Shown here piece after piece: positions 1 to 64,000 of a stretch of 64,000 bases of DNA. The stretch's first letter is position 1, and each line of letters starts with the position of its first letter. A program made the translations under genes and the position numbers. The stretch covers positions 2,170,001 to 2,234,000 of the forward strand of contig NZ_CP061281.1 in the NCBI RefSeq assembly GCF_014621695.1, given 5' to 3'. The notes beneath the pieces are model-generated. The model did no database searches. It saw only the letters and a program-made list of their open reading frames with translations, and had not been told where the DNA came from. This DNA comes from Streptomyces xanthii (GTDB lineage: Bacteria > Actinomycetota > Actinomycetes > Streptomycetales > Streptomycetaceae).

Positions 1-1
1 G

Positions 2-907
2 GCCGTGGACTGCGACATGCGCCTTGTCGGTCTCGCCCGGGAGCGGGGCGACCTCGACGAGGGCGAACGGCGGCTGCGGGCGGCCCTGGAGCACGGCGCG
101 GGCGTCCTGGAGCCGCACGACGTGGCGCAGCTGCAGCTCCAGCTGGCGGAGCTCCTCGCCGCGGGCGGTGACGCGCGGGGCGCGTCGGACCACGCCCTCG
201 AGGCGGCGCACTGGGCCGACGAGGCCGGTGACGGCGCCGGGCTCGGCGCCTGGGCCCGCTTCCAGCTGGGCGGCCATCTGCTGGGCCAGGACCGGCACGC
301 GGAGGCGGCCGAGATTCTGGAGTCGGCGCTGCTCGACCTGACGTCGGACGATCACGGCGACGGCGCGATCGTGCAGGCCCGCTGGTGGCTGGGCGACTGC
401 GCCCGCGCCCTGGGCGAGCACCTGCAGTCCGCCGAGGCGTGGCTGCAGGCGGCCGAGCTCGCCCAGCACTGGCCGGAGCAGCGGGACCACGCGATGCTCG
501 CGAACCTGGCCGCCGACGCGCTGGACCGGGCCGGGCGTCCCGAGGACGCCGACCGCGCGTACGTGCGCGCGGGCGAGCTGTGGGCTTCCCTGGGCCGGAC
601 GGGCGCGGTGGTGCGCTGTCTGCGCGCGCGTGCCTGGCTGGACTCCGCCGACGCGGACGCCGAGCGCGCCTGCATGGAGGCCGCGATCACCGGTTGCGAG
701 GAGGCTCTGCCCGACGCCGGCGACGACCGTGCCGCCCTGCTGGCCGAACTGGGCCACACGCACCGCCAGTTCGCCCAGCTCCTGGCTCGCCGGGACGCCC
801 CGGACGCGCAGGAGCACCTGGAGCGGGCGGCCGCGGCCTTCGACGAGGCCGGGGACACGGAGGCCCGCGACGAGGCTCGGGAGGCCCTGGAGGCGCTGCG
901 GGGCTAG
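2..907 (+). CDS. TPR-repeat protein, C-terminal part (5' end outside window)
   Basis: The reading frame is open to the left edge, so this is the last ~300 residues of a longer protein. It is almost entirely helical and Ala/Leu/Arg/Glu-rich, with repeated helix pairs of TPR type (for example around residues 80-110, 120-150 and 155-195, counted from the window edge). TPR arrays bind other proteins. No catalytic motif, signal peptide or membrane segment is visible. It ends convergently with the DAK2 gene, leaving about 90 bp. Function and partner are unknown. Confidence 0.75.
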   Translation, partial: AVDCDMRLVGLARERGDLDEGERRLRAALEHGAGVLEPHDVAQLQLQLAELLAAGGDARGASDHALEAAHWADEAGDGAGLGAWARFQLGGHLLGQDRHAEAAEILESALLDLTSDDHGDGAIVQARWWLGDCARALGEHLQSAEAWLQAAELAQHWPEQRDHAMLANLAADALDRAGRPEDADRAYVRAGELWASLGRTGAVVRCLRARAWLDSADADAERACMEAAITGCEEALPDAGDDRAALLAELGHTHRQFAQLLARRDAPDAQEHLERAAAAFDEAGDTEARDEAREALEALRG

Positions 908-997
908 ACCCGCGCGGGTGCGCCTCCGGTCCGGTCACCCGAGCGGCCGGACCGGAGACCGCGCACGACGGGGCCGCCGGCCGACGAGGAGAGGCCG

Positions 998-2716
998 CTA
1001 CTCGACGCCGATGAGCAGCAGCGCCGACTGCCGGCCGCCCCGGTAGACGACCGTGTCGACGGCCAGGTAGGACTCACGGACGTGCTGTTCGAGGCTCTGG
1101 GCGACCTCGTCCGGGACCTCGTCGCCGAGCACCAGGGTGACGAGCTCCCCACCGGCCGCGAGCATCCGGTCCAGGACCGTGCGGGCGGTGGCCGGGACCT
1201 CGTGGCCGATGACGGCCACGTCGCCTTCGATGAGGCCCAGGACGTCGCCGGCCTGGCAGATCCCGGCCATGGTCCACGACTGCCGCTCCGCGACGGTCAG
1301 TTCGCCGTAGCGGGTCGCGCCGGCCGCCGAGGTCATCGCGACGACGTCCTCGTCGAAGCGCCGGTCGGGTTCGTGCACGGCGAGCGCGGCGATGCCCTGG
1401 ACCGCGGACCGGGTCGGGATCAGGGCGACCCGTACGCCCTCGGAGCGGGCCTGTTCGGCCGCCGCGGCGGCGGTGTGGCGCAGCTCCGCGTCGTTCGGCA
1501 GCAGCACCACCTCGCGCGCGTGGGCGCGGCGGATCGCGTCGACGAGTTCCCCGCTGGCGGGAGGTTCGCCGGGCCGGTCCGGGACGGTGGTCGCGCCGGC
1601 CTCCGCGTAGAGCCCGGCCAGCCCGTCGCCGGGCACGACGGCCACGACGGCGCGCTGCGCCCGTTCCCTGGGCGGTGTGGCGCCGCCGCCCGTGTGCGCG
1701 TCCCCGAGGCCGAAGTGGGTGATGCGGATGCGGTACGGGCGGCCGGCCTCCACGCCCGCTTCCACGGCGGCGCCCGCGTCGTCGACGTGGACGTGCACGT
1801 TCCACAGGCCGTCTCCGCCGACGACCACCAGGGAGTCGCCGAGGGCGTCGAGCCGGGTGCGCAGTCGCGCGACGGCCCGGTCGTCGGCCTCCAGGAGGTA
1901 GATCACCTCGAAGGCGGGCCCCGCGCCCCCGTGCTCGTCGGGGCACTCGAGGGAGCCGCCCGCTTCTGCGGGGGCCTCGGGCACGGCCCTGGGTGCCTGC
2001 TTGTGCCGCGGCGCCGCTTCTCCGGAGACGGCCTGGCTGAGCGCTCCCAGGACGGTGACGAGCCCGCGCCCGCCCGCGTCCACCACACCTGCGGTGCGCA
2101 GGACGGCGAGCTGCTCCGGTGTCGCGTCGAGCGCCGCGCACGCGCCTTCATAGGCGGCGCGGACGACGGCCCCGCAGTCTCCCTCCACGAGCGCGGCGGC
2201 GTCCGCGGCGGCCCGTGCCACGGTCAGCACCGTGCCCTCCACAGGGTGGGCGACCGCGTCCCGCGCAGAGTCCGCGGCTCTACGGAGGGCGAGACGCAGC
2301 GCCCCCGCATCGGCCCCGGCCACGTGATCCCCGTCACCCGTACCGTCGTCGGCGAGGACCTGGGCCATGCCGCGCAGCAGCTGGGCGAGGATCGTCCCGG
2401 AGTTCCCCCGGGCACCGATCAGGGCGCCGTGCGCCATCGCGCGCACGACCTCGGCCAGCGTCGGACCGGCCGGTTCCGGACCGGTTCCGAGGCCCGCGAA
2501 GACGGCCTCGACGGCCTGATGCGCGGACTCGACGGTCAGGTAGAGATTGGTGCCGGTGTCCCCGTCCGCGACCGGATACACGTTGATCGCGTCGATCTCC
2601 GCACGGTCGCGCCCGAGCGCCTCCAGGGCGAGTGAGCACCAGGCGCGCACCGCGACGACGTCGAGCACATGCGGCACCTGCGGCACCTGCGCCTCCTTGA
2701 ACAGCTGGACTGGCAT
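998..2716 (-). CDS. DAK2/DhaL-domain kinase, FakA/YloV family
   Basis: 572 aa, the usual size for the FakA/YloV family, whose characterised members (FakA) phosphorylate fatty acids held by a FakB/DegV protein. An N-terminal DhaL fold (about residues 17-215) carries the nucleotide/Mg site D51-G-D-T-G-T-N57, preceded by an INVYPV stretch. The C-terminal half (about 260-572) matches the FakA middle and C-terminal domains, with the conserved TRYGELTVAERQSW segment. The gene is divergent from rpmB, the common actinobacterial arrangement. The start is the ATG at 2716; a shorter start near residue 11 is possible. No FakB partner lies in the window, so the substrate is inferred from the family. Confidence 0.85.
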   Translation of the reverse strand: MPVQLFKEAQVPQVPHVLDVVAVRAWCSLALEALGRDRAEIDAINVYPVADGDTGTNLYLTVESAHQAVEAVFAGLGTGPEPAGPTLAEVVRAMAHGALIGARGNSGTILAQLLRGMAQVLADDGTGDGDHVAGADAGALRLALRRAADSARDAVAHPVEGTVLTVARAAADAAALVEGDCGAVVRAAYEGACAALDATPEQLAVLRTAGVVDAGGRGLVTVLGALSQAVSGEAAPRHKQAPRAVPEAPAEAGGSLECPDEHGGAGPAFEVIYLLEADDRAVARLRTRLDALGDSLVVVGGDGLWNVHVHVDDAGAAVEAGVEAGRPYRIRITHFGLGDAHTGGGATPPRERAQRAVVAVVPGDGLAGLYAEAGATTVPDRPGEPPASGELVDAIRRAHAREVVLLPNDAELRHTAAAAAEQARSEGVRVALIPTRSAVQGIAALAVHEPDRRFDEDVVAMTSAAGATRYGELTVAERQSWTMAGICQAGDVLGLIEGDVAVIGHEVPATARTVLDRMLAAGGELVTLVLGDEVPDEVAQSLEQHVRESYLAVDTVVYRGGRQSALLLIGVE

Positions 2717-2801
2717 CGCAGCGTAGACCCCGCCGGAGCGCTCGTCAGGAAGAGGGCCGGGTCCACCCGGCCGGAGCAGCCTCCCGGCAGGTCATGGTAG
2801 T

Positions 2802-2831
2802 TTCGTTCTACCGAAGCAGCCGTTGTATGCT
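2802..2831 (+). promoter_or_regulatory. candidate rpmB promoter
   Basis: TTCGTT (2802-2807), an 18-bp spacer and TATGCT (2826-2831) form a plausible vegetative promoter with a weak -35 box, about 115 bp upstream of the L28 start. The rest of the 233-bp gap between the DAK2 gene and rpmB shows no gene. Confidence 0.35.
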
Positions 2832-2949
2832 GCTCCGGTTGCCCGATATCCGTCGGGCTATCCCCTGGCACCGCCACTCAGATCCTCCGATCTCGATCCC
2901 GGCATGCCGGGATCAACCGTAAGTGCATCTGAAGTCTTTGGAGTGACCC

Positions 2950-3135
2950 GTGGCTGCCAACTGCGACGTCTGCGGCAAGGGGCCGGGCTTCGGCAACAAC
3001 ATTTCGCACTCGCACCGCCGTACGCCCCGTCGCTGGAACCCGAACATCCAGCGCGTGCGTGCAGTGGTCGGTCGGACGCCGAAGCGGCTCAACGTCTGCA
3101 CCTCGTGCATCAAGGCCGGCAAGGTCTCGCGCTGA
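2950..3135 (+). CDS. rpmB: 50S ribosomal protein L28 (Zn-ribbon form)
   Basis: 61 aa, GTG start, full-length bacterial L28. It has two CxxC pairs (CDVC near residues 5-8 and CTSC near 51-54), so it is the zinc-binding C+ form. Streptomyces often carries a zinc-free paralogue elsewhere. The gene is followed at once by a strong intrinsic terminator, so it is probably a single-gene transcript. Basic composition and the conserved [16 protein letters not shown] segment leave little doubt. Confidence 0.97.
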
Positions 3136-3173
3136 CGTAACGCGTAGCGCGGCCACCTCGCTGGTTGCTTGAG

Positions 3174-3202
3174 AAGCCGGTCCCCTCGGGGGCCGGCTTT
3201 TT
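3174..3202 (+). terminator. intrinsic terminator of rpmB
   Basis: An AAGCCGG...CCGGCTT stem, extended by C/G pairs, is followed by a run of five T (3198-3202). It starts about 40 bp after the L28 stop codon. Confidence 0.85.
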
Positions 3203-3289
3203 CATGTCCGCACGCGGACGCGTCACCGGTCCGCGGCAAGATCCCCGATCTCCGGCCCGACTGTCGGTGGCGGCTGCGAGACTCTGCGC

Positions 3290-6200
3290 ATGCGGTTCGG
3301 CATCCTCGGCCCTCTCGACGTGCGGGCCCCCGACGGAAGCCCTCTGGACCCCGGGGGGCCGCGTCCCCGTGCCCTGCTGACCCTGCTGCTGCTCGACGCG
3401 GGCCGGACCGTCTCCCCGGAGCGCCTGATCGACGGGCTCTACGGCGAGGACCCGCCGGCGAACGCGGCGAACGCGCTGCAGTCCCAGGTCTCGCGGCTGC
3501 GCAAGCGGCTGGACCTGAAGATCGAGACGGGGTCCGCCGGATACCGGCTCGTGACCGACCGTGACGCGGTGGACGTGCACCGTTTCGAGCGCCTCGCGCG
3601 CGAAGGCGGGCAGGCCCTGGCGACCGGCGACCACGCGCGTGCGGCTGCACTGCTCCGTGAAGGCCTCGCGCTGTGGCGCGGCCCCGCACCGGACGAGCTG
3701 CCGCGCCTGGAGGAGTTGCGGCTGACCGCCCTGCAGGACCGCATCGCCGCCGATCTCGCCCTGGGCTCGGGCCCTGACCTGATCGCCGAGATCCGTGAGC
3801 TGCTGGCCCGGCATCCGCTGAGCGAGCGGCTGTACGCCCTGCTGATGCGCGCGCTGCACGCGGCGGACCGTCCCGCGGAGGCGCTGGCCGCTTACGAGGA
3901 GGCGAGGAGCGTCCTCGCGGAGGAGCTCGGCGCCGACCCGTCGGCGGAGCTCTCGGCCCTCCACCTGGAGCTGCTGCAAGGACGGGAGCCGCAGCGTCAG
4001 CGGGGCGTGCCCGCGCAGCTGACGCGGTTCGTGGGGCGGGCCGAGGAGCTGGCCCGGATCGACGAGCTGCTGGCGGGGGCCCGGCTGGTCACGCTGACGG
4101 GGCCCGGTGGCGCGGGCAAGACGCGGCTGGCCATGGAGTCGGCCCGGTCCCGCCCGGACGTCTGCTACGTGGAGCTGGCCCCGCTCGCCGACGGCGCGCA
4201 GATCCCGTACGCCGTGCTGAGCGCACTCGGCGTCCGTGAAGGGCTGCGGGGGCCGCAGAGCGCGGACGCGACGGAGCGGTTGATCGCCGTGCTGGAGGAG
4301 CGGGAGGCGCTCCTGGTGTTCGACAACTGCGAGCACGTCGTGGAGGGCGCGGCCCGGGTGGCGGGGCTGCTGCTGGGCGCCTGCCCCGGAGTGCGGATCA
4401 TGGCGACGAGCCGGGAGGCCCTGGGGATCACCGGCGAGGCGCTGTGTCCGGTGCCCCCACTGGCGGCGGGTCCGGCGGCTCAGCTGTTCCGGGACCGGGC
4501 GGCGGCCGTGCGTCCCGACTTCGACGCGGCCGCGGAGGACCCCGCGCGCGTGGCGGCGATCGACGGCATCTGCACGGCACTGGACGGACTCCCCCTGGCC
4601 ATCGAGCTGGCCGCCGCCCGGCTGCGCACCCTGACGGTGGAGGAACTGGCCGAGCGCCTCGGCGACCGGTTCCGGGTCCTGTCGCGCGGTGACCGCACCA
4701 AGGCGCCCCGGCACCGCACCCTGCGCGCGGTCGTCGAGTGGAGCTGGGAGCTGCTCGACGACGAGGAGCGCGATCTGGCGTGCCGGCTGACGGTCTTCAG
4801 CGGGGGCGGGCTCTCCGGAGGCGCGACGCTGGACGCGGTGGAGGCCGTGTGCGGCATCGCGTACCCGGAGGATCTGCTGGCCTCGCTCGCCGAGAAGTCG
4901 TTCCTGGACGCGTCCGACGGGCGCTACGGGATGCTGGAGACGATCCGTGCCTTCTGCGCCGAGCAGTTGCCGGACGAGACGCTCGCCACGTTGAAGGACG
5001 CCCACGCCGCGTACTACCTGCGCCTCGCGGAGCGGGCCGAGCCCTTGCTGCGCGGCGCGGACCAACTGCCCTGGCTGAGCCGGCTCTCCGCCGAGCGCGG
5101 CGACCTGGACGCGGCGCTGCGTCACCTGGTGCGCAGCGCACCGGACGGCGGCCTGCGGCTGATGGCGGCCCTGTCCTGGTTCTGGCGGCTGCACGGCCTG
5201 GCCGGTCAGCGCGTCGCGCTCGCCCGCGACCTGCTGGACGCGGTGGGTCCGACACCGCCGCCCGGACTCGAGGAGGAGTACGCCCTGTGCGGGCTCAACG
5301 CGGTGACGGGTGACGAGGACGACGAGCTGCTCGCACGGGCGGACCGGGTCCTGGCCACGATCGACCGGCAGTTGCGGCTGCCCTTCACCGTGGTCCTGTG
5401 GACGCTGGCGGTCGGCCCCGAGCGGTCGCAGGACGAGCGGGTGCGCGCCCAGGTCGGCGACGACCCCTGGGGGCAGGCGCTGCTGGCCGTCGGACTCGGC
5501 TTCCAGGAGCAGTTCGCGGGCCGGCCCACGGCGTCCGAGGCCCTGTTCGCGCAGGCGCTGGAAGGCTTCCGGTCCTGCGGCGACCGCTGGGGCATGGCCA
5601 ACTCCCTCGACCAGCTGGGCCTCTACGCGGACTGGCGCGGGGAGCGGGAGCGCGCCCTGGAGCTGATCGACGAGGCACTCGCCTTCGCGCGCGAACTGGC
5701 GGCGCCGGAGGAGACGGCGGATCTGCTGTGCAGGCGGGGCACGGTTCTGCTGCGCAGCGGACGGCACGCGGAGGCCGCGGTGGACTTCGCGCGGGCGGCC
5801 GAGCTGGCGCGCGGCATCGGAGCGCACGACAAGGTGGCCGGTGCCCACTGGGGTCTGGGCGACGCGGCCCGGCTCGCCGGGGACACGGCGGCGGCCCGCA
5901 CCCACTACGAGTCCGCGCTCGAGACGAGCGCCCGGTCCTGGTACAGCGTCGGCCAGACCGTGCACATCTTCCTCGGCCTGGGCCGGACGGCGCTGGCCGA
6001 GGGACGCGTGGACGAGGCCGACGACTGGTTCCGCCAGGCCCGGGCGCTGTCGACCGGGGGCCAGACGCAAGAGCTCGAACTGGCGGAGGTGGCCGAGGCG
6101 CTGGCGTCCCGGGCGGCGGGGCCGGAGCAGGCGGCGACGCTGCTCGGCGCGGCTTCGGCGCTGCGCGGTCAGCTGATCGTGGACGACCCCGACGTGACGC

Positions 6201-6301
6201 CCGTCGAGCGGCGGATCCGGCGGCTGCTCGCCCCCGACACGTTCAAGAAAGCCTTCGAGCTCGGCAGCGCGCTGCGTGAGGCGGCATTGCGCGAGGCGTG
6301 A
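3290..6301 (+). CDS. AfsR-type SARP regulator (wHTH-BTAD-NB-ARC-TPR)
   Basis: 1003 aa. Residues 1-90 form an OmpR-like winged helix and 95-235 the BTAD domain of Streptomyces antibiotic regulatory proteins. Residues 245-520 form a STAND NTPase with P-loop GPGGAGKT (271-278) and a Walker B-like LLVFDNCEH near 345; the C-terminal ~400 residues are TPR-like helices. This is the large SARP architecture of AfsR. It should activate transcription by binding heptameric direct repeats, and exactly such a repeat array lies 100 bp downstream of this gene, before the monooxygenase. Gene and monooxygenase separate rpmB from thiD, which I recall as adjacent in related genomes, suggesting an insertion. The ATG gives a complete N-terminus (MRFGILGPLDV). 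Confidence 0.9.
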   Translation: MRFGILGPLDVRAPDGSPLDPGGPRPRALLTLLLLDAGRTVSPERLIDGLYGEDPPANAANALQSQVSRLRKRLDLKIETGSAGYRLVTDRDAVDVHRFERLAREGGQALATGDHARAAALLREGLALWRGPAPDELPRLEELRLTALQDRIAADLALGSGPDLIAEIRELLARHPLSERLYALLMRALHAADRPAEALAAYEEARSVLAEELGADPSAELSALHLELLQGREPQRQRGVPAQLTRFVGRAEELARIDELLAGARLVTLTGPGGAGKTRLAMESARSRPDVCYVELAPLADGAQIPYAVLSALGVREGLRGPQSADATERLIAVLEEREALLVFDNCEHVVEGAARVAGLLLGACPGVRIMATSREALGITGEALCPVPPLAAGPAAQLFRDRAAAVRPDFDAAAEDPARVAAIDGICTALDGLPLAIELAAARLRTLTVEELAERLGDRFRVLSRGDRTKAPRHRTLRAVVEWSWELLDDEERDLACRLTVFSGGGLSGGATLDAVEAVCGIAYPEDLLASLAEKSFLDASDGRYGMLETIRAFCAEQLPDETLATLKDAHAAYYLRLAERAEPLLRGADQLPWLSRLSAERGDLDAALRHLVRSAPDGGLRLMAALSWFWRLHGLAGQRVALARDLLDAVGPTPPPGLEEEYALCGLNAVTGDEDDELLARADRVLATIDRQLRLPFTVVLWTLAVGPERSQDERVRAQVGDDPWGQALLAVGLGFQEQFAGRPTASEALFAQALEGFRSCGDRWGMANSLDQLGLYADWRGERERALELIDEALAFARELAAPEETADLLCRRGTVLLRSGRHAEAAVDFARAAELARGIGAHDKVAGAHWGLGDAARLAGDTAAARTHYESALETSARSWYSVGQTVHIFLGLGRTALAEGRVDEADDWFRQARALSTGGQTQELELAEVAEALASRAAGPEQAATLLGAASALRGQLIVDDPDVTPVERRIRRLLAPDTFKKAFELGSALREAALREA

Positions 6302-6403
6302 GGCCTGGCGCACGGCGCGGCGGGCCCGGGCCAGGCCGGGCCGGGCGGGCCGGGCGGGCCTGAGGCTCGATTCATGCGTCATCGACGGTCGGGTGCCGGA
6401 CCG

Positions 6404-6453
6404 CGGTCAGCGGTCGGTAAGGCACGGTCAGTCGACGGTAAGCGAACGGTAAG
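6404..6453 (+). promoter_or_regulatory. phased heptamer array, candidate SARP operator
   Basis: Five CGGT[C/A]AG heptamers start at 6404, 6415, 6425, 6436 and 6447 (spacings 11, 10, 11 and 11 bp), all in the same orientation and on one face of the helix. SARPs bind direct heptameric repeats with ~11-bp periodicity just upstream of a -10 element. Here the last repeat ends 23 bp before the monooxygenase ATG, with a possible -10 (CAAGCT, 6464-6469) that would start transcription at or beside the ATG (leaderless). A sixth, weaker CGGTCGG lies at 6386. Confidence 0.65.
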
Positions 6454-6476
6454 CGCCGAATCGCAAGCTCGGTGAC

Positions 6477-7970
<1,494 letters not shown>

Positions 7971-8802
7971 TCCACGGGGCCGATCCCGCCGCCCAGAGGG
8001 AAGCCGGCGGCGATCGCCCCGGTCACGTACTCCTTGGCGGCCCGCACGGCCTCGGGCACCGACTGCCCCTTGGCCAGCTGCGCGGCGATCGCGGAGGCGA
8101 GGGTGCAGCCCGTGCCGTGGGTGTGCCGGTTGTCGAGGCGCGGGGCACGCAGCCAGTGCTCCTGCGCGCCGTCCGTCAGCAGATCGACCGCCTCGTCGGA
8201 TCCCCCGGCGAGGCCCGTACCCGAAGAGGAGGCCTCATGACCCAGGTGTCCCCCCTTGATGACCACCCAGCGCGGCCCGTAGGCGAGCACGGCGTCGGCG
8301 GCGCGGCGCATCCCGTCCTCCGACTCGACATGGATCCCGGTGAGTTGGGCCACCTCGTCGAGGTTCGGGGTCGCCACCGTGGCGGTCGGCAGGAGCTGGG
8401 TGCGGACGGCGTCCAGGGCCGTCGCGGCGAGCAGCGAGTCACCGTGCTTGGACACGCCGACGGGGTCGACGACCACGGGCGCGTCCGTGCCCGCGAGCAA
8501 GTCGGCGACGCATTCGACGAGTTCGGGCGAGGCGAGCATGCCGGTCTTGACGGCCTGGACGCCGATGTCGTCGACGACGCTGCGGTACTGGGCGCGCACC
8601 GCGTCCACGGGGAGCTCCCAGGCCCCCTGGACGCCCAGCGAGTTCTGCGCGGTGACGGCGGTGATCACGCTCATGCCGTGGGTGCCGAGGGCGAGCATCG
8701 TCTTGAGGTCGGCCTGGATTCCGGCCCCGCCGCCGGAGTCCGACCCGGCGACGGTCAGGACGCGTACGGGGCCGGGGTGCGCCGGGGCCGCTTCGGAAGC
8801 GG

Positions 8803-9837
8803 TCACGACTCGATCTCCCCTCCGAAGCCGCCGAGGCCGCCGGAGCCGCCCGTACCGGCCTGGCCGCCGCCCGTGGCGGGGTCGTCGCCGAAGTGGTCCC
8901 AGCCGCCCTTGCTGGTCCAGGGGGCGCCGTCGACGGTCACCTGGGGCAGCGCGGAGGGGTTGAGGACCTCGCCGATGACCTTCCAGCGGGCGGGGAGCTT
9001 CACGTCGGGCGGGAAGGTGGCCACGATGGCGTGGTCCTCGCCTCCGGTGAGCACCCACTGCAGGGGGTCGACGCCGACGGCCTGGCCGATGTCGTTCATC
9101 TGCGAGGGGACGTCGACCTTGCCGGACTTGATGTCGATGCGGACCTTGCTGGCCTCCGCGATGTGGCCGAGGTCGGCGATGAGGCCGTCGCTGACGTCGC
9201 ACATGGCGGTGGCGCCGAGGCCCGCCGCGGCGGGGCCCGCGTGGTACGGCGGCTCGGGGCGGCGGTGGGCCTCCACGAAGGCGCGCGGGGAGCGGAAGCC
9301 GCGGGACAGCACGGCGTACCCGGCGGCGGACCAGCCGAGCCAGCCGGTCACGGCCACGACGTCGCCGGGCTGCGCGCCGGCGCGGGTCACGGGCTCGTGG
9401 TTGCGCAGGTCGCCCAGTGCGGTGATGGCGACGGTGATGGTGTCGCCGCGGACGACGTCGCCGCCGACCACGGCGGCGCCGGCGACCTGGCACTCGTCGC
9501 GCAGGCCGTCCATCAGTTCCGACGGCCAGGAGGCGGGCAGCTCGGCGGGGACGACGAGCCCGAGCAGCAGCGCGGTGGGCACGGCGCCCATGGCGGCGAT
9601 GTCGGCCAGGTTCTGGGCGGCGGCCTTGCGGCCCACGTCGTACGCGGTCGACCAGTCGCGCCGGAAGTGCCGGTTCTCCAGCAGGATGTCCGTGCTGGCG
9701 ACGACGCGGCGGTCCGGCGCCGCGACCACGGCGGCGTCGTCGCCCGGCCCGACGCGGACGGCCGGGGTGGTGGTGAGCCGCGAGGTCAGTTCTCGGATGA
9801 GCCCGAACTCCCCCAGCTCGCCGACGGTGCCCTTCAT
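8803..9837 (-). CDS. thiL: thiamine-monophosphate kinase
   Basis: 344 aa ATP-dependent kinase making thiamine pyrophosphate from thiamine monophosphate. It has the PurM-like fold signature: [10 protein letters not shown] near the N-terminus, [11 protein letters not shown] and [15 protein letters not shown] metal/substrate segments, and [11 protein letters not shown] in the C-terminal half. The ATG at 9837 ([14 protein letters not shown]) is the family start; the open frame upstream is low-quality Arg-rich sequence. A Gly-rich tail of ~25 residues follows the normal domain. It forms an operon with thiD. Confidence 0.95.
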
Positions 9838-9934
9838 GCGCGTACTGCCCCTTCCGCCCGGGTCCGCCGGCGGTCGACGGGGCACTGGGCCCCGGACCGC
9901 GCGAGGTCGCGGGCCGTCCTTGTCATGGGTACGG

Positions 9935-9982
9935 TTTCTGTCACGGGCTTGCCCGCTGTTTCCGTCACGGTTTCCGTCACGA
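9935..9982. repeat. TTTC[C/T]GTCACGG direct repeats in the thiL / RAM-gene gap
   Basis: Three near-identical 12-mers begin at 9935, 9959 and 9971, spacings of 24 and 12 bp. They lie in the 290-bp divergent gap (9838-10127) between thiL and the Lrp-type gene. No gene is visible in this gap. They could be regulator sites or a decaying tandem repeat. Confidence 0.6.
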
Positions 9983-10127
9983 GCCCGCCCTCTCGATCCC
10001 TGTGTGCTTGCCGCGCGTACACGGTGGGTACGCCACAGACGCCCCGGGTCTCCCCGCGAGGAGCGGCGACGCGGTACCGTGGCGTCCCTTCTCCCCACAT
10101 GATCCTCGTGGTCGTCCTGGAGGTTCC

Positions 10128-10361
10128 GTGGTACAGGCGTACATCCTGATTCAGACCGAAGTGGGCAAGGCGTCGACTGTCGCCGAGCTGATCGGGAAGA
10201 TTCCAGGAGTCATTCAGGCCGAGGATGTCACCGGCCCCTATGACGTCATCGTGCGGGCTCAGGCCGACACGGTCGACGATCTGGGACGCATGGTGGTCGC
10301 CAAGGTCCAGCAGGTGGAAGGCATCACCCGCACCCTGACCTGCCCGGTCGTCCACCTGTAG
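10128..10361 (+). CDS. stand-alone Lrp/AsnC ligand-binding (RAM) domain protein
   Basis: 77 aa corresponding to only the C-terminal amino-acid-binding domain of Lrp/AsnC regulators (YILIQTEVGKASTVAELI...GPYDVIVRA...). There is no DNA-binding domain. Such single RAM proteins oligomerise and may bind amino acids or co-assemble with full-length Lrp. The GTG at 10128 has a GGAGG-like Shine-Dalgarno 5 bp upstream; the longer upstream frame lacks family similarity. It is followed 14 bp later by the DUF3515 gene, probably the same transcript. Confidence 0.9.
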   Translation: MVQAYILIQTEVGKASTVAELIGKIPGVIQAEDVTGPYDVIVRAQADTVDDLGRMVVAKVQQVEGITRTLTCPVVHL

Positions 10362-10375
10362 CCCCCGTCTACCCT

Positions 10376-10879
10376 GTGCCGGTGAACTCTTTCCGTCACC
10401 GGCGCCGTCTTCTCGTCGGGCTCCCCGCCCTGTCACTGCTGTTCGTCGCCGTTTCGGGCTGCGCTTCAATGGATGACACGCCCGAGGTGCCGGTTCCCAA
10501 GCCGGACGCGAAGGTCACCGGGTTGTGCCGGAATCTGCACGAACTGCTGCCGCAGAAGATCGACGGACTCGAGCGCAACGATCCCGAGCCGCGCTCCGAG
10601 CTGACCGCGGCCTGGGGAAGCCCGGCGATCATACTGCGCTGCGGCGTGGCGTGGCCTGACGCGGTCCTGAAGAAGGACAGCATGCCCGCGACGGTCGACG
10701 GGGTCGAGTGGATCGTCGAGGAGCTGCAGGACGGCTCGCAGCGGATGACGACGGGCTCGCGTCTGGCGTACGTCGAGGTGACGATACCCAAGGACCAGGT
10801 CGCACAGGGGGGCGCGGGCCCGCTGGTGGATCTGGCCACCCCCATCAAGAAGGCGATCCCCAAGGGAATCGCCGACTGA
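10376..10879 (+). CDS. DUF3515 lipoprotein
   Basis: 167 aa. A basic N-terminus and hydrophobic segment end in a lipobox (LFVAVSGC, Cys near residue 28), so it is predicted to be lipid-anchored outside the membrane. The rest matches the actinobacterial DUF3515 family, with two further cysteines (LCRN and ILRCGVAWP) that could form a disulfide. The function is unknown. The start could be either of two close GTGs (10376 or 10382). It sits downstream of the RAM gene and converges on ddl across a strong palindrome. Confidence 0.85.
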   Translation: MPVNSFRHRRRLLVGLPALSLLFVAVSGCASMDDTPEVPVPKPDAKVTGLCRNLHELLPQKIDGLERNDPEPRSELTAAWGSPAIILRCGVAWPDAVLKKDSMPATVDGVEWIVEELQDGSQRMTTGSRLAYVEVTIPKDQVAQGGAGPLVDLATPIKKAIPKGIAD

Positions 10880-10918
10880 GCAGCACCCCCGGCCCACCGA
10901 TACCCCGACAAGCCCCGA

Positions 10919-10957
10919 TGAGATGCCGCACGAAGTGCGCATCTCAGGGGCGCGGGG
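10919..10957. repeat. dispersed intergenic repeat, copy 1
   Basis: A hairpin (TGAGATG-C-CGCAC, GAA loop, GTGCG-CATCTCA) is followed by CAGGGGCGCGGGG. The core GCACGAAGTGCGC plus CAGGGGCGCGGGG recurs inverted at 57041-57072. From memory, GGGGCGCGGGG-type elements are common between Streptomyces genes. Confidence 0.7.
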
Positions 10958-11064
10958 AACTGCGCGCCAAGCCCCCACCACCCCGCGGACAAACACGAAC
11001 CCGACAGGCACCGGCCACCCCACTGGCACCGGCCGCCCGATCAGCGCGGCGCGGGGCACCAAGA

Positions 11065-11097
11065 TGTGCGGGCCGGCGACAGTCGCCGGCCCGCACA
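11065..11097. terminator. bidirectional terminator between DUF3515 gene and ddl
   Basis: A 33-nt perfect palindrome (16-bp arms centred on 11081) without a T tract, placed between two convergent genes. It is typical of high-GC terminators. Confidence 0.75.
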
Positions 11098-11118
11098 CCC
11101 CGAAAACCGGCCGGAGGC

Positions 11119-12297
11119 CTACCGCAGACCCGTCGAGCGGCGCAGGGCCGCTTCGAGGAGGCGGTCGACGAGCTCCGGGTAGCTGACGCCGGACTCCTGC
11201 CACATCCGCGGATACATGGAGATCGGCGTGAAGCCGGGCAGGGTGTTGATCTCGTTGATGACGAACTCGCCGTCCTCGGTGAGGAAGAAGTCCGCGCGGA
11301 CGATCCCCTCGCAGGACACGGCGTCGAACGCGGCGACGGCAAGGCGCTGGACCTCGGCGGTCTCCTCGTCGGTCAGCGGCGCGGGCACGATGCCGGCCGC
11401 CGAGTCGATGTACTTGGCCTCGAAGTCGTAGAAGTCGTGCGACTGGACCGGCGGGATCTCGGCGGGGACCGAGGCGCGCGGGCCGTCCTCGAACTCGAGG
11501 ACGCCGCACTCGATCTCGCGGCCGACGAGCCCCGCCTCGACGATGACCTTGGGGTCGTGGGCGCGAGCGGTCTCGATGGCCTCGTCGAGCCCGTCGAAGG
11601 AGTCGATCTTGGTGATGCCGATCGAGGAGCCGGCGCGGGCGGGCTTGATGAACAGCGGCCAGCCCTGCTCGCCCACGAAGTCGGCGATGCGGCGGCGGGC
11701 GCCCTCCTGGTCGTTCTCCCACTCGCGCGGGCGGATCACCAGGTAGGGGCCGACCTTGAGGCCGAAGGAGGTGAAGATGCGCTTCATGTACTCCTTGTCC
11801 TGGCCGACGGCCGAGGAGAGCACACCACAGCCGACGTACGGGGTACCGGACAGGTCCAGGAGGCCCTGGATCGTGCCGTCCTCGCCGTAGGGGCCGTGCA
11901 GCACGGGAAAGACCACGTCGACGTCGCCGAGGACCTTGGGCACGGAGCCCGGCTCGTTGTAGACGACCTCGCGGGAGGCCGGGTCGACGGGGAGGACCAC
12001 GCCGCCCTCGGGCGACTCGGCCAGGTCGGCGACGTCCGGGACCTTGCGGTCGGCGATGGCCATCCGCTCCGGGTCGTCCGAGGTCAGCGCCCAGCGGCCC
12101 TCGCGCGTGATGCCGATGGGCAGCACGTCGTACTTGGACCGGTCGATGGCGCGCAGCACGGCGCCCGCCGTGACGACGGAGACACCGTGCTCGGAGCTGC
12201 GGCCGCCGAAGACGACGGCCACGCGCGGCTTCTGCCCGCTCGACGAAGCGCCCGACAGGGCGGATGCGGGGCTCTGGGGGAGGTTCTCGCTGCTCAT
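11119..12297 (-). CDS. ddl: D-alanine--D-alanine ligase
   Basis: 392 aa ATP-grasp ligase making the D-Ala-D-Ala end of the peptidoglycan stem. Visible are GGRSSEHGVS (N-terminal glycine-rich loop), FPVLHGPYGEDGTIQGLL, the ATP-binding KPARAGSSIGI, the omega-loop DFYDFEAKY typical of D-Ala-D-Ala (not D-Ala-D-Lac) enzymes, and FVINEINTLPGFT. A Ser/Gln-rich leader of ~22 residues precedes the domain. It lies 57 bp after gpsA and completes the plsC-gpsA-ddl envelope-precursor operon. Confidence 0.96.
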   Translation of the reverse strand: MSSENLPQSPASALSGASSSGQKPRVAVVFGGRSSEHGVSVVTAGAVLRAIDRSKYDVLPIGITREGRWALTSDDPERMAIADRKVPDVADLAESPEGGVVLPVDPASREVVYNEPGSVPKVLGDVDVVFPVLHGPYGEDGTIQGLLDLSGTPYVGCGVLSSAVGQDKEYMKRIFTSFGLKVGPYLVIRPREWENDQEGARRRIADFVGEQGWPLFIKPARAGSSIGITKIDSFDGLDEAIETARAHDPKVIVEAGLVGREIECGVLEFEDGPRASVPAEIPPVQSHDFYDFEAKYIDSAAGIVPAPLTDEETAEVQRLAVAAFDAVSCEGIVRADFFLTEDGEFVINEINTLPGFTPISMYPRMWQESGVSYPELVDRLLEAALRRSTGLR

Positions 12298-12354
12298 ATC
12301 GCGTTGAGCGTACCTGCTGGTAGTTCGAGAGTCAGCGCCCGCAACGGGCGTCGC

Positions 12355-13365
12355 TCAGCGTCGTTCGGGCTTGGCGGAGCGCGACATGAGCTCCTTCAGG
12401 GCGACGACCGGCGGCTTCCCCTCGTGGACGATACCGACGACGGTCTCCGTGATGGGCATGTCGACGCCGTGGCGGCGCGCCAGGTCGAGGACGGACTCGC
12501 AGGACTTGACGCCCTCGGCGGTCTGCTTGGTGACCGCGATGGTCTCCTCGAGGGTCATGCCCTTGCCGAGGTTGGTGCCGAAGGTGTGGTTGCGCGAGAG
12601 CGGCGAGGAGCAGGTGGCGACGAGGTCACCGAGGCCCGCGAGCCCGGAGAAGGTCAGCGGGTCGGCGCCCAGCGCGACACCGAGGCGCGCGGTCTCGGCG
12701 AGTCCGCGAGTGATCAGCGAGCCCTTGGTGTTGTCGCCGAGGCCCATGCCGTCGGCGATGCCGACGGCGAGCCCGATGACGTTCTTGACGGCGCCGCCGA
12801 GCTCGCAGCCGACCACGTCCGTCTCGGTGTAGGGCCGGAAGTACGGGGTGTGGCAGGCGACTTGGAGACGCTGTGCGACCGCTTCGTCACGGCAGGCGAC
12901 GACCGCGGCGGCCGGCTGACGGGCGGCGATCTCGCGGGCGAGGTTGGGGCCGGTGACGATCGCGATGCGGTCCTCGCCGACCTTGGTGACGTCCTCGATG
13001 ACCTCGCTCATCCGCATGGCGGAGCCCAGCTCGACGCCCTTCATCAGCGAGACGAGGACGGTGTCGGGGGCGAGGAGCGGCGTCCAGGCGGCGAGGTTGC
13101 CGCGCAGGGTCTGCGAGGGCACCGCGAGGACGGTGAAGTCGGCTCCGGCGGCCGCCTCGGCGGCGTCGGTGGTCGCCCGCAGGTTCTCGGGGAGCTCGAC
13201 GCCGGGCAGGTAATCCGGGTTGGTCCGCGTGGAGTTGACGGCTTCGGCGAGCTCGGCGCGGCGGCCCCACAGGGTGACGTCGCACCCGGCGTCGGCGAGC
13301 ACCATGCCGAAGGCCGTGCCCCACGAGCCGGTGCCGAAGACGGCGGCCTTCACGGGTCGGGTCAC
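12355..13365 (-). CDS. gpsA: NAD(P)-dependent glycerol-3-phosphate dehydrogenase
   Basis: 336 aa enzyme reducing dihydroxyacetone phosphate to sn-glycerol-3-phosphate for phospholipid synthesis. It has the Rossmann GTGSWGTAFG (G11-x-G-x-x-G16), the catalytic-lysine region GGAVKNVIGLAVGI and the C-terminal TCSSPLSRNHTFG signature. The GTG start overlaps the plsC stop by 4 bp, coupling it to the acyltransferase that would use its product. Confidence 0.97.
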   Translation of the reverse strand: MTRPVKAAVFGTGSWGTAFGMVLADAGCDVTLWGRRAELAEAVNSTRTNPDYLPGVELPENLRATTDAAEAAAGADFTVLAVPSQTLRGNLAAWTPLLAPDTVLVSLMKGVELGSAMRMSEVIEDVTKVGEDRIAIVTGPNLAREIAARQPAAAVVACRDEAVAQRLQVACHTPYFRPYTETDVVGCELGGAVKNVIGLAVGIADGMGLGDNTKGSLITRGLAETARLGVALGADPLTFSGLAGLGDLVATCSSPLSRNHTFGTNLGKGMTLEETIAVTKQTAEGVKSCESVLDLARRHGVDMPITETVVGIVHEGKPPVVALKELMSRSAKPERR

Positions 13366-14150
13366 TTCTCGCTCTCCTTGACGGCACGGCCGGACGCGGA
13401 CGCCGAACCCTCGTTGTCCGCCTGCGACTTGCGGCGCTGCTCGATGCGCGCCTCACGCGGGTCGAAACGCTTCTCCGGGGCGGGCTCCCCGCGCAGCTCC
13501 GCGACGAGGGAGGTGATCGCGACCATGATGGTCTCGGTGGCCTCCTTCAGGAGCTCGGGCGTGATCTCCCGGTCGTAGTAGGCGGAGAGATCGACGGGCT
13601 CGCCGGCCAGCACGTGGTGCGTCTTGCGCGGGAAGAAATGCGGCTTCTTCGCGTACGGGGCGAGGGCCTCGGTGGCACCCCACTGGCCGACGGGGACGAC
13701 GGGGCATTTCGTCTGCAGGGCCACGCGGGCGACGCCGGTCTTGCCGATCATCGGCCACAGTTCGGGATCCCGGGTGAGGGTGCCCTCGGGATAGAAGGCG
13801 ACGCACTCACCGCGCTCCACGGCGTCGATCGCGGCGCGGAAGGCACTCAGCGCGTTCGTCGTCTCGCGGTACACGGGAATCTGTCCGGTGCCACGCATCG
13901 CGGCGCCCACGAACCCCTTCTTGAAGAGGCCGTGCTTCGCAAGGAATCGCGGGACTCGTCCGGTGTTGTACTGGAAATGGGCGTACAGGAACGGGTCCAG
14001 ATGGGAATTGTGGTTGACCGCGGTGATAAATCCGCCGTCCGCCGGAATGTGCTCCATTCCGCGCCAGTCCCGCTTGAACAGAACGACCAGTGGTGGTTTG
14101 CAGAGGACCGCGGCGAAGCGGTACCAGAAGCCGATTCTGCGGCGGGACAC
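13362..14150 (-). CDS. plsC: 1-acyl-glycerol-3-phosphate acyltransferase (PlsC family)
   Basis: 262 aa. The acyltransferase motifs are in order: NHNSHLD (H47-x4-D52), the GQIPVYRE block, FYPEGTLTRD (about 119-128) and CPVVPVGQWG. It should acylate lysophosphatidic acid at the membrane face. The GTG start at 14150 has a GAGGAAGG Shine-Dalgarno 7 bp upstream; the longer upstream frame covers the divergent cofC promoter and is not coding. The C-terminus is a charged tail after residue ~230. It is the first gene of plsC-gpsA-ddl. Confidence 0.94.
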   Translation of the reverse strand: MSRRRIGFWYRFAAVLCKPPLVVLFKRDWRGMEHIPADGGFITAVNHNSHLDPFLYAHFQYNTGRVPRFLAKHGLFKKGFVGAAMRGTGQIPVYRETTNALSAFRAAIDAVERGECVAFYPEGTLTRDPELWPMIGKTGVARVALQTKCPVVPVGQWGATEALAPYAKKPHFFPRKTHHVLAGEPVDLSAYYDREITPELLKEATETIMVAITSLVAELRGEPAPEKRFDPREARIEQRRKSQADNEGSASASGRAVKESEK

Positions 14151-14333
14151 TCGGACACCTTCCTCTAGGACCTGGCAGGCGGTACCTGTCCGGGCCGCAC
14201 AAGTGTCGCCCCAGGCCACCGGTCTGTCGAGAACACCGTACGCCCCCCTCTGTCGCGCCACCGCCCTTGTGCGGACCTGTGCGCACCAGCGCTTTTCATC
14301 CACCACACCTCGCGCACAGGTCACAATGGGCGG

Positions 14334-14969
14334 GTGCAGTGGACCCTGGTGATACCGCTGAAACCCCTGATGCGGGCCAAGAGCAGGCTGGCGCCCGCCG
14401 CCGGGGACGTCCTGCGGCCCGGTCTGGCGCTCGCGTTCGCCCAGGACACGGTCGCCGCGGCGACGGCCTGCGCGGGGGTCGGGGATGTGGTGGTCGTCAC
14501 GGACGACGGGCGGGCCGGGGCCGCGCTCGGGGCGCTCGGGGCCCGCATCGTGCCGGACTCCCCCGGCGCCGGGCTCAACGCCGCGCTGGCGCACGGGGCC
14601 GCCGCCGTGCGCTCCCGGCGCCCCACCACGCCGGTCGCGGCGCTCAACGCGGATCTGCCCGCACTGCGCCCCGCCGAATTGGCGGCGGTGCTCGCCGCGG
14701 CCTCCGCTTTTCCGCGGGCCTTTCTGCCGGATGCCGCCGGAATCGGTACGACGTTCCTGGCCGCGGGACCGGGAAGGGAATTGCGGCCCGCATTCGGTGG
14801 TGCGTCGCGCGCCCGGCACACGGCCTCGGGGGCGGTGGAACTTCCGTCGGCGGGGGTCGCTTCCGTGCGCCAGGACGTGGACACGGGCGAGGATCTGCGG
14901 GCCGCGCTGGCGCTCGGCGTGGGCCCGCACACGGCCCGGGCCACCGCCGGACTGCTGCTCGTGGACTGA
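14334..14969 (+). CDS. cofC: 2-phospho-L-lactate / phosphoenolpyruvate guanylyltransferase (F420 biosynthesis)
   Basis: 211 aa nucleotidyltransferase of the CofC/FbiD family, which activates phospholactate or PEP with GTP in coenzyme F420 synthesis. Diagnostic segments are the N-terminal VIPLKPLMRAKSRLAP (NTP site), VVVVTDD, LNADLPALRP and the late DVDTGEDLRAAL. A GTG start at 14334 lies 7 nt after a -10-like CACAAT, suggesting a leaderless mRNA. It is divergent from plsC. Confidence 0.93.
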   Translation: MQWTLVIPLKPLMRAKSRLAPAAGDVLRPGLALAFAQDTVAAATACAGVGDVVVVTDDGRAGAALGALGARIVPDSPGAGLNAALAHGAAAVRSRRPTTPVAALNADLPALRPAELAAVLAAASAFPRAFLPDAAGIGTTFLAAGPGRELRPAFGGASRARHTASGAVELPSAGVASVRQDVDTGEDLRAALALGVGPHTARATAGLLLVD

Positions 14970-14993
14970 TCGCGCACTGAGTACGCTGCGGGT

Positions 14994-15197
14994 ATGCAGG
15001 CCACCGCGTACACGTACGACTCCGAGTCCCGTTCCGGCAGCGTCCTTCTGGACGACGGCACCCCGGTGTCCTTCGACGCCGCCGCGTTCGACGCGGGCGG
15101 CCTGCGGCTGCTGCGTCCCGGGCAGCGGGTGCGCATCGAGACGGAGGGCGAGGGCGAGGCCCGCCGTATCGTGCTGGTGACTCTGCAGACCTTCTGA
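14994..15197 (+). CDS. small cold-shock/OB-fold-like protein
   Basis: 67 aa. The pattern GSVLLDDGTPVSFD...LLRPGQRVRIETEGEGE resembles the second half of a cold-shock domain or another small OB fold, but the RNA-binding aromatic motifs of true Csp proteins are not clear. It starts 24 bp after cofC and ends at a strong terminator, so it is probably cotranscribed with cofC. A role in nucleic-acid binding is only a guess. Confidence 0.75.
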   Translation: MQATAYTYDSESRSGSVLLDDGTPVSFDAAAFDAGGLRLLRPGQRVRIETEGEGEARRIVLVTLQTF

Positions 15198-15213
15198 GCA
15201 GCGAAAACGCCGC

Positions 15214-15243
15214 GGGCCGGACTCCCCTGACGGAGTCCGGCCC
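15214..15243. terminator. bidirectional terminator between cofC operon and hupS
   Basis: A perfect 12-bp stem (GGGCCGGACTCC/GGAGTCCGGCCC) with a 6-nt loop, lying between convergent genes. Confidence 0.85.
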
Positions 15244-15275
15244 GGCGTGTGAGCAGCCCTGGGTGGCGTCGGCCC

Positions 15276-15962
15276 TTACTTCTTGCGGGCGGTCGCCTTC
15301 TTGGCGGTCGTCTTGCGCGCCGTCGACTTCTTGGCGGGCGCCTTCTTGGCCGTGGCCTTCTTGGCGGGCGCCGTCTTCTTGGCGGTGGCGGCCTTCTTGG
15401 CCGGGGTCGCCTTCTTGGCGGTCGTCTTCTTCGCGGCGGCGGTCGTCTTCTTGGCGGTCGCCGTGGTCTTCTTGGCGGTCGTCTTCTTCGCCGTCGTCTT
15501 CTTGGCGGTGGCTGCCTTCTTCGCGGCGGCCGTCGTCTTCTTCGCCGGCGTCGCCTTCTTGGCCGCCGCCTTCTTCGCGGCCGCGGTGGTCTTCTTGGCC
15601 GCGGCCTTCTTGACCGTCGCCGAAGCGCCGCCGGTCAGGCTGCCCTTGGGCGCCTTCTTGACCGCGACATCGTTCTTCGGGAGCTTCTTCGAACCCGCGA
15701 CGAGGTCCTTGAAGCCCTGGCCCGCGCGGAACCGGGGCACGGACGTCTTCTTGACCCGGACGCGCTCACCCGTCTGCGGGTTACGGGCGTACCGGGCGGG
15801 GCGGTCGACCTTCTCGAACGAACCGAAACCGGTGACCGAGACGCGGTCGCCGGCGACCACGGCACGGACGATGGCGTCGAGTACGGCGTCCACGGCGTCA
15901 GCGGCCTGCTGACGGCCGCCCACCTTGTCGGCAATCGCTTCTACGAGCTGCGCCTTGTTCAC
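15276..15962 (-). CDS. hupS: HU-type nucleoid protein with lysine-rich H1-like tail
   Basis: 228 aa. Residues 1-95 are a canonical HU domain (MNKAQLVEAIADKVGG...GFGSFEKVDRPARYARNPQTGE...VPRFRAGQGFKDLV). From ~110 to the end it is made of KKTTA/KKAAA/KKATPAKK repeats like histone H1 and mycobacterial HupB tails. This architecture matches Streptomyces HupS, a sporulation-associated DNA-compacting protein. The GTG at 15962 has a GGGGAA Shine-Dalgarno; upstream in-frame codons lie in the promoter region. The tail DNA is a long degenerate repeat and prone to length change. Confidence 0.95.
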   Translation of the reverse strand: MNKAQLVEAIADKVGGRQQAADAVDAVLDAIVRAVVAGDRVSVTGFGSFEKVDRPARYARNPQTGERVRVKKTSVPRFRAGQGFKDLVAGSKKLPKNDVAVKKAPKGSLTGGASATVKKAAAKKTTAAAKKAAAKKATPAKKTTAAAKKAATAKKTTAKKTTAKKTTATAKKTTAAAKKTTAKKATPAKKAATAKKTAPAKKATAKKAPAKKSTARKTTAKKATARKK

Positions 15963-16017
15963 GTCTTCCCCTTCGGAGACATTGCCGGAACGAATCTCTT
16001 TCGGCCCGGCTTTTCGC

Positions 16018-16046
16018 ACGTTAGGCAGATATATACCGCAAATCAA
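16018..16046 (-). promoter_or_regulatory. hupS promoter
   Basis: Read on the minus strand: TTGATT, a 17-bp AT-rich spacer containing TATATAT, then TAACGT. This is a near-consensus vegetative promoter giving a ~50-nt leader before the hupS GTG. Confidence 0.65.
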
Positions 16047-16093
16047 ACGCGAAACGGGCTAATCACCCTTGTGCCGCAACGGACTCGACTGCC

Positions 16094-16333
16094 TCAGAGT
16101 TCTTCTTCGGTGGACGAACCCTCTTCGAAGTCGTCGAGGTCCGCCATGAATCGCTCCAGCCGCCTTGCCGCTCCGGCGAGATCGTGTTTGGCCGCGGCCG
16201 TAATGACCAGCAGCTTCCGGGTCAGCGCCATCCGTACGCCCTCCGGGACTTGCAGTGCGCGCACTCGGGAGTGCGCTTCCTTGAGCTGGTCCGCGACCGC
16301 CGTGTACAGCTGGAGTTGGCCGTCGTGTCCCAT
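16094..16333 (-). CDS. conserved hypothetical small protein
   Basis: 79 aa, helical, with a basic middle (MALTRKLLVITAAAKHDL) and a strongly acidic C-terminus (DDFEEGSSTEEEL). There is no recognisable domain. The ATG at 16333 is chosen because a GGCACAAT -10-like sequence ends 6 nt before it, implying leaderless transcription; a GTG at 16393 would add 20 residues. It lies alone between hupS and leuD in what I recall as conserved Streptomyces order. Confidence 0.7.
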   Translation of the reverse strand: MGHDGQLQLYTAVADQLKEAHSRVRALQVPEGVRMALTRKLLVITAAAKHDLAGAARRLERFMADLDDFEEGSSTEEEL

Positions 16334-16496
16334 GCACAGATTGTGCCATCTGGGGCGAGTTGTCGCCTCCGCAGGGGGTAACTCCCGCGCCACGAGGGGC
16401 TTCTGGGTCCTCCGGACGGCCCATCGCCGGATAGCCCGCCCGAACCTCCGTTTTCGCCGAACAGCCTTGCTATTAAGGGGAGTTGAGCCCCACCAC

Positions 16497-16526
16497 GGAG
16501 CCCTCCGGGGCCCCGTGGAGGGCTCC
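16497..16526. terminator. hairpin in hypothetical-leuD gap
   Basis: A perfect 10-bp stem GGAGCCCTCC/GGAGGGCTCC with a 10-nt GC-rich loop. The 309-bp gap 16334-16642 holds this hairpin and the next one, plus the promoter of the small gene, but no gene. Confidence 0.5.
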
Positions 16527-16544
16527 TGGGGCCGGACATGGAAG

Positions 16545-16573
16545 TACCCCCAACCGATGCTCGATTGGGGGTA
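16545..16573 (-). terminator. terminator downstream of leuCD
   Basis: A TACCCCCAA/TTGGGGGTA stem with an 11-nt loop, about 70 bp past the leuD stop in its direction of transcription. Confidence 0.7.
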
Positions 16574-16642
16574 CGGGGCCCTTCGGAAGTGGCCTGAATA
16601 TGCCTTGCCCGGCAGCGGATCAGTCCGCCGCCGGGCCCGGGA

Positions 16643-17236
16643 TCAGCTCTGGAGGGTCTGCGGCTTGAAGGAGGGGCGCTTCGCCTCGTAGGCGGCGATG
16701 TCCTGCTCGTTCTGCAGCGTGATGCTGATGTCGTCCAGACCGTTCAGCAGGCGCCAGCGGGAGTTCTCGTCGAGCTCGAAGGGGGCGGTGACGCCCTCGG
16801 CGCGCACCTCGCGGGCCTCGAGGTCGACCGTGATCTCGGCCTGGGGGTCCTTCTCGACCAGTTCCCAGAGCTGGTCGACGACCTTCTGGTCCAGGACGAC
16901 GGTCAGCAGACCGTTCTTCAGCGAGTTCCCGCGGAAGATGTCGGCGAAGCGGGAGGAGATGACGGTCTTGAAACCGTAGTTCTGCAGCGCCCACACGGCG
17001 TGCTCGCGGGAGGAGCCGGTGCCGAAGTCGGGCCCGGCGACCAGGACGGTGGCGCCCTCGCGCTCCGGCCGGTTCAGCACGAACTCGGGGTCCTTGCGCC
17101 AGGCCTCGAACAGCCCGTCCTCGAAACCGTCCCGCGTGACCTTCTTGAGCCAGTGAGCAGGGATGATCTGGTCGGTGTCGACGTTGCTGCGGCGCAGCGG
17201 GACGGCCCGGCCGGTGTGCGTGGTGAATGCTTCCAT
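16643..17236 (-). CDS. leuD: 3-isopropylmalate dehydratase small subunit
   Basis: 197 aa swivel-domain subunit of isopropylmalate isomerase (leucine pathway). It contains [19 protein letters not shown], the active-site loop [17 protein letters not shown], and [18 protein letters not shown]. It starts 6 bp after leuC, so the two are cotranscribed and probably translationally coupled. Full length with no anomalies. Confidence 0.98.
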
Positions 17237-17242
17237 GACTGA

Positions 17243-18667
17243 TCAGACTCCAGCGGCGACGGGGGCGTCGGACAGGTCGGCGGGCGAGGCCAGGTGGCCC
17301 AGCACGGCGGTGGCGGCGGCGACCTGGGGCGAGACCAGATGCGTACGGCCGCCCTTGCCCTGCCGGCCCTCGAAGTTGCGGTTGGACGTGGACGCGGAGC
17401 GCTCGCCGGGCGCGAGTTGGTCCGGGTTCATGCCCAGGCACATGGAGCAGCCCGCGTGCCGCCACTCGGCGCCGGCCTCCTTGAAGACCTTGTCCAGGCC
17501 CTCGGAGACGGCCTGCAGACCGACCCGCGCGGAGCCGGGAACGATCAGCGCGCGCACACCGTCGGCGACCTTGCGGCCCTTGAGGATCTCGGCGGCGGCC
17601 CGCAGGTCCTCGATGCGGCCGTTGGTGCAGGAGCCTACGAATACGGTGTCGACCTTGATGTCGCGCAGCGGCTGGCCGGCCTCCAACCCCATGTACTCCA
17701 GGGCCTTTTCGGCGGCCAGGCGCTCCGAGGCGTCTTCGTACGAAGCGGGGTCGGGGACGTTCGCCGAAAGCGGGGCGCCCTGGCCCGGGTTGGTGCCCCA
17801 GGTGACGAACGGGGACAGCTCGTCGGCCTTGATGACGACCTCGGCGTCGAAGACCGCGTCGTCGTCCGACTTCAGCGTCTTCCAGTAGGCGACCGCGGCG
17901 TCCCAGTCCTCGCCCTTGGGGGCGTGCTCGCGGCCCTCCAGGTAGGCGAAGGTGGTCTCGTCGGGGGCGATCATGCCCGCGCGGGCGCCGGCCTCGATCG
18001 ACATGTTGCAGATGGTCATGCGGGCTTCCATCGACAGTTTCTCGATGGCGGAGCCGCGGTACTCCAGGACGTAGCCCTGGCCGCCGCCGGTGCCGATGCG
18101 GGCGATGATCGCCAGGATCAGGTCCTTGGCGGTGACGCCCTCGGGCAGCTCGCCCTCGACCGTGATGGCCATGGTCTTGGGGCGGGCCATCGGCAGCGTC
18201 TGGGTGGCCAGCACGTGCTCGACCTGCGAGGTGCCGATGCCGAAGGCCAGACCGCCGAACGCGCCGTGCGTGGAGGTGTGGGAGTCACCGCACACGACCG
18301 TCATGCCGGGCTGGGTCAGACCCAGCTGCGGGCCGACGACGTGCACGACGCCCTGCTCGACGTCGCCCAGGGAGTGCAGGCGCACGCCGAACTCCGCGGC
18401 GTTCTTGCGCAGCGTCTCCAGCTGGACCCGGGAGACCGGGTCGGCGATCGGCTTGTCGATGTCGAGGGTCGGGGTGTTGTGATCCTCGGTCGCGATGGTG
18501 AGGTCGAGCCGCCGCACCTGGCGGCCGCTCTTGCGGAGGCCGTCGAAGGCCTGCGGGCTGGTCACCTCGTGCAGCAGGTGCAGATCGATGAAGAGGAGGT
18601 CGGGCTCGCCCTCGGCGCGCCGGACGACGTGGTCGTCCCAGACCTTCTCCGCGAGTGTCCTACCCAT
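17243..18667 (-). CDS. leuC: 3-isopropylmalate dehydratase large subunit
   Basis: 474 aa aconitase-superfamily subunit. [4Fe-4S] ligands are in VGSCTNGR and [21 protein letters not shown] and RNFEGRQG are intact. With LeuD it isomerises 2- to 3-isopropylmalate. It is divergent from ndgR, the IclR regulator known in Streptomyces to control leuCD, across a 190-bp gap that contains a candidate operator. Confidence 0.98.
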
Positions 18668-18799
18668 CGCTTTCCCTCCGGCCGGCTCGGTGTGCCGGCA
18701 CCACTAGAGATTCGGATCGCCTTCGCCCGTACCCCTCGTACCGGACGCCGACGGCCGGGCCCCGTTCTGTCCCGCGGGGCCGGTGTGAGTTCAAGAGTG

Positions 18800-18826
18800 G
18801 CAAGTTCCACGGAAAATTGAACTTGC
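18800..18826. promoter_or_regulatory. candidate NdgR operator
   Basis: A perfect 8-bp inverted repeat GCAAGTTC/GAACTTGC with an 11-bp AT-rich spacer lies 31 bp upstream of the ndgR start and ~130 bp from leuC, in the divergent gap. IclR regulators usually bind such palindromes. Assignment to NdgR is inferred from position. Confidence 0.5.
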
Positions 18827-18857
18827 GTTTCACAGAGTGAGACGGGAGTATCGACGC

Positions 18858-19574
18858 ATGGACAACAGTAGCGGCGTCGGCGTTCTGGACAAGGCAGCCC
18901 TTGTCCTCAGCGCCCTGGAGTCCGGACCCGCGACCCTTGCTGGGCTCGTCGCGGCCACCGGACTGGCAAGACCGACGGCCCACCGCCTGGCGGTGGCCCT
19001 GGAGCACCACCGCATGGTGGCGCGCGACATGCAGGGTCGTTTCATTCTCGGCCCGCGCCTCTCGGAGCTCGCGGCGGCGGCCGGCGAGGACCGCCTGCTC
19101 GCGACCGCGGGCCCCGTCCTGACGCACCTGCGGGACGTCACGGGCGAGAGCGCGCAGCTCTACCGCCGCCAGGGCGACATGCGCATCTGCGTCGCCGCGG
19201 CGGAGCGTCTGTCCGGCCTCAGGGACACGGTCCCGGTCGGTTCGACGCTCACGATGAAGGCGGGCTCCTCCGCGCAGATCCTGATGGCCTGGGAGGAGCC
19301 GGAGCGCCTGCACCGGGGCCTGCAGGGCGCCCGCTTCACGGCGACGGCCCTGTCGGGCGTCAGGCGCCGCGGCTGGGCCCAGTCGATCGGTGAGCGGGAG
19401 CCGGGCGTCGCGTCCGTCTCCGCGCCCGTACGCGGCCCTTCCAACCGTGTCGTGGCCGCCGTCTCGGTCTCCGGCCCCATCGAGCGTCTGACCCGCCACC
19501 CGGGCCGGATGCACGCCCAGGCCGTGATCGACGCCGCGGGCCGCCTCTCCGAGGCCCTGCGCCGCTCCGGCTGA
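18858..19574 (+). CDS. ndgR: IclR-family regulator of leucine/amino-acid genes
   Basis: 238 aa. An N-terminal HTH (about 8-70; ALVLSALESG...GLARPTAHRLAVALEHHRMV) is followed by the IclR effector domain. Position beside leuCD identifies it as NdgR/AreB, which in Streptomyces regulates leuCD and other amino-acid and antibiotic genes. The start is the ATG at 18858, because the upstream in-frame extension runs into the operator region. Confidence 0.92.
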   Translation: MDNSSGVGVLDKAALVLSALESGPATLAGLVAATGLARPTAHRLAVALEHHRMVARDMQGRFILGPRLSELAAAAGEDRLLATAGPVLTHLRDVTGESAQLYRRQGDMRICVAAAERLSGLRDTVPVGSTLTMKAGSSAQILMAWEEPERLHRGLQGARFTATALSGVRRRGWAQSIGEREPGVASVSAPVRGPSNRVVAAVSVSGPIERLTRHPGRMHAQAVIDAAGRLSEALRRSG

Positions 19575-19697
19575 CGCGGCCGCTCCGGCTGATCCACAAC
19601 CTGTTCCGTCTTTCCGCCCGTTCCCCGGCCGGTCGCTTCAACGCCGCAGCGACCGGCCGGAGTTGTACGGGCCACATCACACTCCGGAGGAACGAGG

Positions 19698-19731
19698 AGA
19701 GGCCCTTCCCGACGTATCGGGAAGGGCCTCT
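19698..19731. terminator. bidirectional terminator between ndgR and the tRNA array
   Basis: A perfect 15-bp stem AGAGGCCCTTCCCGA/TCGGGAAGGGCCTCT with a 4-nt loop, 12 bp from the 3' end of the last tRNA. Confidence 0.85.
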
Positions 19732-19742
19732 GATCGTTCGCG

Positions 19743-19815
19743 TACCCCCGACCGGATTCGAACCGGCGCTACCGCCTTGAGAGGGCGGCGTGCTAGGCCG
19801 CTACACAACGGGGGC
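19743..19815 (-). tRNA. tRNA-Glu (CTC)
   Basis: 73 nt cloverleaf: acceptor GCCCCCG/CGGGGGT, anticodon loop CTCTCAA within CCGCC/GGCGG, T-loop GGTTCGAATCC. The 3' CCA is not encoded. Last member of a five-tRNA minus-strand array. Confidence 0.95.
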
Positions 19816-19857
19816 CTTGCGGATGCGAGATCCGCGGTTGCAGATGAGCTCTGCGAG

Positions 19858-19929
19858 CTGGCCTACCAGGACTCGAACCTAGAATGACGGTACCAGAAAC
19901 CGTAGTGTTGCCAATTACACCATAGGCCA
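19858..19929 (-). tRNA. tRNA-Gln (CTG)
   Basis: 72 nt. Acceptor TGGCCTA/TAGGCCA, anticodon loop TTCTGGT in stem ACGGT/ACCGT, T-loop GGTTCGAGTCC. No encoded CCA. Confidence 0.95.
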
Positions 19930-19960
19930 TGGCGGCTTAGACCAATCAGGCCTAGACCAG

Positions 19961-20033
19961 TACCCCCGACCGGATTCGAACCGGCGCTACCGCCTTGAGA
20001 GGGCGGCGTGCTAGGCCGCTACACAACGGGGGC
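19961..20033 (-). tRNA. tRNA-Glu (CTC)
   Basis: 73 nt, identical in its tRNA body to the copy at 19743-19815. Spacers of ~30-60 nt in the array suggest processing from one precursor. Confidence 0.95.
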
Positions 20034-20096
20034 CCTAGCGATCCTGGCATCAAGGTCGGCGGGAGCTACCCATACCGTCCTCACGAGAAGGATCTG

Positions 20097-20169
20097 TACC
20101 CCCGACCGGATTCGAACCGGCGCTACTGCCTTGAGAGGGCAGCGTGCTAGGCCGCTACACAACGGGGGC
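20097..20169 (-). tRNA. tRNA-Glu (CTC)
   Basis: 73 nt. It differs from the other two Glu copies by a compensated anticodon-stem pair (CTGCC/GGCAG instead of CCGCC/GGCGG), so pairing is conserved. Confidence 0.95.
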
Positions 20170-20211
20170 TTTGTGGATCTGGAATCCACGGTTGCAGATG
20201 AGCTCTGCGAG

Positions 20212-20283
20212 CTGGCCTACCAGGACTCGAACCTAGACTAACGGAACCAGAAACCGTCGTGCTGCCAATTACACCATAGGCCA
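20212..20283 (-). tRNA. tRNA-Gln (CTG)
   Basis: 72 nt, first gene of the array. The anticodon stem reads ACGGT/TCCGT, so the loop-closing pair is a T-T mismatch, unlike the copy at 19858-19929. Acceptor and T arms match that copy, so it is probably functional. Confidence 0.93.
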
Positions 20284-20371
20284 CCAAACCACAATCCCCG
20301 GGGGGATCTTGCTTGGCTTGCGCTTCCGGGTTTCGGCCTTTCGGCCCGTTCCCCTCGGCGCAGGAAGAACA

Positions 20372-21091
20372 TTACCCGAAGGTGTCCGGCGCTCCAAAAC
20401 GGGTATCGCCCGCCAGCAGCGCGGGCAGCTGATCGAGGCCTGTGATGCGGGTGAGTTCGGGTCGGCCGCCCCGCTCCGCGCGGTCCAGCCAGATGCCCGC
20501 CAGGCCCGCCTCGACGGCGCCCCGCGCGTCCGTGTCCGGCTGGTCACCGACGTAGGCGACCTCGTGCGGGGCGAGGGCCAGCTCGGCGCAGACGGCGTGG
20601 AAGGCGGCGGCCTCGGGCTTGGCCACGCCGAGTTCGGCGGCGCAGACGACGGCCTCGAAGCGGTCGCGCACGCCGAGGACGCGCAGCTTCCGCTCCTGGT
20701 TGTGCAGGGAGGAGTTGGACAGGACCGCGTGCCGGTATCCGCCGGCGAGCGTGTCCAGGGCGGGCACGGTGTCGGGGAACAGGGCCCAGGCGGCCTCGTA
20801 GTGGACGATGTAGCGCCCGAACCAGGCGTCGGCCGCCTCGTCGTCCAGCGCGGCGTCCACGAAGCCGCGTACGCGGTCCCTGCGCTGGCCCTCCCAGTCC
20901 GTGGCGCCCGCCTCGAAGCGGGCCCAGTGCGCACGGGTCAGCTCCCGCCAGCGCTCCAGCGCCCGCTCCACGCTGCCGAAGGCGCCCAGCTGGCCCTCCG
21001 CGGTGAGGTGGGCGCGCATGCCGGCGGTGTCGGCTCCCGCGTAGTCGAAGATCGTGTCGTCGATGTCCCAGACCACGGCTCTGATCGGCAT
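20372..21091 (-). CDS. HAD-superfamily hydrolase
   Basis: 239 aa. Catalytic DxD motif WDIDDTIFD (D9 and D11), motif II VLSNSS, motif III lysine in GVAKPEAAAF and motif IV YVGDQPDTD give a complete phosphatase active site with a helical cap inserted after motif I. The substrate is unknown; small phosphorylated metabolites are typical. The start is the ATG at 21091 (MPIRAVVWDIDD); the frame extends upstream only through the gltX terminator. It shares orientation with gltX but is separated by a strong terminator. Confidence 0.9.
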   Translation of the reverse strand: MPIRAVVWDIDDTIFDYAGADTAGMRAHLTAEGQLGAFGSVERALERWRELTRAHWARFEAGATDWEGQRRDRVRGFVDAALDDEAADAWFGRYIVHYEAAWALFPDTVPALDTLAGGYRHAVLSNSSLHNQERKLRVLGVRDRFEAVVCAAELGVAKPEAAAFHAVCAELALAPHEVAYVGDQPDTDARGAVEAGLAGIWLDRAERGGRPELTRITGLDQLPALLAGDTRFGAPDTFG

Positions 21092-21138
21092 GGTCCGACC
21101 GTACGTCGCCGGGGCGCGCGCCGGGTCCGGAAACGGGT

Positions 21139-21170
21139 GAAGGCCGGAACCCGTGTGGGTTCCGGCCTTC
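21139..21170 (-). terminator. gltX terminator
   Basis: A perfect 14-bp stem GAAGGCCGGAACCC/GGGTTCCGGCCTTC with a GTGT loop, 34 bp past the gltX stop. T tract is minimal. Confidence 0.85.
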
Positions 21171-21203
21171 ACGCCGCACGCGAGGTGCGTCACATGACGG
21201 ACG

Positions 21204-22679
21204 TCACGCGGTGAGCTTCGCCAGGGCCGCGTCGATGCGGGCCAGGGACTTCTCCTTGCCCAGGATCTCCAGGGACTCGAAGAGGGGCAGGCCGATCGTG
21301 CGGCCGGTGACGGCGACGCGGACCGGGGCCTGGGCCTTGCCGAGCTTGAGGCCGTGGGCCTCGCCGGCGGCCAGGACGGCCTCCTTGAGGGACTCCGGGG
21401 AGGTCCAGTCGGCGGCCTCGAGCTTCTCGCGGGCCGTCTTCAGCAGGGCGTCGGAGCCCTCCTTCATGGCCTTCGTCCAGCTCGGCTCGTCGAAGACGGG
21501 CTCGGGCAGGAAGAGGAAGTCCACGTTGTCCGTGATCTCGGACAGGACCTTGAGGCGGGTCTGCGCGTGCGGCGCGATGGCCGCCCACTTCGCCTCGTCG
21601 AAGTCCTCCGGCGCCCAGGGGGCGACGGGGGCCTTCAGCCAGGGCTCGCAGCGGGCCGCGAACTCCTTGGGGTCGAGCAGGCGGATGTGGTCGCCGTTGA
21701 TCGACTCGCACTTCTTGAGGTCGAAGCGGGCCGGGTTCGGCTGGACGTCCTTGACGTCGAAGGCGGCCACCATCTCCTCGATCGAGAAGATGTCGCGGTC
21801 GGCCGAGAGCGACCAGCCGAGCAGCGACAGGTAGTTGAGCAGGCCCTCGGGCAGGAAGCCGCGCTCGCGGTACAGGTTGAGCGAGGACTGCGGGTCGCGC
21901 TTGGAGAGCTTCTTGTTGCCCTCGCCCATGACGTACGGCAGGTGGCCGAACTCGGGGGTGATCTTGGCGATGCCCAGGTCCTTGAGCGCGTCGTAGAGCG
22001 CGATCTGACGCGGGGTGGAGGACAGCAGGTCCTCGCCGCGCAGGACGTGGGTGATCTCCATGAGGGCGTCGTCGACCGGGTTGACGAGCGTGTAGAGCGG
22101 GGCGCCGTTGGCCCGGACGATGCCGTAGTCCGGCACGTTCTCGGGCTCGTAGGTGATGTCGCCGCGGACCAGGTCGGTGAAGGTGATCGTGCGGTCGGGC
22201 ATCCGGAAGCGGATGATCGGCTTGCGGCCCTCCGCCTCGTAGGCGGCGATCTGCTCGGCGGTCAGCTCGCGGCAGTGGCCGTCGTAGCCGGACGGCTTGC
22301 CGGCGGCGCGGGCGGCCTCGCGGCGCTCGTCGAGCTCCTCGGTGGAGCAGTAGCAGGGGTACGCCTTGCCGGCCGCGACCAGCTTGTCGGCGACGTCCTT
22401 GTAGATGTCCATGCGCTGCGACTGCCGGTACGGCGCGTGCGGGCCGCCGACCTCGGGGCCCTCGTCCCAGTCGAAGCCGAGCCAGCGCATCGCGTCGAGG
22501 AGCTGGTTGTACGACTCCTCGCTGTCGCGGGCCGCGTCGGTGTCCTCGATGCGGAAGACGAGAGTGCCCTGGTTGTGGCGCGCGAAGGCCCAGTTGAACA
22601 GGGCGGTGCGGACCAGGCCCACGTGGGGGTTACCGGTGGGCGAGGGGCAGAAACGGACGCGTACGGGTGCGCTAGCCAC
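21204..22679 (-). CDS. gltX: glutamyl-tRNA synthetase
   Basis: 491 aa class I synthetase: HIGH-type [20 protein letters not shown] at the N-terminus, FRIEDTD, and KLSKRD as KMSKS loop. Actinobacteria generally use a non-discriminating GluRS with GatCAB to make Gln-tRNA, so the neighbouring tRNA-Glu and tRNA-Gln genes are likely its substrates. I prefer the GTG at 22679 (AAGG 9 nt upstream); a TTG at 22688 is in frame. Either way it overlaps the end of the FAH gene, indicating coupled translation. Confidence 0.97.
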
Positions 22680-23457
22680 GCTTGACAACCTTGTTGGTGA
22701 GAGTGCCGATGCCTTCGATGGTGACGGCGACTTCGTCGCCGACGTTGAGGGGGCCGACCCCTTCCGGGGTGCCCGTGAGGATGACGTCGCCCGGGAGCAG
22801 GGTCATGGCCTCGGAGATGTTCGCGATCAGGTCCGCGATGGGCGTGATCATGTCCGACGTGCGGCCGAGCTGGCGCTGCGCGCCGTTGACCGTGCACTGG
22901 ACGGTGAGGTCGGAGGCGGCCTTGAGGTCCAGGTCCGTCTCGACCCAGGGGCCGAGCGGGCAGGACGTGTCGAAGCCCTTGGCGCGGGCCCACTGCTTCT
23001 CGCGCTTCTGCACATCGCGGGCGGTCACGTCGTTGGCCGCGGTGTAGCCGAGGATCACGTCGTTCGCGCGCTCGCGCGGGACCTCGCGGCACATGCGGCC
23101 GATGACGACGGCGAGCTCGGCCTCGTGGTGCAGTTCCTCGGAGAAGGAGGGGTACTGGATGGCGTCGCCGGGGCCGATCACGGAGGTCGAGGGCTTGAAG
23201 AAGGCGAAGGGGGCGTCCGGGACCTCGTTGCCCAGCTCCTTCGCGTGCTCCGCGTAGTTGCGGCCGAAGGCGATGACCTTGTTCGGGAGCACGGGGGGCA
23301 GCAGGCGGACCTTGCTGACCGGGACCTTGGTGCCGCTCAGCTCGAAGTCGGCGAACGGGATGCCCTTGATGATGTCGAGCACCAGTTCGTCGGGCTTGTC
23401 GCCCTCGACCGCGCCGAAGGCGACGTTTCCGTCGATGGAGAATCTGGCGATCCGCAC
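22672..23457 (-). CDS. fumarylacetoacetate hydrolase (FAH) family protein
   Basis: 261 aa. The FAH fold is shown by [16 protein letters not shown], the metal site [27 protein letters not shown] and [16 protein letters not shown]. Family members cleave or isomerise beta-diketo acids or decarboxylate oxaloacetate; the true substrate cannot be read from sequence. The GTG at 23457 is chosen because the upstream extension is Pro/Arg/Ser-rich noise. It overlaps the start of gltX by 8 bp, so it is the first gene of that operon. Confidence 0.9.
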
Positions 23458-23554
23458 GGGTGGCTGCGCCCCTTTGTCACGTTCTGCGATGGGCCCGGGA
23501 TTGGGTCGACCGGGCTCCAGGCTATCGCTTCGGGGGTTGACAGGCCGGGCGGCC

Positions 23555-23743
23555 TCAGGCGGCGGGGACGACCTCGGGGGCGACCATGAGGATCGTGCGC
23601 TTCGGGTTGGCCGTGTTCGACGGGAGGTCGACCGAGTGTTCCGGGAGGGCGGGGGCGGCCTGGAGCTCGTCGGCGTCCTCAAGGTGCGCCAGCGTGGTGC
23701 GGCGCGGGTTGGCGATCTTGTGGAACATGGTCGTCGTCTTCAT
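23555..23743 (-). CDS. 62-aa peptide of unknown function with internal repeat
   Basis: A short protein beginning MKTTTMFHKIANPRR. It contains two near-copies of one motif, IANPRRTTL (about residues 10-18) and TANPKRTIL (about 45-53), joined by an acidic, Pro/Ala-containing linker (HLEDADELQAAPALPEH) and ended by MVAPEVVPAA. There is no signal peptide, membrane segment or known domain. The Shine-Dalgarno is weak; Met6 is an alternative start. From memory a small gene occupies this position (between FAH and cvnA1) in other Streptomyces, which supports it being real. A ribosomally made precursor peptide or small regulator is possible but unproven. Confidence 0.55.
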   Translation of the reverse strand: MKTTTMFHKIANPRRTTLAHLEDADELQAAPALPEHSVDLPSNTANPKRTILMVAPEVVPAA

Positions 23744-24302
23744 GAGAGTGCTCAGGAACCTTCGGTCGTCGGATGGGCCATCCCTGCAAAGCGTCAGGCT
23801 AAACATCTGATTCCCGTCGAAAGCCGGGAAGTTGTGATCGTCCTTGTGTGAGTTTGCTCACGAGGGGGTGCCCAAATGGGGCTTTTCGGGCGGCCGATCA
23901 GACATGGAGAACCGGACATTCCGTACCTGAAGCCGCCATTCCGCTCCCGATCATGGCGACTGGGACACCCCCTGCCCGTACGTACAACGTCCCTGATCGT
24001 CCGGTTTTCCCTAGATCATCTTCCACACCTCGTAACCCTCCCTTCACTTGGTGTCACGGAAGGTGTGCCAGATCCCGTTGCCCTTGTTGGAGATCCTGCA
24101 CTGTGCTGGAATTCCCGGGACCGCCGCGGGTATCGAACCGGCGCACGGGGGCGCGCTTCAGCGCCGAGCAGCGGCGGGAAGGGGGAGCCAGCGCCGGTCA
24201 CTCACGACCACAGGGGGGCGTTTCAGGTCGCCCCTCGAACTACGCCGACACCGCCTTGTCCGCTCTCGCGGACGGGCGCCTGGTCCAGAGGTTGCGACGC
24301 TA
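23744..24302. other. 559-bp gene-free stretch upstream of cvn1
   Basis: Lower GC than its surroundings, with a small hairpin (GTGAG-TTTG-CTCAC, 23849-23862). Open frames here show no coding composition or recognisable protein. It presumably holds the cvn1 promoter and a long leader; I could not pick a convincing -35/-10 pair. Confidence 0.5.
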
Positions 24303-27300
24303 GTGCAGGGACGTAAGAACAGGGATGGCAGCGCTGCGGCGGAGCCGGAGCCGCGCGGCGGGACCGGCCCGATAGCCGGCGGTTCCCAGCCCCCGCACGC
24401 CCAGAACCCGGGACGCACCGCGTCCGTCGACGGCCCGGAGCGCGACGGGCGCCCCGGCATGTCCGAGGGCCCGACCGCCCCCGCGGCGCCGTCGGTGAAG
24501 ACGAAGGGCCCCACGGGTCCCGGCTCGCGCATGGCCCTGCGCAACTGGCGCATCTCGACGCGACTGGTGTCGCTGCTCGCCCTCCCCGTGGTCGCCGCGA
24601 CCTCGCTGGGCGCGCTGCGTATCGCCGAGTCCCTCGGGGACATCGAGCAGCTCGACAACATGAAGCTGCTCACCGAGATGACGAAGCAGGCCACCGACCT
24701 GGCCTCCGCGCTCCAGGAGGAGCGCGACCAGTCCGCGGGTCCGCTCGCCAACGGCGCGAACGCGAACGAGGACTTCAACATCAAGGCCGCGCGCGAGAAG
24801 ACCAAGCGCGCCCGCGACACGTTCCTGCAGAGCACGACGGACATCGAGAGCGACGGCGGCGCCGGCAGCCTCAACGGTGTGCGCGAGCACGCCGTGCAGA
24901 TCGCCCGTGACCTCATCGGTCTGAACGAGATCCGCCAGGACGCGTACAAGAACCCGAAGAACTCCTCGCAGACCGTCGAGGCGTACTCGCGCATCATCAA
25001 CCAGCTGCTCTCCCTGTCGACCGACATGGCGCAGGCGACCAGCAGCCCCGAGATGATCCAGCGCACCCGCGCGCTGGCGGCCTTCTCGTCCGCCAAGGAG
25101 TACGCGTCCGAGCAGCGGGCCATCATCGCCGCCGCGCTGCCGCCCAACGGCAAGAGCTACGGCTCGCTCTCCGAGACGGACCGGCAGTACGCCAAGGCCG
25201 CGCAGGAGAACCAGGACTCGCAGCTCGACTCGTTCAAGAGCGTCTACGGCAACGTGGCCGCCGAGGAGCTGCTCAAGCCCCTCGACGAGAACAACGCGAC
25301 CATCAAGGCCGCCGACAGCTACGCCGAGCGCGTGCTGCGCGACCGCAACGGTCTGCGCACCCAGGACAAGCGCTCGTACCGCGACTGGGTCGACGCCGAC
25401 AGCTCCCGCATCCAGCAGATGTCCAGCATCGAGCTGACGCTGCTCAACGAGATGGAGCAGCAGGCCCGCGAGCTGCGCAACGAGTCCGAGCGCTCCGCGA
25501 TCATCAACGGTGCGCTGATCCTCCTCGTGCTCGGCGTCTCGCTCGTCGGCGCCTTCGTCGTGGCGCGGTCCATGATCCGCTCGCTGCGCCGGCTGCAGGA
25601 CACGGCGACCAAGGTCGCCCAGGACCGTCTGCCCGAGCTCGTCAAGGAGCTCTCCGAGTCCGACCCGCAGGACGTCGACACGTCCGTGGAGTCGGTCGGT
25701 GTGCACTCCCGCGACGAGATCGGCAAGGTGGCCGCGGCCTTCGACGAGGTGCACCGCGAGGCGGTCCGCCTCGCCGCCGAGCAGGCCCTTCTGCGGGGCA
25801 ACGTCAACGCGATGTTCACCAACCTCTCGCGCCGCTCGCAGGGCCTCATCCAGCGTCAGCTGTCGCTGATCTCCGAGCTCGAGTCCCGTGAGGCCGACCC
25901 GGACCAGCTGTCCTCGCTGTTCAAGCTCGACCACCTCGCGACCCGCATGCGCCGTAACGGTGAGAACCTCCTCGTCCTCGCCGGTGAGGAGCCCGGCCGT
26001 CGCTGGACGCGGCCCGTGCCGCTCGTCGACGTGCTGCGTGCCGCGGCGTCCGAGGTGGAGCAGTACGAGCGCATCGAGCTGGCCGCCGTCCCGGCCACCG
26101 ATGTCGCCGGCCGCGTCGTCAACGACCTCGTGCACCTGCTCGCCGAGCTGCTCGAGAACGCGACCTCGTTCTCCTCGCCGCAGACCAAGGTCAAGGTCAC
26201 CGGTCACGCGCTGCCCGACGGCCGTGTGCTGATCGAGATCCACGACACGGGTATCGGCCTGTCGCCCGAGGACCTCGCGGCGATCAACGAGCGGCTCGCG
26301 TCGCCGCCCACCGTGGACGTCTCGGTGTCGCGCCGCATGGGTCTGTTCGTGGTCGGTCGTCTGTCGCAGCGTCACGGCATCCGCATCCAGCTCCGCCCGT
26401 CCGACTCCGGTGGTACGACCGCGCTGGTCATGCTGCCCGTGGACGTCGCGCAGGGCGGCAAGAAGGCTCCCGGCAAGCCGGCCCCCGGCCAGTCCGGCGG
26501 TCCGGCCGCCGCGCAGGCCGCCGCCGGTGTCGCGGCCGCGCGCCGCGGTGTGCAGGGCGGCGGGGCGGCGGGCGGCTCGGCGAGCCGGCTCGGTGCCGGT
26601 CCGTCGGCGGCGCGTCCGCAGGTAGGCGCCGGTGCCGGTGGCCCGCGTGCGGCGCTGCCCAGCCGGGACGGCGGTCCTACGGGGCCGCAGAACCCGCAGG
26701 CTCAGCAGAACCCGCAGGGCCAGATGAACCCGCAGGGCCAGCAGAATCCGCAGGGTCAGCAGTACCCGCAGAATCCGCAGCAGAACGGGCAGCAGGGGCT
26801 GCCGCAGGGGCAGCAGAACCCTCAGCACCCCCAGATACCCCAGCGCCCCCAGGCGCCGCAGCGCCCGCAGGCCCCGCAGCCCGTCCGCGCCCAGAACCCG
26901 CAGGGTCCGTCCAACACGGGCAGTCTCTTCGACTCCGGCATGCGAGGTCCGGTCCCGCCGCAGCAGCGCACCCACGCCGACCCGAACGGGCCGGCCGCGC
27001 AGCAGCCGCAGGGCGGCCGTCCGGTGCTGCCGCCGCGCGGCGGTCCGCGTGCCGAGCTGCCGGGCGGCAACCCGCAGCCCCGCACGCCCAGCTGGAGCGA
27101 CGAGAACGCGCAGCCGCACCTCGACGCCCCGCGCGGTCACGACGAGCCGGACTCCACGACCCAGTTCCCGCCGGTGCGTGACGACCGGCAGGGTCCGGGC
27201 GCCACGGCCGAGTTCGCCCGTCCCGACTTCGACGCGCCGCGGCCGGCTCCGGTCCAGGACCAGGGCACGGGCGCCTTCGCCCGCCCCGACGTCTACGGCG

Positions 27301-27977
27301 GCGTGCCGAACGGTCCGGCTCCGCAGACGAACGGGTTCCACGACCCGTCGTCCACCGGTCAGTTCGAGCGTCCGTTCCCGCCGCAGCAGCAGGGCATCCC
27401 GGCGCAGCCCACGCAGGACGAGTACCTGCCGCCGGCCAACGGCCCGGTCGACAACCGGACGCCGCTGTTCGACACGCTGGAGACGAACTGGCGCCAGGGC
27501 CAGCAGGAGCAGGCCCCGCGCCGGCCCCAGCAGCCGCAGCAGCAGGACCTGCCGCAGCGCGGTGCCCCGCGCCCGGCGGAGGCCCCGCAGCAGCAGACGC
27601 CGTTCCAGCCGCAGCGTCCGCAGACTCCCGCCGCCGCGCCCTCGCGCCCGGCGACGGCCGCCGACCCCGGCCAGGACCCCGCGTCCTGGCGGCAGTCCCC
27701 GAACGACGAGCTGATGCGCCAGGCCGAGCGGGTGCGCAAGCCCGCGGCCGGCGGTGTCACCGTCTCGGGTCTGCCTCGTCGTGTCCCCCGGGCGAACCTC
27801 GTGGCGGGCACGGCTCAGGAGCAGCAGACCCAGGCGGGTCCCCAGGTCTCCCGCGCGCCCGACGACGTGCGGGGGCGCCTGACCAATCTCCGTCGGGGCA
27901 TCCAGCAGGGCCGGCAGGCGAACGGCACCGGTCAGACGGGCAGCTACCCCCGCCCCACTCACCAGCAGGAGCGTTAG
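24303..27977 (+). CDS. cvnA1: conservon sensor kinase-like protein CvnA (first conservon)
   Basis: 1224 aa membrane protein: cytoplasmic N-tail, TM1 (about 87-107), ~290-residue extracellular helical sensor region, TM2 (about 400-422), HAMP/linker, then a GHKL ATPase domain (about 600-710) with N-box HLLAELLENA and DTGIGLS. The usual phospho-acceptor His box is not evident, as is known for CvnA proteins. A ~430-residue Gln/Pro/Asn-rich tail (PQNPQGQ-type repeats) follows, then a conserved end motif SGLPRRVPRANLV (about 1155-1167) and a basic region. CvnA is thought to act as a receptor controlling the GTPase CvnD with CvnB and CvnC. The GTG at 24303 parallels the cvnA2 start. Confidence 0.9.
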   Translation: MQGRKNRDGSAAAEPEPRGGTGPIAGGSQPPHAQNPGRTASVDGPERDGRPGMSEGPTAPAAPSVKTKGPTGPGSRMALRNWRISTRLVSLLALPVVAATSLGALRIAESLGDIEQLDNMKLLTEMTKQATDLASALQEERDQSAGPLANGANANEDFNIKAAREKTKRARDTFLQSTTDIESDGGAGSLNGVREHAVQIARDLIGLNEIRQDAYKNPKNSSQTVEAYSRIINQLLSLSTDMAQATSSPEMIQRTRALAAFSSAKEYASEQRAIIAAALPPNGKSYGSLSETDRQYAKAAQENQDSQLDSFKSVYGNVAAEELLKPLDENNATIKAADSYAERVLRDRNGLRTQDKRSYRDWVDADSSRIQQMSSIELTLLNEMEQQARELRNESERSAIINGALILLVLGVSLVGAFVVARSMIRSLRRLQDTATKVAQDRLPELVKELSESDPQDVDTSVESVGVHSRDEIGKVAAAFDEVHREAVRLAAEQALLRGNVNAMFTNLSRRSQGLIQRQLSLISELESREADPDQLSSLFKLDHLATRMRRNGENLLVLAGEEPGRRWTRPVPLVDVLRAAASEVEQYERIELAAVPATDVAGRVVNDLVHLLAELLENATSFSSPQTKVKVTGHALPDGRVLIEIHDTGIGLSPEDLAAINERLASPPTVDVSVSRRMGLFVVGRLSQRHGIRIQLRPSDSGGTTALVMLPVDVAQGGKKAPGKPAPGQSGGPAAAQAAAGVAAARRGVQGGGAAGGSASRLGAGPSAARPQVGAGAGGPRAALPSRDGGPTGPQNPQAQQNPQGQMNPQGQQNPQGQQYPQNPQQNGQQGLPQGQQNPQHPQIPQRPQAPQRPQAPQPVRAQNPQGPSNTGSLFDSGMRGPVPPQQRTHADPNGPAAQQPQGGRPVLPPRGGPRAELPGGNPQPRTPSWSDENAQPHLDAPRGHDEPDSTTQFPPVRDDRQGPGATAEFARPDFDAPRPAPVQDQGTGAFARPDVYGGVPNGPAPQTNGFHDPSSTGQFERPFPPQQQGIPAQPTQDEYLPPANGPVDNRTPLFDTLETNWRQGQQEQAPRRPQQPQQQDLPQRGAPRPAEAPQQQTPFQPQRPQTPAAAPSRPATAADPGQDPASWRQSPNDELMRQAERVRKPAAGGVTVSGLPRRVPRANLVAGTAQEQQTQAGPQVSRAPDDVRGRLTNLRRGIQQGRQANGTGQTGSYPRPTHQQER

Positions 27978-28400
27978 TTGAGTCAGATGAGCCAGGCGGC
28001 ACAGAACCTGAACTGGTTGATCACCAACTTCGTGGACAACACCCCGGGTGTCTCGCACACGGTGGTGGTGTCCGCGGACGGTCTGCTGCTCGCGATGTCC
28101 GAGGGGTTCCCGCGCGATCGCGCGGACCAGCTGGCGGCCGTGGCGTCGGGGCTCACCTCGCTCACGGCCGGTGCGTCCCGCATCTTCGAGGGCGGGCCGG
28201 TGAATCAGACGGTCGTGGAGATGGAGCGCGGCTTCCTCTTCATCATGTCCGTCTCCGACGGCTCGTCCCTGGCCGTGCTCGCGCACCCCGAGTGCGACAT
28301 CGGTCTCGTCGGCTACGAGATGGCGCTGCTCGTCGACCGGGCGGGCGCCGTGCTCACCCCGGACCTGCGCGCGGAGCTGCAGGGCAGCCTGCTGCACTGA
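27978..28400 (+). CDS. cvnB1: Roadblock/LC7 protein CvnB
   Basis: 140 aa, one Roadblock/LC7 domain (NWLITNFVDNTPGVSHTVVVSADGLLLAMSEG...). It is a bacterial MglB-like partner or GAP-type regulator for the small GTPase of the same operon. A TTG start immediately after the cvnA1 stop is chosen because AGGAG lies 6-7 nt upstream, embedded in the last cvnA1 codons; the second conservon has a GTG at the same place. An ATG nine bases later is the alternative. Confidence 0.95.
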   Translation: MSQMSQAAQNLNWLITNFVDNTPGVSHTVVVSADGLLLAMSEGFPRDRADQLAAVASGLTSLTAGASRIFEGGPVNQTVVEMERGFLFIMSVSDGSSLAVLAHPECDIGLVGYEMALLVDRAGAVLTPDLRAELQGSLLH

Positions 28401-28574
28401 CGGGGGTGACGGCCGGTAACCCCGGCCACATCAGAAGTCTGGCGCACCACCCGCCACAAAATCCAGAGCGAACACCCAATCCCCTTCCGACCCACGTCCG
28501 GCCGTCACACAATCCCCCCACCGGCCCACCCTCAGACGGCAGGCCCCCGGCCCGCCGTCCCGCCCGGAGGATCC

Positions 28575-28985
28575 ATGACCCCGCCCACCGCTCCTCACGA
28601 TCCGTACGGCAGCGCCGCTGCCGACAGCTACGGTCATGAGGGCGACCAGCCGCTGGTCCGTCCCTACGCGATGACCGGCGGCCGGACCCGGCCGCGCTAC
28701 CAGCTCGCGATAGAGGCGCTCGTGTCGACGACCGCCGATCCGGCGTCGCTGCAGACGCTGCTCCCGGAGCACCAGCGCATCTGCCACCTGTGCCGCGAGG
28801 TGAAGTCGGTCGCCGAGGTCTCGGCGCTGCTCTCGATGCCTCTCGGTGTGGCCCGGATCCTCGTCGCGGACCTCGCGGAGGCCGGCCTCGTCGCCATCCA
28901 CCAGCCGGGTGGCGACGAGAACAACGGCGGTGCGCCGGACGTGACTCTGCTCGAAAGGGTGCTCAGTGGACTTCGCAAGCTCTGA
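28575..28985 (+). CDS. cvnC1: DUF742 protein CvnC
   Basis: 136 aa. A short variable N-tail is followed by the DUF742 winged-helix-like domain (LVRPYAMTGGRTRPRYQLAIEALV...HQRICHLCREVKSVAEVSALL...). This family occurs almost only in conservons and links CvnA/CvnB to the GTPase. The ATG has a good GGAGG Shine-Dalgarno. It overlaps cvnD1 by 20 bp, so translation is coupled. Confidence 0.95.
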   Translation: MTPPTAPHDPYGSAAADSYGHEGDQPLVRPYAMTGGRTRPRYQLAIEALVSTTADPASLQTLLPEHQRICHLCREVKSVAEVSALLSMPLGVARILVADLAEAGLVAIHQPGGDENNGGAPDVTLLERVLSGLRKL

Positions 28986-29553
28986 CGGCGCGACCGGGGC
29001 TCCCCGGTCGACGACCTCGGCCAAGATCGTGGTGGCCGGTGGCTTCGGCGTCGGCAAGACCACGTTCGTGGGTTCGGTCTCCGAGATCAACCCGCTGCGT
29101 ACCGAGGCCGTGATGACGTCCGCGTCCGCGGGCATCGACGACCTCACGCACACCGGGGACAAGACGACCACGACGGTCGCCATGGACTTCGGCCGCATCA
29201 CGCTCGACCAGGACCTGATCCTGTACCTGTTCGGCACGCCGGGTCAGGACCGCTTCTGGTTCATGTGGGACGACCTGGTGCGCGGCGCGATCGGCGCCGT
29301 GGTCCTCGTCGACACGCGCCGGCTCGCGGACTGTTTCCCGGCCGTGGACTACTTCGAGAACTCGGGGCTGCCGTTCGTGGTCGCCCTCAACGGGTTCGAC
29401 GGGCACCAGCCGTACAACCCGGAAGAGGTCCGCGAGGCGCTGCAGATCGGTCCGGACACCCCGATCATCACGACGGACGCCCGGCACCGTGCGGATGCAA
29501 AGAGTGCGCTGATCACGCTGGTGGAGCACGCGCTGATGGCCCGCCTCAAGTAA
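28966..29553 (+). CDS. cvnD1: conservon small GTPase CvnD
   Basis: 195 aa Ras-like GTPase of the MglA/CvnD group. P-loop GGFGVGKTT (25-33), Thr-rich switch I (DKTTTTVAMDFG) and G3 motif LFGTPGQDRFWFMW are clear; the G4 position is LNGFD rather than NKxD, as in its cvn2 paralogue. It is the output switch of the conservon. The GTG start is inside the cvnC1 3' end. Confidence 0.96.
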   Translation: MDFASSDGATGAPRSTTSAKIVVAGGFGVGKTTFVGSVSEINPLRTEAVMTSASAGIDDLTHTGDKTTTTVAMDFGRITLDQDLILYLFGTPGQDRFWFMWDDLVRGAIGAVVLVDTRRLADCFPAVDYFENSGLPFVVALNGFDGHQPYNPEEVREALQIGPDTPIITTDARHRADAKSALITLVEHALMARLK

Positions 29554-29635
29554 CGGGAAACGGTCGCAAGTAGGCCACCAAGTGACAAGATCCGTACGGT
29601 AGTTGTCAGTGGCTCCGCGCAGGCCCGTGTGGCCT

Positions 29636-29664
29636 TTGACACGCGGGGCCACTGTGTTCATAAC
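29636..29664 (+). promoter_or_regulatory. consensus-like promoter in cvn1-cvn2 gap
   Basis: TTGACA (29636-29641), a 17-bp spacer and CATAAC (29659-29664). The -35 box is perfect. It lies upstream of an intrinsic terminator, so the predicted transcript would be short. Confidence 0.45.
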
Positions 29665-29670
29665 GTTTCG

Positions 29671-29758
29671 ACAGAGAATTCCACGGGCACCGACACGGGT
29701 CGCGCACACCTGGCTCCACTGTGCTCACAAGAGCCCCGCCTTTTGGCGGGGCTCGTTC
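29671..29758 (+). ncRNA. possible small RNA between the two conservons
   Basis: The interval from the predicted start of the promoter above to the end of the terminator (about 85-90 nt) has no credible ORF. It could be a small RNA or a terminated leader. Inference only; no conserved family recognised. Confidence 0.25.
29731..29754 (+). terminator. intrinsic terminator in cvn1-cvn2 gap
   Basis: A GAGCCCCGCC/GGCGGGGCTC stem with TTTT loop, followed by a T-rich tail (GTTCTTT). The remaining gap to 29925 contains no gene and presumably holds the cvn2 promoter. Confidence 0.85.
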
Positions 29759-29925
29759 TTTATGCCCGTTTTATCTGGGGGGACGGCGTCCTGGAGCTTC
29801 CGGTTCCGACTGTTTGGAAGTGCGCCTCCTGACGTGCTGGAATGCGCTGAACTGCCCAGTAAGAACGGGCCTGGAGACACACAGCGGCACGTGTAGGTGC
29901 CGACCGCCGAGAGGTTGTTGGTCGA

Positions 29926-32900
29926 GTGAGGCGAAGCAAGAACAGTCCCGAGCCGGCTTCGGCACGGGGCAACTTCACCCCGCCGCCGCGCACAGCGGCC
30001 GAGGCCGCACCGGTGGCCGAGGCCGCGGCGCCGGCACCGTCGGGCGGACGGATGTCGCCGCGCAACTGGCGCGTGCCCACGAAGCTGAACGCGATCCTGC
30101 TCATACCCGTGATCGTGGGTCTGGTCATGGGCGGCTTCCAGGTGAAGAACTCCATCGACACCTGGCACGAGGCCCAGGACGCCGAGGCCACGGCCCGGCT
30201 GGTGCAGGCGTCCCTGACCTACGGCAACCTCCTCATCGAGGAGCGCGACGTCACGGCCGCCCCGCTGCTCCAGGGCAAGAAGGACGACCCCAAGGTCATC
30301 GAGGCCCGTGACGCGACGGACCGCGCCGCGACGGCGTTCCGCGCGGCCGCGCAGAACATGCCGCAGACCGAGGGCCTCAAGCGGCGCCTGGACGGGTTCA
30401 ACAAGGTCGAGGGCGGTCTCGACAAGCTGCGGGCCGCCGCCTACACCTCCAAGCTGCCCGGCACGCAGACCGAAGAGGGCTACGTCCAGATCCAGCACCC
30501 GCTGATGGAGTTCGCCAACGAGCTCGGTCTGGGCACCGGAAACATCACGAGTTACGGCCGCACGGTCTACGCGATCTCGCTGTCGAAGGCGGCGCTCTCG
30601 CTCGAGCGCTCCATCGGCATGCACCTGCTCGTGAAGCCCGGCCCGACCCGGGAGAGCTTCGCCAAGCAGCGCACCGCGCTCGGCAGCTACGCCTACCTCG
30701 AGGGCATCGCCATCGAGGAGTACAAGGGCGGTGGCACCCCCGAAGACCTGGCCAAGCTCGAGCAGGCCCAGAAGCAGCTCAAGACGGACGGCGCCAAGCA
30801 GGCGGCCGCGGCCAAGGCCAAGGACCCCTCCTACGTGCCGCCGCCGGCCGACCCCACCGAGATGGTGGCCGGCATCGTCGCGATGCCGAGCACCCAGCCG
30901 GCGGCCCGCCTCGCGCTCGCGCAGGGCGGCATCACCGCCCAGAACTGGTGGGCGGTCAACACGGCGAAGTTCGACGCCTACCGCACGATCGAGTCGGATC
31001 TCGCGGACAAGGCCGTGAACGAGGCGTCCGGCATCGCCGACGACGCCAAGCAGGAAGCCATCGTCATCGGCGTCGCCGTCGTCGTCGCGCTCCTCGCCGC
31101 CGTCGTGCTCGCCGGTCTCATGGCCCGCCAGATGTCGCGCTCCATGCGCCGCCTGCGCACCGCCGCCTTCGACGTGGCCGAGCAGCGTCTGCCGATGCTG
31201 GTCGACCAGCTCTCGCGCACCGACCCGGGCCGGGTCGACACCCGCGTCACGCCCATCCCGATCACCACGAGCGACGAGATCGGCGAGGTCGCCCGCGCCT
31301 TCGACCAGGTGCACCGCGAGGCCGTCCGGCTCGCCGCCGAGCAGGCCCTGCTCCGCGGCAACATCAACGCGATCTTCACCAACCTGTCGCGCCGCAACCA
31401 GTCGCTGATCGAGGGCCAGCTGACCCTCATCACCGACCTGGAGAACAACGAGGCCGACCCGGACCAGCTGGAGAACCTCTTCCGCCTGGACCACCTCGCG
31501 ACCCGTATGCGCCGCAACGGCGAGAACCTCCTGGTCCTCGCCGGCGAGGAGCCCGGCCGCCGCTGGGACCAGCCGGTCCCGCTGGTCGACGTGCTGCGCG
31601 CCGCCTCCTCCGAGGTGGAGCAGTACGAGCGCGTCGAGCTGTCCGGCGTCCCGGAGGCCGAGATCCACGGCCGCGCGGTCACCGACCTCGTGCACCTGCT
31701 CGCCGAGCTCCTGGAGAACGCGACGACGTTCTCCTCCCCGCAGACCAAGGTCCGCGTCACCGCGACCCGTCTCCCCGACGGCCGCGTCATGATCGAGATC
31801 CACGACAAGGGCATCGGCCTCACCGCCGAGGACTTCGCGGACATCAACCACAAGCTGGCGAACCCGCCGACCGTGGACGCCGCGATCTCCAGCCGCATGG
31901 GCCTCTTCGTGGTCGGCCGCCTGTCGGACCGGCACGGCATCCGCGTCCAGCTGCGCCCCTCGGGCGAGCAGGCCGGCACCACCTCGCTGGTCATGCTCCC
32001 GGACGGGATCACCCACGGTGGTGGCGGTCAGCAGGCGCACGACCAGAACGAGTTCACCGTCTCGACGATGATTCCGCAGCAGCCGGCCTTCGAGAAGGCG
32101 CCGCTGCGCACCGCCGCCGAGCTCGGCTTCGACGACAGCCGCTACGAGGTCCCGGACGACGCCCGCGAGCTCGACCCGGTCGGCCGTTCGCTGATGCGTG
32201 AGGAGCGCCGCGCGGCGCTCGAGGCCCAGGCCCACACGCCCGAACCGGGCCACTCGCCCGACGGCCGCCCGCTGTTCCGCGACGAGGTCGCCCCGCAGCA
32301 GCCGGAGCCCGACACCGCGTACGCGCCGCAGTCCGCCTACGCCGATCAGCAGGTCGGCTACGACCACGGCCAGGATTCCGGCTACGCCGATCAGCGTCAG
32401 GACGTCTACGGCGAGCAGCAGCCCGCCTACGACGGACAGTCCCAGGGCGGGTACGACGGATTCGCCGCGGGCCGACCGGGCCCGCAGGCCGGCGACCCGC
32501 ACGGCCAGGTGCCGGACTACGGCCCGCACGGCGGCTATGCGGAACCGGCTCAGGAGCAGTACAGCCCGTACGAGGAGCCTGCCCCGCAGGCCGAATGGCA
32601 GGCCCAGGACGGCTATCAGGGCGAGTTCCAGGGCGGCTTCCCGACCTCGTACCCGACTGAAGCGGAATCCGTCCAGGGCACTGACGCCGTGGAGCCGGAG
32701 AGCGTATCCTTCGAGCCGCACGGTCCGCTGTCGGCCGGGCCCTCCCCCTCCGTCCCGCACGCGCTGACCGATGCAGGTCTCCCGCGCCGGGGCGGCGCAC
32801 CCCAGCGCCAGGAGCCCGCGCAGGCCCCGGCCGGGGACTCCACGACCGGCGACGACACCTGGCGCTCGGCCAACGACGAGCGGTGGGAGCGTGCGGAGCA

Positions 32901-33108
32901 GCTCAAGAAGCCGAAGGCGGGCGGAGTCACCTCCTCGGGTCTCCCCCGGCGCGTGCCCAAGGCCAACCTGGTCGAGGGCACGGCGGAGTCGACGCCTCAG
33001 GGCGGCCCCCAGATCTCCCGCGCGCCCGAGGACGTTCGCGGCAGACTGAGCAACCTGCGCCGTGGCGTGCAGCGGGGCCGCAGCGAGGGCGGCGGCGAAC
33101 AGCAGTGA
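29926..33108 (+). CDS. cvnA2: conservon sensor kinase-like protein CvnA (second conservon)
   Basis: 1060 aa with the same plan as cvnA1: TM1 (about 55-75), long helical extracellular region, TM2 (about 379-400), HAMP, GHKL ATPase (N-box HLLAELLENA near 592; DKGIGLT), a Tyr/Gln/Gly-rich disordered tail and a conserved end motif SGLPRRVPKANLV. The ATPase core is much closer to cvnA1 than the sensor or tail, so the pair arose by duplication followed by divergence. The frame ends 123 bp before cvnB2, whereas cvnA1 abuts cvnB1. A second frame downstream carries the QER-stop ending homologous to the cvnA1 terminus, suggesting a frameshift (see findings). Confidence 0.9.
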   Translation: MRRSKNSPEPASARGNFTPPPRTAAEAAPVAEAAAPAPSGGRMSPRNWRVPTKLNAILLIPVIVGLVMGGFQVKNSIDTWHEAQDAEATARLVQASLTYGNLLIEERDVTAAPLLQGKKDDPKVIEARDATDRAATAFRAAAQNMPQTEGLKRRLDGFNKVEGGLDKLRAAAYTSKLPGTQTEEGYVQIQHPLMEFANELGLGTGNITSYGRTVYAISLSKAALSLERSIGMHLLVKPGPTRESFAKQRTALGSYAYLEGIAIEEYKGGGTPEDLAKLEQAQKQLKTDGAKQAAAAKAKDPSYVPPPADPTEMVAGIVAMPSTQPAARLALAQGGITAQNWWAVNTAKFDAYRTIESDLADKAVNEASGIADDAKQEAIVIGVAVVVALLAAVVLAGLMARQMSRSMRRLRTAAFDVAEQRLPMLVDQLSRTDPGRVDTRVTPIPITTSDEIGEVARAFDQVHREAVRLAAEQALLRGNINAIFTNLSRRNQSLIEGQLTLITDLENNEADPDQLENLFRLDHLATRMRRNGENLLVLAGEEPGRRWDQPVPLVDVLRAASSEVEQYERVELSGVPEAEIHGRAVTDLVHLLAELLENATTFSSPQTKVRVTATRLPDGRVMIEIHDKGIGLTAEDFADINHKLANPPTVDAAISSRMGLFVVGRLSDRHGIRVQLRPSGEQAGTTSLVMLPDGITHGGGGQQAHDQNEFTVSTMIPQQPAFEKAPLRTAAELGFDDSRYEVPDDARELDPVGRSLMREERRAALEAQAHTPEPGHSPDGRPLFRDEVAPQQPEPDTAYAPQSAYADQQVGYDHGQDSGYADQRQDVYGEQQPAYDGQSQGGYDGFAAGRPGPQAGDPHGQVPDYGPHGGYAEPAQEQYSPYEEPAPQAEWQAQDGYQGEFQGGFPTSYPTEAESVQGTDAVEPESVSFEPHGPLSAGPSPSVPHALTDAGLPRRGGAPQRQEPAQAPAGDSTTGDDTWRSANDERWERAEQLKKPKAGGVTSSGLPRRVPKANLVEGTAESTPQGGPQISRAPEDVRGRLSNLRRGVQRGRSEGGGEQQ

Positions 33109-33113
33109 CGGCG

Positions 33114-33158
33114 GTTGCAGTACCGGCAGTCGTAGTACCAGTAGTTGCAGTACCAGCA
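33114..33158 (+). repeat. three 15-bp tandem repeats after cvnA2
   Basis: Units GTTGCAGTACCGGCA, GTCGTAGTACCAGTA and GTTGCAGTACCAGCA, just past the cvnA2 stop. Read in the frame that later ends NQER-stop they encode VAVPA-like pentapeptides. Confidence 0.85.
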
Positions 33159-33231
33159 GTGATGAAGACGAACGGCCAGGTCAGCGGGTCTCCCGATGAG
33201 CCTGACAGCACCTACAACCAGGAGCGTTAGT

Positions 33232-33654
33232 GTGAGCCCGATGAGCCAGGCGGCACAGAACCTGAACTGGTTGATCACCAACTTCGTGGACAACACCCCC
33301 GGGGTGTCCCACACGGTGGTGGTCTCCGCCGACGGACTCCTTCTGGCGATGTCCGAAGGGTTCCCCCGTGACCGTGCCGACCAGCTGGCGGCCGTCGCGT
33401 CGGGTCTGACCTCGTTGACCGCGGGCGCGTCCCGCATCTTCGAGGGTGGCGCGGTGAACCAGACAGTTGTGGAGATGGAGCGGGGATTCCTGTTCATCAT
33501 GTCCATCTCTGACGGTTCTTCTCTCGCCGTCCTTGCACACCCCGAGGCGGACATTGGCCTCGTTGGGTACGAGATGGCACTTCTTGTCGACCGCGCGGGC
33601 TCGGTTCTCACCCCCGACCTGCGCGCGGAGCTTCAGGGAAGCCTTCTCAACTAG
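33232..33654 (+). CDS. cvnB2: Roadblock/LC7 protein CvnB
   Basis: 140 aa, nearly identical to CvnB1 (only a handful of substitutions), showing strong constraint or recent gene conversion. A GTG start follows the same AGGAGCGTTAG Shine-Dalgarno context as cvnB1. Expected role: regulatory partner of the GTPase CvnD2. It is followed by a ~90-bp gap and then cvnC2. Confidence 0.95.
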   Translation: MSPMSQAAQNLNWLITNFVDNTPGVSHTVVVSADGLLLAMSEGFPRDRADQLAAVASGLTSLTAGASRIFEGGAVNQTVVEMERGFLFIMSISDGSSLAVLAHPEADIGLVGYEMALLVDRAGSVLTPDLRAELQGSLLN

Positions 33655-33747
33655 TAGACAAGCGGTGCGTTTTCGCGCCTCGTGGCCGTAAGGTTTCGGG
33701 ACGCGGCTCCACAGTGATGGTGCCCAGCGCAGTCGGAGGAGGAGTAC

Positions 33748-34326
33748 GTGTCTGGTTCAGCAACACCCCCGAGCGGTTCGTCCGCCAACTGGCCGCCCTA
33801 TGGCCCCGCCCAGGGCCAGGCCGGCGTGGGCGGCGACGGTTCGCAGAACCGGTACGACTTCCCCGCTGCGCCCAGCCACGCCCGGCCGATGCGGCAGCCC
33901 GGTCCCTACGACCAGCCGCACGCGCCGCGCATCCAGCCTGTGCAGCCGCAACCGCGTCCCGACGCGAAGCCCGCGCCTGCTGCGAACAACCCCCTGGTGC
34001 GTCCGTACGCCATGACGGGCGGCCGCACCAGGCCGCGCTACCAGCTCGCCATCGAGGCGCTGGTGCACACCACCGCGCAGCCGCACCAGTTGCAGGGCCA
34101 ACTGCCCGAGCACCAGCGGATCTGCAACCTGTGCCGGGAGATCAAGTCGGTGGCCGAGATCTCGGCCCTGCTGACCATTCCTCTCGGTGTGGCCAGGATT
34201 CTCGTCGCCGACCTCGCGGAGGCGGGCCTGGTCGCCATCCATCAGCCCGGCGGCGACGAGAGCGCCGGCGGCCAGCCAGACGTGACTTTGCTCGAAAGGG
34301 TGCTCAGTGGACTTCGCAAGCTCTAG
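33748..34326 (+). CDS. cvnC2: DUF742 protein CvnC
   Basis: 192 aa. It differs from CvnC1 by a longer Pro/Gln-rich N-tail (~80 residues); the DUF742 domain itself (NPLVRPYAMTGGRTRPRYQLAIEALV...) is highly similar. GTG start with a strong GGAGGAGG Shine-Dalgarno. It ends within cvnD2 (20-bp overlap). Confidence 0.95.
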   Translation: MSGSATPPSGSSANWPPYGPAQGQAGVGGDGSQNRYDFPAAPSHARPMRQPGPYDQPHAPRIQPVQPQPRPDAKPAPAANNPLVRPYAMTGGRTRPRYQLAIEALVHTTAQPHQLQGQLPEHQRICNLCREIKSVAEISALLTIPLGVARILVADLAEAGLVAIHQPGGDESAGGQPDVTLLERVLSGLRKL

Positions 34327-34897
34327 CGGAGGGCCGGCAACTCCAAGTCGTTCCACCACGTCCGCGAAGATCGTGGTGGCCGGCGGGTTCGGCGTCGGCA
34401 AGACGACCTTCGTGGGCGCCGTGTCGGAGATCAACCCTCTGCGCACCGAGGCCGTGATGACGTCCGCGTCCGCGGGCATCGACGACCTCACCCACACCGG
34501 GGACAAGACGACCACCACGGTCGCCATGGACTTCGGCCGCATCACCCTGGACCAGGACCTGATCCTGTACCTGTTCGGCACCCCCGGCCAGGACCGCTTC
34601 TGGTTCATGTGGGACGACCTGGTGCGCGGCGCGATCGGCGCCATCGTGCTCGTCGACACCCGCCGCCTGGCCGACTGCTTCCCGGCCGTGGACTACTTCG
34701 AGAACTCCGGCCTGCCGTTCGTCATCGCCCTCAACGGCTTCGACGGCAACCAGCCGTACAACCCGGACGAGGTCCGCGAGGCGCTGCAGATCGGCCCGGA
34801 CACCCCGATCATCACGACGGACGCCCGCCACCGCGCGGACGCCAAGTCGGCCCTGATCACGCTGGTGGAGCACGCGCTCATGGCGCGTCTGCGCTGA
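34307..34897 (+). CDS. cvnD2: conservon small GTPase CvnD
   Basis: 196 aa, almost superimposable on CvnD1, with P-loop GGFGVGKTT, FGTPGQDRFW and the atypical LNGFD in place of NKxD. The N-terminal ~18 residues are the main divergent part. It ends the second conservon and is followed by a strong terminator. Confidence 0.96.
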   Translation: MDFASSSGGPATPSRSTTSAKIVVAGGFGVGKTTFVGAVSEINPLRTEAVMTSASAGIDDLTHTGDKTTTTVAMDFGRITLDQDLILYLFGTPGQDRFWFMWDDLVRGAIGAIVLVDTRRLADCFPAVDYFENSGLPFVIALNGFDGNQPYNPDEVREALQIGPDTPIITTDARHRADAKSALITLVEHALMARLR

Positions 34898-34914
34898 TCT
34901 GCCCCGCACCGTGG

Positions 34915-34944
34915 AAGGCCGCCCCATCCGGGGCGGCCTTTTTT
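34915..34944 (+). terminator. terminator of the second conservon
   Basis: An AAGGCCGCCCC/GGGGCGGCCTT stem, ATCC loop, then six T. Among the clearest intrinsic terminators in the window. Confidence 0.92.
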
Positions 34945-35050
34945 CGTCACCGTGTCCACTTTTCGTCATCGTGGCACGATCTCGCACGAAACTGCTGAGT
35001 GTTCCTGCGACGTCCGGTACTTTGGCGGCTCCACGGCTTCGGGGGCGGAC

Positions 35051-36031
35051 ATGGAAGCATACGGGGGCGGGCGTTTCATCGGGGATTACTCCGTTGTCAG
35101 GCGCCTCGGCACTGGGGGCATGGGCGCGGTATATCTGTGCCGGACTCGCGCCGGGCAACGCCTCGCGGTGAAAGTGGTGCGCGAGGAGCTGGCCGAAGAT
35201 CCCTTGATCCGCAGGCGCTTCATGCGCGAGGTCGACGCCCTGCGTACGGTGCACAGTCCGTACACGGTTCCGGTGTACGACGCCCGGACCTCCGGTCCCG
35301 TGCTGTGGCTGGCCACCCGCTACCTCGACGGCCCCACCCTCTCCACCCGGGTGCAGGAGTACGGGCCGTTGTCTCCGGCCGAAGTGGCCCGGCTCGGGGT
35401 GATGCTGGCGGAAGCCCTCGCCACCGTGCACGGCCGCGGCATCGTGCACCGCGACATCAAGCCGACCAACATCATCCTGGAGGACGACGAGCCCCGGCTC
35501 ATCGACTTCGGTATCGCCCGCTCCGTCGCGGCGAGCGGTCTCACCCTGCCGGGCACGGCTCTGGGCACTCCTGGCTACATGGCGCCCGAGCAGCTGGACT
35601 GCCGCGAGCCGACCGACGCCGTGGACGTCTTCGCGCTCGGCGCCGTGCTCGCGTTCACCTCCACCGGGCGGCCGCCCTTCGGCACGGGCCGCACGGCGCT
35701 CCAGCGGATGATGGACCGGAGCCCGCCGGATCTCGGCGGGATCCCTCCGCTCCTGGCCGCGCTGATCGCCTCCTGTCTGGCCCAGTCCCCCGGTGCGCGT
35801 CCGACGCTCCGGAAGGTGACGCGGGTGCTGACCGACATCATCGCGGCGGCCGACCGCAGGGCGGCGCACCGGGCCGGGCTGCCGACGGAGCCGGTCGCGC
35901 ATCCCGCGCACCGGTGTCAGGTGCCCACCGCCTCGGGCGCCTGCGCGGTGCGCCCGGCCGCCGAGCGCGTCCTGGCGGCCGGCCTCACCCATGATCTGAT
36001 CAGGAAGGCTGTACTGCGCGATGACCGATGA
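35051..36031 (+). CDS. soluble Hanks-type Ser/Thr protein kinase
   Basis: 326 aa. A full kinase domain: G-loop LGTGGMGAVYL (19-29), Lys41 (AVKVV), HRDIKPTN with Asp135, DFG Asp152 and GTPGYMAPEQL. After ~270 there is a short tail with two cysteines (RCQVPTASGACAV) and no membrane helix or PASTA domain, so it is cytosolic. The ATG at 35051 is chosen; in-frame codons back to 34952 overlap the conservon terminator. It is the first gene of a six-gene + strand run (kinase, YbjN-like, NfeD-like, vWA, PP2C, kinase), overlapping the next gene by 11 bp. Confidence 0.9.
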   Translation: MEAYGGGRFIGDYSVVRRLGTGGMGAVYLCRTRAGQRLAVKVVREELAEDPLIRRRFMREVDALRTVHSPYTVPVYDARTSGPVLWLATRYLDGPTLSTRVQEYGPLSPAEVARLGVMLAEALATVHGRGIVHRDIKPTNIILEDDEPRLIDFGIARSVAASGLTLPGTALGTPGYMAPEQLDCREPTDAVDVFALGAVLAFTSTGRPPFGTGRTALQRMMDRSPPDLGGIPPLLAALIASCLAQSPGARPTLRKVTRVLTDIIAAADRRAAHRAGLPTEPVAHPAHRCQVPTASGACAVRPAAERVLAAGLTHDLIRKAVLRDDR

Positions 36032-36485
36032 ACAGCTGGTCGAACTGGGCGGGAAGTGGACCGACCTGGTCAGGTCCTGGGCGCGGAGCCACGAGGCCGA
36101 TCTCTTCGCCGAGGACGGCGCGCTGTGCGTACAGCTGAGCGGGCGGCCCGCGCTGACCCTGGACGTCAGCCGGGCCGGGGACACCCTGGTCGTCGCGGTG
36201 ACCGACGGCGGCCTGATCCCGCCGGACCGGCTCGCGCCGACCGCCGCGGCCGCCCTCGCGTGGAACAGCCGGGAGGCCAGCCCGGCAGCGGTGCTCGGGG
36301 ACGCGCGCAGCGAGGCTCCACTGCTGTCCGCGGTCGCCACTCTGCCCACCGTCTGCCACATGTCCGAGGCCGCCTTCCGCTCGGTCCTGGACACGCTGGT
36401 CGAGCGGTCGGCGCGGCTGCTGCGCGAGTGCCACGACCTGGGGTTCGCGCTCCGGGGCGACCACGACCTCCCCGCACGGAAGTGA
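36021..36485 (+). CDS. YbjN-like / secretion-chaperone-fold small protein
   Basis: 154 aa with alternating strand-helix pattern (CVQLSGRPALTLDVSRAGDTLVVAVTDG..., then C-terminal helices) resembling the YbjN/type III chaperone-like fold, which usually binds other proteins. There is no catalytic motif or signal. The fold call is from pattern only. It overlaps the upstream kinase by 11 bp and precedes the NfeD-like gene by 3 bp, so it is firmly in this operon and could be an adaptor for the kinase. Confidence 0.55.
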   Translation: MTDEQLVELGGKWTDLVRSWARSHEADLFAEDGALCVQLSGRPALTLDVSRAGDTLVVAVTDGGLIPPDRLAPTAAAALAWNSREASPAAVLGDARSEAPLLSAVATLPTVCHMSEAAFRSVLDTLVERSARLLRECHDLGFALRGDHDLPARK

Positions 36486-36488
36486 TCC

Positions 36489-37271
36489 GTGGAAACTCTC
36501 GCGCTCCTGCTGGGCAGTTCGATCATCGTCGCGCTCGTGGTGCTCGCCGTCCTGGTCGGGGTGACCGCGGAACGGATCACGGCAGACCGGAGGGAGCCTG
36601 ATATGACGGACCGTCACGACTTCGGGGCCGATGAGCCGCCGAGCGGGCGCCGACGCAGGGCCAAGCCGAGCCGCACGATGGCCGAGGACGTGAGGCGGCT
36701 GGGCCGGACCGCCGACGCGGTCGTGCAGCGCCTGTTCCGGCAGGCCGGCCTGTATCCGCACGGCGTACGCGACACGGACAACGCACCGGACGTGCCCGGC
36801 GCGGACGACGCGCGGGACGTGCGGGACGCGGGAGAGGGCCCCGCCGGCGACGGTGTCACCGGAAGTGCTCCGCCCGCACCATCCCTCCCCGAACCGGACG
36901 TGACGGACGACAGGCCCCGCCCCGCCCAGTCCTCCGGACCGGCCGAACGGACCGCGGCCATCTCCCCGTACACGCGCCGCTATCAGCCCGCGACGCGGCC
37001 CGATTCGCTCCCTGCGCCCGAGCGGGAGACGGACTGGGAGGCCGACGAGGCCACCCTCGCGCTCACCGGCGGTGCGCGCGGGGGCCGTCTGCGGACCGCG
37101 ACCGTCGCCACCTGGCTGCGCCCCGAGGGCTATGTCGAGTGGCAGGGTGCGCTGCTCCGGGCCCGGTGGCGGGGCGGGCGCGGGCGCTTCCCCGCGCCCG
37201 GTGCGCTGGTGCGGGTCGATGTGCGCCCGGACGCCGAGGACGACGTGCTCGAAGCCCACCCCTTGCCCTGA
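36489..37271 (+). CDS. membrane-anchored protein with NfeD-like C-terminal domain
   Basis: 260 aa. An N-terminal membrane helix (about 4-25, LALLLGSSIIVALVVLAVLVGV) is followed by a ~150-residue acidic, Pro-rich disordered region. The last ~60 residues (RTATVATWLRPEGYVEWQG...ARWRGGRGRFPAPGALVRV) look like the small beta-barrel (OB) domain of NfeD proteins. NfeD partners are usually flotillins or membrane proteases; neither is in the window. Likely a membrane scaffold for the kinase operon, by inference. Confidence 0.6.
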   Translation: METLALLLGSSIIVALVVLAVLVGVTAERITADRREPDMTDRHDFGADEPPSGRRRRAKPSRTMAEDVRRLGRTADAVVQRLFRQAGLYPHGVRDTDNAPDVPGADDARDVRDAGEGPAGDGVTGSAPPAPSLPEPDVTDDRPRPAQSSGPAERTAAISPYTRRYQPATRPDSLPAPERETDWEADEATLALTGGARGGRLRTATVATWLRPEGYVEWQGALLRARWRGGRGRFPAPGALVRVDVRPDAEDDVLEAHPLP

Positions 37272-37341
37272 CCACATTTCCCCGCTTCCCCGCTCCACCC
37301 TCTCTTCTGCTTCTTTCCCGTCCCCGTCGAACGGAGCCGTC

Positions 37342-38133
37342 GTGCCCCCTTCCTCCCCGAGTCCCGATCCCGCTCCGCTTCCCGCCCCGTACACCGACTT
37401 CGAATTCGACGTCGCCCAGCGGCTGCCGCTGCTGCTGTGCCTGGACACGTCCAGTTCGCTCGGCAAGAGCGGTGCGATCACCGCCCTCAACGAGGCGCTG
37501 GCAGCCTGGACCCAGAGCCTCGAGGACGACCTGGATCTGCGTGGCAACGTGGACGTCGCGCTGATCACGTTCGGCGGTTCGGACGGCATCGCGGTCTGGC
37601 AGGGCGACACGCCTCTCGGGCCGACGGCGCCGCAGTGGCCGCACACCCCGTTCGTGCCGGCGCACGAGTTCTTCCCGCCCCGGCTGACCGCGGACGGCGT
37701 GACCCTCATGGACCGGGCCCTGCGCCTGTCGATGGAGGTCGTCGCCGACTACAAGGCGGGGCTGCGGGCCGAGGGGCTGACGTACTACCGGCCGCAGATC
37801 TGTGTGGTGACGGACGGGTACCCGAGCGACGAGCAGGGCCACTTCTCGTACGCCTACCGCGCCCTGCTGCCCGAGCTCCGCGCCGCCGAGCAGGAGCGCC
37901 GGTTCCGGCTGTTCGCCGTCGGGGTCGGCGAACGGCAGTCCGGTGCCGAGTCGGTGCTGGCGGAGCTGGCCCCCGACTATCACGCCTGGTTGGACGGCTT
38001 CCCCTTCAAGGAGCTGCTCTCAGCGATGTCGCACAGCGCCCGGGCCACGGCCGAGGGCGCCGGGGAGGCCGAGTTCCAGGAGATCTTCGCGCGGCTGAAG
38101 CGGCGCCGGGGCGGCGGGCAGGTCCCGGCGTGA
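37342..38133 (+). CDS. TerY-like von Willebrand A domain protein
   Basis: 263 aa, one vWA domain with an intact metal-ion-dependent adhesion site: DTSSS (D35, S37, S39), the DGVTLMD threonine and VTDGYPSD. It resembles TerY, whose genes travel with a PP2C phosphatase and a kinase (the TerY-P triad), exactly the next two genes here. The GTG at 37342 follows a 70-bp gap; the earlier in-frame sequence belongs to the NfeD-like gene in another frame. The stop overlaps the phosphatase start (GTGA). Confidence 0.88.
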   Translation: MPPSSPSPDPAPLPAPYTDFEFDVAQRLPLLLCLDTSSSLGKSGAITALNEALAAWTQSLEDDLDLRGNVDVALITFGGSDGIAVWQGDTPLGPTAPQWPHTPFVPAHEFFPPRLTADGVTLMDRALRLSMEVVADYKAGLRAEGLTYYRPQICVVTDGYPSDEQGHFSYAYRALLPELRAAEQERRFRLFAVGVGERQSGAESVLAELAPDYHAWLDGFPFKELLSAMSHSARATAEGAGEAEFQEIFARLKRRRGGGQVPA

Positions 38134-38930
38134 GCGCGGTGCCCCCGGACGGTCGCGATCGCGGCTGGCGGGTGCACGGCGTCAGTGCCGTCGGATATCG
38201 GCACCTGCGGGAGGGGACCGGCTGCCAGGACGCCCACGGGATGCTCCGCACACGGGAAGGTCTCGTCCTCGCCGTCGCAGACGGGGCGGGCAGCGCCCCG
38301 CACTCCGCGAGTGGCTCCCGCTGGGCGGTCGAGCTGGCTCTGGAGGCGTTCGCCCCCGTCGCGACGGACTGGGCCCGGCTGCCCGATCCGCGGGAGCGCA
38401 AGGCCCGGCTGACGGACTCCTTCGGGGAGGTACGGGAGCGGTTCCTGGAGCGGTGCGGGGGCGCCCCTGCACCCTACGAGACGACGCTGACCGTCGTGGT
38501 GGTGGCGGACGGCTGGCTCGGTCATCTCTCCGTGGGCGACGGCCTGGTGGTGGTGCGCACCACGGGATCCGCCGGGCCCGCCCACCACCTGCTGCCCAGG
38601 CCCCCGGCCCGCAGCGAGTACGCGAACGAGACCGTGTTCCTCGGCTCTCCCTCCGCTCTCGCGCAGTCGCGGGCCGACTGCGTGCGCGACGCCGGGGTGG
38701 ACGGGGTCCTGCTGTCCACGGACGGCATGACGAACGCCCTGCTCAAACACTCGCCCGCCGGGCCTCCGCTGCCGCACGACGCGTTCGTCGGCCACCTCTT
38801 CCAACGGCTCGGACGGGACGGCTACGAGCAGGACGACGAGGACCGGCACCTCAGGGAGTTCCTGGCCTCCGACCAGATCAGCAAGGTGACCGGCGACGAC
38901 AAGACTCTCCTGTGGGCGATACGGACGTGA
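38130..38930 (+). CDS. PP2C-family protein phosphatase
   Basis: 266 aa. Metal-binding residues of PP2C are present: GCQDAHG (D34), VADGAGS (D51-G52), LSVGDG, LLSTDGMTN and GDDKTLLW at the C-terminus. Expected to remove Ser/Thr phosphates placed by the flanking kinases. Start by 4-bp overlap with the vWA gene; the next kinase begins 4 bp after its stop. Third component of a vWA-PP2C-kinase unit. Confidence 0.92.
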   Translation: MSAVPPDGRDRGWRVHGVSAVGYRHLREGTGCQDAHGMLRTREGLVLAVADGAGSAPHSASGSRWAVELALEAFAPVATDWARLPDPRERKARLTDSFGEVRERFLERCGGAPAPYETTLTVVVVADGWLGHLSVGDGLVVVRTTGSAGPAHHLLPRPPARSEYANETVFLGSPSALAQSRADCVRDAGVDGVLLSTDGMTNALLKHSPAGPPLPHDAFVGHLFQRLGRDGYEQDDEDRHLREFLASDQISKVTGDDKTLLWAIRT

Positions 38931-38934
38931 GGAC

Positions 38935-40467
38935 ATGACCACCGACGACTTCTCCGTCCCCGACGGTGCCGCTCTGACCCTCGGCGACGGAACCGTCGTG
39001 ACCCGTGACGGCGAACCGCTGGGGCAGGGCGGCCAGGGCAGCGTCTGGGCGGTCGCCGAACGTGCGGAGCTCGCGGCGAAGGTCTACAACCGCTCGCCCG
39101 ACGAGGCACAACTGCGAAGACTCGCGGCCATGTTGCGGGTCCGCCCGCTCGCGGACGAGGAGCTGGTGCCCGGGCAGCCGCCGATGCTGGTGTGGCCGGC
39201 CGAGCTCGTGGAGGCCGGCGGCCGTCCGGTGGGGTACACGATGACGCGGCTGCTCCCCAGCGCGCACGTGCCGCTCAACGGGCTCCTGCAGAAGCAGGTC
39301 CGGCTCGAACGCTTCGAGGGCACCGCGCACTGGCGGTTCCTGCTCGCCGCGGCGTCCAACCTCGCGTACATGACGGCGCAGCTGCACGCCGAGGGGTTCG
39401 TGATCGGCGACCTCTCCAGCACGAACGCGTTCTCGGACAAGAACGGCTACATCACCCTGCTGGACTGCGACTCGTTCGCGTTCACCGACCGGCTGACCGG
39501 GGAGCGGTTCGGCTGCGACGTGTTCACTGACGACTACGCGGGCCCGGAGCGGCACGCCGGTGAACAGCCGTCCCGCCACTCGGACGACTTCGCCCTCGCG
39601 ATCCTCGTCTACCAGTTGCTGACCGCGGGCAGTCACCCCTTCGACGGGGCACCTAAGTACGGCACCGAGGAGTCCACGCGGAAAGACAACATCCTCACCG
39701 GTACCAGCTTCCTCATCCATCCGGACCGGGTGACCGTGCCGTCGCAGCGCATCTCGCCGGGCGTGCTGCCGCCTCGCCTGCACCAGCTGGCCTGCGCCGC
39801 GTTCGGGCCGGGGCTGCGCCGGCCGCAGCGGCGGCCGAACTCGGCGGCCTGGCTCGCCGCGCTCGACGAGGCACGCGCCGGGGTCGTCCAGTGCGCCACG
39901 GCGCCGGACCACTACTACGGGGGTCATCTCGCGCGGTGTCCGTGGTGCGCGCGCCGGAGCGAGGGGCGGCCGGATCCGTTCTCGGCCTCCTCCCACCGGC
40001 CCCGGGCCAGCCGCAGGGCCACGACGAGCACGCGGGCGCGGCCCACGGCGTCCGCCCCCGGTGCGCCTCCCCCGCGGAAGTCGGCGCCGGCGTCCGGCCC
40101 CAAGCCTCCGCCGCAGAAGGAACAGAAGAAGACGACCGGACCGGGGAACGCGGGTGGGACGAAGCAGTCGGCCTCCCCCGGGAGCACCGGTCCCACCAGC
40201 GCCAGGGCCACGAACCCGAGGTCCACGAACGCCAAGGCCACGAACACCGGGAGCACGAGCGCCAAGAACACGAGCACCGGAGCCACGAGAACGGGAGCGA
40301 CGAAGGCGAGGGCCTCGAAGGCTGGTGCCGCCGCCCCCGACACCGGAGCCCAGAAGACGGCCGAGAACGGTACCGTCCTGGGCTGTCTGACCAATGTCGT
40401 CCTGCTGCTCCTGGTCGTGCTCATCATCTGGGGCATCAGCGAGGTGGTCATCGGGCTGCTCGACTGA
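38935..40467 (+). CDS. TerY-P-type protein kinase with Zn ribbon and C-terminal membrane anchor
   Basis: 510 aa. A divergent kinase domain (about 20-310): G-loop GQGGQGSVW, Lys49, catalytic loop VIGDLSSTN (D159, lacking the HRD arginine) and LLDCDS (D177) instead of DFG. Near 330-345 HLARCPWCARR forms a short CxxC knuckle. A ~130-residue Thr/Ser/Ala/Lys-rich linker of NAKATNTGST-type repeats follows, ending in a membrane helix (about 485-507). So the kinase faces the cytosol on a flexible tether. This matches the kinase of vWA-PP2C-kinase triads seen with tellurite-resistance-like stress systems; no TerD family gene is in the window. Confidence 0.85.
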   Translation: MTTDDFSVPDGAALTLGDGTVVTRDGEPLGQGGQGSVWAVAERAELAAKVYNRSPDEAQLRRLAAMLRVRPLADEELVPGQPPMLVWPAELVEAGGRPVGYTMTRLLPSAHVPLNGLLQKQVRLERFEGTAHWRFLLAAASNLAYMTAQLHAEGFVIGDLSSTNAFSDKNGYITLLDCDSFAFTDRLTGERFGCDVFTDDYAGPERHAGEQPSRHSDDFALAILVYQLLTAGSHPFDGAPKYGTEESTRKDNILTGTSFLIHPDRVTVPSQRISPGVLPPRLHQLACAAFGPGLRRPQRRPNSAAWLAALDEARAGVVQCATAPDHYYGGHLARCPWCARRSEGRPDPFSASSHRPRASRRATTSTRARPTASAPGAPPPRKSAPASGPKPPPQKEQKKTTGPGNAGGTKQSASPGSTGPTSARATNPRSTNAKATNTGSTSAKNTSTGATRTGATKARASKAGAAAPDTGAQKTAENGTVLGCLTNVVLLLLVVLIIWGISEVVIGLLD

Positions 40468-40471
40468 CACG

Positions 40472-40525
40472 ACGCGACGTGGCCCCGGCCACCCCCTTCT
40501 CGGGGCGGGCGGGGCCACGTCGCGT
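40472..40525. terminator. bidirectional terminator between kinase operon and accE
   Basis: A 15-bp perfect stem ACGCGACGTGGCCCC/GGGGCCACGTCGCGT closing a 24-nt GC-rich loop between convergent genes. Confidence 0.8.
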
Positions 40526-40539
40526 GAACGGTCCGGGCG

Positions 40540-40731
40540 TCAGCGCCAGCTGTGCGGGGCGCGGAAGCCGGGCTCGCGCTCCAGCCGGCGCCAGCCGGCC
40601 TTGTCCGTGCGGCCGCGGTGGGACGGGGCCTCGGGGGACGTGGCGGCGCGGGCCAGGAGGATCGCGGTCAGGGCCGCGACCTCCTCGGGCTCGGCGTGGC
40701 CCTTCTCGACGCGGATGTCAGGAGTCGACAT
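40540..40731 (-). CDS. accE: acyl-CoA carboxylase epsilon subunit
   Basis: 63 aa. Matches the small actinobacterial epsilon subunit: PDIRVEKGHAEPEEVAALTAILLAR...GWRRLEREPGFRAPHSW, with the Trp-rich C-terminal end. Epsilon stabilises the biotin carboxylase-carboxyltransferase complex. It lies 50 bp after accB on the same strand, as in other Streptomyces. Confidence 0.92.
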   Translation of the reverse strand: MSTPDIRVEKGHAEPEEVAALTAILLARAATSPEAPSHRGRTDKAGWRRLEREPGFRAPHSWR

Positions 40732-40781
40732 TGCGGCAGGTCTCCTAGGTCGGGAGGAAGGAACGGAAGGTCGGGTGGCCG

Positions 40782-42377
40782 CTACTGCGGCGGGTTGCCG
40801 TGCTTGCGGGACGGCAGGTCGGCGTGCTTGGTGCGGAGCATCGCCAGGGACTTGATGAGGACCTCGCGGGTCTCGGCGGGGTCGATGACGTCGTCGACCA
40901 GTCCGCGCTCGGCCGCGTAGTACGGGTGCATGAGCTCGGACTTGTACTCCTTGACCATGCGGGCCCGCATGGCCTCGGGGTCCTCGGCGTCCGCGATCTG
41001 CCGGCGGAAGATCACGTTGGCCGCGCCCTCCGCGCCCATTACCGCGATCTCGTTCGTGGGCCACGCGTAAGTGAGGTCCGCACCGATGGACTGGGAGTCC
41101 ATGACGATGTAGGCCCCGCCGTACGCCTTGCGCAGGATGAGCGAGATCCTCGGCACGGTCGCGTTGCAGTACGCGTAGAGCAGCTTCGCTCCGTGCCGGA
41201 TGATCCCGCCGTGCTCCTGGTCGACGCCCGGCAGGAAGCCCGGGACGTCGAGAAGCGTCACGATCGGGATATTGAAAGCGTCGCACATCTGGACGAAGCG
41301 GGCAGCTTTTTCGCTCGCCTCGATGTCCAGGACGCCGGCCAGCGACTGCGGCTGGTTGGCGACGATGCCGACGACCTGGCCGTCGAGGCGGGCCAGGGCG
41401 CAGATGATGTTGCGGGCCCAGCGCTCGTGGATCTCGAGGTAGTCGCCGTCGTCGACGAGTTCCTCGATGACCTTGGTCATGTCGTAGGGGCGGTTGCCGT
41501 CGGCCGGGACGAGGTCGAGGAGGACCTCGGAGCGGCGGTCGGCGGGGTCGTCGGAGGCGACGGTCGGGGGGTTCTCGCGGTTGTTCTGCGGGAGCATCGA
41601 CAGGAGGTAGCGGACCTCGGCGATGCAGGTCTCCTCGTCGTCGTACGCGAAGTGGGAGACGCCGGAGGTCTCGGCGTGCACGTCCGCGCCTCCCAGCCCG
41701 TTCTGGGTGATCTCCTCGCCGGTGACCGCCTTGACCACGTCCGGACCCGTGATGAACATCTGCGAGGTCTCACGGACCATGAACACGAAGTCGGTGAGCG
41801 CCGGGCTGTAGGCGGCGCCACCCGCGCACGGGCCGAGCATCACGGAGATCTGCGGGATGACACCCGAGGCGCGGGTGTTGCGCTGGAAGATGCCGCCGTA
41901 CCCGGCGAGCGCGGAGACGCCCTCCTGGATACGGGCGCCCGCGCCGTCGTTCAGGGAGACCAGCGGGGCACCGGCCGCGATGGCCATGTCCATGATCTTG
42001 TGGATCTTCGTCGCGTGGGCCTCGCCCAGCGCACCGCCGAAGATCCGGAAGTCGTGCGCGTACACGAACACCGTACGGCCCTCGACCGTGCCCCAGCCGG
42101 TGATCACACCGTCCGTGAACGGCTTCTTCGCCTCCAGGCCGAAACCCACGGCCCGGTGCCGGCGCAGCTGCTCGACCTCGTTGAACGAACCCTCGTCCAG
42201 CAGCAGCGCGATCCGCTCCCGAGCCGTCAGCTTCCCCTTGGCGTGCTGCGCCTCGGTCGCCTTCTCGCTCGGGCCGGCCAGAGCCTGCTCACGGATCGCG
42301 TGCAGCTCCGCCACGCGCCCACGCGCGTCGGTGGGCTCGTCGCCGGGGTTCGAGGCGGTGTCGTCCAAAACGGTCAT
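40782..42377 (-). CDS. accB: acetyl-CoA carboxylase carboxyltransferase beta subunit
   Basis: 531 aa biotin-dependent carboxyltransferase with two crotonase-like halves (oxyanion segments GPCAGGAAYSPALTDF and RKAYGGAYIVMDS). It makes malonyl-CoA for fatty-acid and polyketide synthesis with an AccA-type alpha subunit encoded elsewhere. The residue after GGAY is Ile (GGAYIVM), which in the Streptomyces AccB/PccB comparison marks the acetyl-CoA-accepting AccB type; PccB has Asp. Flanked on both sides by accessory signalling genes. Confidence 0.93.
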   Translation of the reverse strand: MTVLDDTASNPGDEPTDARGRVAELHAIREQALAGPSEKATEAQHAKGKLTARERIALLLDEGSFNEVEQLRRHRAVGFGLEAKKPFTDGVITGWGTVEGRTVFVYAHDFRIFGGALGEAHATKIHKIMDMAIAAGAPLVSLNDGAGARIQEGVSALAGYGGIFQRNTRASGVIPQISVMLGPCAGGAAYSPALTDFVFMVRETSQMFITGPDVVKAVTGEEITQNGLGGADVHAETSGVSHFAYDDEETCIAEVRYLLSMLPQNNRENPPTVASDDPADRRSEVLLDLVPADGNRPYDMTKVIEELVDDGDYLEIHERWARNIICALARLDGQVVGIVANQPQSLAGVLDIEASEKAARFVQMCDAFNIPIVTLLDVPGFLPGVDQEHGGIIRHGAKLLYAYCNATVPRISLILRKAYGGAYIVMDSQSIGADLTYAWPTNEIAVMGAEGAANVIFRRQIADAEDPEAMRARMVKEYKSELMHPYYAAERGLVDDVIDPAETREVLIKSLAMLRTKHADLPSRKHGNPPQ

Positions 42378-42520
42378 GTAGTGACCTTACGAAGCCCACC
42401 AAGGAAAACCGCCCGTCGACTCCGTACAGTCTCCGGCGCCGTTTCCTGGTGAGCCCTGACAGTTGTGGACGAAAACCGGCGGTCATCGACTGCGCGAGGC
42501 CCCCTGGCGTTGTACGGACC

Positions 42521-44866
42521 CTATAAAGCCCCGCTGCAGACGACGAGCTTCCTGTTCACCGATTCGCCGTCGCCTGTTGGTGTGTCCGCGTTCTGCACGC
42601 TCTGCACGCCTTTCAGGATGCCGTCGAGTTCCGCCTGGGACAGACTCCCGTCGCCGGCGACCGCGGCGACGGTCTTCAGGGCCGCTTCGTGGAAGGCGTC
42701 GCGCAGCATGGGCCGCATGACGTCCGAGGCGTCGAGGCAGCGCGGTACGTCGTTCTGCCGGAAGCGGCGGTAGACGGCGCGGGCCGTGTCGTCCTCGCCC
42801 TCCCGCCCGCCGATCTTCTCCATGACCGGGGTCATGGCCGAGTACATGGTGCCCTCGTCGGCCCAGTCCTGCTGGACCTCCTGGGAGAACAGCACGCGCA
42901 GGGCCCGCTGGGCCGGTTCCCGGTCGTCGAAGAGGGCGGCGAAGTCGCCGGACACCTCGTAGCCGCGCCGGGGGTGGGGGCCGCCGGGGAGCAGGCGGGC
43001 GGAGTCCTCGATCGTGGCGCCGTCCTCGCCGCGGGCGAAGGAGCCCTGGTGTTCGTAGGCGCAGTGCTTCTCCTCGCGGAAGTCCCCGCCGTTCTTCTTC
43101 AGGGCGCCGGGGCCGCGCCAGTCGGTGGTGAGGGCGTCCGCGGCGTGCTTCCGGTCGGTGGCGAGGAAGTCGGCCCAGCGCCGCCAGGCGTCCCGGACGG
43201 GGCCGTGCCGGTCGGTCCAGTCGACCGTGCCGCGGGCCCATCGCGTGTAGGGGCCGGGGCCCGCGTCCTGGAGCAGGAGGTCCTCGATCCAGTCGGTGCC
43301 GGGCCAGCCCGCGGCGCCGTCCTCGCCGAGGCCCAGGCACCAGGAGGCGAGGTCGGCGGCGGGGCCCCGCTGTCCGGGGGTGCGCCACACGATGCTCTTG
43401 AGGTTGGCGTTGACCGGCCACCAGTACGTGGCGCCCTTGCCTCCCGCCGGCTTCCACGGCCCCGCGTAGTCCCGCTCCGGGTCGATGCCTTCGAGGGCGT
43501 CGTCGAGGGGCTTGAGGAGCTGGTCGGCGCCGTAGCCGGCGAGCTCGCCGATGCCGGGCATGATCGCGATGTCCGGCGGGTCGCCCGCCTGTACGCGGGC
43601 GAGCAGGACCTCCCGCTGGGCGGGGGTGCCCTCGTAGTCGACCTTGATGCCGTGGTCCTCCATGAGGGTGCGGAAGCGCTGGGCCTCCTGGCCGGTCCAG
43701 GTGCCGAGGACGGTGACCACCGGGTCGGAGGGCAGGGCCAGGGGGACGGCGACGGGCGCCACCACGGTCAGTACGGCGGCCAGGGCCAGGGCGCGGCGGC
43801 GGCGCCGGGTGCGGGTGGCGGCGCGGCCGATCCGGCGGGCCCAGGTCCAGTCGACGGGGCGGCGCGGGTAGTCCTGGACGAGCCGGACGACGAGGCCGGC
43901 GACGGTGGCGCACACGACGGCGCCGCCGAGGACGATGTACGCGACGTTCCACCAGCCGGAGCCGGACAGAGCGGGGGTCCCGGCGCCCGCGACGGTCTTC
44001 TGGGCGGTGTCGAGGACGCCGGAGGCGTCGCCCAGGCCCGCGGCGAGGCCGGTGCGCAGCGTGCCGGCGAGGTCGTCGCGGGTGCCGTCCAGGGCGAGGG
44101 CGGTGTGGACGGCGAGTCCGGCGGAGAGCCCGGCGAGGAGGGTGATGCCCGCGCCGCCGGCGAGGATCGCGGGGGCGAGCACCCGGCCGCAGCGGCGCCG
44201 GACGACAGCGGCGGCGCTGAAGGCGAGGGCGGCCGCGGCGCCCAGGGCGAGGAGGGCTCCGGCCCAGGCGGCGACGAGCGGGAAGGAGGGCTCGGCCAGC
44301 CGGCGGGCCCGGCTCTGTTCGTCGCGGGCGATCTGTTCGAGGCGGGCGAGGATGCCGGTGTCGGGGCGTTTCAGCAGGGCGCGGGCCTCGGCGAGCTTCT
44401 CCGACCGCATCCGCGGGTCGTCACGGTAGGTGACGGTGGCGGCGGTGACGGCGTTGCCGTAGGTGACGAGCATGCCGTTGACGGCGGAGACGTTCTGTCC
44501 GACTCCCCCGACGGCGTGGTCGGCGAACCGGGTCAGGCCCTGGTCCGCGGCGGCGAGCTGGCTCTCGGCGCCCTCCCCCGCGCCGACCGTCGGGGCGATG
44601 CCCAGCTCGATGGACCGGCGGGCTTCCTGATCGGCGCGGAGCACGGCGAGGCGGACGGCGACGGCGCCCTGCGCGGAGGGGGCGGTCTCGACGCGCATCC
44701 GGCGGGCCCGCGCGTCGAGGGCGGGCACGGCGACCGCGGTGAGGAGGGTGACGCCGGCGATCGCGCAGACGAGGAACAGCCACAGGTGCCGGTGGAGCAG
44801 CCGGCGAGTGCTCAGGGCGCGCTGGGCGCGGACGACGGAACCGATCGTGCGGCCGAGCGCGCTCAT
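42521..44866 (-). CDS. multi-pass membrane sensor fused to ABC-type solute-binding domain
   Basis: 781 aa. Five predicted membrane helices (about 28-50, 196-222, 229-256, 307-330 and 359-379) bracket two extracellular helical loops (51-195 and 257-306). A full extracellular solute-binding domain (about 382-770) follows, with MPGIGELAGYGADQLLKPLDD and late NDVPRCLDASDVMRPM segments. No transporter ATPase or permease is nearby, so it is probably a receptor, not an importer. The membrane half recalls mycobacterial GlnX and the binding domain GlnH, which feed PknG; here they are one polypeptide two genes from a PknG-like kinase. ATG overlaps the vWA stop by 4 bp. The ligand is unknown. Confidence 0.75.
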   Translation of the reverse strand: MSALGRTIGSVVRAQRALSTRRLLHRHLWLFLVCAIAGVTLLTAVAVPALDARARRMRVETAPSAQGAVAVRLAVLRADQEARRSIELGIAPTVGAGEGAESQLAAADQGLTRFADHAVGGVGQNVSAVNGMLVTYGNAVTAATVTYRDDPRMRSEKLAEARALLKRPDTGILARLEQIARDEQSRARRLAEPSFPLVAAWAGALLALGAAAALAFSAAAVVRRRCGRVLAPAILAGGAGITLLAGLSAGLAVHTALALDGTRDDLAGTLRTGLAAGLGDASGVLDTAQKTVAGAGTPALSGSGWWNVAYIVLGGAVVCATVAGLVVRLVQDYPRRPVDWTWARRIGRAATRTRRRRRALALAAVLTVVAPVAVPLALPSDPVVTVLGTWTGQEAQRFRTLMEDHGIKVDYEGTPAQREVLLARVQAGDPPDIAIMPGIGELAGYGADQLLKPLDDALEGIDPERDYAGPWKPAGGKGATYWWPVNANLKSIVWRTPGQRGPAADLASWCLGLGEDGAAGWPGTDWIEDLLLQDAGPGPYTRWARGTVDWTDRHGPVRDAWRRWADFLATDRKHAADALTTDWRGPGALKKNGGDFREEKHCAYEHQGSFARGEDGATIEDSARLLPGGPHPRRGYEVSGDFAALFDDREPAQRALRVLFSQEVQQDWADEGTMYSAMTPVMEKIGGREGEDDTARAVYRRFRQNDVPRCLDASDVMRPMLRDAFHEAALKTVAAVAGDGSLSQAELDGILKGVQSVQNADTPTGDGESVNRKLVVCSGAL

Positions 44867-46341
44867 GTCAGTCGCCTTCCGCAGCGGACGCAGTAGCGGG
44901 CTCCGGGGACCGCCGGCTCGGCGCAGGCCGGGTCTGGGCAGGGGCCCGTGGGAGTGGCGCCGCCGGGGTGGGGGCGGCGGGGGCCCCGGCCGGCGGAGCG
45001 GGTGCTCAGGTGCAGGAGGGTGACGCCGATGCGGTGGGGGTCGGCGGGGAGGCGGGCCTCGGTCCGGCCGGTGGCGGCGTCGATGATCCGGGCGTGTGCG
45101 CGGATCTCGTCGAGCACCCAGTCCTCGCCGAGCCGGTGCGCGGCCGCGGCGGCCCGGCCGAGGTGTTCCTCGGCGTCGGTGCGGCGTCCGGCGTCGAGCG
45201 CTTCGAGGCCTTTCTGGAGGTGGTCGACCATGCGGTGGCGTGAGTCGAGGATGCGGCTGTCGGCCGTGGTGTCCTCGGGGGTGTGGGCGGCGGTGCGGGC
45301 GGGCGGCGGGCCTGGGGCGAGCCAGCGGGCGGTGACGGCGGCGTGCAGGTCGCCGAGCGAGACCGTCGCGAACTGGAGTTCCTCGCCGAGCACGTCTGCG
45401 GTGTCGTCGGCGCGCAGGGTCAGCAGGAACTCGCTGGGGGCGCCCGACGGGTCCCAGGGCAGGGCGGCGAAGCGGTGGTGGTGCGGGTGGGTCGGGTGGG
45501 CCGGATGCGGGTCGAGGCGGCGGTGTTCGGGGGTGAACTGCACGAGGGAGTCGAGCTCCACGCCGGGCCGGGTGCGGATCTCCAGGGGCAGTTCGGGGAC
45601 GGCGCGGCGGCAGGCGCGGCGTACGGCGGCGGCCAGGGGCGGCGCGAAGTCCGGGCCCGCGGCCTCGGCGGTGCCGCGCAGCCGGGTGGCGATCCGGTCC
45701 AGCGGGCGGTAGTCCCAGCGGTCGCCGACGGCGATGACCTCGCAGCCGAACTCCGCGCCGCACGCGTCGAGTTCACGGTCGAGGGCGTCGGCGCGGGTGG
45801 CGGACCCGTCGGTGACGAGGAGCAGCCGCCGCAGGGGGCGCTCGCAGCCGGCGAACAGTTCGCGGGCTGCGGCGAGCCAGCCGTCGTAGCCGGTGGTGCG
45901 CGGCGTCGCGGCCGGGGCGAGCGGGGCCGCGCCGAGGGCGAAGACAGCGGCGCGGCGGTGGTCGCGGTCGGCCGGGGCCCAGGCGCTTTGGCCGGCGTCG
46001 GGGTAGTAGCGCCCGGGCCCCGCGGCCAGTACGGCGAAGTGGGCCCCGGCCGGCAGGGCGGGCAGCGCCTCCCGCACCGCCCGCACCAGCTCGGGCCGCC
46101 GTTCCTGGCCGAGGTCGAGGGCCAGCGCCACCGCGAGGGCGCGGGGATCCGCGGCGTCCCCGTCGGCGCCGTCGGAGGCGGTGACCTGGAGGGTGGCGCG
46201 CAGGGTGGCCGGTTCGCCGGGGACGCGGCGATCGGGCACGAGGTCGGGCTCGTCGACGCGGACGACGAGCGTCGTGTCGTACGGGGCCGCGGGCCCGCCG
46301 TCGGTGGTCCTGGCCGGTCCTGAGGTGGCCGGGGGTGTCAT
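44863..46341 (-). CDS. vWA-like protein with C-terminal Zn ribbon
   Basis: 492 aa. A central vWA-like fold (about 70-230) contains VALALDLGQE where DxSxS is expected, so the metal site is degenerate, and LLLVTDGSATRAD at the second metal strand. A beta-rich segment and a helical region follow, and the end holds a treble-clef-like CPDPAC...YCVRCGRRL Zn ribbon. It lies 34 bp after the PknG-like gene (GAGGA Shine-Dalgarno) and overlaps the membrane sensor by 4 bp. Likely a protein-protein interaction subunit of the same complex. Confidence 0.75.
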   Translation of the reverse strand: MTPPATSGPARTTDGGPAAPYDTTLVVRVDEPDLVPDRRVPGEPATLRATLQVTASDGADGDAADPRALAVALALDLGQERRPELVRAVREALPALPAGAHFAVLAAGPGRYYPDAGQSAWAPADRDHRRAAVFALGAAPLAPAATPRTTGYDGWLAAARELFAGCERPLRRLLLVTDGSATRADALDRELDACGAEFGCEVIAVGDRWDYRPLDRIATRLRGTAEAAGPDFAPPLAAAVRRACRRAVPELPLEIRTRPGVELDSLVQFTPEHRRLDPHPAHPTHPHHHRFAALPWDPSGAPSEFLLTLRADDTADVLGEELQFATVSLGDLHAAVTARWLAPGPPPARTAAHTPEDTTADSRILDSRHRMVDHLQKGLEALDAGRRTDAEEHLGRAAAAAHRLGEDWVLDEIRAHARIIDAATGRTEARLPADPHRIGVTLLHLSTRSAGRGPRRPHPGGATPTGPCPDPACAEPAVPGARYCVRCGRRLT

Positions 46342-46375
46342 CGGGTCCTCGGGGGTCGTCGGGAGCCGGCCGGCG

Positions 46376-48673
46376 TCATCGGAGGGTCAGCGGGCGGACG
46401 GCGTGGGCGTGTTCGACGAGGGATTCGCTGAGGTCCTCGTCGGGGGTGTCGGCCGCGAGTTCGAGGTAGTCGTCGGCCAGTCGGGCGCGGACCTCGTGGG
46501 CGGGGGTGGGCGGTACGGGGCGGCGCCAGGAACGCAGGAGGGCGCGGGCCGTGGGGTCGCCGGTGGCGCCGTGGGTGAGGTGGAGCGCGGCGAGCTGCCA
46601 TTCGGTGACCTCGATGCGCAGGCGCAGTTCGTCGCCGGTGGAGAGGTGGAGTTCGCGTTCCTGGGGCGGGAGGGCGCGGTCGGCCTCCTGGGCGGCGAGG
46701 ACGGCCGCGGCGGCTCCGGGGGCGGGGAGGTCGCCGGGTTCGGGGCCCAGGCACGCGGCGCCGATGCGGGTGGCGGCGCGCCGGGCGAGGGCGCGGCCCC
46801 GGGTGCCGGGCGGGACGCGGTCCAGGGCGGCGAGGGCGCCGGCGCGGTCGCGGGCGTCGAGGGCGAGCCGGGCCAGGCCCAGGGCGGCGCCGCAGTGCGC
46901 GGGGTTGCGCAGGTGGACGGCGTGGAAGAGGTCGCGGGCGGTGGCGCGGGCGGCGGCCGCATCCGGGCCGCCGGTGTGGGCGGCGCATTCGTGGACGTAG
47001 GCGAGGGCGAGTTTGGGAGCGTAGTCGCCGGGGAGGTCGGCGCGGACCCGTTCGAAGGAGGTGCGGGCCAGTGCGAGGTCGGGGTGGCGGCCGTCGGTGC
47101 CGAAGCGGGCGAGGGCGATGAGGCCGCGGTGCCATTCGAGGCGCCAGCGGCGGACGTCCTCGGGGCCCGGGATGGCCTCGGCCTCGGCCAGGTCGGCCTC
47201 GGCGCCCGTGAGGTCGGGGGCGGGGCCGGTGCCGAGGGCGACGCGGATGTTGTGCAGGCAGATCTCGGCGGAGCGTTCCTTGTCGGGGTCCTGGCCGAGC
47301 CGGGTCGTGGGGGCGTAGCCGCCGCTGACGCCGAAGTTCGGGGTGCGCTTGTCGTCGACGAACCGTTTGGGCACGGGGAGCCGGCGCGCGATCTCGACGG
47401 GGGTGGGCCGGCCGGGGTCGAGCGGGTGGAGCAGGGGTGGCGCGCCGCTGCGGGGGCGGCCGGGGCGGCGGCGGGCGAGGGTCTCGGTGGTGGGTACGTC
47501 GCCGAGCCGTTCGCCGAGCCACTCGGGCGAGGGGTCGAAGGCGACGGACGGTTCGGGGGTGGCGGCCTTGCCGCGCAGGGCTCTGATCTCCCGGAGCGCG
47601 CCGCGCAGTTGGTCGGCCATTTCTCGGGCGTCGCGGAACCGGGTGCCCTCGGCGACGGTCCGGGTGGCGCGGGCGACGACGCCGTCGAAGGAGGTGGCGC
47701 CGAGTCCGGGGACGTCGTCGCGGACGGCCTGGGCGGCGAGGACGCGCAGGGTCACGCCGACGGTGTGGAGGTCGTTGGCGAGGGTGAGTTCGCCGCCGAG
47801 TTCGGGGGCGTGGAAGCCGGGGGTGACGTGCAGGGCCGGTTCGGTGCGGCCGGCCTCGCGGACGCCGCCGAGGTCGATGACCTTGACGCGGTCGCCGACG
47901 TGGACGACGTTCGACGGCTTCATGTCGCCGTAGAAGCTGTCCCGGTCGTGCAGGTGGGCGAGGGCGCCGAGGAGCTGGATGCCGTAGGCGGCGACGTGTT
48001 CGATGTCGAGGGTCTCGCGGCCCCGGCGGACGGCGTCGACGACGGACTGGAGGGTGTGGTCGCCGACGTCCTCCATGACGATGTGGCCGCCGGTGAGTTC
48101 CTCGGAGGGCAGGAAGTCGCGGATCTGCACGATGTTCGGGTGGCGGGTGGCGATGAGGGTGCGGCGTTCGAGGTCGGCGAGGGCGGCGCTGTCCTGGCCG
48201 TAGCGGTCGCGGAGGGTCTTGACGGCGACGAGGTCGTCGAGGTGGGTGTCCTCGGCGAGGTACACCCAGCCCTGGCCGCCGCGCGCGACCGGCCCCTTGA
48301 TCAGGTACTGCCCGCCGACGGTGTCGCCCGCTCCGAACTCGGGCCGCATGGCCTGTGCGGTGCCGCACTCCGGGCAGTACTGCCGGTCGGGCCGTCCGTC
48401 GAGCACGGGGATGGTGGCGCCGCAGTCTGGGGCGCGGCAGCGCTGCGCCTGTTCGGCGATGTGCGCGCCGTCGGCGAGCCGTTCCTCGGGCGAGCGCGGG
48501 CGGCGCACGGGGAGCCGGAGCAGCGCGTCGGGGCCGTACGGGGGCGCGCCCAGGGAGGGCAGGGCGGGCGCGTCGGGCCGGCGCCCGCAGTGACCGCAGT
48601 ACCCGGTGGCGCACACGCTCCCGGGACAGCCGGCCCCGGTGAGCCGCCGGTGCGGGCACGGGCGCGGGCTCAT
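46376..48673 (-). CDS. PknG-like Ser/Thr kinase (Zn ribbon-kinase-TPR)
   Basis: 765 aa. The N-terminus has two Cys clusters (C6, C16, C21, C26, C29; then C79, C84, C100, C103), the second a rubredoxin-like ribbon directly before the kinase. Kinase domain about 120-390: GGQYLIKGPVARGGQGWVYLA, Lys152, the non-HRD loop FYGDMKPSNV (D250) and DLG Asp267 in VIDLGGVRE, all as in mycobacterial PknG (YNDLKPEN, LIDLGAV). The C-terminal ~370 residues are TPR-like helices. Mycobacterial PknG phosphorylates GarA to control glutamate metabolism; no FHA/GarA gene is in this window. The ATG overlaps the protease stop by 4 bp. Confidence 0.88.
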   Translation of the reverse strand: MSPRPCPHRRLTGAGCPGSVCATGYCGHCGRRPDAPALPSLGAPPYGPDALLRLPVRRPRSPEERLADGAHIAEQAQRCRAPDCGATIPVLDGRPDRQYCPECGTAQAMRPEFGAGDTVGGQYLIKGPVARGGQGWVYLAEDTHLDDLVAVKTLRDRYGQDSAALADLERRTLIATRHPNIVQIRDFLPSEELTGGHIVMEDVGDHTLQSVVDAVRRGRETLDIEHVAAYGIQLLGALAHLHDRDSFYGDMKPSNVVHVGDRVKVIDLGGVREAGRTEPALHVTPGFHAPELGGELTLANDLHTVGVTLRVLAAQAVRDDVPGLGATSFDGVVARATRTVAEGTRFRDAREMADQLRGALREIRALRGKAATPEPSVAFDPSPEWLGERLGDVPTTETLARRRPGRPRSGAPPLLHPLDPGRPTPVEIARRLPVPKRFVDDKRTPNFGVSGGYAPTTRLGQDPDKERSAEICLHNIRVALGTGPAPDLTGAEADLAEAEAIPGPEDVRRWRLEWHRGLIALARFGTDGRHPDLALARTSFERVRADLPGDYAPKLALAYVHECAAHTGGPDAAAARATARDLFHAVHLRNPAHCGAALGLARLALDARDRAGALAALDRVPPGTRGRALARRAATRIGAACLGPEPGDLPAPGAAAAVLAAQEADRALPPQERELHLSTGDELRLRIEVTEWQLAALHLTHGATGDPTARALLRSWRRPVPPTPAHEVRARLADDYLELAADTPDEDLSESLVEHAHAVRPLTLR

Positions 48674-49989
48674 GCGGGGCCTCCCGGGTGGGCCGACTGG
48701 AGGTCGGTGACCAGGGAGCGCAGGGCGGCCAGGCGGGTTCCGGGGTCGGTGATCGTCGTGAGGGAGCGGCGGCGCAGGATCAGGGGTTCGACCGTGGCGG
48801 TGTGGTGCGGGAGCGAGGCCGGGTCGAGGACTCCGGTCTCCCGGGCGAGTCGGGCCTCCCTCTCTTTCGCTCGGGTCAGGAGGTGGTCGGCGTGGGTGAG
48901 GAGGGCCGGTTCGAGGACGTGGTCGCGGACCTCCGGCCAGCCCGGCGCCTCGCTGTCACGGAAGACGAGCAGGAGCCGCAGTCCGCACGCGGCGAGCCGG
49001 CCGAGCAGCAGGGCGAGCCGGGCGGGGTCGTGGGCGTCGTCGACGGCGTCCACGAGCAGTACCCGGGCGTGCCCTTCGGGTGGGGCGGCGGGGGCCGGGC
49101 CGTCGCCGAGCAGCCAGGCGCGGGTGGCGGGCCACTGTCCCGGGGCGAAGGTGAGGGCGCGGCCGAGCAGCCGTTCGACGAGCCGTTCGCGGGAGGCCTC
49201 GGCGGGCCGGTGCACGAGGTCGGCGAGGTGTGCGAGGTGGTGCAGGGTGCGGGCGCGGCCGCCGTCCTGGGCGACGACGCTGATCTTGACGGGGGCGGCG
49301 CCGGGGTCGCCCAGCCAGGCGCGGGTGCGTCGGTCGAAGGCGGGGTCCCAGGCGTCGGGCGCGGCCAGTTCCCGTACGGGGGGCGCGAGTTCGGCGATGC
49401 GTGTGACGGGGATGAGGTAGGAGAACGCGAGGATGTTGTCCTCGGGGAGTGGCTCGTCGAGGTCGCCGCGCCAGCTGACGACGAGGCCGACGACGACGGG
49501 GTCGCCGTCCGGGGACACGGTCCAGGCGCCGGCGCCGCTGAACCCCTCGCGGACGACTTCCCTGCGGTGGCGGGCGTCGATCTGGACGAGGGCGCCGCGC
49601 AGCCCGGCGACGGAGCCGGTGAGGGTCATGCCGTCGTCGAAGCGCTCGGCGTAGCCGGTCGCCCGGACGGGGAGTCCGGCGGGGATCGTGGTGGACAGCC
49701 GGGCGGGCCGGGCCTCGGGGCGCGGGCTGTCCAGGCGCAGGACGGCGAGGTCGCGGCTGGGGTCGGTGTGCCGGTCGTCCACCCAGCCGTCGTCCAGGAC
49801 GCGGGCGGCGACGGAGGGCAGGGCGGGGTTCTCGGGGAATTCGGCCCAGAGCGCGGCGTCCGGGCGGGTGACGACGTGCGCGCAGGTGAGCACGGTGCGC
49901 GCGTCGACGAGGACCCCGGCGCCCAGTAAGGCGCCCGCCGCGTCCCCCGACCGCAGGCGCACCCGCCAGTCCGCAGCCAACTCAGCCAT
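48670..49989 (-). CDS. trypsin-like serine protease domain protein
   Basis: 439 aa. A chymotrypsin-fold N-terminal domain with a complete triad: H38 (VLTCAHVV), D80 (SRDLAVLRL) and S151 (GFSGAGAW). There is no signal peptide, so it is cytoplasmic. The C-terminal half (about 235-430) is helical with a beta strand-Asp segment ARVLLVDAVDD; no P-loop is present, so this is not an obvious NTPase. It is the first gene of the coupled operon protease-PknG-vWA-sensor. ATG 49989 is preferred; a GTG at 50007 would add six residues. Intracellular trypsins of this kind are seen in predicted regulated conflict or stress systems. Confidence 0.85.
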   Translation of the reverse strand: MAELAADWRVRLRSGDAAGALLGAGVLVDARTVLTCAHVVTRPDAALWAEFPENPALPSVAARVLDDGWVDDRHTDPSRDLAVLRLDSPRPEARPARLSTTIPAGLPVRATGYAERFDDGMTLTGSVAGLRGALVQIDARHRREVVREGFSGAGAWTVSPDGDPVVVGLVVSWRGDLDEPLPEDNILAFSYLIPVTRIAELAPPVRELAAPDAWDPAFDRRTRAWLGDPGAAPVKISVVAQDGGRARTLHHLAHLADLVHRPAEASRERLVERLLGRALTFAPGQWPATRAWLLGDGPAPAAPPEGHARVLLVDAVDDAHDPARLALLLGRLAACGLRLLLVFRDSEAPGWPEVRDHVLEPALLTHADHLLTRAKEREARLARETGVLDPASLPHHTATVEPLILRRRSLTTITDPGTRLAALRSLVTDLQSAHPGGPA

Positions 49990-50076
49990 CGTCTTCACGC
50001 TACGCACCAGGGGGCGTCCGCACTAGACTCGTGACACGCCTTCATCAGCCAAGTGCCGTACAGAAAGGCGGACTTG

Positions 50077-50373
50077 ATGAGTGATCAGCCGGAGCCGATC
50101 GGTCTCGCGCAGGCGATCGCGGCGCTGCGCAAGGAGCTCGCGCAGGCGCAGCGGGAGGGCGCGGGCAGCGACTGGAAGTTCACGGTGGGGCAGGTGAGCG
50201 TGGAGTTCTCCGTGCAGTTCCACCGGGCCGGGGACGCGGGCGCGGCGCTGAAGCTCGGGGTGGTGGAGGCGCGGCTCGGCGGCGGTGTGAGCCATGACGC
50301 GGTGCACCGGGTGCAGGTGGATCTGAAGCCGGCGCCGGGTCCGGACGGCCGGGAGCGGACGGTGGGCCGCTAG
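50077..50373 (+). CDS. Trypco2-like small protein (trypsin-associated family)
   Basis: 98 aa: an N-terminal helix (IGLAQAIAALRKELAQAQREG) followed by an antiparallel beta domain (WKFTVGQVSVEFSVQFHRA...VHRVQVDLKP). This pattern matches the small Trypco family that co-occurs with cytosolic trypsin-like proteases in actinobacteria. The ATG at 50077 has an AAAGG Shine-Dalgarno. It is divergent from the protease gene across ~87 bp, with a TAGACT -10-like box at 50024-50029. Possible partner, inhibitor or sensor of the protease. Confidence 0.75.
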   Translation: MSDQPEPIGLAQAIAALRKELAQAQREGAGSDWKFTVGQVSVEFSVQFHRAGDAGAALKLGVVEARLGGGVSHDAVHRVQVDLKPAPGPDGRERTVGR

Positions 50374-50420
50374 GCCGTGTCCGCAAAGTCCCGCCGTCCG
50401 GTCCCCCGCGCCGGGAGGGC

Positions 50421-53400
50421 TCAGCTTCCGCAGTGGAAGCGGGCCTCGCCCCAGTCGGCGTGGTCGTTGCCGTTGCCGTCGCCGCCGTCCCCGACGACGA
50501 GGTCGACGTACTTGGCGCCGCTGACGTCGGCGGTGAGCGACCAGGCGCTGTCGCTCGCCTTGAGGACGGGCGACTTCACCTTCTCCGTGCCGTCGGCCAG
50601 GACCGAGAACTGCACGGTGCCGCGGGTGGTCTGCACGTCGTCGACACCGACCTGCGCGGTGAGGGAGGCGCACTGTCCGCCGAGGTAGTACCGGACCTTG
50701 GCGGGGGCATGGGTGCCGAGCCCCTTCGCGTAGGTGACGCCGCCGATCCTGAGCGGGGTGCCGTCGCCCTGGCCCTGCTCACCGTTGGACAGGTCCTTCT
50801 CGACCGGGCCCCAGCCGTTCTCTGCGCTGGTCCAGTCGAGGTCGCTGGCGTAGGTGTCGGTGGTGGGCGGCGGCGGCAGGGTCCGTACGGAGGCGACCGC
50901 GTCGAGCGCCCGGTCGGTGCCGGCGACCTGGTACGCGGCCTTCGCGGTCAGCCGGTACGGCTCGTACGGGGCGTCGGCGGGCGGGGTGACCTGCCAGGTG
51001 GCGGTGGTCTTCGTGCCGGGGGCCACCGGGTCGAGGGCGACGGGCCCGGTGGGCTCGGCCTTCCAGCCCTCGGGCAGGCCGAGGGTGACGGTCGCGCCCT
51101 GGATCTGCTCGGCCTCGTGGTTGGTGAAGGTGGCGGTGACCTTGTTGGGCTGTCCGGGCTCCAGGGTTCCCGCCGCGGCGAGGTCGAGCGTGGCGCAGGC
51201 GGCCTGCTCCTTCGCCGGGCCGAGGTCGGTCACGGTGAAGTCGTCGAGGACGAAGTCGGCGCCGTCGGGGGCCGAGGGCAGCTTGCGCAGGCCCGTCCAG
51301 GTGTCGCCGCAGCCGGCGGTGACGGTGGTGCTGAAGCGGCCGGTGGTTCGCTGCTGTCCGAGGGGGACGGCGGCGGTCTCGACGGCGTCCTCGCCGCGGT
51401 CGTAGCCGCTGACCCACTGGTAGGCGTCGGCGTGGCTGGACTGGTAGGCGAAGTCGACCTTGTAGGTGTGGCCGTCCTTCAGGGGGACGGTCGCGGGTGA
51501 GGTGCGGTAGACGACGCCGTCGTTCTCCTCGTGGGACTTGAGGGATTCGCCGCCCTCGATGACGTCGTCGACGAGCTTTCCGTTCCAGCCGGCCTGGGTG
51601 TACGGGGCGTGCTTCTGGGCGATGTGGGTGCGCGGGTCGGTGGTGCCGCCCGCGTCGCCCTTGTCGAAGGGGCCCCAGCCCTGGTCGACGTCCTCGAAGT
51701 CCTCGTGGACGACGGTGCCGGCCTGTGTGGCGGGCGCGTTGCGGACGACGCGGACGTCGTCGGCGCGGACGGCGGTGCCCTGGGCGTCGGCCGCGGCGTG
51801 GATCTTCAGGACGGCCGAACCGCTCGCGGGCGCCGTGAAGTTCACCTTCACCCGCTGCATGTTCGTGCCGCTCCAGTCGCTGGCCGCCATGGTGTTGGGC
51901 AGCGTGGAGCGGTCCACGGACGCGGACTCGCCCGCGATCGAGAGCGTGGTGTGCCGGCCGGCGCCGGGGGCGACCTCGATCCAGGCGGAGGCGGTGTACC
52001 GCTGGCCGGGTTCGAGGCCGGTCAGGCGCTGGGCGAGGCCGGCCTCGGGCTTGCCGGTGAGGCGGGCGCTGTTGCGGCCGTGGTCGTCGGTGTGGCGGGT
52101 GACGGCGCCTTCCTCGTCCCAGCCGGTGAGCCGCGCGTCGTTGAAGCCGGGGTCCTTCAGGCCGGTGCCCTCGCCCCAGGCGGGGTCGCCGGCGGCAGGG
52201 GTGGCGCCGTCCGGGTAGAGGACGTACGGCTGTCCGGCCTCGGCGTCGAGCGTGATCCTCCCGTCGGCGTCGGTGCGGACGGTGCCGGTCTTCACGCGCC
52301 CGTTGTCGGTGAGCTTGTGGACGGTGTAGCTGCCGCGGGGCACGGTCCAGGTGCTGGTGCCGCCCTGCTTGCTGTAGTGGTACAGCTTCGTGCCGCCGTC
52401 CTTCGCGGCCCAGGGCAGCAGGTAGCGGTCCCCGTCGAGGACCTTGCGGCCGTGGTCGTAGAAGGTGCGCCTGCCGTCCTCGACGGCGGCGCGCAGTCCG
52501 CCGGTGAAGGTGATGTCGTTGCCGTCCCAGCGGGTGATCTTCTGGTGCTGGAGGAACTTGGCGGGCAGGTCGCGCTGCCAGACGTTGGCGTAGAAGTCGT
52601 TCCAGTCGTTCTCGCCGGTCCAGCCCTCGAAGTCGACCAGGGCGCTCTGGCCGAGCACCGGGTCGTTGTTCCAGACGTCCTTCTCGCTGTTGCGGATGAA
52701 CCGGATGATCTTCGAGTTGAGGCCCTTGTTGGTGGCGCCGCCGTAGTCGAGGTCGTTGGCCCAGTGGGACCAGACGGACTGCCGCTCGAACTTGTCGGCC
52801 CACTCGGTGGCGAGGTTCCAGCCCTGGCCGTTGATGGCCTCGGCGGTCTTCTCGGCGATCCAGCCGTGCGTGTAGTAGACGTCGACGTAGACCGTGGTGA
52901 GGTTCTTGTCGGTCTCGTCGCGCAGCTGCTTGAAGCGGGCGGCGAGGTCACCGCTGTTGATGTCGCGGCGCTGGTCGATGTAGTAGCTCTGGTCGAGCCA
53001 GTTCCAGCCGGGCTTCTTGGGGTCGACCAGCTGGTCGCCGAAGTGCCGCGCGACGGGGTAGGCCTCGGTGGCGTTGACGTGCACGCCGAACTCGGCGCCG
53101 TATTTCTTGCCCGCCTTGAGCAGGGTGTTGAGGTCCTTGAGGCCGCCGGCCCGCTTGTTGGTGTTGCCGCCGTAGTCGGGGTGGGCGGAGTCGTGCCCCT
53201 CGGACTGGTAGCCCTTGAGCATCGCGAACTGGCCGAGGTCGTCGGTGGCGAGCCCGATCCGCTTGACGTCGTCGAGTGTGCGCAGGAACGGGTGCTGGGC
53301 CTGGCTCGCGAAGTTGAACGGGATGTGGGTGATGACCCGGTCCGCGGTCGCGTCCGCGCCCTGGGGCGTGATGCCGATGCCGCGGAAGGCGACGGCGCCG

Positions 53401-54257
53401 TCCTGCCAGTCGACCGCGCCGTCGCCGTTGGCGTCGGGCGTGACGACGACCTTCGCCCAGGGCAGGTTCTCGCCGGTGGCGGGGGCCGGGGCTCCGGCGC
53501 CGCGGTAGGTCCACTGGCCGGACCAGACGCCGACACGGGTGGTGCCGTCGCTCTCCTTGCGGGCCTGGTGCCAGAAGCGGGCGTCGTCGCCGTTCGTGGG
53601 GCCACTCGGCTTGTCGTACGCGGAGTTCGACTCGACGGCGGCGGCCAGCTTGCCCGTGTTGACCAGGGCGTAGGAGGCGCCGGACGCGGCGGTCTCGGCC
53701 GGGGTGGTGTCGGTGACCTTGCCGAAGACGTCGGCGGTGCGGGTCGAGTCGGGGTCGAGCCTGGTGAAGGCGGTCGCGGCTCCGCCGTCGGCGCTGCCCA
53801 CGGAGACGAGGTCGTGGCCGGGGATGTCGATGGTGCCGACGCGGAAGGCGTCGGTGTCGCGCACGGCGGTGACCTTGAAGGTCGTGGCCCGGCCGCCGAC
53901 CGTGAGCGAGGCGTCGAGCTGCACGCCCGGCAGGTCGGGGAACTCCAGGGTGTACGCGGCGCTCGCGCCCTCCGTCTTCGGGGCGCCCGCGAGGCGCACC
54001 GGATAGGCCTTGCCGTTGAGGGTGACCTCGGTGACGGCCCGGGTGCTGCCGAGCAGCCGGGATCCGTCGGCCACGTTCTCGTAGGACAGGACGCGGGGGA
54101 AGTCCTCGGCCACAGTGACCCGCAGTTGCGAGGAGGTGAGGACGAGGCCGGCGGGGGCCGCGTCCGGCGGCTCGACGGCCAGGGCCGGCGACGCGAGGGC
54201 GATGCTCAGGGCCGTCGCCAGGACCAGGGCGTGGGTGGCGCGAGATCTTCGGGACAT
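50421..54257 (-). CDS. secreted endo-alpha-N-acetylgalactosaminidase (GH101 type)
   Basis: 1278 aa. A Sec signal peptide (cleavage near ASPALA, residue 27) is followed by a beta-sandwich region, then a GH101-like barrel (about 290-640). Likely catalytic residues are the Asp in TTVYVDVYYTH (near 457) and the Glu in LATEWADKF (near 483). Further C-terminal are galactose-binding-like domains (about 700-960), a NEW3-type domain and a terminal NPCBM domain (about 1130-1278; GLGTHAPAKVRYYLGGQC). GH101 enzymes release core-1 O-glycans from mucin-type glycoproteins, so the organism may feed on animal or insect glycoproteins. It stands alone, with no sugar transporter beside it. Confidence 0.85.
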   Translation of the reverse strand: MSRRSRATHALVLATALSIALASPALAVEPPDAAPAGLVLTSSQLRVTVAEDFPRVLSYENVADGSRLLGSTRAVTEVTLNGKAYPVRLAGAPKTEGASAAYTLEFPDLPGVQLDASLTVGGRATTFKVTAVRDTDAFRVGTIDIPGHDLVSVGSADGGAATAFTRLDPDSTRTADVFGKVTDTTPAETAASGASYALVNTGKLAAAVESNSAYDKPSGPTNGDDARFWHQARKESDGTTRVGVWSGQWTYRGAGAPAPATGENLPWAKVVVTPDANGDGAVDWQDGAVAFRGIGITPQGADATADRVITHIPFNFASQAQHPFLRTLDDVKRIGLATDDLGQFAMLKGYQSEGHDSAHPDYGGNTNKRAGGLKDLNTLLKAGKKYGAEFGVHVNATEAYPVARHFGDQLVDPKKPGWNWLDQSYYIDQRRDINSGDLAARFKQLRDETDKNLTTVYVDVYYTHGWIAEKTAEAINGQGWNLATEWADKFERQSVWSHWANDLDYGGATNKGLNSKIIRFIRNSEKDVWNNDPVLGQSALVDFEGWTGENDWNDFYANVWQRDLPAKFLQHQKITRWDGNDITFTGGLRAAVEDGRRTFYDHGRKVLDGDRYLLPWAAKDGGTKLYHYSKQGGTSTWTVPRGSYTVHKLTDNGRVKTGTVRTDADGRITLDAEAGQPYVLYPDGATPAAGDPAWGEGTGLKDPGFNDARLTGWDEEGAVTRHTDDHGRNSARLTGKPEAGLAQRLTGLEPGQRYTASAWIEVAPGAGRHTTLSIAGESASVDRSTLPNTMAASDWSGTNMQRVKVNFTAPASGSAVLKIHAAADAQGTAVRADDVRVVRNAPATQAGTVVHEDFEDVDQGWGPFDKGDAGGTTDPRTHIAQKHAPYTQAGWNGKLVDDVIEGGESLKSHEENDGVVYRTSPATVPLKDGHTYKVDFAYQSSHADAYQWVSGYDRGEDAVETAAVPLGQQRTTGRFSTTVTAGCGDTWTGLRKLPSAPDGADFVLDDFTVTDLGPAKEQAACATLDLAAAGTLEPGQPNKVTATFTNHEAEQIQGATVTLGLPEGWKAEPTGPVALDPVAPGTKTTATWQVTPPADAPYEPYRLTAKAAYQVAGTDRALDAVASVRTLPPPPTTDTYASDLDWTSAENGWGPVEKDLSNGEQGQGDGTPLRIGGVTYAKGLGTHAPAKVRYYLGGQCASLTAQVGVDDVQTTRGTVQFSVLADGTEKVKSPVLKASDSAWSLTADVSGAKYVDLVVGDGGDGNGNDHADWGEARFHCGS

Positions 54258-54440
54258 GAGGCCTTGGGTATCCGCGCACCGGGAGGCGGGTCAACGGCGC
54301 GGGCCGCCGGGCGGGCCCGCAGTCCAACAACTGGCTTCCGTAAGTCCAAGCCCGGGCGCCGGTACTCGGTTCTACGCGCGTCCGGCCGCGCGCGCCGGAG
54401 CCTCACGCGGTGTAATCGGAGGGATGCGTTGCGCCTGATG

Positions 54441-54469
54441 TTGAACATTGAACTTAATCGCGCTACAGT
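54441..54469 (+). promoter_or_regulatory. yceI-family gene promoter
   Basis: TTGAAC (54441-54446), 17-bp spacer, TACAGT (54464-54469). A good vegetative promoter ~75 bp upstream of the ATG. A second TTGAAC at 54448 follows directly. Confidence 0.65.
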
Positions 54470-54477
54470 CGAAGCAC

Positions 54478-54498
54478 GTTGAAAGTTAAACCTTCAAC
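54478..54498. promoter_or_regulatory. palindromic operator downstream of the yceI promoter
   Basis: A GTTGAA...TTCAAC inverted repeat with a 9-bp AT-rich spacer sits at the predicted transcription start. This is a position where a MarR-type repressor would block initiation. GTTGAAC also occurs at 54440. The regulator is not in the window. Confidence 0.5.
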
Positions 54499-54544
54499 AA
54501 CCACTCCGGCACCACCGTGCCACCCCGTCCCCAAGGAGCACGTC

Positions 54545-55156
54545 ATGGGCATCTTCGGCCGCAAGAACGAGACCACCGCCACCCCCGCCGCTGCCGCCAC
54601 CTCGGCCGGTCCGGACCTCGCCGCGCTGACCGGCGACTACACGGTCGACCCGTCCCACACCACGCTGGGCTTCGTCGCGCGCCACGCCATGGTGACGAAC
54701 GTGAAGGGCAGCTTCACCGACTTCACGGGCTCGCTCCACCTGGACGGCTCGGACCCGTCCAAGTCCACGGCCTCCTTCGACGTGCAGATGGAGAGCATCG
54801 AGACGGGCAACGCCGACCGTGACGGTCACCTGAAGAGCTCCGACTTCTTCAAGACGGACGAGTTCCCGACGATGACGTTCCGCTCGACGTCCGCCGAGTC
54901 CCTGGGCGGCGACGACTACCGCATCACCGGCGAGCTCTCGCTCCTCGGCACCACCAAGCCGCTCACCATCGACCTCGAGTTCAACGGCGTGGCGAAGGAC
55001 CCGTTCGGCAACGAGCGCGTCGGCTTCGAGGGCAAGGCCACGATCCTGCGCTCCGAGTGGGGTCTGACCTGGAACGCGGCGCTGGAGACCGGTGGCGTCC
55101 TCGTCTCGGACAAGATCAAGCTGAACTTCGACATCTCGGCCATCAAGAACGCCTGA
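54545..55156 (+). CDS. YceI family protein (lipid-binding beta-barrel)
   Basis: 203 aa. A short Ala-rich N-tail without a signal peptide, then a complete YceI lipocalin-like barrel: YTVDPSHTTLGFVARHAMVTNVKG, the IETGNADRDGHLKSSDFF signature and the late NERVGFEGKATI. Family members bind polyisoprenoids or other amphiphiles. The ATG at 54545 has an AAGGAG Shine-Dalgarno; the TTG at 54479 lies inside the operator. It ends 11 bp from the convergent lasso transporter gene. Confidence 0.92.
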   Translation: MGIFGRKNETTATPAAAATSAGPDLAALTGDYTVDPSHTTLGFVARHAMVTNVKGSFTDFTGSLHLDGSDPSKSTASFDVQMESIETGNADRDGHLKSSDFFKTDEFPTMTFRSTSAESLGGDDYRITGELSLLGTTKPLTIDLEFNGVAKDPFGNERVGFEGKATILRSEWGLTWNAALETGGVLVSDKIKLNFDISAIKNA

Positions 55157-55167
55157 GTCCCGCGGTT

Positions 55168-57015
55168 TCAGTGAGTTGAGGCGGCCACGAGTTGCGTGGC
55201 CGCCAACTCGCCGTACAACGCGTCCTTCTCGACGAGTTCGGCATGGGTCCCCTGGGCCCGCACCCGGCCGCCGTCCAGGACGACGATCCGGTCCGCGTCC
55301 ACGACCGTGGACAGCCGGTGCGCGATCACCAGGACCGTCGTGTCCGGGGCGAGGTCGCGCACGACCTCCCGCAGGTACTGCTCGTTGACCGCGTCCAGGT
55401 TCGCGGTCGCCTCGTCGAGCAGCAGCAGCCGGGGGCGGCGCAGCAGGGCCCGCGCGATCGCCACGCGCTGACGTTCGCCGCCGGAGAGCAGCACGCCCCG
55501 GTGGCCCACAGGCGTGTCCAGGCCGTCCGGGAGCCGGGCCACGAGATCGCCGAGGCGGGTGCGCCGTACGGCGTCCGCCAGTTCTTCCTCCGTCGCGTCC
55601 TGGGCCGCGTAGCGGAGATTGTCGCGCAGGGTGCCGGCGAGGACGGGAGCGTCCTGCTCCACGTAGCCGAGCGCGCCGCGCAGGGTGCCGAGCGGCCAGT
55701 CGCGGATGTCGCGGCCGCCGACCGTGAGGGTCCCCTCGTCGTGGTCGTAGAACCGTTCCAGGAGCGCGAACACCGTCGACTTGCCCGCGCCCGACGGGCC
55801 GACCAGAGCCGTGAGGCCGCCGGCCGGGGCGTGGAAGGTGATGCCGTCGTGCGCGGGGGCGCGGTCCTCGTCGTAGGCGAACGTCACGTCCTTGAAGGTG
55901 ACGTCCAGCGGGACGCGGGACTTGCGCTTCGCCTTGCGCCGGGTGCGCGCCTTGACGGCCGCGTGCGCCGCGGGGCGGGTGCCGGTCATGGTCTCGCCCG
56001 GCAGGTCCTCGATCTCCGCGATGCGGCCGAGCGCCGCCAGACCGCTGTTCAGACCGACCCAGCCCTCCGCCAACTGGCCGAGCGGGCCCACGAGATAGAA
56101 CAGGTACAGCAGGAACGCGACCAGCGACGACAGGTCCAGGTCCCCCGACGCGACGCGGGCGCCGCCGACGCCGATCACGCACAGGAACGCGAGCTGCACC
56201 GACATCAGCGTCGACACGTCCGACACCGAGGTCCAGCGCGCCACGGTCAGGCCCTTGGCGTACGCCCGCCCGGCCGCCCCGATGACGGCCGCCTCCTCGC
56301 GCTCCTCGGCGCCGTTCGCCTTCACCGTGCGGAACGACTGCAACGCCCGGTCGAGCGCCGAGCCCATCTCACCCACCGCTTCCTGCGCCTGGGTCTGCGC
56401 GCGGCGGATGCGTGGCATCAGCAGCGCGAGCGCTGCCGCGATCAGGGTCAGCACGAGCAGGGTGACTCCGAGCAGCACCAGGTCCATGACTCCCATGAAG
56501 ACCACGGTGCCGAGGAGGGTGAGGGCGCCGGTCGCGGACTCGACGAGGCTGCGGGACAGGACGGTGCGCAGCAGGGTCGTGTCGCTCGTGGCCCGGGTGA
56601 GGAGGTCGCCGGGGGTCAGCCGGTCGACGGCCGCGACCTTGAGCCTCAGCATCCGTGCGACCAGGCGTTTCCTGGCTCCGAGCACGACGCTCTCGCCGGT
56701 GCGGGCCATCAGGTATGTGCCGGTCGCGGTCAGTGCGGCGCCGGCCGCGACGATCAGGGTGAGCAGGAGCAGGGCGGGGGCCGCCGACCGGTCCTCCGCG
56801 AAGGCCTGGACGGCGTACTTGGCCATCAGGGGGATGGCCAGGCCGGCGGCGTCCCCGAACAGCGCGAGGAGACCTCCGGTCAGGAGGGGGCGGAGGTGGG
56901 GGCGGGCGTGGGCGAGGAGGCGGGCGGACGGTGCGGGCACGTTTGCGGTCTCCTCGCGCCGTAGGTCTTCTGGTCCGTGGGTGGGTGACGGTGCGTCGTG
57001 GCTGATCGCGCCCAC
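55168..57015 (-). CDS. lasso-peptide exporter, ABC transporter (fused permease-ATPase)
   Basis: 615 aa half-transporter. About six membrane helices occupy residues 40-330, then an ATPase domain with Walker A GPSGAGKS, signature LLSGGERQRVAIARALL, Walker B LLLLDEAT and switch His in VIAHRLS. As the last gene of the A-C-B1-B2-D lasso cluster it is the expected exporter and self-protection protein. GTG start, 65 bp after B2, with an inverted dispersed repeat in the gap. No protease domain, as is normal for class II lasso transporters. Confidence 0.92.
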   Translation of the reverse strand: MGAISHDAPSPTHGPEDLRREETANVPAPSARLLAHARPHLRPLLTGGLLALFGDAAGLAIPLMAKYAVQAFAEDRSAAPALLLLTLIVAAGAALTATGTYLMARTGESVVLGARKRLVARMLRLKVAAVDRLTPGDLLTRATSDTTLLRTVLSRSLVESATGALTLLGTVVFMGVMDLVLLGVTLLVLTLIAAALALLMPRIRRAQTQAQEAVGEMGSALDRALQSFRTVKANGAEEREEAAVIGAAGRAYAKGLTVARWTSVSDVSTLMSVQLAFLCVIGVGGARVASGDLDLSSLVAFLLYLFYLVGPLGQLAEGWVGLNSGLAALGRIAEIEDLPGETMTGTRPAAHAAVKARTRRKAKRKSRVPLDVTFKDVTFAYDEDRAPAHDGITFHAPAGGLTALVGPSGAGKSTVFALLERFYDHDEGTLTVGGRDIRDWPLGTLRGALGYVEQDAPVLAGTLRDNLRYAAQDATEEELADAVRRTRLGDLVARLPDGLDTPVGHRGVLLSGGERQRVAIARALLRRPRLLLLDEATANLDAVNEQYLREVVRDLAPDTTVLVIAHRLSTVVDADRIVVLDGGRVRAQGTHAELVEKDALYGELAATQLVAASTH

Positions 57016-57040
57016 GCGGCGGCGCCGCTGATCGTTGCGG

Positions 57041-57072
57041 CCCCGCGCCCCTGAAGGCGCACTTCGTGCGCC
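57041..57072 (-). repeat. dispersed intergenic repeat, copy 2
   Basis: On the minus strand, GGCGCACGAAGTGCGCC (perfect 7-bp hairpin) followed by CAGGGGCGCGGGG. Same element as 10926-10957. It lies between lasso B2 and the exporter gene. Confidence 0.7.
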
Positions 57073-57080
57073 CTCTGGGG

Positions 57081-57494
57081 TCAGCGGGAGCTGGGGGCCA
57101 CCGACATCAGGGGGCGGTACTCGTCCAAGGTCGCGGCCTCACCGACGAGTCGGGCCTCGGCCTCGATCCAGGCGTGCGGAGCGAAGGGCGGGGCCGCGCG
57201 GACGCCCGCGTGCCACACCGGCCACGTCCCCGACAGACGGCACAGCAGGGCGACGGCGACCGAGCGCGGCAGGCACCCGTACCACCCCGCGCACCGCCGG
57301 CTCGTCGTCACGACGGACTCGTACGCGGCGAGCGCCGTGGCGTGGGACGCGGGCCGCGCCCCACGGCTGAGGAACGTGAGGACGCGGCGCAGGCGGTCGG
57401 GCCGCAGCCGGGCCACCAGCAGGGCGACGCCGACGACGGCCCGGGTCCGCAGCCCGCGCGTCCCTCCCCCGGGCATCGTCATCTCGGTGCTCAC
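57081..57494 (-). CDS. lasso peptide B2 leader protease
   Basis: 137 aa. Transglutaminase-like Cys protease: RRCAGWYGCLPRSVAVALL with C74 as likely nucleophile, PFAPHAWIEAEARLVGE with H107, and an acidic residue near 119 as third member. It removes the leader peptide before cyclisation. The GTG at 57494 overlaps the B1 stop by 4 bp. B1 and B2 are separate genes, the usual actinobacterial form. Confidence 0.92.
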   Translation of the reverse strand: MSTEMTMPGGGTRGLRTRAVVGVALLVARLRPDRLRRVLTFLSRGARPASHATALAAYESVVTTSRRCAGWYGCLPRSVAVALLCRLSGTWPVWHAGVRAAPPFAPHAWIEAEARLVGEAATLDEYRPLMSVAPSSR

Positions 57495-57742
57495 GGCGTC
57501 GCCATCCGCGCGTCGACGAGCTGCCGGGACAGCGCGGCGACGTCCGCCTCGGCCCGCTCCCGCTCCACGTCGAACTCGGCGACGAGCCGGTCGACGACCT
57601 CGGGCGCCCCGAGCCCTTCGGCGAGCGCGCTGACGACGAGCGTCCCGGACTCGTTCAACTGCCAGTACGTTCCGGAGCGTTGGTCGAGGAGCACGCCCCC
57701 GAAGTCGGTCGTGGTGACCGAGATGCCGTCCCTGAGTTTCAC
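57491..57742 (-). CDS. lasso peptide B1 leader-recognition protein (PqqD family)
   Basis: 83 aa RiPP recognition element: VTTTDFGGVLLDQRSGTYWQLNESGTLVVSAL and a winged-helix end. It binds the precursor leader, especially the YxxP element, and presents it to B2. GTG start with 4-bp overlaps at both ends (with C upstream and B2 downstream), so C-B1-B2 are made stoichiometrically. Confidence 0.93.
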   Translation of the reverse strand: MKLRDGISVTTTDFGGVLLDQRSGTYWQLNESGTLVVSALAEGLGAPEVVDRLVAEFDVERERAEADVAALSRQLVDARMATP

Positions 57743-59664
57743 GGGGTGAGCGCCTCTCTGTGCGCGGAGGGGATCGCGGTCGCGCGCAGCCACATCTCGC
57801 AGGCGACCGTCGAGTCGATCGAGTACCGGGTGTGCAGCGGTGAGTACGGGTCCGCGGCGAGCGCGTCGAGCCGGGCCGGGTCGACGAGGCCGAGTCCGAC
57901 GAGCCGCGAGGCGCCGGGCTCCCACAGCCGGCGCAGCTCGTCGGCGTGCCGGACCAGGCCCTGGACGGTGTCGCTGTTCATGTGGTCCTTGGTGGTGCGG
58001 TCGAGCAGCGGAGCCGGCACGACCTCGCGCACGGCCTCGGCGAGCAGCGGCTTGTAGCGCGCGGGGTCGATCCGGTCGGTGAGCCGTACGGCGAGGGTGG
58101 CCTCGACGACGTGGTCGGCGTACAGGGGCGCGGCGACGGGCAGCCCGAGGCCGAGCCCGTAGTCCTCCATGGCCTGGAAGTGCCGGGCTCCCGTGCGGAG
58201 GGTGTCGAGGTCGAGGTGGCGGCCGGGGCGCGGGGCGAGGGGTTCGGCGTCGGCGGCGGCCGTGCGGAAGGCGTCGCGGACGAGGTCGCGGGCGTCGTCG
58301 GTGAGCCAGGGCGGCAGCGACTGGCGCACGCTCCAGGTGAGTTGGGGCGTGCGGGAGGTCGGCAGGACGTCGTCGGTGACGGCGTCGGCGAGCCAGGCGC
58401 GGAAGGAGCCGCGGCCGATGAGGGCGCGGGCGGTCGCGGCGAGCGGCCAGCCCAGCTGGTGGCGTACGGCGCCGATCCGGTTCCAGGCGGCGAGCGGGTG
58501 CCGGGGCAGCAGGTCGCCGGCGACCGTCGGCAGGGCCATGAACAGTTCGTCGCCGCCGTACCCGGTGATGTGGCACTCGGAGCCGCGCGCCGCGGCGAGC
58601 CCGAGGAGCATCCGGGCGCGGGCCCGGGCGGGGGCGACGGGCAGCGGCTCGTCGCCCATGAGGGCGGCGGGGGCGGGGAGTTGTTCGCTGACGCCCGCGT
58701 AGAAGAGGGGCACCTCGTCACCGGGGACGATCTCGTGGGAGAGGCCGTCTGGCCGCTCGGCGCGGGCGAGTTCGGCGGCGCGCAGGGCCCAGGTCTCGTC
58801 CTCGGCGTGACTCTCGCGGGAGGCGACGGTCAGCAGGGACAGGTGAGCCGGTCCCGCCCGCCGGGTGAGGAACGCGAGAGAGGTCGAGTCGAAGCCGCCG
58901 GAGAGTTCGCAGCTGACGCGGGCGCGGCCGGACACATGGGCGCGTACGGAGCGGTCGAGCGCGTCACCGAGGCGCGCGGCGCCTTCGGCCATGGGCAGTT
59001 CGGCTTCCGGCGCGTGCCACCAGCGCCGGGTGGCGCGGGTGCCGTCGGCGCGGAGCACGAGGGCGTGCGCGGGGTCGATCTCGGTGAGGCCGCGCCAGAC
59101 GGGCCGGGCGCTGAGCGGGTGGGGCAGGAAGTCGAGGAGGCGCAGGGCGAGCGCGGTGTCGTCGAGTCCGGCGCCGGTGAGGTGGGCGAGCACGGCGGGC
59201 CGGTCCGAGACGAGCGGGAAGGGCCCGTCGGTCGCGTGGATCCGGCGCAGTCCGGACGCGGTGCCGCGCACCCATGTCTCGTCCCCTGTACGGGAGATGA
59301 CGTGGTGCACGCCGGGCAGGCGGCGGGCCAGGCGGTGGTGCAGTCCCGCGCCGTCGCGGCCCGCGCGGAGCTCCTCGGCGAGTCCTTCGACGGGGGCGGG
59401 GCCGATGACGAGGACGGCGTCCGCTCCCCGCACCGCGCCGCTGACGCGACGCAGCCGGGAGCGGACGATGACCCAGGGGCGGCCCGAGGGATACGGGAAC
59501 ACCTGCCAGGCCACGTCGTCGTCCGCCGACGGTGCGTGGCTGCCGCCGGGAGCGGTGACGGACGCCGTCAGTCGCCCGGCCGTCGCCTGCCCCTCCGGGG
59601 TGTCCGGGAGGACGACGAAGCAGTCGCGCGCATGGGGCGGCTGTACGGGGCGGGCGGGCGGCAT
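57739..59664 (-). CDS. lasso cyclase (asparagine synthetase-like)
   Basis: 641 aa. The N-terminal Ntn-like half lacks the glutaminase Cys2; the synthetase half has the PP-loop LSGGFDSTS and TGYGGDELF, used to adenylate the ring-acceptor carboxylate. It forms the isopeptide bond between core residue 1 and Glu9. ATG 59664 has a GGAGAGG Shine-Dalgarno; the frame upstream to 59958 runs antisense-like through the precursor gene region and is not used. About 60 bp after the precursor gene. Confidence 0.93.
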   Translation of the reverse strand: MPPARPVQPPHARDCFVVLPDTPEGQATAGRLTASVTAPGGSHAPSADDDVAWQVFPYPSGRPWVIVRSRLRRVSGAVRGADAVLVIGPAPVEGLAEELRAGRDGAGLHHRLARRLPGVHHVISRTGDETWVRGTASGLRRIHATDGPFPLVSDRPAVLAHLTGAGLDDTALALRLLDFLPHPLSARPVWRGLTEIDPAHALVLRADGTRATRRWWHAPEAELPMAEGAARLGDALDRSVRAHVSGRARVSCELSGGFDSTSLAFLTRRAGPAHLSLLTVASRESHAEDETWALRAAELARAERPDGLSHEIVPGDEVPLFYAGVSEQLPAPAALMGDEPLPVAPARARARMLLGLAAARGSECHITGYGGDELFMALPTVAGDLLPRHPLAAWNRIGAVRHQLGWPLAATARALIGRGSFRAWLADAVTDDVLPTSRTPQLTWSVRQSLPPWLTDDARDLVRDAFRTAAADAEPLAPRPGRHLDLDTLRTGARHFQAMEDYGLGLGLPVAAPLYADHVVEATLAVRLTDRIDPARYKPLLAEAVREVVPAPLLDRTTKDHMNSDTVQGLVRHADELRRLWEPGASRLVGLGLVDPARLDALAADPYSPLHTRYSIDSTVACEMWLRATAIPSAHREALTP

Positions 59665-59723
59665 CTTCACCTCTCCTGGGCGGCGGTCCTGCTCGGTCGG
59701 CGGCGGGGTGTCACACCGGCGGG

Positions 59724-59858
59724 TCAGACGATGCGGCGGACGATCCACTCCTTGTAGGGGCCGACGAAGTAGCCGGCGGTCACCTTGGTGAAGTCGCCCT
59801 GCTTGACCATCGCCGGAGCGACGTAGCCCTTCTTCGCGATCTCGGTCTTCTTCTCCAT
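59724..59858 (-). CDS. lasso peptide precursor
   Basis: 44 aa with a GGAGG Shine-Dalgarno before ATG 59858. The leader (1-28) carries the lasso recognition pattern YVAPAMVKQGDFTKVT (YxxP...G.F...T) with Thr at position -2. The predicted core is GYFVGPYKEWIVRRIV: Gly1 joins Glu9 in a 9-residue ring, leaving tail WIVRRIV with two Arg as likely plugs. There is no Cys, so class II. The core closely resembles my recollection of SRO15-2005 from S. roseosporus, differing mainly around positions 6 and 10-12. Confidence 0.9.
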   Translation of the reverse strand: MEKKTEIAKKGYVAPAMVKQGDFTKVTAGYFVGPYKEWIVRRIV

Positions 59859-59965
59859 CGACCGTTCCTCCATCTCGTTCGTGTGTGTAACGGATGTGAT
59901 TGGTGTGCAGCGTGTGAACGCCACGACGATCATTGCCAGCCCGTGAGCATTCATGCACTCAATGC

Positions 59966-59995
59966 GATCGTTTTAGAGAGATGACCTGATCGTTT
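59966..59995. promoter_or_regulatory. direct repeats upstream of the lasso precursor gene
   Basis: GATCGTTT occurs at 59966-59973 and 59988-59995, exactly 22 bp (two helical turns) apart, in an AT-richer patch about 110 bp upstream of the lasso precursor start. Could be a regulator site for the lasso operon or the divergent gene. The rest of the 246-bp gap shows no gene. Confidence 0.4.
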
Positions 59996-60104
59996 CGCGA
60001 CGGAGTCCGACTTGTGGTGATGAGCGGCGGGAAGTCGGGGCGTTTCGCCGGCCCGCGGACGGAAGGTTCACGCCACCGCCGGGTGCGAGGGGGCGGGACA
60101 TGGG

Positions 60105-61484
60105 ATGCTGCGGCCCGTGCCCGAACCGATCATCACCGCCGCCGAGGTGCGGCGGGCCGTCCTCGATCCGGAGGCGGGATCCGAGCCCTACATACTGAGC
60201 GGCGCCCGCGTCGAGGGCGCCCTGGCGCTGGACGGCGCGGAGATCAGGCGGCTCGTCCGCTTCGAGGGGTGCCGGTTCGAGGGGCCGCTGACGCTGGAGG
60301 GCGCGAGCACCCTCGCGTTCACGGTCACGGAGTGCACGCTTCCGCGCTTCCACGCGCCGACGGCCCAGATCGCGGGCCGGCTCGACCTGCGCGGATCCAC
60401 GATCGACGGCGGCGACCGGCGCGGCGCCGTGAACCTGGTGCACGCGCACATCGCGGGCGGACTGCGGCTCGACCGCGCGCACCTCGTGTCGCCGGAGGGA
60501 CTCGCCCTGAACGGGGGCGGGCTCGTGATGCAGGGCGGGGTGTTCTGCGAGGACGGGTTCCTCGCGCACGGGCGGATCGCACTGCCGGGCGCCGAGATCC
60601 CGGGCGGGCTGTGGATGCACGGGGCGCGGATCGTCATGCCGGACCCGGACGGGATCGCGTTCCTCGGGGACTCGCTGCGGGCGTCGACGGTCCGCATGAA
60701 CCAGGGGTTCCGCGCCGACGGGCGGATCCGGCTGCGCGGGGCGCGCATCGACGACCTGCTCTCGTTCCACGAGGCCGAACTCCTGGGCGCCGGCGCGTCG
60801 TTGATGTGTGTCGGCGCCCAGATGGAAGCGCTCGACCTGCGTCTGGCCCGGCCGGCGGCGGGCGCCGTGAACCTGCGCAACGCACGGGCGACCCGGCTCC
60901 AGGACCGCCCCCGCACCTGGCTCGGCCCGCTGTACCTGGACGGGCTCACGTACGACTGGCTGGAGCCGACGGCGACCACTCAGCGCGAGGACTGCGCCCA
61001 CCGCCTGACCTGGCTGCACCTCCAGCCGGAGTACGTCCCGCAGCCGTACGAGCAACTGGCCGCCCACTACCGGAGATTGGGCCACGAGGACGAGGCCCGC
61101 CGCGTGCTGCTCGTGCGGGAGCGGCGGCGGCGCGCGACGCTGGGGCCCGCCGGGCGGATCTGGGGCGGGCTGCTCGACGCCACGGTCGGCTACGGCTACC
61201 GCCCCTGGCTGGCCGGGATCTGGCTGGCCCTGCTCACCCTGCTCGGCTCCCTCGTCTTCCGCGCCCACACCCCCGTACCGAACAAGCCCGGCGAGGGCCC
61301 GCCGTTCCAGCCCGTCGCCTACGCACTGGACCTGCTGATCCCGGTCGGCGGACTGGGGCAGCGGGACGTGTGGCACTGGGACCGGCCCTGGGTGCAGAAC
61401 CTGGCGTACGGCATGATCGCGATCGGCTGGATCCTGACCACGGCCGTCGTCGCGGGCGTGACCCGCACCCTCAATCGCACCTGA
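60105..61484 (+). CDS. membrane protein with N-terminal beta-solenoid repeats
   Basis: 459 aa. Residues ~20-290 consist of ~20-residue repeats with regularly spaced Leu/Gly/Ala (GARVEGALALDGAEI, GAEIPGGLWMHGARI and similar), like a beta-helix of bactofilin or pentapeptide type. The end holds two membrane helices (about 362-382 and 430-450). Streptomyces homologues are often labelled membrane-associated oxidoreductase, but I see no cofactor motif. Start at ATG 60105 or the GTG at 60117. Divergent from the lasso cluster, so probably unrelated to it. Confidence 0.7.
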   Translation: MLRPVPEPIITAAEVRRAVLDPEAGSEPYILSGARVEGALALDGAEIRRLVRFEGCRFEGPLTLEGASTLAFTVTECTLPRFHAPTAQIAGRLDLRGSTIDGGDRRGAVNLVHAHIAGGLRLDRAHLVSPEGLALNGGGLVMQGGVFCEDGFLAHGRIALPGAEIPGGLWMHGARIVMPDPDGIAFLGDSLRASTVRMNQGFRADGRIRLRGARIDDLLSFHEAELLGAGASLMCVGAQMEALDLRLARPAAGAVNLRNARATRLQDRPRTWLGPLYLDGLTYDWLEPTATTQREDCAHRLTWLHLQPEYVPQPYEQLAAHYRRLGHEDEARRVLLVRERRRRATLGPAGRIWGGLLDATVGYGYRPWLAGIWLALLTLLGSLVFRAHTPVPNKPGEGPPFQPVAYALDLLIPVGGLGQRDVWHWDRPWVQNLAYGMIAIGWILTTAVVAGVTRTLNRT

Positions 61485-61511
61485 ACCCGCATGTCCACCT
61501 GGAGGACCCGC

Positions 61512-61976
61512 TTGCACCCCGAGACGACGACCCTGCGCCGCGCCGAACCGGCCGACGCGCTCCCCGCTGCCGAGGTCTGGCTGCGCTCCTTCGCCGCCGC
61601 GCTGCCGACCGTGCGGCGCGCGCACGACGACGACGGGGTGCGCGGCTGGTTCACGCACGTCGTCGTGCCACATCACGAGACATGGGTGGCCGTCGAGGAG
61701 GACGGCGCGGTGACGGGCCTGCTGGTGCTCGACGGCGGCGAGCTCGACCAGCTGTACGTGGACCCGGACCGGCAGGGGCGCGGGCTCGGCGGACGGCTGC
61801 TCGCGCTGGCCAAGGAGCTGCGCCCGGACGGGCTCGACCTGTGGACGTTCCAGGTGAACGCGCGGGCCCGGGCCTTCTACGAGCGGCACGGCTTCGTGGC
61901 CACCGAGTGGACGGACGGCGCGCGCAACGAGGAGCGGGAGCCCGACGTCCGCTACACCTGGCGGCCCACCGTGTGA
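61512..61976 (+). CDS. GNAT-family N-acetyltransferase
   Basis: About 154 aa with the acetyl-CoA site LDQLYVDPDRQGRGLGGRLLALA and the later NARARAFYERHGFVATEW. The substrate is unknown. The TTG at 61512 is preferred because GGAGG lies exactly 6 nt upstream; an in-frame ATG at 61491 without Shine-Dalgarno would add seven residues. It follows the repeat membrane protein closely and its stop codon lies inside the Crp-like palindrome of the next gene. Confidence 0.85.
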   Translation: MHPETTTLRRAEPADALPAAEVWLRSFAAALPTVRRAHDDDGVRGWFTHVVVPHHETWVAVEEDGAVTGLLVLDGGELDQLYVDPDRQGRGLGGRLLALAKELRPDGLDLWTFQVNARARAFYERHGFVATEWTDGARNEEREPDVRYTWRPTV

Positions 61977-61988
61977 ACCGGGTCACAC
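61971..61988. promoter_or_regulatory. Crp-like palindrome upstream of the cytochrome b paralogue
   Basis: GTGTGAACCGGGTCACAC is a perfect 6-bp inverted repeat matching the TGTGA-N6-TCACA pattern of Crp/Fnr proteins. A second palindrome CGTGATGTCACG follows about 8 bp later. Both lie 60-90 bp before the qcrB-like start. Confidence 0.55.
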
Positions 61989-62060
61989 AGCGCGCCGTGA
62001 TGTCACGAATCGGGGGCCGCCACCGGTCCCCGTAGTGAGCACTCACGGGAGGCGCGCTTC

Positions 62061-63794
62061 ATGACGGAGAGCACTACGGGGAGCAGGACAGGGAGCACGA
62101 CGAGGAGCACTGTCCGGGACGCGGGGGCGGGCGAGCGGATCGCCGACTGGGCGGACGGCAGGCTCGGGGTGTACGGCCTCGGGCGGAAGTACCTGCGGAA
62201 GATCTTTCCCGACCACTGGTCCTTCATGCTGGGCGAGATCTGCCTCTACACCTTCGTCGTCCTGATCCTCACCGGCGTCTATCTGACCCTCTTCTTCCAC
62301 CCGTCCATGAACGAGGTGGAGTACCACGGCAGTTACGTGCCGCTGAACGGCATCCGGATGTCGGAGGCGTACTCCTCCACCCTGGACATCAGCTTCGACG
62401 TGCGGGGCGGGCTGCTGATCCGGCAGATCCACCACTGGGCGGCGCTGATCTTCGTCGCGGCGATGTTCGTGCACATGATGCGGCACTTCTTCACCGGCTC
62501 GTTCCGCAAGCCGCGCGAGGTCAACTGGGTGTTCGGCTGGCTGCTGCTGTTCCTCGCGCTGTTCGAGGGACTGCTCGGCTACTCGCTGCCGGACGACCTG
62601 CTGTCCGGCGCCGGGATGCGGCTCATCGAGGGGATGACCCTGTCCGTGCCGGTCGTCGGCACGTATCTGTCGTTCTTCCTCTTCGGCGGCGAGTTCCCCG
62701 GGCACGACATCGTGGCCCGCTTCTACTCGATCCACGTCCTGCTGCTGCCGGGCGTCATGGCGGCGCTCGTCGTCCTCCACCTGATCCTGGTCTTCCACCA
62801 CAAGCACACCCAGTTCGCGGGCCCCGGAAAGACCGAACAGAACGTCGTGGGCCAGCCGTTCTTCCCCGTCTACGTGGCGAAGGCGGGCGGCTTCTTCTTC
62901 CTCGTGTTCGGCGTCGTGGCGCTGATCGCGGCGGTCGCCTCGGTCAACCCGGTCTGGTTGTACGGCCCCTACCGACCCGACCAGGTGTCCACGGGCGCGC
63001 AGCCCGACTGGTACCTCGGCTTCGCGGAGGGCCTGGTCCGGGTGATGCCCGGCTGGGAGATCACCGTGGGCGGTCACACGCTGGTCCTCGGCATCCTGAT
63101 CCCGCTGCTCGCCTTCCCGCTGTGGCTGGTCCTGATCGGAGCCTATCCGTTCTTCGAGGCGTGGATCACCGGCGACCGGCGCGAGCACCATCTCCTGGAC
63201 CGGCCCCGGAACCGTCCGGTCCGCACCGGCCTGGGCGTGGCCTGGCTGACCGGCTTCCTGGTGGCGCTCGCCGCCGGCGGCAACGACCTGTGGGCCACGC
63301 ACTTCCACCTCTCGGTGAACACCATCACCTGGACTGCGCGCGTCCTCCTGCTCGCCGGCCCGGTGCTCGCCTTCGTCGTCACGAAGCGAATCTGCCTGGG
63401 CCTCCAGCGCCGCGACCGCGACAAGGTCGAGCACGGCCGCGAGACCGGCCGCGTCCGGCGCCTTCCGCACGGCGAGTACGTCGAACTCCACGAGCCCCTC
63501 TCCCCGTCGGAACGCTTCCGCCTGACCCACCACGACCAGCCCGCCCCGCTGGAGCCGCCTCCGGCCGAGGACGAACAGGGGGTACGACGCCGGGTGCGTC
63601 GGGCCGTACGGGTGCGGGTGGCGCTGTCGCGGTGGATGTACGGACCGGGGTCGCAAATCCCGAAGGCGGGTGCGCGGGCCGGTGGCTCAGAAGCCGCCGC
63701 CGAAGTCGCCGCCCCCGCCGAAGTCCCCGCCGCCCCCGAAGTCGCCGCCGCCTCCGAAGTCTCCGAAGTCGCCGGAGGAGAAGTCGGCTCCTGA
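62061..63794 (+). CDS. cytochrome b subunit (QcrB paralogue) of a cytochrome bc-type complex
   Basis: 577 aa. Cytochrome b core with haem-ligand histidines in QIHHWAALIFVAAMFVHMMRH and FYSIHVLLLPGVMAALVVLH, the Qo-site motif PDWY (QPDWYLGF) and about eight or nine membrane helices. The main qcrCAB operon is usually elsewhere in Streptomyces; here no Rieske or cytochrome c gene is adjacent, so this is probably a solitary alternative subunit. ATG with GGGAGG Shine-Dalgarno 7 nt upstream. The final ~37 residues (Ala/Glu/Val/Pro-rich) are produced by reading through the antisense of the neighbouring Gly-rich gene, a 108-bp tail overlap. Confidence 0.9.
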   Translation: MTESTTGSRTGSTTRSTVRDAGAGERIADWADGRLGVYGLGRKYLRKIFPDHWSFMLGEICLYTFVVLILTGVYLTLFFHPSMNEVEYHGSYVPLNGIRMSEAYSSTLDISFDVRGGLLIRQIHHWAALIFVAAMFVHMMRHFFTGSFRKPREVNWVFGWLLLFLALFEGLLGYSLPDDLLSGAGMRLIEGMTLSVPVVGTYLSFFLFGGEFPGHDIVARFYSIHVLLLPGVMAALVVLHLILVFHHKHTQFAGPGKTEQNVVGQPFFPVYVAKAGGFFFLVFGVVALIAAVASVNPVWLYGPYRPDQVSTGAQPDWYLGFAEGLVRVMPGWEITVGGHTLVLGILIPLLAFPLWLVLIGAYPFFEAWITGDRREHHLLDRPRNRPVRTGLGVAWLTGFLVALAAGGNDLWATHFHLSVNTITWTARVLLLAGPVLAFVVTKRICLGLQRRDRDKVEHGRETGRVRRLPHGEYVELHEPLSPSERFRLTHHDQPAPLEPPPAEDEQGVRRRVRRAVRVRVALSRWMYGPGSQIPKAGARAGGSEAAAEVAAPAEVPAAPEVAAASEVSEVAGGEVGS

Positions 63795-64000
63795 GTAGTC
63801 GCCGCCGGCGGCCGGGTCGAAGTCGCCGTAGCCGGAGCCGTAGTCGGCCGCGTAGGCGGGGCTGGCCATCATCGAGCCGAGCATCGTGCCGACGAGGAGG
63901 CCGGGGAGCATGCCGCCGCCGAAGTAGCCGCCGGCCCAGGGGCCGTAGGCCGGGCCCGCTTCGTAGTAGGGGCGGCGCTCGCCGGTGCCCGCGTCGACGG
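63687..64000 (-). CDS. Gly-rich protein, C-terminal part (5' end outside window)
   Basis: The frame is open to the right edge; 104 residues are visible. A Gly/Tyr/Pro-rich stretch (YYEAGPAYGPWAGGYFGGG) leads to a short hydrophobic segment (MLPGLLVGTMLGSMM) and an end made of GDFGGG repeats. A start at the ATG 63911 is possible, but the same composition upstream argues for one longer protein. Many Streptomyces proteins end in such low-complexity Gly/Phe tails; the functional domain lies outside the window. It overlaps the cytochrome b gene by 108 bp tail to tail. Confidence 0.6.
   Translation of the reverse strand, partial: VDAGTGERRPYYEAGPAYGPWAGGYFGGGMLPGLLVGTMLGSMMASPAYAADYGSGYGDFDPAAGGDYSGADFSSGDFGDFGGGGDFGGGGDFGGGGDFGGGF

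Follow-up and report, generated by a model that had tools for sequence, protein, structure and literature searches.

The window, that is, the whole stretch of 64,000 nucleotides of Streptomyces xanthii DNA analysed here, carries an operon that, as judged by sequence comparison, is one copy of a gene block conserved among Streptomyces genomes. The reading preferred here, with a probability of about 0.6, is that a receptor composed of a solute-binding protein (SBP) and a GlnX-type membrane protein gates a PknG-like kinase that would be physically linked with a trypsin-like protease in the cytosol. Its fuller version stands at slightly less than even odds; it describes a transmembrane receptor–kinase pathway with regulated proteolysis as direct output, which arose by rewiring of the GlnX-GlnH-PknG cassette and in which the kinase switched by the SBP/GlnX receptor is tethered to the intracellular trypsin-like protease, in some genomes within the same polypeptide.

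At the sequence level, the operon architecture is well supported, and gene order, family membership, intact active sites, the protease–kinase fusion and a coiled-coil domain on the protease of relatives can be read directly. The list of open reading frames and the sequence itself confirm four minus-strand genes and a divergent gene for Trypco2 (trypsin-co-occurring domain 2) (Table 1), with 4-bp overlaps at the protease/kinase and vWA/receptor junctions and a gap of 34 bp between the kinase and vWA genes, as the first-pass annotation had described. Its assignments of a PknG-type kinase, a vWA protein with a degenerate MIDAS, a GlnX-family membrane half and a five-helix membrane protein fused to a solute-binding domain also stand, on the evidence given below. 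In NCBIfam, no specific family was found over its cut-off for the window proteins.

Table 1. Features of the operon and of its divergent neighbour, with positions in the window
Feature	Position	Strand	Description
Protease	48670-50007	-	Cytosolic trypsin-like; Pfam Trypsin_2 E 3.5e-10
Kinase	46376-48673	-	PknG-like Ser/Thr; Pfam Pkinase 7e-19, PknG_TPR 4.2e-22
vWA protein	44863-46341	-	Pfam VWA_3 7.4e-8
Fused receptor	42521-44866	-	GlnX-like half and SBP_bac_1 half
Receptor, GlnX-like membrane half	43742..44866	-	TM1-TM4, loop before TM5 and part of TM5
Receptor, SBP half	42521..43741	-	End of TM5 anchor and extracellular SBP_bac_1 domain, 1.6e-8
Trypco2 gene	50053..50373	+	PF19631 E 4e-25; divergent

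Genes for the protease, the PknG-like kinase, the vWA protein, the GlnX-like protein and the SBP follow one another in this order on the same strand in 49 of the 59 uncut loci, a count that is not an unbiased frequency because loci were collected through similarity to single block proteins (vWA, protease and SBP). This conserved order exceeds chance, and the block sits in varied chromosomal contexts. The remaining uncut copies comprise four with protease and kinase as a single polypeptide and no vWA gene, five without protease and vWA and one that looks decayed; altogether, vWA is absent from nine uncut loci and the protease from five, being unscorable in one more. Ten of the 69 block loci, cut by a contig end, were excluded from these counts (L005, L006, L052, L054, L055, L070, L071, L176, L180 and L181). 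Locus L181 also looks broken. The block-type SBP has a patchy distribution (80/199 same-genus genomes); at a threshold of at least 250 bits, these 80 genomes hold 82 SBP places (counted by eye), of which 62 were read. In one set of twelve stretches, seven (L107–L113) carry the block and five (L114–L118) a trypsin match only. In a class-wide search at most four protease candidates were scored per genome, so that absence of the protease outside the genus is weak evidence.

Trypco2 is less constant. At a cut-off of at least 60 bits it is present in 24 and absent from 35 of the 59 uncut loci, presence counts depending on the set scores (a partial match of 34 bits in L069 falls under). Of the co-occurrence of five families suggested earlier, protease, kinase, vWA, GlnX-like protein and SBP occur together in the 49 loci, but Trypco2 is optional. 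An obligate five-part unit is rejected, since Trypco2, vWA and protease are each sometimes absent, and the core can work without the protease because five loci keep kinase, GlnX and SBP in the absence of both protease and vWA. The trypsin–Trypco2 adjacency is found in the window, and the window gene is the only Trypco2 match of its genome in the profile search. Distances to Trypco2 are negative in two of 23 cases (L056 and L062), taken as stretched domain matches.

The protease comprises a trypsin-like domain (residues ~12–205) followed by a C-terminal alpha/beta domain (~220–445) that may be read, from its DSSP order and motif, as an NTPase fold lacking Walker A. Its AlphaFold model has a mean pLDDT of 87.1, and the best 50 Foldseek matches listed are trypsin-like folds, including chains of umbrella toxin particles, HtrA1, V8 protease, DegP and thrombin; none of them assigns the C-terminal domain. 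The His/Asp/Ser triad is kept in 53 of 53 aligned proteases, which disfavours a catalytically dead enzyme. In four genomes protease and kinase form one open frame (1436 aa in L113, for instance). Another class of these proteases bears a C-terminal extension homologous (E 1e-15) to the coiled-coil protein whose gene adjoins that of canonical PknG, and the C-terminal columns of the protease model alone match the coiled-coil gene in two genomes (G000 and G251). The window protease is devoid of this extension, and the protease–kinase fusion belongs to another branch. First place in the operon, the conserved triad and the fusion to the kinase argue for a central role of the protease.

The kinase is built of N-terminal Cys-rich ribbons, a kinase domain and a PknG-type TPR domain, PF00069 and PF16918 both being above cut-off, and its best solved relative is a PknG chain (2pzi, E 4.1e-49). 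YGD replaces HRD and DLG replaces DFG in its sequence. The catalytic K/E/D/N/D residues are kept in all 61 readable block kinases (two of 63 are gapped), which disfavours a catalytically dead kinase. PknG kinases have a rubredoxin-like domain with two Cys pairs ahead of the kinase domain; in the window kinase PF16919 is unmatched, and among 17 aligned kinases, two of them canonical, Cys79 and Cys84 are nearly invariant and Cys100 and Cys103 invariant. The MIDAS of the window vWA protein reads DLGQE in place of DxSxS, a loss shared by the branch to which it belongs (21 of 64 readable vWA proteins). Its zinc ribbon is under the Pfam cut-off, but a C-terminal zinc-ribbon-like Cys cluster is present; 52/59 block vWA proteins, versus 0/7 others, have four Cys within the final 60 columns of the model.

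Five hydrophobic helices are found in the receptor (~29–47, 204–222, 233–251, 308–326 and 360–378), and the SBP domain starts after the fifth. An HMM built from block sequences only matches canonical GlnX at E 1e-14, composition bias taking 12 of 48 bits and the recN regions having been excised by means of an iterated profile to which canonical GlnX had contributed, although the HMM itself contained none. A block-only HMM also matches GlnX in nine of the 13 GlnX loci that belong to other families, and hhalign of the membrane half with canonical GlnX gives a probability of 96.9. The window receptor also carries PF28326, the precomputed Pfam accession of canonical GlnX, found in only three of 12 fused proteins; in Foldseek, nothing informative was matched by the membrane half of the receptor model. 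Similarity to GlnX is limited to the first ectodomain and TM2–TM3. GlnX is described with four TM helices and two extracellular four-helix bundles of ~150 aa in PMC9769921. The TM1–TM2 spacing (~156 aa in the window versus 147 in canonical GlnX) and the TM3–TM4 spacing (~56 versus 167) indicate that the receptor keeps the first extracellular helical domain and lacks most of the second bundle. A single frame encodes both GlnX and SBP in just five of 69 loci, and the two are separate, adjacent genes elsewhere, so that the fusion is a local state: the union of GlnX and binding roles in one protein, proposed in the first-pass annotation, holds for the window and not for the block at large.

The other half of that proposal, a GlnH role for the binding domain, was not borne out. 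The window domain is of the sugar type (SBP_bac_1), as opposed to the SBP_bac_3 of canonical GlnH, and the block SBP HMM finds no match in canonical loci even at E 10; orthology with GlnH is rejected at the family level. Profile matches in the PDB are sugar-binding proteins, and the two Foldseek matches of the receptor model at E <=1e-3 (5xpj and 5dvf) are both glucose-binding protein, the SBP half of this model being of low confidence.

The same genome also carries a canonical cassette, GlnX-GlnH-coiled coil-PknG-PP2C-vWA-FHA (L004), so that the block is a second, rewired copy and not the nutrient pathway itself. The two share kinase, vWA and GlnX families, and the coiled-coil domain of the cassette is also found on proteases of relatives of the window operon. 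The cassette differs from the window operon by an intact MIDAS, an SBP_bac_3-type GlnH, a phosphatase and an FHA protein, and it has neither protease nor Trypco2. In three loci (L051, L053 and L162), PP2C-vWA-FHA directly adjoins the block, which agrees with its origin from such a cassette. The window kinase is 35% identical to canonical PknG (E 2e-66), and the two vWA proteins 26% (blastp, E 2.5e-11). A quick tree with long branches, for which f4 loci served as root, places all 63 block kinases together (SH-aLRT 100) and separates them from 15 canonical or other kinases, the nearest being that of L159, from another family (support 89). By its place in this tree the block kinase is a paralogue, not an orthologue, of canonical PknG, and the block as a whole stands in the same relation to the actinobacterial GlnX-GlnH-PknG cassette; that its input and output have been changed is somewhat probable. 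Compared with GlnH-GlnX-PknG(-GarA/OdhI) of Mycobacterium and Corynebacterium (PMC6069109, PMC9769921), the window operon has in common the PknG-type kinase with TPR, the GlnX-family four-helix membrane relay, the outside binding protein and the grouping of genes in one operon. It differs by a binding domain of the sugar type (SBP_bac_1) and not of the amino-acid type (SBP_bac_3), fused to GlnX, a shortened second GlnX ectodomain, the added protease and vWA, and no FHA substrate gene.

In the scheme that we infer, which extends to ligand class, direction of signalling, kinase gating of the protease and protease substrate, the membrane-anchored SBP_bac_1 domain, which in the window is fused to the GlnX-like protein through the fifth helix, would bind a ligand outside the cell, and this ligand is probably a sugar or oligosaccharide. 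The helical bundle of the GlnX-like protein would relay ligand binding through the membrane to the TPR domain of the kinase. The kinase would then control the protease held in the same complex, either directly, as the protease–kinase fusion of relatives suggests, or through coiled-coil and vWA subunits, and Trypco2, where present, would be the partner of the protease. Such a scheme would subordinate an intracellular trypsin and its Trypco2 partner to a defined membrane receptor, and the operon points to a modular nature of the GlnX-GlnH-PknG route, which would be a receptor platform with swapped sensor and output rather than a single amino-acid sensor. PMC6069109 asks for more structures that would explain the action of GlnX on PknG, and the natural receptor and protease–kinase fusions offer tractable single-chain parts for this question in Streptomyces. 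The literature searched, where coverage of subscription papers was mostly lacking, nowhere joined a kinase of the PknG type to trypsin or to Trypco2. Ser/Thr kinases genetically linked to SBPs are cited in PMC6069109 (S. griseus SGR_4432, S. coelicolor SCO1468 and MSMEG_1200) and resemble the block in this pairing, the passage concerned naming neither protease nor GlnX.

Trypco2 beside trypsin, together with vWA, features in the trypsin–Trypco and MoxR–vWA ternary conflict systems of multicellular bacteria (PMC7159879), and the patchy distribution and varied contexts of the block also fit a conflict or cell-suicide system, in which the receptor or kinase would sense damage or infection and turn the protease against the proteins of the cell itself. 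The GAP1-N2 theme of the same source (active kinase, zinc ribbon, PP2C and stand-alone vWA) likewise recalls the kinase and zinc ribbon of the window. This explanation is unlikely, though not negligible. MoxR AAA+ (PF07726) is matched in five places of the genome, three over cut-off and none in the window, which leads to rejection of a strict MoxR–VMAP system, and the five window proteins have no Pfam match for a VMAP or iSTAND third component, the C-terminal domain of the protease resembling an NTPase fold devoid of Walker A. Most kinases of vWA–MoxR systems are described as disrupted, whereas the PknG-type kinase looks active and bears a TPR domain; the input is an SBP-bearing membrane receptor, and the word PknG is absent from the main text of PMC7159879. 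In PADLOC, the kinase matches many defence kinases (best E 1.3e-24) by its kinase domain only, and matches are weak for the protease (best E 0.016) and vWA (E 0.074).

A second nutrient-metabolism pathway like PknG–GarA, with the kinase acting on an FHA regulator encoded elsewhere and the protease as an accessory, e.g. for complex turnover, is improbable. It agrees with the five loci reduced to kinase, GlnX and SBP, with an FHA protein next to the block in three loci (L051, L053 and L162) and with retention of the TPR domain, which is needed for PknG function in M. smegmatis (PMC6069109), but the five window proteins have no FHA or PP2C match, and the leading, intact and sometimes kinase-fused protease speaks against an accessory role. 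Accidental adjacency of an ABC-type binding protein and a housekeeping kinase or protease, without common function, is already disfavoured and very improbable. These families are abundant in the genus (Trypco2 in 126 of 199 genomes), and 106 ABC permease matches (PF00528) in the window genome imply many SBPs; conserved order and strand in many chromosomal contexts, overlapping genes and two kinds of fusion argue otherwise. None of the permease matches lies in the window and the nearest is ~100 kb from the receptor (in this genome), so that a binding protein of an ABC importer is rejected; the next-best SBP of the genome, unlike that of the window, adjoins permeases.

Re-reading of the open reading frames and sequence placed the five genes where the first-pass annotation had put them (Table), within a window covering G000:C1:2170001-2234000 of the 8.35 Mb genome, which is assigned to Streptomyces from its closest named relatives. 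Their products carry the Pfam families Trypsin_2, Pkinase with PknG_TPR, VWA_3, SBP_bac_1 and Trypco2, and the kinase is nearest to PknG in a PDB sequence search (2pzi, E 4.1e-49). Families, gene order, active sites, fusions and domain transfer are established at the level of sequence. The GlnX-GlnH-PknG pathway, Trypco pairs and SBP-linked kinases (SBP, solute-binding protein) are in print (PMC6069109, PMC7159879); no account of a protease-bearing cassette around a PknG paralogue turned up in the literature searches.

Table. Coordinates of the block genes and of related features
Feature	Coordinates	Strand	Content
Protease	window 48670-50007	-	Trypsin_2
Protease C-terminal domain	window 48670-49350	-	alpha/beta
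Kinase	window 46376-48673	-	Pkinase, PknG_TPR
vWA	window 44863-46341	-	VWA_3
Receptor	window 42521-44866	-	GlnX-like half, SBP_bac_1
Trypco2	window 50053-50373	+	Trypco2
Canonical cassette (L004)	G000:C1:5138000-5157000	one strand	GlnX, GlnH, coiled coil, PknG, PP2C, vWA, FHA
Next-best SBP of the genome	G000:C1:4756102		
Decayed-looking copy (L162)	G183:C1:2381000-2394000		

Block loci were collected through vWA, protease and SBP similarity, and 69 were read including that of the window, 10 of them cut by contig ends. The order protease > kinase > vWA > GlnX-like > SBP, on one strand, is found in 49 of the 59 uncut loci; four have protease-kinase > GlnX-like > SBP, five have kinase > GlnX-like > SBP, and one (L162) is without a scorable protease and appears decayed. 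Block flanks vary, any non-block gene family recurring in at most 8 of the 44 stretches compared (two of these being canonical loci). Of 199 same-genus genomes, 80 have a block-type SBP (at least 250 bits), the next score below this cut-off being 183 bits, except for a G118 copy split in two (201 + 190 bits); one block copy lies in a different family (L107, from G437). Versions with kinase, GlnX-like protein and SBP only are seen in L166, L168, L169, L170 and L173, with a long insert between the kinase and TPR domains in L166 (where it is of low complexity) and L168. In the decayed-looking L162 and L181, modules are split over frames. A PP2C-vWA-FHA trio directly adjoins the block in L051, L053 and L162.

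A PF16918 search found two PknG_TPR genes in the window genome, the stronger match (294.9 bits) being the canonical PknG, 2.9 Mb from the window in L004. There, GlnX is a membrane protein with four helices, GlnH an SBP_bac_3 protein and PknG a rubredoxin, kinase and TPR protein, while PP2C carries a zinc ribbon and vWA a VWA_3_C domain. The window kinase and vWA protein share 35% (E 2e-66) and 26% (E 2.5e-11) identity with their L004 counterparts.

The earlier proposal that the membrane half of the receptor is GlnX-related holds, as indicated by four lines of evidence. A block-only profile matches canonical GlnX (E 1e-14, 48 bits, 12 bits of bias) and the GlnX of 9 of the 13 GlnX loci of other families, with no match in L149, L150, L153 and L160; canonical GlnX itself shares 33-35% identity with homologues in compact GlnX-GlnH-PknG operons. 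With hhalign, the block membrane half reaches 96.9% over 197 columns against canonical GlnX, whose accession PF28326 also appears in the precomputed Pfam annotation of the window receptor. The TM1-TM2 spacing is ~156 aa in the window receptor versus 147 aa in canonical GlnX, but that of TM3-TM4 is ~56 versus 167 aa, so that the second ectodomain is mostly absent. GlnX-like protein and SBP form a single frame in 5 of the 69 loci (window, L005, L006, L037 and L061, the last on a tree branch separate from the other four) and are elsewhere adjacent, often overlapping, genes. A database search, scoring only candidates of similar length with exact words in common, yielded 12 fused receptors including the window's own, three of them with PF28326. 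Since the seven separate SBPs examined each carry a single hydrophobic helix at the N-terminus, in some cases together with a lipobox-like Cys, the fifth helix of the window receptor is best read as this anchor.

A sugar is the putative ligand to which three observations on the SBP domain point: its profile matches PDB proteins (best E 9.9e-8) that bind chitin oligosaccharides or other sugars, both Foldseek matches of the receptor model at E <=1e-3 are a glucose-binding protein (in this AlphaFold model the membrane half is good and the SBP poor), and the source name given to two fused receptors is 'alpha-glucoside transport system substrate-binding protein'. No ABC permease match lies closer to the receptor than ~100 kb, and the window has none; the genome's next-best SBP adjoins two.

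The catalytic triad is retained in all 53 proteases, and no export signal was seen, the sole hydrophobic stretch being internal. Three observations tie the protease to the kinase. The two genes overlap by 4 bp in the window; they form a single frame in L113, L163, L164 and L165 (with the Pfam domains inspected in L113 and L163), fusions with one origin in the kinase tree; and in a second class of proteases (L056 to L076), by a profile including 12 of its 18 members, the C-terminal extension is homologous to the coiled-coil protein encoded just ahead of canonical PknG (E 1e-15 and 2e-14 for the two canonical loci). A genome search with the whole-protease model reached the same coiled-coil gene in G000 and G251 through C-terminal columns alone, the gene being identified by its position relative to L004 and L159. 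No such extension is present on the window protease. Its own C-terminal domain has a Walker-B-like VDxVDEA motif, Walker A being absent in relatives, and is possibly an inactive NTPase.

PMC6069109 proposes that GlnX contacts the TPR domain of PknG, and by homology a corresponding contact is proposed for the block. Ligand binding on the SBP would then change the GlnX-like bundle, and this in turn the kinase, which would control the tethered protease. Alternatively, the protease may be used in turnover or may be a suicide effector.

The MIDAS of 66 aligned vWA proteins (seven from outside the block) is intact in 43, lost in 21 and unreadable in two. All 21 losses fall in the window's branch by alignment and kinase tree (L006, with an unreadable kinase, placed by its receptor), and the rest of the protein is kept, which suggests a shift from metal-dependent to purely structural binding. 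Of the 53 uncut loci whose protease could be scored, 23 have a divergent Trypco2 gene next to it, at a distance of 94-160 bp in 21 cases. Trypco2 is also present in L162 and absent from all five protease-less loci; by eye, a match lies within 12 kb of the SBP at 27 or more of 82 SBP places. Trypco2 is carried by 126 of the 199 genomes of the same genus, which makes it a facultative partner going with the protease.

When 78 kinases were placed in a quick maximum-likelihood tree with long branches and SH-aLRT support values, the 63 block kinases formed a single branch (SH-aLRT 100) separate from canonical PknG; a warning of long branches meeting concerned L107 with eight others. The five protease-less loci are nested within this branch, so their protease loss is probably secondary. 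Among the canonical kinases, that of L159, from another family, lies closest (support 89) and not the Streptomyces one, so that the origin may be either duplication within the genus or transfer.

The GlnX-GlnH-PknG order in print for mycobacteria (PMC6069109) recurs in L149-L152 of other families. The L004 cassette is longer than this published three-gene operon, with seven genes on one strand. GlnX-GlnH-PknG-PP2C-vWA-FHA, six of its seven families, is found in L154, L155 (FHA match weak, 19 bits) and L161, and all seven, in a different order, in L159 (coiled coil-PknG-PP2C-vWA-FHA, GlnX and GlnH being matched at the far end). In family f18 (L156, L157, L158 and L160), PknG-like kinases have additional GlnX/GlnH pairs as neighbours, for the most part tail to tail on the opposite strand, which marks another expansion of GlnX-linked kinases.
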